Shown: one piece after another, positions 1 through 32,904 of the stretch
Layout of the letters: every line of letters starts with the position of its first letter
How positions within the stretch are numbered: position 1 is the stretch's first letter
Source of the DNA: Candidatus Kuenenia stuttgartensis
GTDB lineage: Bacteria; Planctomycetota; Planctomycetia; Pirellulales; UBA1268
Direction: 5' to 3'
Assembly (NCBI GenBank): GCA_945865325.1
Contig: CAMBFA010000025.1
Location: 1-32,904, forward strand
Length of the DNA stretch: 32,904 nt
Program-made: the position numbers and the translations under genes
Notes under the pieces: model-generated
The model's database searches: none
Told to the model about the DNA's origin: nothing
Seen by the model: only the letters and a program-made list of their open reading frames with translations

Positions 1-26
1 CCCCATCCCCACCTCTGGATCCCCCC

Positions 27-1466
27 ATGTCGCTGCGCGCTACCCTCCTCCTGGTCGCCATGATCCCCCTCCTCACCGGGCTCAAGGCCGGCCGTCCGGC
101 CGCCGCGGCCCCGCCGGTCGGCGCGACGGTGGAGCTGCCGATCGACGACTACCTCGACGACGAGGATGAGGCCTACCACTGGGAGGTGGTGAAGGGGGGC
201 GGGGAGGCAGCGAAGACCGTCATCCGGATGACGAGCCAGTCGTGGCGGAGTCCGGAGGAGGTCGATCGGCAGGTGTGGGAGCACTGGGTGCTCGTGGCGC
301 GGCCGGCGGAGCTGAAGACCGACAAATGCTTTCTCCTCGTCAGTGGCGGTGGCAATGACGGCACGAACATCCCCGACGGCACGAGCACCCTCGTCACGAC
401 CATCGCCGAGGCGACCGGGAGCATCGTCGTCGAATTGAAGCAGATCCCCAACCAGCCGATCGTGTTCCACGGGGATGGCACGCCCCGCAAGGAGGATGAT
501 CTGATCGCCTACTGCTGGGATCAGTTTCTCGACAGCGGTGATCCCACCTGGCTCCCCCGGCTGCCGATGGTGAAGAGCGTCGTCAAGGCGATGGACTGCA
601 TCGAGGAATGGTCGAAGGAAGAGGGAATCCCGGTGCAGGGATTCGTCGTCGCCGGCGGCTCAAAGCGCGGCTGGACGACCTGGATGACCGGCGCCACCGA
701 CGACCGCGTCGAGGCGATCATCCCGATCGTCATCGACGTTCTGAATCTCGACGAGCAGCTCATCCACCACGGCGCCACGTACGGATTCTGGGCGCGGGCC
801 CTCGGCGACTATGTCCACCACGGCATTGTCCAAAACCCCGAGCATCCGCGGATGGAGGCGCTCCACGCGATCGAGGATCCATATTCCTACCTCGATCGGC
901 TCACGCTCCCGAAATACATCGTCAACGGCAGCGGCGATCAGTTTTTCGTTCCCGATTCGTCGCGCTTTTACTACGACAATCTCAAGGGGGAGAAGCACAT
1001 TCGCTATGTCCCCAACACCGATCACGGGATCGAGAAGAATCCCGATTCCGTTCCGAGCATCATCGCCTTCTACGAGATGATCATCGCCGCCAGGGCCAGG
1101 CCGAAGCCGACCTGGACGTTCGAGAAGGATGGCTCGATCCGGGTGCGGAGCAACGTCAAGCCCCAGGCGGCAGTCCTCTGGCAGGCCCATAATCCCGACG
1201 CGCGCGACTTCCGGCTGGCGACGATCGGCAGCGCCTACAAGCCGACGGTGCTCCAGGCGGATGCGGACGGGAGCTTCGTCGGCAAGCCCCGTCCCCAGCC
1301 GAAGGGCTGGACGGCCGCCTTCATCGAGCTGACCTACGACTCCGGCGGCCTGTTCCCCTTCAAGGAATCGACCGCCGTGCGGATTACCCCCGATACACTT
1401 CCACACGTCGGCTTCGATCCGAAGACGCTTCCCTACGAGGGGGATCTGCCGGCGGCAGCCAAGTGA
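27..1466 (+). CDS. Secreted PhoPQ-activated pathogenicity-related (PqaA-type) alpha/beta hydrolase
   Basis: The 479-residue product has an N-terminal signal peptide (hydrophobic core about residues 5-20, Ala-rich cleavage region near 25-29), so it is probably exported. The body matches the PhoPQ-activated pathogenicity-related (PqaA) family, an alpha/beta-hydrolase fold. The expected nucleophile elbow is visible as GGSKRGWTTW around residues 210-219, with Ser212 as likely nucleophile. Asp304 (in GSGDQFF) and His333 (in DHGIEKN) are candidate triad partners. The substrate is unknown; planctomycete members are often annotated only by family. The ATG at 27 follows CT-rich sequence without a clear ribosome site and the frame stays open to the window edge, but the signal peptide starts correctly here. 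It lies 30 bases before the next gene on the same strand, so co-transcription is likely. Confidence 0.85.
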   Translation: MSLRATLLLVAMIPLLTGLKAGRPAAAAPPVGATVELPIDDYLDDEDEAYHWEVVKGGGEAAKTVIRMTSQSWRSPEEVDRQVWEHWVLVARPAELKTDKCFLLVSGGGNDGTNIPDGTSTLVTTIAEATGSIVVELKQIPNQPIVFHGDGTPRKEDDLIAYCWDQFLDSGDPTWLPRLPMVKSVVKAMDCIEEWSKEEGIPVQGFVVAGGSKRGWTTWMTGATDDRVEAIIPIVIDVLNLDEQLIHHGATYGFWARALGDYVHHGIVQNPEHPRMEALHAIEDPYSYLDRLTLPKYIVNGSGDQFFVPDSSRFYYDNLKGEKHIRYVPNTDHGIEKNPDSVPSIIAFYEMIIAARARPKPTWTFEKDGSIRVRSNVKPQAAVLWQAHNPDARDFRLATIGSAYKPTVLQADADGSFVGKPRPQPKGWTAAFIELTYDSGGLFPFKESTAVRITPDTLPHVGFDPKTLPYEGDLPAAAK

Positions 1467-1483
1467 CTTTTGGAAAGCTCCTC

Positions 1484-1488
1484 GGAGG
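1484..1488 (+). promoter_or_regulatory. Ribosome binding site that fixes the ceramidase-like start
   Basis: GGAGG lies 8 bases before the ATG at 1497. It supports that ATG over the in-frame TTG at 1470, which would lie upstream of the Shine-Dalgarno sequence. Confidence 0.6.
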
Positions 1489-1496
1489 ATCATCCG

Positions 1497-2801
1497 ATGC
1501 GTGATCGCCTGATGGCCTGCTTGCGTGTCGGCTGCTGTTGGACCGCGCTTGGCTTCCTCGGTGGAACGGCCGACGCAGCCGATTTCCGGGCCGGGGCCGC
1601 AATGCGCGTGATCACCCCCGAGCCGCTCCTGCCGGTGTCGGGGGGGATGGGGCCGGCCCATCCTGTCAGCGAGAAGCGCGGCGATCTCACCGCCCGGGTG
1701 CTCGTCTTGGCCGACACGGATACGACCGTGGCGATCGTCGGCATCGACGTTCTCGGATTTCCTGCCGTCCTCGGTGACCGAGTGCGGGCGCTCGTACCCC
1801 GCCTGCCGCCGGAGGCTTTGCTCATCGGCGCTACCCACACCCACAGCGCCCCCGATTGCTACGCCTTCCCCGATGGGAAAGGGGGGCACACGGGGAATCT
1901 CGCCTGGATGGAGGAGGTCGTGCGGCGCACGGCCGAGGCGGTCAACGAGGCCCTCGACGGCCTCCGTCCGGCGTCGCTGCGGGTCGCCACGGCAGAGGCC
2001 CAGGGAAAGATCGCGTTCAATTATTACGCCCCCGATCTCTACGACCGCCGGATGGGGGTGATCCAGGCCGTCGGTAGCGACGGCAAGTCGATCGCCACGC
2101 TCGTCAACTACGCGATTCACCCCGAGGTGCTCGGTAACCAGCGCGGCATTCTCTCCCCCGACTGCATCGGCCCGATGTGCACGCGGATCGAGGCCAGCGG
2201 CGGCGGCGTGGCGGTGTTTCTCAATGGCGCCCAGGGGGGGATGGTGACGGCCGACAACCGCGATCTCGACGCCCCTGCCGATCCGCTCCGCGGATCTTGG
2301 CAAGACATCGGCACCTGGGAGGAATGCGAGCGGATTGGCCACACGATGGCCGACGAGGCGCTGCGGATCGTGGCCGGGGCGGAGGCCGACGCGGCCCCGG
2401 CCGTCGCGGCAACGTCGCGCGACGTCCGCTTTCCGGTCGAGTCGGACGACCTGTGGGCCGTTGTCACGCTCTCCCCCCTGGGATACGGCCACGACAAGGC
2501 GACGCGCACGATCACCGCCACGCTCGCGATGGTCGACGTGGGGAAGGCACGGATCCTCACGATCCCGGGGGAGGCGCTCCCCAACATCGGCTCCTACCTC
2601 AAGCGCAAGACCGGCGACGACACCTTCCTCTTCGGGCTCACCAACGACGCCTTCGGCTACATCCTCACCGAAGTCGACTTCCTCGCCTTCCCGCGCTACC
2701 AGTACGTCTCGCGGGTGTCGCTCGGCGAGCAGACCGGGACGATCCTCATCGACAACCTCCTCGGGATGGTGCGCGAGTCGCCCCGCCCCGTGACGAAGTG
2801 A
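1497..2801 (+). CDS. Neutral/alkaline non-lysosomal ceramidase-like secreted hydrolase
   Basis: The 434-residue product begins with a signal peptide (about residues 1-27, ending ADA). The sequence resembles the N-terminal catalytic domain of neutral ceramidases: it opens with a VITPEPLLPVSGG-like stretch, carries the metal-binding signature THTHSAPD at residues 113-120, and has the later NYAIHPEVLG motif followed by a SPD segment. In the family these histidines hold the catalytic zinc for amide hydrolysis. It is shorter than full ceramidases (about 650-700 residues), as is usual for the planctomycete ceramidase-like group that lacks the C-terminal domain. True ceramide cleavage is therefore unproven; another amide or ester substrate is possible. 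It follows the PqaA-like gene by 30 bases, so both secreted hydrolases may be one operon. Confidence 0.8.
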   Translation: MRDRLMACLRVGCCWTALGFLGGTADAADFRAGAAMRVITPEPLLPVSGGMGPAHPVSEKRGDLTARVLVLADTDTTVAIVGIDVLGFPAVLGDRVRALVPRLPPEALLIGATHTHSAPDCYAFPDGKGGHTGNLAWMEEVVRRTAEAVNEALDGLRPASLRVATAEAQGKIAFNYYAPDLYDRRMGVIQAVGSDGKSIATLVNYAIHPEVLGNQRGILSPDCIGPMCTRIEASGGGVAVFLNGAQGGMVTADNRDLDAPADPLRGSWQDIGTWEECERIGHTMADEALRIVAGAEADAAPAVAATSRDVRFPVESDDLWAVVTLSPLGYGHDKATRTITATLAMVDVGKARILTIPGEALPNIGSYLKRKTGDDTFLFGLTNDAFGYILTEVDFLAFPRYQYVSRVSLGEQTGTILIDNLLGMVRESPRPVTK

Positions 2802-2835
2802 CCAAGGCCGTCGCCGGCATCACCCATCGGCGATC

Positions 2836-2853
2836 AGGCCGTGATAACGGCCT
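2836..2853. terminator. Short hairpin between convergent genes
   Basis: AGGCCGT (2836-2842), a four-base GATA loop and ACGGCCT (2847-2853) form a perfect 7-bp stem. It sits between the ends of two convergent genes (2801 and 2859). There is no clear T-run on either strand, so it is at best a GC-rich bidirectional terminator. Confidence 0.45.
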
Positions 2854-2858
2854 CTGTG

Positions 2859-3902
2859 TCAGTTGGGGAGATGGAAGAAGCCGATCGCCAGGATCACGTA
2901 GACACCGAGGAGAAGACACCCCTCAAACCAATTGGCGCGGCCGTCCTGGATCAATTCGCGGGTGATCACGGTGGCGAGGACGATCGCCACCACCTCGAAG
3001 GACGTGAAGGCGAGGTCCATCGGCTGGCCGAGAAGAATGCCGGCAAAGACCAGCAGCGGAGCGACGAGGAGGACGATCTGGATCGTCGAACCGACCGTCG
3101 CGGAGAGGACGAGCGACGGCTTCCCCTGACGGGCGAAGCGGGCGCAGGCGAGGATCTCCCCGAGGCTGCCGACCCCCCCGAGGAACACGATGCCGCTAAA
3201 GGTGTCGGAGAGCCCGAGGCTCCGCGCTGTCGGCACGAGCGCCTCCGAGAGGGCGTCGCTGACCAGCGCCAGGAGCGTCGCCGACACCCCGAGCACGGCG
3301 AGGCTCCGCCCTGACGATTGCTGCGGCGCGTCGTCGTGATGCTCCTCGGTCGCGAGCAGCCCCGTATCTTTCCCGGGAGCGAGGATCGTGACGGCGAGGT
3401 TGACGACATACATGCCGAGGAGCACGACCGACATCTCGAGCGACAATCCCTTCGTCCCCTCCGGTGCTCCGAGGCTGAAAACGGCGGGGACGATGAAGCA
3501 GAAGGCGCAGATCATCAGCATCGAGGCGCTGACGTTGAGCCGGCGGCGGTCGATCCGCTGCTCGCCATGCCGCAGCCCTCCGGCGATAAGGGCTACGCCG
3601 AGGCTGACGAGGAGATTGGCGAGGATCGCACCGGTGAGCGAGGCTTTGACGACGCCGCTCAAGCCGTTGGAGAGCGCCACCACCCCGATGATCAGCTCTG
3701 GCAGGTTGTTGAGGGTTGAGTTGACCAGCCCCCCGGCCACCGGCCCCTGCCGCGCCGCGAGGTGTTCGGTGGCGTCACCAATCAGCCCGACCAACGGCAC
3801 AATCGCCGCCAGGGCCGCGATTGAGACGGCGATCGGCGGCGCCTCGAACCAGGCCAAGCCGACGGCCAGGGGGACGGCCGCCAGAAACCACCGTGCAGTC
3901 AT
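2859..3902 (-). CDS. CaCA-superfamily (CAX-like) cation/proton antiporter
   Basis: The 347-residue integral membrane protein has about ten to eleven hydrophobic segments in two repeats separated by a short acidic-histidine linker (EEHHDD near residues 186-191). This is the layout of Ca2+/H+ exchangers. The first alpha repeat reads GGLVNSTLNNLPELIIG (Glu69) and the second GGVGSLGEILACARF (Glu249). In classical CAX proteins these positions read NATFGNxxEL and GNAAE. Both glutamates are kept but the neighbouring Gly and Asn residues differ, so ion preference could be altered. Downstream of the second repeat, GSTIQIVLLVAPLLVF and PMDLAFTSFEVVA are close to CAX. The ATG start has GGGAG 6 bases upstream. 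It is divergent from the DUF4956 gene and convergent with the ceramidase-like gene. Confidence 0.82.
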   Translation of the reverse strand: MTARWFLAAVPLAVGLAWFEAPPIAVSIAALAAIVPLVGLIGDATEHLAARQGPVAGGLVNSTLNNLPELIIGVVALSNGLSGVVKASLTGAILANLLVSLGVALIAGGLRHGEQRIDRRRLNVSASMLMICAFCFIVPAVFSLGAPEGTKGLSLEMSVVLLGMYVVNLAVTILAPGKDTGLLATEEHHDDAPQQSSGRSLAVLGVSATLLALVSDALSEALVPTARSLGLSDTFSGIVFLGGVGSLGEILACARFARQGKPSLVLSATVGSTIQIVLLVAPLLVFAGILLGQPMDLAFTSFEVVAIVLATVITRELIQDGRANWFEGCLLLGVYVILAIGFFHLPN

Positions 3903-3989
3903 CCGTTGCTCCCGCCCCGATCATCTCGGGAATGCCGCCGGGGTTTCGCGAATCAGCCCAGCGAGTCCATGATGGTCCTCGCCGTCGCA

Positions 3990-4003
3990 GGAGGCAAGCC
4001 TCC
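3990..4003. repeat. Inverted repeat in the CAX / DUF4956 divergent intergenic region
   Basis: GGAGGC-AA-GCCTCC is a perfect inverted repeat. It lies in the 145-base region between two divergent genes, 44 bases before the DUF4956 start and 87 bases upstream of the antiporter start. It could be an operator or a small RNA hairpin. No recognised riboswitch was identified there. Confidence 0.35.
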
Positions 4004-4047
4004 ACCCCATCCGCCGCTTCCCGCCGCCACCGCAGGGCCAACCCCCG

Positions 4048-4734
4048 ATGCCAGCCTGGTTCACCGATGCCTTCCCGAGCGATGCGGAACTGCGGTGGAT
4101 GAATATCGTCATCCGTCTCCTCGCCGCGCTCGTCCTCGGGAGCCTCGTCTCGATCATCTATGCAACGACGAGGCGCCGCCACGCCGCGCAGGCCACCGAT
4201 CTCTCACAGACGCTCCTCCTCCTGGCGGTGGTGATCGCCATGATCACCCTGGCCATCGGTGACAGCACGGCGCGGGCCTTCAGTCTCGTCGGGGCCCTGG
4301 CGATCGTCCGCTTCCGGAGCGTCGTCGAGGATCCGCGTGACACGGCCTTCGTGATCCTCGCCGTGGCCGTTGGCCTCGCCGTCGGCGCCGGATTCATCCT
4401 TGTGCCTCTGATCGGGCTGCCGATCGCGGCGATCATCGCCTGGGCATTCTGCAAAAACGGGCGCGATGCCCCGTTCTCGGCCCCATCCTGCCGGGTGATC
4501 CTGCGGACGACGCCCGACTCTCCAGCCGGTCCGATTCAGCAGACTCTAGCCACGCACCTCGACGCCCTCCGACCGCGGCGGATCGAAACGGTGAAGAAGG
4601 GGGCGCTCGTTGAGCTCGTCTACTCCGGGCGGTTGAAACGCGACGGCGATGGCCACACGCTTGTCCGTTCCCTCCAAGCCTGTCCCGGGGTTGCTGGCGT
4701 CGAAGTCGTGTTCCCGGAGTCGACTGTGAGATGA
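4048..4734 (+). CDS. DUF4956 family membrane protein
   Basis: The 228-residue protein has three to four transmembrane helices in its N-terminal two thirds and a soluble C-terminal domain of about 85 residues. The diagnostic stretch is FSLVGALAIVRFRSVVEDPRDTAF (about residues 78-101), which matches the conserved core of DUF4956. Family members sit in the inner membrane and are often found near polyphosphate/VTC or CotH-type genes; no such partner is visible here. The C-terminal part, ending CPGVAGVEVVFPE, looks like a small alpha/beta domain facing the cytoplasm. Function is unknown. The ATG start has only a weak AGGG upstream. It ends 14 bases before the convergent glycosyltransferase-like gene. 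Confidence 0.8.
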   Translation: MPAWFTDAFPSDAELRWMNIVIRLLAALVLGSLVSIIYATTRRRHAAQATDLSQTLLLLAVVIAMITLAIGDSTARAFSLVGALAIVRFRSVVEDPRDTAFVILAVAVGLAVGAGFILVPLIGLPIAAIIAWAFCKNGRDAPFSAPSCRVILRTTPDSPAGPIQQTLATHLDALRPRRIETVKKGALVELVYSGRLKRDGDGHTLVRSLQACPGVAGVEVVFPESTVR

Positions 4735-4748
4735 CTTCGCCGTGACGG

Positions 4749-6716
4749 TCAGTCGGGACGGTATGGCTTTCCGGCTCGGAACAGGTCACGATGCCCGCGG
4801 ATCTCGGCGGCGAGCGGTTCGTCTTTCCCCTCCTCCGCCAGCGTCACGGCGCGGTCGGCCACCTCGACCGCCGCCGCGTAGTCGCCCGTGGCCGCTAAGG
4901 CCGTCGCCAGCGTGTCGAGGAACGCCGGATCCTCCTGATCGGCCTCGGCACAGGCCCGCCGCGCGAGGCCGACCGCTTCCGCCGCATCTGCCACCGCATC
5001 GCCGTCGCCGGCCTGACCGGGATGGCTTGAGAGGAGGTAGGCCAGGGCATTGAGCGTCGCGGGGTCATCGCCATCGATCGCTAGCGCCTCACGGTAACGG
5101 GCGGCGGCTTCCCGATGCCGGCCGAGTTTTTCAAGTGCTAAGCCCCAATCACCCCGGACGCTCGCGTCGCGGGGCCGTTTGGCTGCGCCGCGGGCGAAGA
5201 ACGCCTCCGCCCGCGTCAGGTCGCCGCCGAGGGCTGCTGCCAGCCCGGCAGACTGAAAAAGATCATCTCCCCCGCCTTGGTCGATGGCGATCTGGTACGC
5301 CGCAATCGCTTCGTCGTAGCGTTTCACCGCGGTGAAGTTCAGGCCGAGATCGATCCACGCCGGGGTGGCAGCCGGGTAGAGCTCGACGGCCCGCTTGGCC
5401 TCGGCGATCGCCGCGTCGTTATTCCCCTCGCTGGCCCACACCCGCGTCAGCCCGACGTGGGCGTCCCAGACGTCCGCGACGGCGAGATTCTGCGTCCACA
5501 AGGCCTTCGAGGTGCTGTGGATAGCCGCATGGCGGAAGGTGAGGATGCCAAGGAGGATCAGAGTCGCCGCCCCCACCATCCGCCCAGCCCCGCCCGGCAG
5601 CCACCGCTCCCCCGCTTTCACCCCCAGCGCCACGGCCAGGGCCACCGGTGCTACGAGCGCCACATACTGCCAGTGGTCGGCCACGGAGGCATGCGACTTC
5701 ATGTAGGTCGCGGGGAGGAATCCGAGGATCGGCAGAAGCGCGAGGAGAAACACCGTCGCGGCGAACAGCCCGGCCCGGGCCCACGGCTCTTTCCGCTGCC
5801 ACCACAGCCCGGCGACCACGGCTGCGACGACGAGCGTCGGGAGATAGGCGCGCGGACGCGAGGTCTCCAGGGGCCAAACGCCATACACCATCGCGAGCTG
5901 CGTCGGCCAGAAATCCTTCCAGAGATAGAAGCCCACCGCCCGGCCGGCGAGCACACCTCCCCGCGGGAGCGAGGCCAGGACCACGGCGAGCGGCCCTGAC
6001 GACGGCCCGCTGCCATGGCTCATCTGATACCAGAGGGTGACCAGTCCGAGGATGAATGACGCCAGGAGGAACGGGACGGTGCGAAGGAGATCGACGCGCG
6101 TCACCCGGCCGCGCCGCCACCACGACAGCACCGGCAGGATCAGCGGCAGCGTCACCAACGACGTCTTCGCCAACAGCGCCACCACGAAGGACAGGAGCGA
6201 CCAGCCGTAAAAGCGCCGCTCTCCGGTGTCCTCGTACGACATCCACCCCAGCACCGACAGGCACCCGAAGAACATCGACAGGGTGTTCTTCCGCTCCGCC
6301 ACCCACGCCACCGACGCCACCGTCACCGGATGAATCCCCCACACCGCCGCCGCCAGCCACGCCCCGGGCACACCCAGCCGAACGAGGATCCGCCACACCA
6401 GCACCGTGTTCGCGGCGTGCCAGACGATGTTCACGGCGTGGTAACCGGGGGCCCAGTCGCCCCACAGCCGGTACTCGATCCAGCAACTGGTGAGGGTGAC
6501 GGGGAAATAGTCGGGGGAGGTGTTGTGGAACCAGATCCCCCACAATCCCCGCGCCTCGGTGACGAGGGGATTGGCGGTGATGAGGACGTCGTCGTCCCAC
6601 AGCCACCCACCGCCGAACGCGGGCAGGTAGACGACCAGCACGAGCACCACCAGCCCCGCTCCCCGCACCGCCACGGCGTCGAGGATCCCTCCGCGGCCGA
6701 TCAGCCGTTGTGTCAT
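4749..6716 (-). CDS. GT-C type membrane glycosyltransferase-like protein with C-terminal TPR repeats
   Basis: The 655-residue protein has two parts. Residues about 15-415 are polytopic, with roughly ten hydrophobic helices. The first lumenal/periplasmic loop contains the acidic WLWDDDVLI motif (near residues 38-46), as in GT-C/PMT-like sugar transferases. Residues about 440-640 form TPR-like helical pairs (for example AIAEAKRAVELYPAATPAWIDLG and AAARYREALAIDGDDPATLNALA). The layout resembles TMTC-type O-mannosyltransferases and the many planctomycete 'TPR proteins' of this shape. A role in glycosylating exported proteins is inferred; donor and acceptor are unknown. Its ATG overlaps the stop codon of the preceding DUF1501 gene by four bases (ATGA), so the two are translationally coupled. 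Confidence 0.75.
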   Translation of the reverse strand: MTQRLIGRGGILDAVAVRGAGLVVLVLVVYLPAFGGGWLWDDDVLITANPLVTEARGLWGIWFHNTSPDYFPVTLTSCWIEYRLWGDWAPGYHAVNIVWHAANTVLVWRILVRLGVPGAWLAAAVWGIHPVTVASVAWVAERKNTLSMFFGCLSVLGWMSYEDTGERRFYGWSLLSFVVALLAKTSLVTLPLILPVLSWWRRGRVTRVDLLRTVPFLLASFILGLVTLWYQMSHGSGPSSGPLAVVLASLPRGGVLAGRAVGFYLWKDFWPTQLAMVYGVWPLETSRPRAYLPTLVVAAVVAGLWWQRKEPWARAGLFAATVFLLALLPILGFLPATYMKSHASVADHWQYVALVAPVALAVALGVKAGERWLPGGAGRMVGAATLILLGILTFRHAAIHSTSKALWTQNLAVADVWDAHVGLTRVWASEGNNDAAIAEAKRAVELYPAATPAWIDLGLNFTAVKRYDEAIAAYQIAIDQGGGDDLFQSAGLAAALGGDLTRAEAFFARGAAKRPRDASVRGDWGLALEKLGRHREAAARYREALAIDGDDPATLNALAYLLSSHPGQAGDGDAVADAAEAVGLARRACAEADQEDPAFLDTLATALAATGDYAAAVEVADRAVTLAEEGKDEPLAAEIRGHRDLFRAGKPYRPD

Positions 6717-8098
6717 GCGCCGACAATCTCCCGCAGCGCCCTGCCCCCGGCGGTCACCTGCAGCGGGCGATCGAACGGATCGCGGAACTCGTGATCGGGA
6801 GGGATACCGAGGAGTTGGAAGATCGTCGCCGCGAGATCGGGGGGGCGGACGGGGCGGTCAGCGGGCATCCCGCCTCGCTCGTCGCTGGCGCCGATCACCC
6901 CCCCGCCGGGCACGCCGGCGCCCGCCAGGGCCACTGAGAAGACGCTCCCCCAATGGTCGCGTCCACCGGCCGGGTTGATCGTTGGCGTGCGACCGAACTC
7001 CCCCATCACCACGACGAGCGTCTCGTCGAGGAGGCCGCGCTCGGCGAGATCGTCAAGCAGCGCGCTGTAAGCGGTGTCGAACTGCGGGCAGAGGACGTTC
7101 TTGAGCCGGCCGGCGTTGTCTTGGTGGGTGTCCCAGAGCGGGCTGCCGGCGGCCGTGTCCCCCGGCTCGCGCGGCCAGTTGACCTGGACGAGCCTCACGC
7201 CCGCTTCGATCAGCCGTCGACCGAGGAGCACGCTCTGGCCGAACTTCCCCCGGCCGTACCGGTCGCGGGAAGCCGCCGGCTCACGCTCGATCTCGAGGGC
7301 CTCGCGCGTCGCACCGGCATGGAGGAGGTCGAAGGCCTCCTGCTGGAAGCGGTCGAGCTCCGCCATGCCCGCGCTCGGCTGAAGGCGGTGGAAGCGCCGG
7401 TCGAGTTGGCCAAGGAGATCCCGGCGGTCGTCGAGTCGCAGCTCTGTGATCCCGGCCGCGGCCGTCAGCCCCTCGATCTCAATCCGCTCCTGCGACGGAT
7501 CGCAGCGGAGGATGTGCGGATGCCACGCCGCCCCCATGAAGCCGCCATTTTGTCCCGGCCAAGGGATCGCCGGATTGTTGAAGATCGGCTCGGGGAGGAT
7601 CACCGCATCCAGCGGCGACCGCTCCGAAGCCCGAAGGGCACCGACGGCGCCGGCGAGGCTCGGCCAGTCCTGGGCGCTGGGGGGCACGCTCTCCGCCACG
7701 CTCGTCGGCTCGTGGCCGGTGAGCATGAAGGCGCCGCTGGTGGAGTGGGAATGGATGCCGGTCGTCATCGAGCGGATGACGCACATCCGATCGGCGCGGG
7801 CGGCTGAAAGCGGGAGCAGCTCGCTGAAATGGACCCCCGGGACACTCGTGCCAATCGGGAGAAACGGCCCGCGGATCTCGATTGGCGCCGCCGGCTTGGG
7901 GTCGAATGTCTCGTGCTGCGGCGGCCCGCCGGAGAGGAAGATGATCAGGCAGGAGTTTGCCCGGGGTTGGCCCGATGCGGCGGCCCGAACGCGCTTGAGG
8001 GTCGGCAGACCGAGGCCGAGCGCGCCCAAGCCCCCGGCGCGGATCAGTTCCCGCCGGGAGAGGAGCCGCCTCGTGATGTCTGGCCGAAGAACCGCCAT
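6713..8098 (-). CDS. DUF1501 family protein with Tat-like leader (first copy)
   Basis: The 461-residue product starts with a twin-arginine-type leader (LSRRELIRAGGLGALGLGLP, near residues 13-32), predicting folded export. The rest is DUF1501, a sulfatase/alkaline-phosphatase-superfamily relative. Characteristic segments are FLSGGPPQHETFDPKP, MGEFGRTPTINPAGGRDHW and a C-terminal LLGIPPDHEFRDPF. DUF1501 proteins are greatly expanded in planctomycetes and usually follow a PSD1 gene. This copy has none next to it; instead it is joined by an ATGA overlap to the membrane glycosyltransferase-like gene. Its biochemical role is not established for the family. The start ATG has no strong ribosome site, but the leader begins correctly from it. 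Confidence 0.88.
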   Translation of the reverse strand: MAVLRPDITRRLLSRRELIRAGGLGALGLGLPTLKRVRAAASGQPRANSCLIIFLSGGPPQHETFDPKPAAPIEIRGPFLPIGTSVPGVHFSELLPLSAARADRMCVIRSMTTGIHSHSTSGAFMLTGHEPTSVAESVPPSAQDWPSLAGAVGALRASERSPLDAVILPEPIFNNPAIPWPGQNGGFMGAAWHPHILRCDPSQERIEIEGLTAAAGITELRLDDRRDLLGQLDRRFHRLQPSAGMAELDRFQQEAFDLLHAGATREALEIEREPAASRDRYGRGKFGQSVLLGRRLIEAGVRLVQVNWPREPGDTAAGSPLWDTHQDNAGRLKNVLCPQFDTAYSALLDDLAERGLLDETLVVVMGEFGRTPTINPAGGRDHWGSVFSVALAGAGVPGGGVIGASDERGGMPADRPVRPPDLAATIFQLLGIPPDHEFRDPFDRPLQVTAGGRALREIVGA

Positions 8099-8140
8099 CC
8101 TGCCCCCGCCGGTTTGGGCGTACCTGAAAGACCGAACTGC

Positions 8141-8169
8141 ATTCTATGCTCCTTCTGCCCTCCCCCCAA
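8141..8169 (-). promoter_or_regulatory. Candidate sigma70-type promoter for the DUF1501 / glycosyltransferase operon
   Basis: Read on the minus strand, TTGGGG (plus-strand 8164-8169) and TAGAAT (8141-8146) are separated by exactly 17 bases. The -10 box matches the consensus at five of six positions; the -35 box has only the TTG. It lies about 45 bases upstream of the ATG at 8098 inside a 132-base divergent intergenic region. This is a sequence match only. Confidence 0.35.
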
Positions 8170-8230
8170 CGCGTGCCGCCGCAGTTCGGGGGCCCCTGCG
8201 CTTGCTCGAGCCCCAGTCGTGAGTCTTCCC

Positions 8231-9262
8231 ATGCCAACCGATCAATCCCCGCCGCGTCCACCCATCACCGTCGTCGTCGGACGGGGGAAACACGCCGAAT
8301 CGACCCACGCAATTCATGCCGTGATCGCCCGCGACGACGGCAGCCTCGTCGCCTGGCACGGCGATCCGCAGCGGCAAACGTTCCCCCGCTCGGCGGTGAA
8401 ATCGATCCAGGCACTCGCACTGCTGGAGAGCGGCGCGGCGGACCGGTTCGGCTTCACGCCGGCCGAGCTCGCACTCGCGTGCAGTTCCCACGCCGGCACG
8501 CCGCTCCAGGTAGAGACGGCCCGGAGCATGCTCGCCAAGGTGGGGCTCGAGCCTGACAGCCTCGAGTGCGGGGCCCATTGGCCCCTCGACGAGCCGAGCG
8601 CCCGTGCCCTGGCACGCGTCGGCGCCGAGCCCGGACCGCTCCACAACAACTGCTCCGGCAAGCATACCGGCTTCCTCGCCGTGGCCCGCCACCTCGGGCT
8701 CGATCCCACCGGCTACGTCGCCCCCGACCATCCGGTGCAACAGCGCGTCACGGCGACGCTGGCCGAGGTGTGCGGCGTTCCCCTTTCGGCGGCCAACCGG
8801 GCCACCGACGGCTGCTCGATCCCGACCTACAAGATCCCTCTGGCGAGCCTGGCGACGGGATTCGCCCGAATCGGCACCGGCCGGAGCCTCTCCGCCGGCA
8901 GGCAAGCAGCGTTCGAACGGCTGCGCCGGGCGGTGGCCGACCATCCGCTCCTCCTCGCCGGTCCGGGAAGGTTTGACTCGCGCGTGACGGCGACCTGCGG
9001 CCCGCGGGTGTTTCTCAAATCGGGGGCCGAGGGGGTGCTGTGCGCCGCGATCCCCGCCGCCGGCCTGGGGATCGCCCTCAAGGCGGAGGACGGGGCACTG
9101 CGGGGGAGCGAAGTCGCGATGGCGGAATTGCTCCTGAAAATGCTCCCCACCCCGACGCCCGAAGAGCGAGCCCTCCTCGACGAGCTCCGCCTGCCCCACT
9201 TGAAAAACTGGCGGGGCACGAATGTCGGCTATCTGGGAGTGACCGTCGCCAGGATCCGCTGA
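8231..9262 (+). CDS. Type II-like L-asparaginase (Rhizobium etli ReAII / PF06089 family)
   Basis: The 343-residue enzyme should hydrolyse L-asparagine to aspartate and ammonia. It belongs to the ReAII class, which is unrelated to the E. coli asparaginases. Key residues of that class are visible: the SxxK pair in PRSAVKS (Ser54 and Lys57), the CSGKH motif at 141-145 (Cys141, Lys144) and the DGCSIP motif with Cys195. In ReAII the equivalent two cysteines and lysine hold a zinc ion. The CSSHAGTP segment (residues 84-91) is also typical. No signal peptide is visible, so it is cytoplasmic. The ATG at 8231 was chosen because the family sequence starts shortly after it; the upstream open frame is antisense to the DUF1501 gene. 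Ribosome binding is weak. Confidence 0.9.
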   Translation: MPTDQSPPRPPITVVVGRGKHAESTHAIHAVIARDDGSLVAWHGDPQRQTFPRSAVKSIQALALLESGAADRFGFTPAELALACSSHAGTPLQVETARSMLAKVGLEPDSLECGAHWPLDEPSARALARVGAEPGPLHNNCSGKHTGFLAVARHLGLDPTGYVAPDHPVQQRVTATLAEVCGVPLSAANRATDGCSIPTYKIPLASLATGFARIGTGRSLSAGRQAAFERLRRAVADHPLLLAGPGRFDSRVTATCGPRVFLKSGAEGVLCAAIPAAGLGIALKAEDGALRGSEVAMAELLLKMLPTPTPEERALLDELRLPHLKNWRGTNVGYLGVTVARIR

Positions 9263-9324
9263 AAGCCCTGCAAACCAGCGCTGAAGCCGTTGCCAGCTCA
9301 CCACTTCCGCAGCAAGCGGCAACC

Positions 9325-9344
9325 CGGGAGGCGTAAGTCTCCCG
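9325..9344 (+). terminator. Weak hairpin downstream of asparaginase
   Basis: CGGGAG (9325-9330) and CTCCCG (9339-9344) form a 6-bp stem with an 8-base loop, 62 bases after the asparaginase stop. No T-run follows. A TAGAAT box (9354-9359) just after it could be the -10 element for the PSD1 gene, but no matching -35 box was found. Confidence 0.3.
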
Positions 9345-9397
9345 ATGGTGGCCTAGAATTGGGGGAGCGGGTCGGCCTCGCGGCTCCCGCCCCCCCC

Positions 9398-12265
9398 ATG
9401 CGCCACATCAGTCTCACCATCCGCCGTGCCCGTCACCTCTGGCCGGCGGTGTCTCCGTTGGCAGCGATGCTGATCGCTCTCCTCACCGTGCTCCTCGCCG
9501 GGTCGCAACCGGCGGCGGCGATCTCGCCTGAGCAGGAAAAGCTGTTCGAGGAGAAGGTTCGGCCACTCCTGGTCACTCGTTGCCAGGGCTGTCATGGGGC
9601 CCGGTTGGCCGAGGGGGGGCTGCGGCTCGACAACCTCCCGGCGGTGCTCAAGGGGGGCGACTCCGGAGCGATTCTCACCCCCGGCGACCCGACCGCGAGC
9701 AAGGTCTTGAAGGTGGTCCGCCGCGAACTCGAGCCGGCGATGCCCCCCGACGAACCGCTCCCGGCCGAGGAGGTGGCGATTCTCGAAGCCTGGATCGCGG
9801 CCGGCGTTCCCTGGAGCGGGCCCGGGGCCGAAGGCCCTGCCGCTGGGGAAGACACGCTCCCGGCAGACATGGAGGCGCGGCTCGTCTGGGCGCGGCAGCG
9901 TCACTGGGCCTACCAGCCGTTCACCCGTCACGCCCCCCCCGAGCCTCCCGCTGGGCTCGATCCCGCCGGGAGCCGCGAGTGGGGCGGCCTACTCGACCGC
10001 TTCGTGACCGCGAAGATCGTCGTCGCGGGCCTCGAGCCGTCGCCACAGGCCGATCCGCGGGCCCTCGTCCGCCGGCTGTGGTTTGACCTCACCGGCCTTC
10101 CCCCGCCGGCCGACCGTGTCGATGCCTTCGCCGCGAATCCCTCCGAGGAAGCTTGGGGAGCGCTCGTCGCGGAACTCCTGGCGGCGCCGGAGCACTCCGA
10201 ACACTGGGCGCGGCACTGGCTCGATCTGGCCCGCTACGCCGACACGATGGGCTATGCCTTCGGCAACCAGGATCCCCGCTATCCCTTCGCCTGGACCTAC
10301 CGCGACTGGGTCGTGGGGGCACTCGCCTCCGACATGCCCTACGACCGGTTCGTGACGCTCCAACTCGCTGCCGATTTGGTCGAGCCCCCGGCGGAGAAGG
10401 CCGACTTGGCCGCGCTCGGTTTTCTCACGGTCGGCCGCACTTTCCTCGGCAATCCCCACGACATCATCGACGATCGCATCGACCTGGTCACCCGCGGACT
10501 GCTGGGGCTGACAGTCGCCTGTGGCCGCTGTCACGATCACAAATACGAACCGGTCAGTACGGCGGACTATTACGGCCTCTACGGGATCTTCGCCTCGAGC
10601 CAGATTCCGGCCGAACTGCCGGTCATCGGGACGGCCCCTCCCGGCCCGGAGGCCGATGCCTTCAACGCCAAGCTCGCCGAACTGAAGGCCGCCGTGCCGG
10701 CCCATGAAGACGCCGTCCGCCGGCGCGGGACGACTGCGGCCATCGCCCACACCGCCGACTATCTCCTCGAGACCGCTCGCCCTACGCCCCGCAAGGCCGA
10801 CAACCGCCCCCCGCGCCTCGCCGACGAGTACGACCTCCTCCAGGGGCTCCTCGATCGCGTCTCGCGCGGGATTGGCAGCGCCGCGCCGACCGACCCGATT
10901 GTCGGGCCCTGGGTGCAGCTGAAGGGGAAGAGCGATGAGGAGATTGGCCCTGCCATCGCGGCGCTCCTGGCGAGCTGGGGGGATCGCCCCGATGCGGCGA
11001 TCGTCAATCGATTGGTCGTTGCCGAGCTGCGTTCGCCGGTGCCGCAAACGCTCCGCTCCGTGGCCGAAGCCTACGCACGACTCTTCGCCCGGGTGGCCCC
11101 CGATTGGGCCGGCGGCCCGGCGGCCCAGCCCGATGATCCGCCCGAGCTCGTCGCGCTCCGCGGTGCGCTCGGTGCCGCAGGGACGGCGCTGGTCGTCCAG
11201 CCCGGCGAGGCGATGCAGCTGGCCTCGATCGAGGAGGGCAACGAACACCGGCGGCGGAAGATGGAGATCACCAGGCACGAAGCGGAATCCCCCGGTGGGC
11301 CACCGCAGGCGATGGTGATGATCGACCGGGACCAACTCTCCGACAGCCATGTCCTCATCCGCGGCAATCCCGGCCGCCCCGGTGAGCTCGTCGAACGACG
11401 GCTCCCCAAGCTCATCGGCGGCACCCCCGCATCACGGACCTCAAGCGGCCGCCTCGACCTCGCCCATGGGATCGTCGATCCGACCAATCCGCTCACCGCC
11501 CGGATGATCGTCAACTGGGTCTGGGCGCACCACTTTGGCCGCGGGATCGTCGATCCGGTCGGTGATCTGGGGCTGCGCGGCGAGCCGCCGAGCCATCCCG
11601 AGCTCCTCGACGATCTGGCCCGGCGCTTCGTCGAGGAGGGAAAGTGGAGCCTTCACTGGCTCCACCGCGAGATCGTCACCAGCCGCACGTGGCGGCGGTC
11701 GGCGGTCGCCACGGCCGATCAGCTGGCCGCCGATTCCGACAACCGGCTCCTCGCCCGTGCCAACCGGCGCCGGCTCGACTGGGAAGCGTGGCGGGATGGC
11801 CTGATGTCGGCGGCAGGGGTCCTCGACACGCACACCCGAGGCGGCCGTGGGGTCAACCCGCTCGCCCAGGATGCCATGCACCGCCGCACTCTTTACACGC
11901 GGCTCGACCGCCAAGACGTGCCGGGCATCCTGCGGATTTTCGACGTTGCCAACCCCGATGCCGCAACGCACGAACGGAGCCGGACGAGCGTCCCCCAGCA
12001 GTCGCTCGCCGCCCTCAACGCGCCGCTGGTGATCGACGCCGCCCGGCAGGTCGCCGCGCGGTCGCTGCGGGAAGGGGGAGCGCAGGAAGACACCCGGATC
12101 GAGCGGCTGTGGCGGGCCTGCCTGTCCCGCTCGCCCGATGGCGACGAGATCAGCGCCGCGAAAGGATTTCTCGCCGTCGCCGGTTCCACGAACCCCGATT
12201 TCGGTCCCTGGGAGCAACTCGCCCAGGCGCTCCTCGCCTCGGCCGAATTCCAATTCACCGACTGA
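9398..12265 (+). CDS. PSD1 protein: planctomycete cytochrome c, DUF1549 and DUF1553 domains (first copy)
   Basis: The 955-residue exported protein has a signal peptide (hydrophobic core about residues 22-36, ending PAAA). A planctomycete cytochrome c domain follows, with the haem-binding motif CQGCH at residues 62-66 and the later AMPPDEPLP stretch that may supply an axial Met. DUF1549 spans about residues 200-400 and contains the second CxxCH-type motif, CGRCHDHKYEP (near 374). DUF1553 covers about 680-935, opening LAHGIVDPTNPLTARMIVNWVW. This architecture is essentially planctomycete-specific and proposed to act in periplasmic polysaccharide handling; no reaction is proven. ATG 9398 was preferred to the TTG at 9290 because it places the signal peptide at the N-terminus. 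A DUF1501 gene follows after 40 bases, the usual pairing. Confidence 0.92.
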   Translation: MRHISLTIRRARHLWPAVSPLAAMLIALLTVLLAGSQPAAAISPEQEKLFEEKVRPLLVTRCQGCHGARLAEGGLRLDNLPAVLKGGDSGAILTPGDPTASKVLKVVRRELEPAMPPDEPLPAEEVAILEAWIAAGVPWSGPGAEGPAAGEDTLPADMEARLVWARQRHWAYQPFTRHAPPEPPAGLDPAGSREWGGLLDRFVTAKIVVAGLEPSPQADPRALVRRLWFDLTGLPPPADRVDAFAANPSEEAWGALVAELLAAPEHSEHWARHWLDLARYADTMGYAFGNQDPRYPFAWTYRDWVVGALASDMPYDRFVTLQLAADLVEPPAEKADLAALGFLTVGRTFLGNPHDIIDDRIDLVTRGLLGLTVACGRCHDHKYEPVSTADYYGLYGIFASSQIPAELPVIGTAPPGPEADAFNAKLAELKAAVPAHEDAVRRRGTTAAIAHTADYLLETARPTPRKADNRPPRLADEYDLLQGLLDRVSRGIGSAAPTDPIVGPWVQLKGKSDEEIGPAIAALLASWGDRPDAAIVNRLVVAELRSPVPQTLRSVAEAYARLFARVAPDWAGGPAAQPDDPPELVALRGALGAAGTALVVQPGEAMQLASIEEGNEHRRRKMEITRHEAESPGGPPQAMVMIDRDQLSDSHVLIRGNPGRPGELVERRLPKLIGGTPASRTSSGRLDLAHGIVDPTNPLTARMIVNWVWAHHFGRGIVDPVGDLGLRGEPPSHPELLDDLARRFVEEGKWSLHWLHREIVTSRTWRRSAVATADQLAADSDNRLLARANRRRLDWEAWRDGLMSAAGVLDTHTRGGRGVNPLAQDAMHRRTLYTRLDRQDVPGILRIFDVANPDAATHERSRTSVPQQSLAALNAPLVIDAARQVAARSLREGGAQEDTRIERLWRACLSRSPDGDEISAAKGFLAVAGSTNPDFGPWEQLAQALLASAEFQFTD

Positions 12266-12305
12266 TGGCCCCTCGCCGGGCCCCACGCTCTTCGGCTGCG
12301 CCACC

Positions 12306-13769
12306 ATGAATCCCCCGCCCCCCTGCTATTCCGCCCCGGTCACCCGTCGGGACGTCCTCCTCCGCACCGGGCTGGGGCTCGGCTGGCTCGGCGCGGCGAG
12401 CCTCCTGGAGACGGAGGCCGCCGCCGCCAACTCGAGCGCTACCCCGGCATCATCGCTGGAGCCGATCCACCGCTCGCTTGCGCCCCGCCCCCCGCACTTC
12501 CCCGCGCGAGCCAGGGCCGTCATTCATCTCTTCGCCAACGGGGGCCCGAGCCACCTCGACACCTTCGATCGCAAGGTGGCGCTGGAGAAGTATGCCGGTC
12601 AAGAGGTCCCGGGCACCCTTCCCACCGAACGTCGCACCGGTGCCGCGCTCCCCTCGCCGTTCGCCTTCCGTCGCTACGGCGAGAGCGGGCTGGAGATCAG
12701 CGATCTGTTTCCATCGGTGGCCCGGCATGCCGACCGGCTCCTCGTCGTCCGCTCGATGCACGCCGATGTTCCCAATCACGAGCCGTCGCTGATGCTCATG
12801 AATTGCGGCGATAGCCGGCTCGTCCGCCCCGCCGTCGGGGCGTGGGTGACCTACGGCCTGGGGACGGAAAACCAGAATCTCCCCGGCTTCGTGGCGATGT
12901 GCCCGGGCGGGTATCCGATCAAGGGCACGGAGAACTGGCGCAACGCCTTTCTCCCCGGTGCCTATCAGGGAACCTACGTCGACACCGCCAAACGGAAGGT
13001 GGAGGACCTCGTCGAGAATGTCCGCCACCCATTCCTCGACCGCGATGCCCAGCGCCGGCAGTTCGATCTGACGACGGCGCTCGACCGCAGGCACTTGGCC
13101 GCCCGCGACCACGACCCGCAACTCGAGGCCAGGCTGGCCTCGATGGAGCTGGCCTGGCGGATGCAGGCAGAGGCGGGGGAGGCCTTCGACGTCACCCGCG
13201 AGCCACAGCATGTCCGCGACCGCTACGGCGACGACACCCAAGGGCGGCAGATGCTCATCGCCCGCAGGCTCGTCGAGCGCGGCGTGCGCTACGTCCAGGT
13301 GTGGCACGGCGAGGGGCAGCCGTGGGACAGCCACGACGCGATCGGCAGGAATCACGCACGGCTGGCGAAGGAGTGCGATCAGGCGATCGGTGCGCTCCTC
13401 GACGATCTTGTCGGCTTGGGTCTCCTCGAGAGCACGCTCGTGCTCTGGGGGGGCGAGTTCGGGCGAACGCCGACGGTGGAGTTGCCCCAGCCGGGCACCG
13501 ACATCAAGGAGATCTCGGGGCGCGATCACAACCACCACGGCTTCAGCGTCTGGATGGCCGGCGGCGGCGTGAAGGGGGGAACGGCCTACGGCGCTACCGA
13601 CGAGCTCGGTTTCAAGGCGGTCGAGAAGCCGGTCCATGTCCATGATCTCCAGGCCACGCTCCTCCACTGCCTCGGCCTTGACCACACCCGGTTGACGTTC
13701 CGCCACAGCGGCCGCGACTTCCGCCTCACCGATATCCATGGCCGGGTCATCGAGGACTGGCTGGCGTGA
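12306..13769 (+). CDS. DUF1501 family protein with Tat-like leader (second copy, paired with PSD1)
   Basis: The 487-residue product begins with a twin-arginine-type leader (VTRRDVLLRTGLGLGWLGAASLL, about residues 12-34), which fixes ATG 12306 rather than an upstream in-frame start inside the PSD1 gene. DUF1501 hallmarks follow: FANGGPSHLDTFD near residues 77-89, GGEFGRTPTVELPQPG, the histidine-rich GRDHNHHGFSVWMAGGGVKGG, and a C-terminal LHCLGLDHTRLTFRHSGRDFRLTDIHG. The fold is related to sulfatases and alkaline phosphatases, but the role is unproven. It starts 40 bases after the PSD1 stop and overlaps the following nuclease gene by GTGA, so PSD1, DUF1501 and the nuclease probably form one transcript. 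Confidence 0.92.
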   Translation: MNPPPPCYSAPVTRRDVLLRTGLGLGWLGAASLLETEAAAANSSATPASSLEPIHRSLAPRPPHFPARARAVIHLFANGGPSHLDTFDRKVALEKYAGQEVPGTLPTERRTGAALPSPFAFRRYGESGLEISDLFPSVARHADRLLVVRSMHADVPNHEPSLMLMNCGDSRLVRPAVGAWVTYGLGTENQNLPGFVAMCPGGYPIKGTENWRNAFLPGAYQGTYVDTAKRKVEDLVENVRHPFLDRDAQRRQFDLTTALDRRHLAARDHDPQLEARLASMELAWRMQAEAGEAFDVTREPQHVRDRYGDDTQGRQMLIARRLVERGVRYVQVWHGEGQPWDSHDAIGRNHARLAKECDQAIGALLDDLVGLGLLESTLVLWGGEFGRTPTVELPQPGTDIKEISGRDHNHHGFSVWMAGGGVKGGTAYGATDELGFKAVEKPVHVHDLQATLLHCLGLDHTRLTFRHSGRDFRLTDIHGRVIEDWLA

Positions 13770-14335
13770 GACCAAAGCGGCCCCCGAACCCGCCGCATGG
13801 TCTGCCGTCGCGGTGGCGGCCGTGGTGGTTCGCTGCCATGGCGGTGGCCGCTGTCGGCACGGCGGCGGTGGAGCGCTGCCGGATCCCCGACGCCGTCGCG
13901 CGTTCCACCTGGACGGCGCGCCCCACTTGGACGGTGCGCACCGTTCACGATGGCGACACGGTCACCTGCGTCGATCCCCAGGGGGGACGGCACAAGATCC
14001 GTCTCCTTGGCATCGACGCCCCAGAGGCGGCCCAGGCATGGGGCAGGGAATCGTCCGAGGCGCTGTCGCGGAAGGTGGCCGGAGGCCGGGTCGCCGTCGT
14101 CTCGCGCGGCTATGACCAGCACGGCCGTCTCCTCGGCACGCTGTGGATCGACGATCGCGACATCAACCGCGAGATGGTGGCCGAAGGACACGCCTGGGTG
14201 TTCGGGCGGATCGCCCCCGATCCTGACCTTGTCGAGGCCGAGTCGGCCGCCCGACGGGAGCGGCGAGGCCTGTGGGCCGCAGGCCTTCCTAAAGAGCCCT
14301 CTGATTGGCGGGCGGCCCACCCGCGGCAGCCATGA
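13766..14335 (+). CDS. Membrane-anchored or secreted thermonuclease (SNase family)
   Basis: The 189-residue protein has a basic N-terminus and one hydrophobic segment (about residues 20-36), then a staphylococcal-nuclease-like domain from about residue 55. Catalytic elements are visible: VHDGDTVTC, then RLLGIDAPEAAQ, whose Arg and Glu correspond to Arg35 and Glu43 of the staphylococcal enzyme, and YDQHGRLLGTL with the Arg87 equivalent. It should cleave DNA or RNA using Ca2+ outside the cytoplasm. The GTG start (13766-13768) overlaps the stop of the DUF1501 gene in GTGA, so it is translationally coupled. That link to a PSD1/DUF1501 pair is unusual, and its purpose (nutrient scavenging from extracellular DNA, for example) is inference. 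A strong hairpin immediately follows. Confidence 0.87.
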   Translation: MRPKRPPNPPHGLPSRWRPWWFAAMAVAAVGTAAVERCRIPDAVARSTWTARPTWTVRTVHDGDTVTCVDPQGGRHKIRLLGIDAPEAAQAWGRESSEALSRKVAGGRVAVVSRGYDQHGRLLGTLWIDDRDINREMVAEGHAWVFGRIAPDPDLVEAESAARRERRGLWAAGLPKEPSDWRAAHPRQP

Positions 14336-14351
14336 TCGAGCCGGCTGCCGC
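14323..14351 (+). terminator. GC-rich hairpin at the end of the PSD1/DUF1501/SNase cluster
   Basis: GCGGCAGCC (14323-14331) and GGCTGCCGC (14343-14351) form a perfect 9-bp stem with an 11-base loop that contains the nuclease stop codon (14333-14335). No T-run follows, so it would be a hairpin-only terminator or an mRNA 3'-end stabiliser. Confidence 0.5.
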
Positions 14352-14438
14352 CCGATCTGGTGTTCTGCGACTATCCCGGAAGGCAGGGGCGATGCCGCCC
14401 CACTTCCGCGCCACGCTGGATTGGTTTAGGTTTCGAGC

Positions 14439-15704
14439 ATGAGCAGCCGTCGCGAGGTCGTCGTCACCGGGGTTGGTGTGGTCAGTCCGATCGGAATCGG
14501 CGGTGATGACTTCTGGACATCGCTCCTCGCCGGCCGGTCAGGAATCCGGCCGATCACCCGCTTCGACTCCAGCAGCCTTCCGATCGCGTTCGGCGGCGAG
14601 ATCGCCGACTTCGACCCGAAGCTGTGGGTGCGGCCGAGGAAGAGCCTCAAGGTGATGAGCCGTGAGATCCAGTTCGGGTTTGCCGCCGCCGATCTGGCGA
14701 TGAGCGACGCCGGGATCGCGGCCGGAGCACTCGCCCCGGAACGGTTCGGCGTCGTCGTCGGGGGCGACATGATCTACGCCGATCTGGAGGATCTGGAGCG
14801 GACCTACCGACGGGCGCTGGCGGGGGGAGCGTTTGATTTCTCCGTTTGGTCGGAGGCGATCCACGACGATCTCCATCCGCTCTGGCTCCTCAAGCATCTC
14901 CCCAACATGACCGCCTCGCACATCGCCATCGCCCACGATGCCCGTGGCCCGAACAACACCATCGTCCTCGGCGACGTCTCCGGGTTGCTCGCGATCGGCG
15001 AGGCGGCAAGTGTCATCCGCCGCGGCTGGGCCGACGTGATGCTCACCGGGGGAACGGGGTGCCGACTCCATCCGATGGCGCTGGTGGCCCGTGGCGACGC
15101 CCTCCTCTCCCGGCGCCGCGACGACTGCACCCGGGCCAGCCGTCCCTTCGACCTCGAGCGCGACGGGCTCGTCAACGGTGAGGGGGCGGCGATGTTTGTC
15201 CTCGAGTCGCGCGACCACGCCCACCGTCGCGGGGCGAGGATCCGCAGCCGTCTCCTCTCGGTCGCATCACGCTGCGAGTCGGCAGCGGGGGGCGGGGCGC
15301 TAACCGGATCGGCGCTGCGCCTGGCCATCCGGACGGCGATTGACCGGGCCGGCATCGGGCCCGGCGACATCGGCCACGTCAACGCCCACGGGGCCTCGAC
15401 GAGGGACATGGACCGGGTCGAGGCAACCGCCATCACGGCCGAGCTCGGGGACATCCCGGTGACCGCCCCGAAGAGCGTCTTCGGCCATCTCGGGGCCGGC
15501 GGCGGCGCCGTGGAGTTGGCCGCGAGCATCCTCGGCTTAGAGGCGGGGCTCGTCCCGGCGACGCTCAACTACGAGTCGCCCGACCCCGACTGCCCCGTCG
15601 CCGTCGTCCATGGCGGGCCGCTCGCCGGTCGCCCCGGCACGGTGGTCGCCGTCAACCTCTGCTCGACCGGGCAGGCGGCGGCAGCGGTGGTCGCCGCGGA
15701 GTGA
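14439..15704 (+). CDS. Beta-ketoacyl-ACP synthase homologue with catalytic Cys replaced by Asp
   Basis: The 421-residue protein aligns across its whole length with FabF-type ketosynthases (thiolase fold). It opens VVVTGVGVVSPIG. The two catalytic histidines and lysine are kept: VNAHGAST (His317) and PKSVFGHLGAGGGAVE (Lys345, His350). Where FabF has TACTSG, this protein has GDVSGL, so Asp179 (GAC at 14973-14975) sits at the nucleophile position. The C-terminal glycine-rich loop (SFGFGGTN in FabF) is also lost, reading NLCSTGQAA. It cannot act as a normal condensing enzyme by the Cys mechanism. Chain-length factors and KSQ decarboxylases also lack this Cys but carry Gln, so a decarboxylase or partner-subunit role is possible. 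No ACP, acyltransferase or second ketosynthase is adjacent. Ribosome binding at the ATG is weak. Confidence 0.82.
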   Translation: MSSRREVVVTGVGVVSPIGIGGDDFWTSLLAGRSGIRPITRFDSSSLPIAFGGEIADFDPKLWVRPRKSLKVMSREIQFGFAAADLAMSDAGIAAGALAPERFGVVVGGDMIYADLEDLERTYRRALAGGAFDFSVWSEAIHDDLHPLWLLKHLPNMTASHIAIAHDARGPNNTIVLGDVSGLLAIGEAASVIRRGWADVMLTGGTGCRLHPMALVARGDALLSRRRDDCTRASRPFDLERDGLVNGEGAAMFVLESRDHAHRRGARIRSRLLSVASRCESAAGGGALTGSALRLAIRTAIDRAGIGPGDIGHVNAHGASTRDMDRVEATAITAELGDIPVTAPKSVFGHLGAGGGAVELAASILGLEAGLVPATLNYESPDPDCPVAVVHGGPLAGRPGTVVAVNLCSTGQAAAAVVAAE

Positions 15705-15727
15705 GCCGCGGCGGGCCCTCGGCTCAC
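15701..15727. terminator. Bidirectional hairpin containing both convergent stop codons
   Basis: GTGAGCCG (15701-15708) and CGGCTCAC (15720-15727) form a perfect 8-bp stem around an 11-base loop. The left arm includes the stop codon of the ketosynthase homologue (15702-15704) and the right arm that of the BBP7 gene (15724-15726). The symmetry means it would terminate or protect both transcripts. Confidence 0.5.
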
Positions 15728-17196
15728 CAGCTTTGGTTGTAGCCGAAAGAGAAGCCCATCATGAACGACTGGCCGCCCGGATCGATCTGGTTGTAGCGCG
15801 TCTTGTTCATGCTGAACTGCCGCGTCGCCGTGGCCACGCCCGCCACCCAGAGGATGTCGTAGCCCACCTGGATCGACGAGTTGGGGGTCATGTTCCAGCC
15901 CGCCAAGCAGGTCAGGTCGCCGAGGAAGCCCGGGCCAACCTGCTGCGCGGCCATCTTCCACACCTCGGTCCCCTCCGGGAAGGGCTGACGGGTGTCGGCA
16001 GGAGTCGTGGGATACAGGAAGGGAAGGGGCGGAACGGGCGTTCCCTGCTTCGGCACCGCATTGGGCTGCTGGTAGCCGCAGTTGCAGGTGCTCATCTGCT
16101 GCTGGGTGCCGGCGAAGGAGATCGCCGGCGCGGCGCGGCCGCGGAGCCCCCAGTAGAAGAACTCGTTCCGGCTGATCAGCTCGCCACCGAGATTCATCCC
16201 CAACAGCCAGTTTTCCGTCTGGATCAGATAGTCTCCGCCGAACATGTCGAGGGGCGTCGAATAGGCCCTGCTGCTGAAGGAGAAGGCCTCGTTGTAATTG
16301 GCAAGCCGCGCGCCGACGAGGATCGCCGGCAGCCAGCCACGTTCGGCGTGCCGCGCCCACTCGCCGTTGGGGACCATCGTCATCTTGTCGCGCCCTAGGC
16401 GGCGGACGAGCTTGAAGTTGGCCTCAATGCTGTTGAAGGTCGAGGTGCTCGTCGTCAGGTATTGCTGGGCCCCGGTGAAGCCCGGCGTCGCGTCGGAGAG
16501 GGGGGTGACGAGGTAGGTTTGTTTCTCCGGGGTGATAATCGAGTTCCAGCCATCGTTCTGATAGAAGGAGAAGCCGCCGTAATAGGTGACCTCCACCGAC
16601 CGGTCGCGATCGAGGTAGTCGCGGCCGAGGAATTCGCCGACGGTGATCCGCGCTCCGGGCGAAACGTTGTAGGGGAGCGAGTCGGTCGTGAAGACCCCCA
16701 TTTTCGACTTGAGGACCAAATACCGATCGAGAGCGTTGAGAGTGAGTAGATCGGAATCGTGGCCGATCACCTTGCGGTAGTTGCGGCCACGATTGAGGAA
16801 CACGAGCTCGGCGGAGCCGTAATACTCCCCGGTGCCGAACCAGCCCCCCGAGCTCACCTCCTCCGGCATCTCGTCGCCAAGGAGCCCGTCCATCAGCGAT
16901 GGCTCGGGGCTGAGAAGCGGCTCGGAAGATCCCTCCGGGAGCGGCTCGCCGACGACGCTGCTGAGGACGCCATCAAGCGGATCGGAGGCCGGGGCTTCGT
17001 CGACCAGGCCGATCGCCGCATCGGGCTCCGGAGCGAGGAGCCCCTCGCCCCCGAGCAGCAGCCCACCTTCGTCCGTCGGAGCGATCGACGGTTGGGAGGG
17101 GCGCGCGGCCGCCACAGGGCTGGCGACCAACATCGACGTCACCAAGGCGGCGAGCCCGAGGAAGCGATGGAGTGAAAGCGGAAGCAAGTTGATCAC
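15724..17196 (-). CDS. BBP7-type outer-membrane beta-barrel protein
   Basis: The 490-residue product starts with a signal peptide (about residues 1-32, hydrophobic LGLAALVTSMLVA, then SPVAAA). A Pro/Glu/Gly-rich low-complexity stretch of about 80 residues follows, then a barrel region from about residue 125 rich in alternating aromatic and polar residues (WFGTGEYYGSAELVFLNRGR, VEVTYYGGFSFYQN). The C-terminus, MMGFSFGYNQSW, ends in an aromatic residue, as outer-membrane barrels do. This matches the planctomycete BBP7 (putative beta-barrel porin) family; transport specificity is unknown. GTG 17196 was chosen because AAGGGG lies 6 bases upstream; an in-frame TTG at 17232 and a GTG at 17199 are alternatives. 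It converges with the ketosynthase homologue and is divergent from transaldolase. Confidence 0.78.
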   Translation of the reverse strand: MINLLPLSLHRFLGLAALVTSMLVASPVAAARPSQPSIAPTDEGGLLLGGEGLLAPEPDAAIGLVDEAPASDPLDGVLSSVVGEPLPEGSSEPLLSPEPSLMDGLLGDEMPEEVSSGGWFGTGEYYGSAELVFLNRGRNYRKVIGHDSDLLTLNALDRYLVLKSKMGVFTTDSLPYNVSPGARITVGEFLGRDYLDRDRSVEVTYYGGFSFYQNDGWNSIITPEKQTYLVTPLSDATPGFTGAQQYLTTSTSTFNSIEANFKLVRRLGRDKMTMVPNGEWARHAERGWLPAILVGARLANYNEAFSFSSRAYSTPLDMFGGDYLIQTENWLLGMNLGGELISRNEFFYWGLRGRAAPAISFAGTQQQMSTCNCGYQQPNAVPKQGTPVPPLPFLYPTTPADTRQPFPEGTEVWKMAAQQVGPGFLGDLTCLAGWNMTPNSSIQVGYDILWVAGVATATRQFSMNKTRYNQIDPGGQSFMMGFSFGYNQSW

Positions 17197-17202
17197 CACT
17201 GA

Positions 17203-17208
17203 CCCCTT
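17203..17208 (-). promoter_or_regulatory. Ribosome binding site supporting the BBP7 GTG start
   Basis: AAGGGG on the minus strand lies 6 bases before the GTG at 17196. It would lie inside the coding region if the TTG at 17232 were used. Confidence 0.45.
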
Positions 17209-17355
17209 GACCGAGGGTGATGGACCGGACAATCGACCCTATCGGAGTCTTTGATCGTCCGTGGAAGACTCCGCTCCACAGGAAAAACCCGCAGAACTGC
17301 TAGGATCGTCCCTGTCTTTCCAGCCCCCCTCATCCAACCAAACTCCCTCAGTTCC

Positions 17356-17361
17356 AAGGAG
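17356..17361 (+). promoter_or_regulatory. Ribosome binding site fixing the transaldolase start
   Basis: AAGGAG lies 7 bases before ATG 17369. An in-frame upstream ATG at 17261 would add 36 residues not seen in the family. Confidence 0.65.
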
Positions 17362-17368
17362 TGTTCGC

Positions 17369-18412
17369 ATGGCCACCGGACTCGCTTCGCTGGTCGCCAC
17401 GGGCACGCGCCTGTGGCTCGATTCGGTCGATCCCGACCTCGTCCGGCAGGCGCGGGCCGCCGGCGCGAGCGGAGCGACGAGCAATCCGGCGATCATCGCC
17501 GACCTCGTGAAGAGTGGCCGGTTCAACGACCGGATCGCCGCGCTGACCGCCACGGGGATCGACGATGAAGGGGTCGCCTGGGCGCTGGCGGACGAATTGG
17601 TCGCCGAGGCCGAGGGGGAATACCTGGAGGTGTGGGAGGCTTCGGGTGGGGATGACGGGTGGGTGAGCTTCGAGCTCGATCCGCTCATCGAGGATCCCGC
17701 TCTCCCGCTGACGCACGCCGAGCGTGTCGCCCGGTATGTCGAGCTCGGTTTGGCATGGTCCCGCGGCCACCGCAACCGGATGATCAAGGTGCCGGCGTCG
17801 GCGGCGGGGATCGCCGCGCTCGAGCCGCTCGCTGCGGCGGGCGTGCCCCTGAATGTCACGCTCCTGTTCACGCAGGCCCAAGTCGAGCAGGCCCGCGAGG
17901 CCGTCTGGCGCGGTGCCAGCCGGCTGCCGTCGCTCGCTGCCTTCAAGAGCGTCTACAGCGTGTTTGTGTCTCGGGTCGACGTCTGGGCCACGAAACAGGC
18001 GCCAGACCTATCGGCGGCGGCCCGAGGCCAGACGGCGATCGTCAATGCCAAGCGGATCTGGAACGCCAACCGGCTCTTCTGGGAACGGCGTCCGACCCCG
18101 CTGGCCCAGTCGATCGTGTTTGCGAGTACCGGCGTAAAGGAGGCCGGGGTCGATCCCTGTTTCTACGTGGCTGCCCTCGCCGGCGCCGACATCCAGACCA
18201 ACCCCCCGGCGACCAACCGGGCCGCTGATGAATCAGGGAGGGAGTTCACCCGCCAGGTCGATCATCTCCCCCCTGCGGAAGTCCTCGACGAGCTCGATTC
18301 CCGGATCGATATTGCCAGGATGGGCACGGAGCTGATGTCGGAGGGAATCGCGAAGTTCGTTGCCCCGCAGCACGACCTGCTCGCCCTCGTGCGGGCGAAG
18401 CGGACGGCATGA
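17369..18412 (+). CDS. tal: Transaldolase
   Basis: The 347-residue enzyme should transfer a dihydroxyacetone unit between sugar phosphates in the non-oxidative pentose phosphate pathway. It has the classical start RLWLDSVDPDLVRQ with GATSNPAII (residues 35-43), and the Schiff-base lysine in NRMIKVPAS (Lys140), followed by GVPLNVTLLFTQAQ. The C-terminal half contains SVFVSRVD, NAKRIWNA and VFASTGVK, all typical. Its length suits the Mycobacterium-like longer transaldolases rather than the ~220-residue MipB/TalC type. No signal peptide is present, so it is cytoplasmic. It stands apart from other sugar-phosphate genes; the 172-base divergent region before it faces the BBP7 gene, and a hairpin lies between it and the small membrane protein. 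Confidence 0.92.
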   Translation: MATGLASLVATGTRLWLDSVDPDLVRQARAAGASGATSNPAIIADLVKSGRFNDRIAALTATGIDDEGVAWALADELVAEAEGEYLEVWEASGGDDGWVSFELDPLIEDPALPLTHAERVARYVELGLAWSRGHRNRMIKVPASAAGIAALEPLAAAGVPLNVTLLFTQAQVEQAREAVWRGASRLPSLAAFKSVYSVFVSRVDVWATKQAPDLSAAARGQTAIVNAKRIWNANRLFWERRPTPLAQSIVFASTGVKEAGVDPCFYVAALAGADIQTNPPATNRAADESGREFTRQVDHLPPAEVLDELDSRIDIARMGTELMSEGIAKFVAPQHDLLALVRAKRTA

Positions 18413-18500
18413 TGCCCGGCCGGTGCGACCGCGACAGTCGATCCCACCCCACTTCCCGCCGCGGAACTGGAGCGGACAGGTCCGGCGATACGATCCTTCG

Positions 18501-18530
18501 GTGACGGACGGGGTGCTCGGCACCCGTCAC
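18501..18530 (+). terminator. Hairpin between transaldolase and the small membrane protein
   Basis: GTGACGG (18501-18507) pairs with CCGTCAC (18524-18530). An inner stem GTGC (18513-18516) with GCAC (18520-18523) can also form around a three-base loop, leaving a five-base bulge. It ends directly before the GGAGG (18531-18535) of the next gene. It may end the transaldolase transcript, or shield or expose the downstream ribosome site. Confidence 0.4.
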
Positions 18531-18541
18531 GGAGGCTTGTC

Positions 18542-18817
18542 ATGGTTCCCAAACGATCCCATCTCCTGCTCGCCGGGCTGCTCCTCTTCCTCGTTGGGGT
18601 GCAGTTCCGGATGGTGGAGTCGTTCACCTTGAGCGAGAAGTCGAGCAAGCTCCTCGTAGCGCAGCTCGGCGACAAGGGCTTTCCCCAGCAACAGTCGCTG
18701 TTCGGCGGCGGAACTCCCGCGGGGCGGCGAACGGTCGAGCCGCCGGCCTGGCTCGGCCTGGCGCTGATGTCGGTCGGCTCCGTGATCACCCTCAAGAGCC
18801 TGTCGATGAAGGACTGA
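18542..18817 (+). CDS. Small membrane protein, two helices, unknown function
   Basis: This 91-residue protein is not a family I recognise. It begins with a basic MVPKRSH stretch and a hydrophobic helix (about residues 8-22). A polar middle with KSSKLLVAQLGDKGFPQQQSLFGGG follows, then a second hydrophobic helix (about 69-82, AWLGLALMSVGSVIT) and a short basic tail. A loop-in or loop-out hairpin topology is likely. It is believable as a gene because GGAGG lies 6 bases upstream of the ATG and it fills the space between transaldolase and a convergent DUF1501 gene, leaving 8 bases. Codon use resembles its neighbours. No function can be inferred from context. Confidence 0.65.
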   Translation: MVPKRSHLLLAGLLLFLVGVQFRMVESFTLSEKSSKLLVAQLGDKGFPQQQSLFGGGTPAGRRTVEPPAWLGLALMSVGSVITLKSLSMKD

Positions 18818-18825
18818 TTCCCCTG

Positions 18826-20286
18826 TCAGCCGAGTACGTCGCGGATGATGTGTCCGTGGACATCCGTCAGCCGCATGTCGCGGCCGCTGAAGCGGTACGT
18901 CAGCCGCGTGTGATCGATGCCCATCAGATGGAGCATCGTCGCGTGGAGGTCGTGGATCTGGAATTTTTTCTCCACGACCCGGTAGCCGTAGTCGTCGGTC
19001 GCCCCGACCGTCACGCCCCCCTTCACGCCCCCCCCGGCCATCCACATCGAGTAGGCCTGGGGATTGTGGTCGCGCCCGTCGCCCCCCTGGGCAAAGGGCG
19101 TGCGACCGAACTCACCGCTCCAGACGACGAGCGTCGAGTCGAGCATGCCGCGCTGCCGGAGGTCGCGGATCAGCGCCGCGATCGGCTGGTCGACCGCACG
19201 GGCATTGGCGGCATGCCCCTCCCGCAGATTGCCATGCTGATCCCAGCGGTCGGTGCCAACCGAGGTGCAGGTCAATTCGACGAACCTCACCCCCCGCTCC
19301 ACCATCCGCCGTGCGAGGAGACACTCGTTGGCAAAAATCCGCGTCGGCTCGTTCTCGGAATCGCACCCGTAGTCGTGCTTGATCGACTCGGTCTCCCCCG
19401 AGAGGTCGAGGAGATCGGGGACTGACGTCTGCATCCGGTAGGCAAGCTCCTGATTGGCGATCGCGCTTTCGAGAGCGTCAGGCGCCTCCCCCTCGCCGCT
19501 GAGCCGGGCCGCGAAGGAACGATCGAGCCCGCGGGCGAAGTCGAGTTTGGCGATCTGGCCATCCCTCGAACCGTCCCGGCGGCTGACATTCGACAGCCCC
19601 GTGGCGGTCGGCTTGAACACCGATCCCTGAAACGTGGCGGGCAGGAATCCGTTGGTGAAGTTGTCGAGCCCGCCCGGCGGGATCAGGCCACCGTTGACGA
19701 CGATGTAGCCGGGGAGATCGTCGTTCTCGCTCCCCAAGCCGTAGGTAGTCCACGCCCCCATGCTCGGCCTTCCCTGCAGCCCGCTGCCGGTGTGGAGGAA
19801 GTAGTTGGCGTTGGTGTGCTCGGGGAACTCACTGGTCATCGAGCGGATCACCGCCAGCTCGTCGGCCACCGAGCCGATGTGCGGGAAGAGATCACTGACC
19901 GGCAGGCCGCACGCCCCGTACGGCTTGAACTTCCACAGGCTGGGGAGAATCGTGCCGACGTTATTGAACTGCGTCTGGTCGACCTTAAACAGATCGCGCG
20001 GGTTCTTCCCGGCATCCTGCTCGAGCCGCGGCTTCGGGTCGAAGCTGTCGACCTGGGACACGCCGCCGTCCATGTAGAGGAAGATGACGTTCTTCGCCGT
20101 TGCGGGGTGGTGGTTGACCGGCGCCACAGAATCGGCTCGGGCCGCTTCGGCGTGGAGGAGGGCCGCCGCCGCCATCCCTCCGAATCCGCACGACGCCTGG
20201 GCGAGAAGAGCGCGGCGCGAGAGCGCAGCGGGACGGTAGCGCCGGCAGTGGTGACCGGGGCCGCTGCGGGGAGGATTGCGGCTCAT
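18826..20286 (-). CDS. DUF1501 family protein with Tat-like leader (third copy, coupled to PSD1)
   Basis: The 486-residue product has a long n-region and then a twin-arginine-like leader (LSRRALLAQASCGFGGMAAAALL, about residues 22-44). DUF1501 signatures follow: FLYMDGGVSQVDSFDPKP, SGEFGRTPFAQGGDGRDHNPQ and YSMWMAGGGVKGGVTVGATDD, and a C-terminal MGIDHTRLTYRFSGRDMRLTDVHGHI. ATG 20286 was chosen because it forms an ATGA overlap with the stop of the upstream PSD1 gene; a more upstream start would run into PSD1 coding sequence. The coupling suggests equal expression and joint action of the pair. Biochemical role unproven. Confidence 0.92.
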   Translation of the reverse strand: MSRNPPRSGPGHHCRRYRPAALSRRALLAQASCGFGGMAAAALLHAEAARADSVAPVNHHPATAKNVIFLYMDGGVSQVDSFDPKPRLEQDAGKNPRDLFKVDQTQFNNVGTILPSLWKFKPYGACGLPVSDLFPHIGSVADELAVIRSMTSEFPEHTNANYFLHTGSGLQGRPSMGAWTTYGLGSENDDLPGYIVVNGGLIPPGGLDNFTNGFLPATFQGSVFKPTATGLSNVSRRDGSRDGQIAKLDFARGLDRSFAARLSGEGEAPDALESAIANQELAYRMQTSVPDLLDLSGETESIKHDYGCDSENEPTRIFANECLLARRMVERGVRFVELTCTSVGTDRWDQHGNLREGHAANARAVDQPIAALIRDLRQRGMLDSTLVVWSGEFGRTPFAQGGDGRDHNPQAYSMWMAGGGVKGGVTVGATDDYGYRVVEKKFQIHDLHATMLHLMGIDHTRLTYRFSGRDMRLTDVHGHIIRDVLG

Positions 20287-23200
20287 GGGATAAAGATGAA
20301 CTCCTTGGCGTTGACAAGCGCGTGGGCGAGATCGGCCCACGCTGCGGAAAGCCGCTGATCAGCTGCGAAATCCCCTCCATGGAGCGCCGTCTGGGCGACG
20401 AGGAATCCCCGCGCCGCGGCCACCTCGTCGGGCGATGGAACGCGGGCGAAGGCCTCGCGGTACATCCGCACGATTGAATCGTCGACACCGGTGGCTGAAG
20501 CGGCCAGGATCCGCGCGGCCCACCGCCCCGACTGCTCGACGACAAACGGATCATTCATGAGGGTCAGCGCCTGCGCCGGCACGTTGGTGATATTCCGGCG
20601 CCCCATCGCCTGGAACGGCACCGGCATGTCGAAGGCCAGGGGGATCGCCGGGAGGAAGTTGCGCCGGATCCTCGTATAGATGCTGCGGCGGCCATCGCCA
20701 TCCAGCGGCCCCGACCCCGGCTTGCCGCGGCCTTCGTGGAAGTCCGACAGCGCCACCTCCACCGGCGGGCCACCGACCTTTGGATCGAGCCGGCCCGACA
20801 CGGCGAGGATCTTGTCACGGACCGCTTCACCTTCGAGCCTCCGGAGCGGGAAGTGGTGGAGGAGGCGGTTCGTGGGATCACGTTCCACCCCCCGCGGAAC
20901 GGCCACCGATTGCATTCGCCAGGTGCTGCTGGTGACGATCTCCTTCACCAACCGCTTCATGCTCCATCCTTCCTCCCGAAAACGGACCGCGAGGGTATCG
21001 AGGAGGGCGCGAGCGCCGGCATCGGCGAACGGCTCACCGAGCTTGCCGAAATTGTCGGGCGTGGGGACGAGACCGCGTCCGAAGAGGTGATGCCAGAACC
21101 GATTCACCGCCACCCGGGCTGTGAGGGGATTCGACGGATCGAGGACCCGACCGGCCAGTTCCCGGCGCCCCGACGACGATGCCGGCCAGACGGGCTGGTG
21201 ACCGCCGTCGACCGCCTCGAGGAATCGTCGTGGCACGATCGCCGCGGGACGGGCGGCCGACCCCTTGGCGAGGACGGGATGATCGACGCCGTTGCCATCG
21301 AGGATCGCCGGGGCGATGGCCGAGGCGAGTTTGGCCGTCGCCGTAATCGTGGCGCGGGCCGCATCCAGCTCCCGCGCCTGGGCCATGAGCGAAGTGACCC
21401 GCGCGCCGTTCCAATCGATCGCCGGATCGCTCAGGAGGCGTTCGAGAAGCCCCGCGAACTCGGCTGCCCGTGGTCCGGTCGAGAGCGTTCCATCGCGTGC
21501 GGCCACGAGCGCCTCGGTGACGAGCTCGCCGACAGCCGCGGCGATCGCGGCGTCGTCGGCCCCCTCCGCCGGCAGGCGTCGGGCCAATTCTGTCAGGAAC
21601 GGATCGGCCCGCTTCGGCTCGGTCGGCGAAGCGACGACCTCGGCGACGTCGGCCGCCCCGGCGATCGGCACGTACTCGACATGAACGAGGTGCCCCCGCT
21701 GCCAGTTCAAGTCGCTCCCCAGATCCTGCCGCACCCACTTCCACTCCCCCTGCGTGTCGACCGTCTGGAGGGTGGAGCCGTAGAGCGGCCCGATGAGGAG
21801 GATGTGGCTGTCGACGCAGGTGAAGATCTGGAGATGGCCGCGGACACGATGCCACACCGTTCCCCCTTCGATCCGCATCTTCGGCGTCCGCAGGACGCGC
21901 CCGGCCCGATCGGCGCCCCCGAGGGCCCCGGCCTCGCGTTCGCCGCTGGACGCCAGCCCGGCCCACAGGCTGTCGAAGTGGGCGGAAGTCGTCGGCTCGA
22001 TGCGGAGTCGCGCGGGCGTTCCCTCGGCCCCCGCCACGATCACGGCCTCCCCGGCCGGCCGAGGGCGCACGCCCCAGGCGAAGCCGTCACCGATCAGGGC
22101 CGTGGCTTCCTCCGCGCGGGAGTAGTCAGCGATCACGATCTCGCCTTCGGGGCCCGCTCCCCCGCTCTTGAGCGCGAGGAGCGCCTCACGGGGGGGGAGC
22201 GTAGCGGTCACGCGCGCGGCGAGTCGGGCGAGGTCATCAACTGCCGGTCCTTCGCCCCCGGCGAGCGTGTCGGCTGCGGCGCGGCCGAGACGGAGACGGG
22301 CCTCAGCGTCGTGGGTGTCGAGGCGTCTGGCGACTTCGCGGTTGGCGGCCATCGATTCAAACGGTACCTGCCGGTAGCTGCTCGAGGCGAGCGTGCCGGC
22401 GATGGCGTAGTAATCCTCCTTGGAGATGGCGTCGAACTTGTGGTCGTGGCAGCGGGCGCATCCCAGCGCCATGCCGAGAAACGCCTTCCCGAAGGTGTCG
22501 ACCCGATTGTCGGTGCGGTCGGCCGCATCCTGGGCGATGTCGACCGGCGAGTGGATCTCTTCGCCGAGATACCAAAAGCCTGTTCCGAGCACCGACAGGT
22601 CGGCGCCGGCGGCGTTCAGCCGGGGGGAGTCGAGAAGGTCTCCCGCGATCTGCTCGCGGACGAACTGGTCGTAAGGGAGATCAGCGTTGAGGCTGTCGAT
22701 CACCCAATCGCGATACCGCCAGGCATTGGGGATGGGGAAGTCGAACTCGTGGCCGCGGGTCTCGCCGTAGCGGACGACGTCGAGCCAGTGGCGGGCAAAC
22801 CGCTCGCCGAAGTGGGGAGACGCAAGGAGATCGTCGACGAACTTCTCGAACGCGAGCGGATCGGGATCGGCGACGACGCGGTCGACGTCGGCCGGATCGG
22901 CCGGAAGGCCGGTGAGCAGCTCGGCGGCTCGGCGGACGAGCTGCGCCCGCGAAGCCTCCGGCGCCGGGGCGAGCCCGGCGGCCTCCAGCCGCGCAAGGAC
23001 AAAACGGTCGATGTCGCTGCGGCACCAGCCGACGGCCCCGACCGGGGGGACCGGCACGCTCTGCGGCGGCTGCCAGCACCAATGATCGGCCTTGCGGGTG
23101 GCGATGTCGAAGTCCCCCGGCCCCGCCGTCACCACGCCTTCGACGGGCCAGGGGAGGCCGCGGCGAACCCATTCCTCGAGCGTGGCGATCGCCTCGAGGG

Positions 23201-23561
23201 GCAGCCGGCCATCTGGCGGCATCTGGAGCTTGCCGTCATAGCGGACGACCTCGACGAGCAGACTCACCTCCGGCTTCCCAGGCGTGGCCAGCCCCTCGTG
23301 GCCGAGGGTCTCGGAACGGGTGTCAAAGGAGAGATTTCCCTCCGGTTCGCCGGCCGCGCGGGAGTGGCAGGCCGAGCAATGCTCGAGGAGCAGCGGCCGG
23401 ACCCGCGATTCGAAGAACTCGGCATCCGCGGCCGAAGGTGCCGCGGGCAGCTCGGCGGCGGCTCCTGTCAAGCCGACAACGGCCGCTGCAAGCGCCCCCC
23501 AGAGCGCACCCCAGAGCGCCACGACGATCCCCCGGCGACCGCCAACTTTGAAACATGCCAC
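20283..23561 (-). CDS. PSD1 protein: planctomycete cytochrome c, DUF1549 and DUF1553 domains (second copy)
   Basis: The 1092-residue protein is exported (signal peptide about residues 1-36). The planctomycete cytochrome c domain has CSACH at residues 62-66 and a KLQMPPDGRLP stretch likely to carry the axial Met. DUF1549 covers roughly 180-390 and ends with CARCHDHKFDAISKEDYY (near 364). A middle region with LRIEPTTSAHFDSLW and EWKWVRQDLG looks like an added beta-rich domain; DUF1553 runs about 795-1070 (LDPSNPLTARVAVNRFWHHLFGRGL). It is longer than the first copy mainly because of this middle region. The GTG start has GGAGG 8 bases upstream. A 12-base tandem repeat lies in the signal-peptide codons. 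It is followed by a DUF1501 gene through ATGA. Confidence 0.92.
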   Translation of the reverse strand: MACFKVGGRRGIVVALWGALWGALAAAVVGLTGAAAELPAAPSAADAEFFESRVRPLLLEHCSACHSRAAGEPEGNLSFDTRSETLGHEGLATPGKPEVSLLVEVVRYDGKLQMPPDGRLPLEAIATLEEWVRRGLPWPVEGVVTAGPGDFDIATRKADHWCWQPPQSVPVPPVGAVGWCRSDIDRFVLARLEAAGLAPAPEASRAQLVRRAAELLTGLPADPADVDRVVADPDPLAFEKFVDDLLASPHFGERFARHWLDVVRYGETRGHEFDFPIPNAWRYRDWVIDSLNADLPYDQFVREQIAGDLLDSPRLNAAGADLSVLGTGFWYLGEEIHSPVDIAQDAADRTDNRVDTFGKAFLGMALGCARCHDHKFDAISKEDYYAIAGTLASSSYRQVPFESMAANREVARRLDTHDAEARLRLGRAAADTLAGGEGPAVDDLARLAARVTATLPPREALLALKSGGAGPEGEIVIADYSRAEEATALIGDGFAWGVRPRPAGEAVIVAGAEGTPARLRIEPTTSAHFDSLWAGLASSGEREAGALGGADRAGRVLRTPKMRIEGGTVWHRVRGHLQIFTCVDSHILLIGPLYGSTLQTVDTQGEWKWVRQDLGSDLNWQRGHLVHVEYVPIAGAADVAEVVASPTEPKRADPFLTELARRLPAEGADDAAIAAAVGELVTEALVAARDGTLSTGPRAAEFAGLLERLLSDPAIDWNGARVTSLMAQARELDAARATITATAKLASAIAPAILDGNGVDHPVLAKGSAARPAAIVPRRFLEAVDGGHQPVWPASSSGRRELAGRVLDPSNPLTARVAVNRFWHHLFGRGLVPTPDNFGKLGEPFADAGARALLDTLAVRFREEGWSMKRLVKEIVTSSTWRMQSVAVPRGVERDPTNRLLHHFPLRRLEGEAVRDKILAVSGRLDPKVGGPPVEVALSDFHEGRGKPGSGPLDGDGRRSIYTRIRRNFLPAIPLAFDMPVPFQAMGRRNITNVPAQALTLMNDPFVVEQSGRWAARILAASATGVDDSIVRMYREAFARVPSPDEVAAARGFLVAQTALHGGDFAADQRLSAAWADLAHALVNAKEFIFIP

Positions 23562-23569
23562 GTCGATGT

Positions 23570-23574
23570 CCTCC
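23570..23574 (-). promoter_or_regulatory. Ribosome binding site for the second PSD1 gene
   Basis: GGAGG on the minus strand lies 8 bases before the GTG at 23561 and supports a GTG start. Confidence 0.6.
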
Positions 23575-23651
23575 GAGGGCCACGGGGGCCGGGGGCTCGA
23601 TGTCCCGCTCGCTCCCGGTCGGCCGCCACGCCGACGGCGGGCAACCGGTCC

Positions 23652-23657
23652 ATTTTA
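23652..23657 (-). promoter_or_regulatory. Possible -10 element (TAAAAT) upstream of the second PSD1 gene
   Basis: TAAAAT on the minus strand is one of the few AT-rich hexamers in the 150-base gap before PSD1 and matches the -10 consensus at five of six positions. No convincing -35 box lies 16-18 bases upstream. Confidence 0.25.
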
Positions 23658-23711
23658 CCTCCTCGCCGCCCGATCGGTACCGCGAAAACCGGCCTCGATT
23701 CCCGCGGCCTT

Positions 23712-24671
23712 TCACCGCAGCGGCGGGCCGGCGAGATCCTCGCCGTCGATCGAGAGGACCTGGAAGTGGTGGACGGCCGGCACATCGGCCTTCCACGCCC
23801 ACACGACCTTCCGCTCCGGCGACACCTCGACGAGGCGTTCGCCATGTTTGCCGACGTGGTAGCTGGCGATCATCGTGTTGCCGTTGGGGAGCCGCTGGAT
23901 CCCACAGGCGTCGGCGATGGCACCGTCGACTTCGCTTGCGTCAATCTGCCAGCGGATCTTCCCCTCCTTGTCGAACTCGACGACTCGGTTGCCGTTGGTG
24001 AGGCCGGCGAGGATCCCGCCGTCGGCGAGCGTGATCGCGGTGAACGGCCAGGTGTTGAGCTCCGGGGCGGCGGGATCGCGTGTGCCGATTCGCCCCAGCT
24101 CTTTGCCGGTGGCGTCGTAGCGGATGATCGCGAAGTCGAAGAGGTGGGGGCAGAGGTAGGTGCCGTCGGCCTGCTTGCGGCTCATCCGGGTCTGCATGTG
24201 ACCGTTGGCCTTCTGGCAGACAAGCGGAAACTCGACCTTCACCGTGCCGTCGGCGGCGATCTCGAGGAGGCGCGGATTCGGCCCTGCCTCGGTGAGGACG
24301 TAGGTCCCCTCGGCGGTCTTCTGGATGCTGTTGACCTCCTCCTGGGTGCCGTCGTAGCGCCACACCACCCGATCGGCGGCGCCATCCCGGCCACGCTCGA
24401 TCTCGACCGCCGCCCCTCCGGGCCCACCATCCCCGCGGGAGAGCGCGAGGAGGACGTTGCCGTCGGGGAGGACCCACCCCTCGCGCGTGTTGGCCGGATG
24501 GCTCCATTCCACCTTGCCGCCGGGGTGGTCGGGGGAGATCTCGACGATCGCCGTCCGTGGCCCGCAGACAAGCACGCGGCGCGACGGCGTCGGAGCGGCC
24601 TCGGCAACCACGAGTTGCAGGGACGCGGCCACCATGGCCAGCAGGAGTGCGCAGAGACGGACGGACGGCAT
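23712..24671 (-). CDS. Secreted beta-propeller protein
   Basis: The 319-residue product has a signal peptide (about residues 1-25, LLLAMVAASLQLVVAEA). It then shows repeated blade-like units of about 40-45 residues with patterns such as GxVEWSHPANTREGWVLPDGNVLLA, RLLEIAADGTVKVEF and RVVEFDKEGKIRWQIDA. Similar repeats occur in PQQ-like, NHL and arylsulfotransferase-type propellers. I do not see a catalytic signature that separates these, so only a periplasmic beta-propeller is claimed. Histidines in GNTMIASYHVGKHGE and VHHFQVL are candidates for ligand binding. A CGGAG ribosome site lies 7 bases upstream. It is upstream of PSD1 on the same strand but separated by 150 bases, so operon membership is uncertain. 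It is divergent from the DUF4405-like gene. Confidence 0.7.
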   Translation of the reverse strand: MPSVRLCALLLAMVAASLQLVVAEAAPTPSRRVLVCGPRTAIVEISPDHPGGKVEWSHPANTREGWVLPDGNVLLALSRGDGGPGGAAVEIERGRDGAADRVVWRYDGTQEEVNSIQKTAEGTYVLTEAGPNPRLLEIAADGTVKVEFPLVCQKANGHMQTRMSRKQADGTYLCPHLFDFAIIRYDATGKELGRIGTRDPAAPELNTWPFTAITLADGGILAGLTNGNRVVEFDKEGKIRWQIDASEVDGAIADACGIQRLPNGNTMIASYHVGKHGERLVEVSPERKVVWAWKADVPAVHHFQVLSIDGEDLAGPPLR

Positions 24672-24839
24672 GGAACGGCTCCGACGGAGAAGGGTGGATC
24701 GACAAACCCCAATGGAGGTGCATGCTACCCGATCGCCACCACGGCCGACCCGACGCTCTCCGCTTGTGGTCGCGACCGGCGCGGCGGAGAATCCGCGGTC
24801 TTCGTCCCCCCGGCAGGATCAAACCGCTTCACGGCCACC

Positions 24840-25310
24840 ATGCCCGACACCACGAACCCCCGATCAACGCCGATGGCCGACGACGATGGCCCCCCTCAGA
24901 GTAAGCCGCGCGGCCGCTCCCTGTGGACCTGGAACGACATCAACCTCGTCCTCGACGTCGTCCTCATGCTCCTGTTCGCAGCCGAGTGCTTCGCGGCCGT
25001 GATCGTCCGTCATGTCTTCCCCCCCGGCCCCGGAGCCGCGGGATGGAAGCTGTGGGGGCTCGATTACGACGCCTGGGGCGGGATCCAGTTCGGGCTCCTG
25101 GCGGCCCTCGCCGGCGGGATCCTCCTCCATCTCATGTTCCACTGGTCGTGGGTCTGCACGATGGTCGCCGGTCGCTGGTCGGGCCGGCCGAAGGGGCGCG
25201 TCGACCAGGGGATGCAGACGATCTATGGCGTCATCCTCCTCATCGTGCTGCTCTTCAGTGTGGGGATTCCGGTGGCCGTGGCGGTGCTCACCGTCCAGCC
25301 GCCGGCGTGA
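24840..25310 (+). CDS. DUF4405-like small cytochrome-b-type membrane protein
   Basis: The 156-residue protein has a hydrophilic N-terminus (about 1-32), then three hydrophobic helices (about 36-58, 80-105, 126-150). The core WNDINLVLDVVLMLLF and WGGIQFGLLAALAGGILLHLMFHWSWV fits the DUF4405 family, whose histidine-bearing helices resemble small b-type cytochromes; His97 and His101 sit in the second helix. A role in membrane electron transfer is inferred, and its place next to a cbb3 oxidase operon is consistent. The ATG at 24840 gives the N-terminus; ATG 24873 is an alternative that removes 11 residues, and neither has a strong ribosome site. Its last 23 bases overlap the end of the convergent SafE-like gene. 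Confidence 0.7.
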   Translation: MPDTTNPRSTPMADDDGPPQSKPRGRSLWTWNDINLVLDVVLMLLFAAECFAAVIVRHVFPPGPGAAGWKLWGLDYDAWGGIQFGLLAALAGGILLHLMFHWSWVCTMVAGRWSGRPKGRVDQGMQTIYGVILLIVLLFSVGIPVAVAVLTVQPPA

Positions 25311-26007
25311 CCTCCGGGCTGCACAGCGGGCAACCGGCCGGTTCGGCGTCGCCGAAGTGGACGAAGCCAGCCCCGCGGGCGATCGACACGCAGCCGGTGA
25401 GGACGAGGCACCAGGCCGCGATCGCGTGGAGATGGCGGCGGGCGGCGAGGCCGAGCATCGATCCGCCGAGCCCGGCGAGGAGGAGCGCCGGCACGGTGCC
25501 TGAGCCGAAGGCGACCATCGTCAACAGGCCACGAGGGACGTTGTGCGTGGCAGCGGCGAGGGCGAGCATGCCGTAGAGGAGGCCGCAGGGGAGGAGGCCG
25601 GTGAACATCCCGGCGAGAAACACCTCGACCGTTCCCCGCGCCGTGAGGAGCGCTCGAAACGCCCCACCGCCAGGACACCCGCCAGCCCCGATGCCGCGTC
25701 GCCGAATGACCCCGGCCGCGAGCAGACCCTGGACGACGAGGAGCAACCCGGCCGCGATCGCCAGGATCGCCGGCACGTTCGTCCACCCCACGAGCGCCCG
25801 CGACATTCGCAGGCCGACGAAGCCGGCGGCGCCGCCGAGGACGGCATAGGTGAACAGTCGCCCGGCCGACCAGGCTGCCTGACGGACGAGATTGGCCCGC
25901 CATGCCGGCGCCGCACTGCCGATGGCAAGCGCGAACGGCCCGCACATCCCCAGGCAGTGGGCTGACCCGAGCAGCCCCGACGCGACGAGCAACGGCCATT
26001 CGATCAT
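25288..26007 (-). CDS. TauE/SafE-like membrane protein of cbb3 oxidase maturation (DsbD_2 domain)
   Basis: The 239-residue protein has six hydrophobic helices. The first helix region carries SAHCLGMCGP (His17, Cys18, Met21, Cys22), the hallmark of the DsbD_2/UreH-like sulfite-exporter-related family found beside cbb3 oxidase and copper ATPase genes. A second LLPCGLLYGML motif marks the second repeat half. The C-terminus adds CPLCSPE, a possible metal-binding pair. The likely role is copper or thiol handling needed to mature the oxidase; this comes from context and is not proven. The start ATG overlaps the CcoI stop by ATGA, so it is the last gene of the operon. The 3' end overlaps the convergent DUF4405-like gene by 23 bases. 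Confidence 0.82.
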   Translation of the reverse strand: MIEWPLLVASGLLGSAHCLGMCGPFALAIGSAAPAWRANLVRQAAWSAGRLFTYAVLGGAAGFVGLRMSRALVGWTNVPAILAIAAGLLLVVQGLLAAGVIRRRGIGAGGCPGGGAFRALLTARGTVEVFLAGMFTGLLPCGLLYGMLALAAATHNVPRGLLTMVAFGSGTVPALLLAGLGGSMLGLAARRHLHAIAAWCLVLTGCVSIARGAGFVHFGDAEPAGCPLCSPEVTPAAGR

Positions 26008-28208
26008 CGGTGAGCTCCCGCGGCCCCGGCCGGCTCGAGCACCGGTGCCGCAAGGGGACGCGGCACGTCAGCCGTCGCACCTACGGAAGGTGCCGCCCGC
26101 TCGCCGCCGCCGTCAGCCAATCGCAGCGAGGACGTGACGATGAACAGGCTGCTGGCGAGCATCGCCAGCGCCGCCAGCGCCGGATGGACCCATCCGGCAG
26201 CCGCCAGTGGCACCAAGCCCGCGTTGTAGCCGAAGGCCCAGAGGAGATTCCAACGGATCGTCCGGCCGGTGCGGGCGGCGAGATCGGCGAGCCACGGGAG
26301 GTCGGAGAGATCGTCGCGCAGCAGGCAGATGTCGGCCGACCACCGGGAGACATCGGCCCCGCAGCCGAGGGCCACGCCGGCGTCGGCGGCGGCCAGGCTT
26401 GGCGCGTCATTGATGCCGTCGCCCACCATGACGACGCCCCTCCCCTCTCCCGCGAGGGCCTTGATGCGTTCGAGCTTCCCTTCGGGGAGGAGGGGCGCTT
26501 CCCACTCGATTCCTATCTCGTCGGCGATCCGCGCCACCCTCTCCGGCCGGTCGCCGGAGAGGATCAGCGGACGCACACCCCGCGCGAGAAGCGCCGCCAC
26601 GGTGGCCTTCGACTCCGGACGGAGCGTCTCGGCATACCACAGGCATCCGATCACTCGGCCATCGATCGCGAGGGCCGAGTGCGCCTCGCCGGCGGGCACT
26701 GCCCGCGCTCGATCGATCCCTGCTTCGCCGCAGAGGCGCTCGATCCAGTGGACGCTGCCGAGCTGTACGGTCGCTCCATCGGAGGCGAGCCTCCCTTCAA
26801 TGCCCCTCCCGGGCACGGTGCGCACCTCGAGCGTCGCGACCGCCGCGAGACCACGGGCCTCCGCCTCGTCGACGATCGCTTGAGCGTGGACGTGCGTCGA
26901 ACCGCGCGCGAGCGCCCCGGCCACAGCGAGGAGATCATCGTCGTCGCGAATGCCGGCGGCGGCCGCGGCAGGGAGCAAGAGCACGTCGGTCAGGCGGCAG
27001 CCGGTCGTGAGGGTGCCGGTCTTGTCAAAGCACCAGCTCCGCGCCGAGCCGAGCCGTTCGAACGCATCGCCATCCCGGACGAGCACCTGCCGCCGGGCGG
27101 CACTGCCGATCGCCGCCCACAGGGCCAAGGGTGTCGCCAGGCCGAGGGCGCAAGGGCACGACACGACAACGACGGCGAGCCCCGCCAGCACCCCGGCCGC
27201 CATTCCCTCGCGCCACCAGTGAACCGCGCAGCTCCCGGCGGCGACCACGAGTACGAGCGGGAGAAACCAGGCGGCGATCCGCTCGGCGAGCCGCTGCTGC
27301 CGGCTCCCCCCTGCCGCGGCGGCGGTGACCGCATCGATGAGCCTCTCGAGGGTGCCCGCGCCGGGGGCGGCCGTCACCTCGACGAGCAGTTCGCCGTCGA
27401 GATCGAGCGTGCCACTGTGGAGGCGATCGCCCGGTCCCTTGACGACCGGCACGCTCTCCCCCGTCACCGTCCGCTCGTCGATCGCCCCGCAGCCTGCCAC
27501 GATCCGCCCGTCCGTGGGGACATGTTCGCCGGGCAGCAGACGCACCAAGCTCCCCGGCCGCACCTCGGCCAGCGGCACCTCCGCCTCGCCATCGGCCGTC
27601 ACCAGACGAACCCGGTCGGGGAGGAGCTTCTGCAGGTCGCGGAGCGCCGACGTCGTGCGGAGCTTCCCCGAGGCCTCCAGCCAACGGCCGAGCGTCACGG
27701 CCAGGAGCACCATGCAGGCGACTTCGAAATAGACATGGCCGTTCCCCTGCCAGGTGGCCCAGGCCGATTGGCCGAAAGCGGCCGCCACACCGGCGAGGAG
27801 GAGGAGGCTGATGCCGATGCGACCGCGGCGGAGATCGGCGAGCGTGTCGTCGACGAGCGGCCCGCCGAGGAGCAGGAGCACCGGCCCGGTGAACAGCAGG
27901 CAGGCATGCCGCGCGAGGTCGTAAAACACGCGCGATCCGGCCGTCGGATCGGCGGCGGCCCCCTCCTGCTGCGACCAGAGGAGCATCGTGAAGACCATCA
28001 CGTTCATCGTGAAGAAGATGGCGAGCCCCAGCCTCGTCATCATCCATCGCGCCTCGCCGTCGGCGCCGCTCGAAGCGGTGATCGAGGCGGCGAAGCGGCA
28101 CCCGAGGCAGCAGAAGCGCGGCGCCCCGAGGCTCCCGGTCGGCTCATCGACGACGGCCCCGCCGGCCAGGGGAAGGCCACAGTAGTCGCACGCGCCCGTT
28201 CCGGCCAT
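26004..28208 (-). CDS. ccoI: Copper-translocating P1B-type ATPase CcoI/FixI-like
   Basis: The 734-residue ATPase should move copper across the membrane for assembly of the cbb3 oxidase. The N-terminus has the FixI-type cysteine cluster (CDYCGLP at 7-13 and CCLGC at 33-37). P-type motifs are complete: TGES 249-252, CPC 351-353 in the ion-path helix, DKTGTL with phosphorylated Asp395, and GDGINDAP 596-603. Two points are odd. Only about 25 residues separate CCLGC from the first helix, so the HMA ferredoxin-like domain common in FixI appears missing. The usual SEHPL signature reads STHVH (437-441), keeping His but losing Pro. ATG 28208 was chosen over ATG 28235 because GGGAGG lies 6 bases before it. 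The next gene starts through ATGA. Confidence 0.9.
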   Translation of the reverse strand: MAGTGACDYCGLPLAGGAVVDEPTGSLGAPRFCCLGCRFAASITASSGADGEARWMMTRLGLAIFFTMNVMVFTMLLWSQQEGAAADPTAGSRVFYDLARHACLLFTGPVLLLLGGPLVDDTLADLRRGRIGISLLLLAGVAAAFGQSAWATWQGNGHVYFEVACMVLLAVTLGRWLEASGKLRTTSALRDLQKLLPDRVRLVTADGEAEVPLAEVRPGSLVRLLPGEHVPTDGRIVAGCGAIDERTVTGESVPVVKGPGDRLHSGTLDLDGELLVEVTAAPGAGTLERLIDAVTAAAAGGSRQQRLAERIAAWFLPLVLVVAAGSCAVHWWREGMAAGVLAGLAVVVVSCPCALGLATPLALWAAIGSAARRQVLVRDGDAFERLGSARSWCFDKTGTLTTGCRLTDVLLLPAAAAAGIRDDDDLLAVAGALARGSTHVHAQAIVDEAEARGLAAVATLEVRTVPGRGIEGRLASDGATVQLGSVHWIERLCGEAGIDRARAVPAGEAHSALAIDGRVIGCLWYAETLRPESKATVAALLARGVRPLILSGDRPERVARIADEIGIEWEAPLLPEGKLERIKALAGEGRGVVMVGDGINDAPSLAAADAGVALGCGADVSRWSADICLLRDDLSDLPWLADLAARTGRTIRWNLLWAFGYNAGLVPLAAAGWVHPALAALAMLASSLFIVTSSLRLADGGGERAAPSVGATADVPRPLAAPVLEPAGAAGAHR

Positions 28209-28214
28209 GTGACG

Positions 28215-28220
28215 CCTCCC
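28215..28220 (-). promoter_or_regulatory. Ribosome binding site supporting the CcoI start at 28208
   Basis: GGGAGG on the minus strand lies 6 bases before ATG 28208. The alternative ATG 28235, which overlaps the preceding stop codon as ATGA, has only a distant GGAG. Confidence 0.5.
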
Positions 28221-28231
28221 GGCGGAGCGGC

Positions 28232-28408
28232 TCATGGCCGTTGGATGAGCTCCACCTGCATGGCCGGCAGGAGGTAGCGGATCGTGTAGGTGATGGCGAA
28301 GATCCAGAAACCGATCCAGATCGCCCGCACGTACCAGGGGATGTCGTTGCCGGTGTAGTTGTGAAAACGGTGCTCCGCCTCGGGGGCACCGGGACGCGTG
28401 TCAGGCAT
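28232..28408 (-). CDS. 58-residue single-helix protein of the cbb3 operon (CcoP-anchor or CcoQ-like)
   Basis: The product is 58 residues: a polar N-terminus (about 1-24, with HNYTGNDIPWYVR) followed by one hydrophobic helix (about 27-48, AIWIGFWIFAITYTI) and a short tail. Its N-terminal pattern, an acidic stretch, then IPWY, then an aromatic-rich helix, resembles the membrane anchor at the start of classical CcoP (usually NPLPRWW). It has no CxxCH, so it cannot bind haem c alone. CcoQ is an alternative, since it too is a small single-helix subunit. ATG 28408 has GAGGAG 8 bases upstream. It lies between the CcoS-like gene and CcoI, and its stop overlaps the alternative CcoI start. Confidence 0.65.
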   Translation of the reverse strand: MPDTRPGAPEAEHRFHNYTGNDIPWYVRAIWIGFWIFAITYTIRYLLPAMQVELIQRP

Positions 28409-28430
28409 GCCTTGGACTCCTCGGTTGAGC

Positions 28431-28805
28431 TCAGCGATGGGGGAAGAGGGCGTGAACACGGCCGCCGTCGAGGCGGGCTTCGTTGTCGAGGAAATCGACC
28501 TTCGGCTTCTCGATATCGCGGAACATCCCGTTCCACGCGGCCCACAGGAGCATGCAGAAGAAGCCGGCACTGGCGAGGAGATAGTTGAGGATCGGAGCGA
28601 CGGCGAACTCCCCACCGCCGGTGCCCCGGTAGATGTGGACGAACTCGACGAACTTCCCTATGAAGCCGTACATGCTGGGGATGAGGATCAGCACCGCCAT
28701 CGCCGCGGTCACCCAAGCCTGCCGACGGCTCATGCCGTGGCGGCAGACTTCGACGGCAGGCCGGTCCGATGGGGCCGCGGCCGCCACCTTGGATTCACTG
28801 CTCAC
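28431..28805 (-). CDS. CcoS/FixS-like maturation protein with an extra N-terminal helix
   Basis: The 124-residue protein has two hydrophobic helices (about 30-47 and 70-90). The second helix and what follows, LLWAAWNGMFRDIEKPKVDFLDNE (about 86-109), closely resembles CcoS/FixS, whose hallmark is a short helix then WAxxSGQFDDLExPxxxIL. CcoS is normally 45-70 residues with a single helix and is required for cofactor insertion into cbb3 oxidases. The first 65 residues, including the first helix and a HIYRGTGGGEF loop, are extra. The match is by eye, so I call it CcoS-like; a structural subunit is an alternative. GTG 28805 has GGAGG 6 bases upstream and overlaps the end of CcoO by 11 bases. Confidence 0.6.
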   Translation of the reverse strand: MSSESKVAAAAPSDRPAVEVCRHGMSRRQAWVTAAMAVLILIPSMYGFIGKFVEFVHIYRGTGGGEFAVAPILNYLLASAGFFCMLLWAAWNGMFRDIEKPKVDFLDNEARLDGGRVHALFPHR

Positions 28806-29436
28806 CTTTCACCTCCGCGAGTTCCTCGTAGTAGGGATACTCCTTGAGCCACGACCCGAGCCACTGGATGTAGGTCATGACCGCGATCCCACGCCGGTTG
28901 GGCTTGTCGGGCGATCCGTCGAAGAACCACGGATATTCGGGCATCGGCGAATCGGTGGAGACGACCTGCGGCTTGTGGAAATGGACGGCGTGCCAGTCAT
29001 TCCCGCGCCGCCCCCCCTCGCGGCTCAGATCGGGCCCGACACGGCGCGTGCCGAAGAGCACCGGCCGCTGGAGCTCGTTGTCATATTCCTCCGACTTCGA
29101 CACCGGGCCGAAGCGGCGCGATTCGTTCGACACCGGGCGGACGAACTGGCTGTGGCAGTGCCAGCACCCCTCGCCGACATAGAGCTGGCGGCCGAGCCGC
29201 AGCGCTTCCGCACAGGCTTCCTCAGTCGGCTCGCCGAAGGCGTTTTGAAACGACTCCGGATACCGCTGGGCGAGGTCGCGGAACTGGGCCATGACGCGCT
29301 TGTTGACCACCTCCTCGGCCGTCTGCTCGTGGCGGTCCTTGTACATGATCATCGGCACCACGCCGTTGCCGAGGAACGCCAGCAGGAAGAAACCGATCCC
29401 AGCGATGAAGAAAATGCCCGACTTGCTCTCGAACAT
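28795..29436 (-). CDS. ccoO: cbb3-type cytochrome c oxidase mono-haem subunit CcoO
   Basis: The 213-residue subunit is anchored by one N-terminal helix (about residues 8-30, GIFFIAGIGFFLLAFLGNGVV). The periplasmic domain binds one haem c through CWHCH (residues 91-95), followed by SQFVRPVSNESRRFG as in FixO. A likely axial Met165 lies in SPMPEYPWFF. It passes electrons from the di-haem cytochrome to CcoN. The segments YGVGPDLS-like (VGPDLSREGGR) and the terminal MTYIQWLG are also typical. The start ATG has GGAG 7 bases upstream. CcoN ends 57 bases before it, the longest gap inside this operon, and the CcoS-like gene starts within its last 11 bases. Confidence 0.92.
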   Translation of the reverse strand: MFESKSGIFFIAGIGFFLLAFLGNGVVPMIMYKDRHEQTAEEVVNKRVMAQFRDLAQRYPESFQNAFGEPTEEACAEALRLGRQLYVGEGCWHCHSQFVRPVSNESRRFGPVSKSEEYDNELQRPVLFGTRRVGPDLSREGGRRGNDWHAVHFHKPQVVSTDSPMPEYPWFFDGSPDKPNRRGIAVMTYIQWLGSWLKEYPYYEELAEVKGEQ

Positions 29437-29493
29437 ACGGTCACTCCAAGGGTCTTCATCGAATCCGGGGGCAACGAACGGGTGGGAACGGGA

Positions 29494-31005
29494 TCAGGCG
29501 GTGGGGGTGCCGGCGGCGCGGGCGGGGAGCGGGTCGGTCGCCTCGGCCCCTCGGGCCGTCATCCACAGGTTGACCAGGAAGCAGAGCAGACCGGCAAACA
29601 TCGCCAGCCCCGCAAACACACGCGTGATCCAGAACGGCTGGGAGCCGTTGGTCGAGGCGTCCCACGGCTGAAGCGACGACCAGTAATAGCCCTGGAAGAT
29701 TCCCGCCAGAGTGAGATCGAGGAACATCACGAACAGGCCGCCGGCCGAGAGCCAATAGTGGTATTCGCACAGGCTCCGGCTCCACCACGGCCGGCCGAGG
29801 AGCCGGGGGAAGAGATACGTCATGATTCCGAACAGCCACAGGCTGAAGACGCCGAACATCACCAGATGCGCGTGCCCCACGACCCAGTCGGTGAAGTGGA
29901 TCAGCTTCTGGAACGTGAACGTCACCTGGAGGGCGCACTGGAAGCAGGTGATGAAGTAGAAGACCATGCCGGTGTAGAAGTAGCGGATCGGGAGGTTGTC
30001 AAAAAACTCCTTCCCGCGGCCGACGAGCGTGCCGAAGAAGTTGATCACCACCGTCGCTACGACGAGCTCCACGGCGATCGTGGAGATCACCGCGCCGTAC
30101 TGGAGAAACATCGGAATCGGCGTGTAGAGGAAATGGTGGATGCCCTGGAGGGGGTAGAAGAACGCCAGCCCCCAGAAGCCGACGAGCGACAGGCCGTGGC
30201 TCCAGATCGGCTTCTTGAGGATGATCGGCACGAAGTAGTACATCAGCCCCCAGCCCAGCGGCGTAACGAACAGGCCGACGAGGTCATGGATGAAAAGGCC
30301 GCCGATGGCCCCGGCGCTTGTCCCGGCAACGGCATACTCGGGGAGGAGATTCCCCATGGCGTAGGTGAGGAAGGTCCAGACGAAGGCCGCCATGAAATAC
30401 CAGAGCGAGACATACATCGGGCCTTTGCTCTTCCCGATCGGCACCATGAAGTTCACGGCCACCAGCGCCAGCCCCACCAGCGCCACCGGATCGATCCAAA
30501 ACGGCGTCTCGCCCCACTCCAGCCCCTGGGCCCCGAGGTTCATCGGGAGGTGCCATTTCTTCGCCAGCGCGAGGATCCAGGGCTGATCCTGGAACGTGGG
30601 CCCGAGGACGATCCCGAAGGCAGTCGACAACACGACCACCTGCCAGGCCCCGAAGATGAACCACGACAGCGGCTTACTGAAGACCTTGTGGAACGTCAGG
30701 CGGGGCACGGCCCAGTGGAGCGTGCCGAGGAAGGCATTGGCGAGGAAGCCGTAGGCAATCGCGTTGGTGTGGATCATCCGCCACCGCCCCGGCGACAAAA
30801 GCTCCGTCCCCTTGAAGGGATTCCAGTGGACCAACTGGAGCGCTACCAGAAGACCGGCGAGCATCGAGATCGTGAGGAACGTCAGCGCCGCCACGTAGTA
30901 GCAGACGATGATCTTCTCATCGACGAGGTCGTCGTGCGAAGGCGCACCGGCGTCCCCTGCCTGGGGACCGTCGGACCGGTGATGGGCGGACGCGCCGCGG
31001 GTCAT
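29494..31005 (-). CDS. ccoN: cbb3-type cytochrome c oxidase catalytic subunit CcoN
   Basis: The 503-residue subunit has about twelve transmembrane helices and should reduce O2 to water while pumping protons. Metal ligands are visible: His79 in MIHTNAIAYGF (low-spin haem b), His240 in FIHDLVG plus His290-His291 in GIHHFLYTP (CuB), and His378/His380 in VGHAHLVMFG (haems b3 and b). Tyr284 in AFFYPLQGIHH occupies the place of the cross-linked Tyr of cbb3 enzymes. A 30-residue polar N-terminal extension (His/Gly/Asp-rich) precedes the first helix. The NorB branch was considered but CcoO and CcoI neighbours and the Tyr favour cbb3. The start ATG overlaps the preceding stop by ATGA. Confidence 0.92.
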   Translation of the reverse strand: MTRGASAHHRSDGPQAGDAGAPSHDDLVDEKIIVCYYVAALTFLTISMLAGLLVALQLVHWNPFKGTELLSPGRWRMIHTNAIAYGFLANAFLGTLHWAVPRLTFHKVFSKPLSWFIFGAWQVVVLSTAFGIVLGPTFQDQPWILALAKKWHLPMNLGAQGLEWGETPFWIDPVALVGLALVAVNFMVPIGKSKGPMYVSLWYFMAAFVWTFLTYAMGNLLPEYAVAGTSAGAIGGLFIHDLVGLFVTPLGWGLMYYFVPIILKKPIWSHGLSLVGFWGLAFFYPLQGIHHFLYTPIPMFLQYGAVISTIAVELVVATVVINFFGTLVGRGKEFFDNLPIRYFYTGMVFYFITCFQCALQVTFTFQKLIHFTDWVVGHAHLVMFGVFSLWLFGIMTYLFPRLLGRPWWSRSLCEYHYWLSAGGLFVMFLDLTLAGIFQGYYWSSLQPWDASTNGSQPFWITRVFAGLAMFAGLLCFLVNLWMTARGAEATDPLPARAAGTPTA

Positions 31006-31664
31006 GACTCCTCCGTCTGAAGCCGGTAGGGGTGGAACTCACCCCAGGGGAAGATCAACGCCATCGTCCAGCCGAACACGAGATGCGTCGCCAGCGCCAC
31101 CCACCAGGGAAGCTGGGCATCGTCGACGATCCAGTTGCCACCGAAGAGGAGCGGCTGGAGCCAGGAAATCAGGCCGTAGAAGTTGACGAGCCAGACGACG
31201 ACCGCGATCGCACTGGCCCAGGCGAGCCGTCCCGGGAGCCCCGACTTGACGGCATATTTCCCCAGCACCACCTGGAAAATGATCCCCAGGAGCATCCCGG
31301 TGGCGATGTAGAGCACGCACCCCATCGCCAGTGCCAGCGAGTCGTTGAAGGCCGGGTCGAGCGCCTTTCCGCCGAGACCGAACGTCAGAAAGACGCGGAT
31401 CAGCTGGAGGGGATCCTTGCCGGCGAGCGTCGCGCCGATGATGTTGAACATCAGGCTCGCCAGCGCCCCCACGATGCCGAGGAAGAACCCCGACGTGGCG
31501 TAGTACGTGAGGTAGTAGCCCTGGTTGGCCCAGTCGTTGCGGGGCATGCCGTCCCCCTCGAGGCCGGCGTCGACGGCGGCATCGAGTTCCGCTTCGAGCC
31601 TCGCCGTCTGGGTGCGGAGCTCGGCGAGCCGGGCACGCTTCGCGGCGAGGGTTTCACGGCTCAT
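31002..31664 (-). CDS. Unrecognised membrane protein of the cbb3 operon
   Basis: The 220-residue protein has a heptad-rich N-terminus (about residues 1-35, KRARLAELRTQTARLEAELDAAV) predicted as a short coiled coil. Four to five hydrophobic helices follow (about 55-80, 107-136, 147-170, 186-206). A GKDPLQLIRVFLTF stretch lies in the first loop. I do not recognise the family. It ends EFHPYRLQTEES. It begins within the last 11 bases of the di-haem cytochrome gene and overlaps CcoN by ATGA, so it is locked into the oxidase operon and probably acts with the enzyme, for example as an extra subunit or quinol/assembly partner; this is inference. ATG 31664 was chosen because AAGG lies 8 bases upstream and earlier starts read into the cytochrome gene. 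Confidence 0.7.
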   Translation of the reverse strand: MSRETLAAKRARLAELRTQTARLEAELDAAVDAGLEGDGMPRNDWANQGYYLTYYATSGFFLGIVGALASLMFNIIGATLAGKDPLQLIRVFLTFGLGGKALDPAFNDSLALAMGCVLYIATGMLLGIIFQVVLGKYAVKSGLPGRLAWASAIAVVVWLVNFYGLISWLQPLLFGGNWIVDDAQLPWWVALATHLVFGWTMALIFPWGEFHPYRLQTEES

Positions 31665-32904
31665 GGATTCCGCCTTTCGCGTGGACGGGATCGGCTTCCG
31701 AGCCGGGAAACAACGGGACAGCAGCATGGTGATCGAGGCCGTCGGCCGGAATCCCGGCGGCTGCCGCTGGCTCCGCCGGCGCCGCACGCTTCTGGAGCAC
31801 CTCGTCGATCGCCGCCTGCTCCGCCTCGGGAATCCCGTTGTTCTCGATCACTTCGGTGATGAAGTGGACGAGATGCCAGATCCGCTCGGAACGCTCCTCG
31901 GCTGTCTCGCCGGTGACCGTGTTGGGATCCTTCGACGCCGGCATTGGCGTTCCGTTGATCCCCGAATAGATGCGCCGGTAAATGTCCTCCGGCCGGCGGC
32001 CGCCGTGGAGCATTCCCATGGCCAGATTCGCCGGGAAGGCGATCCGCCCCCAGGTGTCGACGCCGACGTCGGCCGACTTGCTGCCGGCGGCGTCGCGGTT
32101 GTGGCATTTCACGCAGTACATCTCGGCGAACGCTACGGCGCCGTCCCGGACGGTTTCCGGCGTCTTCGCCGGGTTGACCGTCAGTGGCCGGACGAGCTCC
32201 TCGTCGGCGCGGGCCCACGAAGCGTTGATGTCGGTGACGAAGCCTGCCACGGTGGCCGGGTCGAAGTCGTCCTCCTCGACGAGCTCGTCGGTCGCCTCGC
32301 GGATGAGATTGATCTCGAGTTCGCCGCGGGCCGAGAGCGTCTGGACGTAGTCGATGACCGCCTCGCGCTCCTCCTCGGGGAGGAACCGGAAGGCCGGCAT
32401 CGACGTCCCCTTGGCCCCGTAGATGACGATCCGCCGCAGGTCGTCGCGGCGCGGCTTCGATCCACGCGGCGTCGAGGCGAACTTGAAGATGCCGTTGCGG
32501 TAGTCGCGCGGCGGCGGATTGAGGTGCACCGCCGCCGGCCCCTTGCCATCACCGGTTGTGCCGTGACATCCGGCGCACTGCCGGGCGTAGACGTCGCGGC
32601 CGAAGACCAGGTGGAGCCGGTCATAGCCCGGCTTGTCGACACGGCCGATGGCATCGACCCCCTCGGCCTCGGAGGCCTTCTCCCCTTCCTTCGGCAGGGC
32701 CATCCGCGGATTGGAGGGGCTGCCGTGGTAGGCCGTGAGATACCGGGCGATCTGCGCCTTGTGCTTGGCGGGAAGCTCGAGCTTCTCGACATCGGCCCGG
32801 AGGTTGTAGGCGGAGTCGGGGAGCCGGGAGCATCCGGCGACGAGAATGAGGAGCGCCACCCCCGATATTCGGACTTCTCTATCCAGACGTCCGAAAAATG
32901 GCCG
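31654..32904 (-). CDS. Di-haem cytochrome c lipoprotein, first visible gene of the cbb3 operon (5' end missing)
   Basis: The visible product carries two haem c sites: CAGCH (residues 95-99 counting from the internal GTG at 32859) with likely ligand Met154 in TSMPAF, and CVKCH (249-253) with Met306 in GTPMPAS. This fits the di-haem domains of CcoP. A lipobox-like LVAGC with Cys10 implies a lipoprotein anchor instead of the CcoP helix. The frame has no stop before the window edge (32904), and a start at GTG 32859 would leave only nine residues ahead of the lipobox Cys. Upstream in-frame codons give a basic then hydrophobic lead-in, so the true start probably lies beyond the window. It likely passes electrons to CcoO. 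The next gene starts within its last 11 bases. Confidence 0.85.
   Translation of the reverse strand, partial: RPFFGRLDREVRISGVALLILVAGCSRLPDSAYNLRADVEKLELPAKHKAQIARYLTAYHGSPSNPRMALPKEGEKASEAEGVDAIGRVDKPGYDRLHLVFGRDVYARQCAGCHGTTGDGKGPAAVHLNPPPRDYRNGIFKFASTPRGSKPRRDDLRRIVIYGAKGTSMPAFRFLPEEEREAVIDYVQTLSARGELEINLIREATDELVEEDDFDPATVAGFVTDINASWARADEELVRPLTVNPAKTPETVRDGAVAFAEMYCVKCHNRDAAGSKSADVGVDTWGRIAFPANLAMGMLHGGRRPEDIYRRIYSGINGTPMPASKDPNTVTGETAEERSERIWHLVHFITEVIENNGIPEAEQAAIDEVLQKRAAPAEPAAAAGIPADGLDHHAAVPLFPGSEADPVHAKGGIHEP

Follow-up and report, generated by a model that had tools for sequence, protein, structure and literature searches.

Gene A, at positions 14439 to 15704 of the window (the whole 32.9-kb stretch of DNA that was analysed), encodes a FabF-like ketosynthase homologue without the catalytic Cys. 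Its sequence and the context of its relatives suggest, with a probability of roughly 0.6, that A does not condense but serves as the chain-length-factor-like (KS-beta) subunit in a heterodimeric elongating ketosynthase. The role of a non-condensing partner is proposed because related orders encode the same gene beside an intact ketosynthase, and A is traced back to KS1, the first gene of an ancient KS1-KS2 tandem within the planctomycete cluster DH-(FabG)-ACP-DH-KS1-KS2. The source contig, C25, belongs to a 4.4-Mb planctomycete draft genome and carries the following features:

13766..14335, + strand: staphylococcal-nuclease-like gene directly upstream of A, with no evident link to lipid synthesis
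14439..15704, + strand: gene A, Cys-less FabF-like ketosynthase homologue (putative relocated KS1 subunit), 421 amino acids, reading frame open
14973..14975, + strand: Asp179, codon GAC, motif GDVSGL, at the catalytic-Cys position; GAC or GAT in the source family
15387..15389, + strand: His317, motif NAHGAS, aligns with the catalytic His303 of FabF
15471..15473, + strand: Lys345, motif APKS, aligns with Lys335 of FabF
15486..15488, + strand: His350, motif FGHLG, aligns with His340 of FabF; Asn in most other families
15657..15680, + strand: LCSTGQAA, which replaces the gating GFGG(T)N loop in the alignment

Fold and active site of A

Both halves of the protein match Pfam ketosynthase domains (ketoacyl-synt, 1.9e-40; C-terminal domain, 1.1e-19). 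An AlphaFold monomer model (pLDDT 81.6, pTM 0.86) has the full FabF fold and matches FabF structures at Z scores of ~57-58, with which the actinorhodin chain-length factor (CLF) chain 1tqy_B ties; the assignment as a ketosynthase homologue, made by eye in the original prediction, is thus borne out. FabF is also the nearest NCBIfam family, but A scores 291 bits on TIGR03150, below the cut-off of 493.75, while the FabF of the source genome, D, reaches 599 bits.

Codon and alignment agree on the predicted GAC at 14973-14975 and on Asp in place of the catalytic Cys. Asp179 aligns with the nucleophilic Cys of the FabF proteins of T. thermophilus, Synechocystis and B. subtilis, and the intact ketosynthase paralogues of the source genome have Cys at this position. 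The C-terminal GFGGTN loop had likewise been said to be replaced, and the alignment places NLCSTGQA of A against GFGG(T/Q/H)N. A therefore shares with FabF (KAS II, TIGR03150) its fold, its length and the active-site His, His and Lys, but lacks the Cys nucleophile of the TAC(T/A)SG motif as well as the loop. Actinobacterial CLFs and A have in common the FabF-like fold, the missing nucleophilic Cys and the retained Lys; these CLFs have Gln at the Cys position and have lost both His, whereas A has Asp and keeps both. In KSQ domains, as in the A proteins of the source family, the Cys is replaced and His/His/Lys are kept. In contrast to KSQ, A carries Asp instead of Gln and is a free-standing protein, and the two His are not retained in its wider clade.

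Within the source family (UBA1268), a ketosynthase match was found in 71 of 72 genomes (E <= 1e-60), and most genomes encode an A orthologue at 63-99% identity together with two more distant paralogues. Every aligned orthologue of A has Asp at the Cys site, with both GAC and GAT codons occurring, and His317, Lys345 and His350 are retained throughout. Because dN/dS of A is 0.12-0.23 (against nine relatives) and the Asp is retained through both codons, this residue is maintained by selection. A one-off mutation or sequencing error at the Asp codon, a doubt that Cys in close relatives could have raised, is ruled out by these family-wide orthologues, and the acidic residue, as Asp or Glu, extends across the class. 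The loss of both the nucleophile and the gating loop could also indicate a decaying paralogue without function. This is hardly credible for a gene that is intact in nearly all source-family genomes, evolves at such a low dN/dS and keeps its Asp through synonymous codon change.

Active-site variation across the class

Residues were counted in 104 representatives. The Cys site is acidic in 101 of these, and the second His is mostly replaced by Asn. Of the 53 A-type representatives (less than 80% identity), 26 carry Asp and 24 Glu at the Cys site, 41 retain the first His and 51 the Lys, and the second His position holds His in 19 and Asn in 28. All 28 representatives of a second Cys-less type, B, have Glu; 26 of them carry Asn in place of the second His, and 25 keep the first His. 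The intact KS2 representatives read C-H-K-H in 19 of 19 cases. Other families of the source order (Pirellulales) have Glu or Asp, and rarely Gly, Ala or Ser, at the Cys site. In genomes added later, the Lys is lost as well in several A orthologues. Divergent signatures among the A orthologues include E-N-K-N, E-D-K-N, D-F-K-H, D-H-I-H and E-Q-S-T. Across these alignments, retention of His/His/Lys is, as a rule, special to the source family, while the acidic residue is general to the wider clade. The original statement that both His and the Lys are preserved thus holds for A and its family but not beyond, and the functional argument built on it is weak, since the wider clade usually has Asn at the second His and has sometimes lost the first His or the Lys.

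This variation bears on the possibility that A is a malonyl-ACP decarboxylase, i.e., a KSQ-like chain initiator that makes acetyl-ACP and primes KS2 or FabF. The His and Asn found elsewhere in the clade match the pair that decarboxylates in FabH-type synthases, and the complete retention of His317, Lys345 and His350 in the source family, together with the frequent retention of the first His in A-type and B-type representatives, would suit such an activity. Furthermore, the C163Q and C163A mutants of FabF are folded proteins (PDB entries). However, a number of A orthologues have lost the first His, the Lys or both, and decarboxylation therefore cannot be the function of the whole family; Asp also differs from the known decarboxylating substitute. 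FabH-type genes for initiation are present in the source genome, which weakens the idea that a missing FabH demands priming by a decarboxylase. Judged from the sequences, this role is unlikely, although it and the partner role are not exclusive of each other. For the partner role itself, the retention of His317, Lys345 and His350 in the source family is a counter-argument, because it exceeds the needs of a purely structural subunit.

Two further loci show variants of this site. Two diverged A-type genes with the signatures DHKH and DHKN lie ~4 kb apart at L115:7048-8313 and 11855-13126 (G043:C37). A large type I PKS-like protein (L096:11022-15464, G000:C106) contains a second KS domain in which SGDCSG aligns Asp with the Cys position and the usual His motif is missing, making it a CLF-like domain.

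The KS1-KS2 cluster and the neighbourhood of A

In four families of other orders of the class (f18, f20, f21 and f23), the closest relative of A, termed KS1, is flanked by the FabA/FabZ-like dehydratase DH2 and the intact ketosynthase KS2. The cluster DH1-(FabG)-ACP (~128 amino acids)-DH2-KS1-KS2 is encoded on one strand at 9 of 9 loci, in the chosen sample from which synteny was read. KS1 always has Asp or Glu at the Cys site in these families, and the adjoining KS2 retains C-H-K-H with TACAAS or TACAAG. A distant pair (L259) consists of a GDTSG KS1 directly upstream of a TACAAS KS2, and the Cys is still present in KS1 of two distant genomes (L260 and L261). The clusters of the source order and of family f19 read DH1-(FabG)-ACP-DH2-KS2 and their KS1 slot is empty (L094, L282, L284, L291-L297), while one f19 locus (L283) has KS2 without the other markers of the cluster. 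In the source genome (L094), DH at 7060, ACP at 8146 and DH at 8630 are followed by KS2 at ~9192-10532, with no KS1 in the slot. A search for a partner ketosynthase elsewhere in the genome, as had been proposed, thus yields KS2 as a candidate, and B is encoded at another site:

G000:C28:29200-30528 (source genome): KS2, candidate partner of A, TACAAS, beside DH-ACP-DH
G000:C5:44978-46297 (-), L093:8979-10298: B, Cys-less paralogue, Glu (REASG), second His replaced by Asn

B adjoins fabG-acpP-fabF near infB in the source genome (L093). All 198 genomes sampled from the class contain KS2. Several source-order genomes keep B and KS2 with no clear A, as scored at set thresholds and with some of the genomes being drafts; in these, KS2 must function without A, a point against the partner role.

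Trees built from a few representatives support KS1+KS2 at 100/100, KS1 at 100/93, acidic KS1 at 100/98 and the relocated group of A, B and f19 sequences at 99/97. The KS1 clade is the sister of planctomycete KS2, and its grouping with CLFs is rejected (AU p=0.008), where the comparison comprised three Streptomyces CLFs from annotated plasmids and the tested group had been defined once an initial tree, built without CLFs, was available. Membership of A among the actinobacterial CLFs is thereby ruled out. Because the three CLFs read Gln-Asp-Lys-Arg (Q-D-K-R) at the four active-site positions and fall outside the KS1 group, the resemblance of A to CLFs is probably convergent. The Cys site has a single Cys-to-acidic change among 10 letter changes in all, with repeated exchange of Asp and Glu; as reconstructed on the tree, the nucleophilic Cys of KS1 was lost once, long ago, to an acidic residue.

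Of the three roles originally offered for A, i.e., decarboxylase, partner subunit or an enzyme of a different reaction, operon synteny best supports the partner subunit. In the proposed mechanism, KS1, which swapped its nucleophilic Cys once for Asp or Glu, would have no thiol left to accept an acyl chain. In the source order and f19, KS1 exited the operon and duplicated into A and the Glu-containing B beside the core fabG-acpP-fabF, so that A would act in trans. A would dimerise with the intact KS2 (C28:29200-30528) and shape the acyl tunnel and the docking of ACP; KS2 would carry out the condensation, while A, presumably devoid of condensing activity, may influence chain length or substrate. 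As B, rather than A, adjoins a FabF, the two may differ in partner, and B may be the partner of the core FabF.

ACP, dehydratase, FabG and a second ketosynthase are all absent from the 32.9-kb window, in agreement with the original remark on the missing ACP and ketosynthase, and the lack of such neighbours argues against the partner role of A. Its source-family neighbours are a nuclease and an outer-surface-like protein, and a same-strand gene occupies the position of the upstream nuclease-like gene at 17 of 21 source-family loci. In other families, epimerase, GNAT, desaturase and MMPL-like genes lie near A, recurrently in some and in mixed orientations, and a comparison of the conserved neighbours across families yielded no pathway. 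This isolated position, the GNAT, NAD-epimerase and fatty-acid desaturase genes of other families and the prevalence of the acidic residue, although Asp and Glu interchange, would be compatible with a homodimer that is independent of KS2 and performs some other acyl transfer or acid-base reaction in which Asp or Glu is the catalytic residue. The repeated Asp/Glu exchange and the other active-site losses better fit a charge or structural role than a catalytic group that must be placed exactly, the ancestral place of the gene is beside KS2, and the neighbours differ among families. Such a reaction thus seems quite improbable.

Several observations concern the surroundings of these genes. The gene at 15724-17232 (-) of the window is convergent with A, has no Pfam match and is conserved downstream in 19 of 21 source-family loci and in other families. 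At L060:4464-8284 (G173:C77), NAD-epimerase, GNAT and fatty-acid desaturase genes lie beside A, and the epimerase and GNAT pair presumably recalls bacterial ceramide genes. Downstream of KS2, a GH3-like gene (acyl-acid-amido synthetase-like, by eye) and an alpha/beta-hydrolase-like gene were seen at L259:9084-10859 and L286:4733-6454; they occur at 10 and 11 of 23 loci, respectively, and are a possible clue to the product. On contig G248:C180, an A gene (L278:2105-3295) and a second KS2-like gene (AACASS, 61% identity; 10692-11984) are ~7 kb apart and possibly form a local pair. A KS1-KS2 fusion was considered as proof of partnership, but the long ORF checked (L089, 807 amino acids) is a single KS with an N-terminal extension that matches no Pfam family.

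Relation to known Cys-less ketosynthases

Rattray and co-workers described in 2009 two FabF paralogues of Rhodopirellula baltica with Asp and Glu for Cys163, RB3714 (NP_865682, Asp163) and RB4527 (NP_866153, Glu163), and anammox paralogues with Val and Phe, for which a different substrate and function were suggested (PMC2649909). Gln, originally named as the residue used by known Cys-less relatives, is thus correct for the three Streptomyces CLFs but not for these proteins. RB3714 reads Asp/His/Ile/His like the A orthologues L323 and L324, and RB4527 reads Glu/His/Lys/Asn/Pro like B, both matches being of the residue signature only. Unlike A and B here, the R. baltica paralogues were published without operon context, origin or function. 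The Kuenenia cluster contains ACP (kuste3603), FabZ (3604), FabF (3605) and a Cys-less FabF (3606) (PMC4790861; PMC2649909). Kuste3606 thus lies by an intact FabF, ACP and dehydratase, a similar arrangement to that of the KS1 clusters. Kuste3606 has Val163 and Asn/Glu at the His sites, whereas the KS1 lineage has an acidic residue.

The heterodimer role of KS-beta, or CLF, is established for type II PKS (PMC12664062). The A orthologues of the four other families adjoin an intact KS and ACP as a CLF does, whereas A itself is detached from its putative partner. KS-CLF pairs in Planctomycetes are mentioned in general terms (PMC10132072); the open-access literature yielded nothing further on planctomycete CLFs and no description of a tandem KS1-KS2 origin, a single Cys change or a relocation. 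Thus, the Asp/Glu substitution in R. baltica has been known since 2009, while the operon logic and the origin appear to be new.

It is conceivable, at slightly less than even odds, that these proteins represent a second, independent lineage of CLF-like subunits, with a Cys-to-Asp/Glu change and a class-wide KS2 partner, detached and duplicated in two lineages and with one copy in the core fatty-acid operon. If this is true, core lipid synthesis in these planctomycetes uses heterodimeric ketosynthases that evolved separately from the type II polyketide chain-length factors, the apparent place in core lipid metabolism following from the presence of KS2 in all sampled genomes of the class. The lineage would also offer a natural series for studying how a catalytic subunit turns into a partner, in which Cys gives way to Asp/Glu and the two His and the Lys disappear step by step. 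The puzzle posed by non-canonical FabF proteins, those of R. baltica and perhaps also those of the anammox ladderane clusters, would thereby gain a testable form, namely the identity of the partner.
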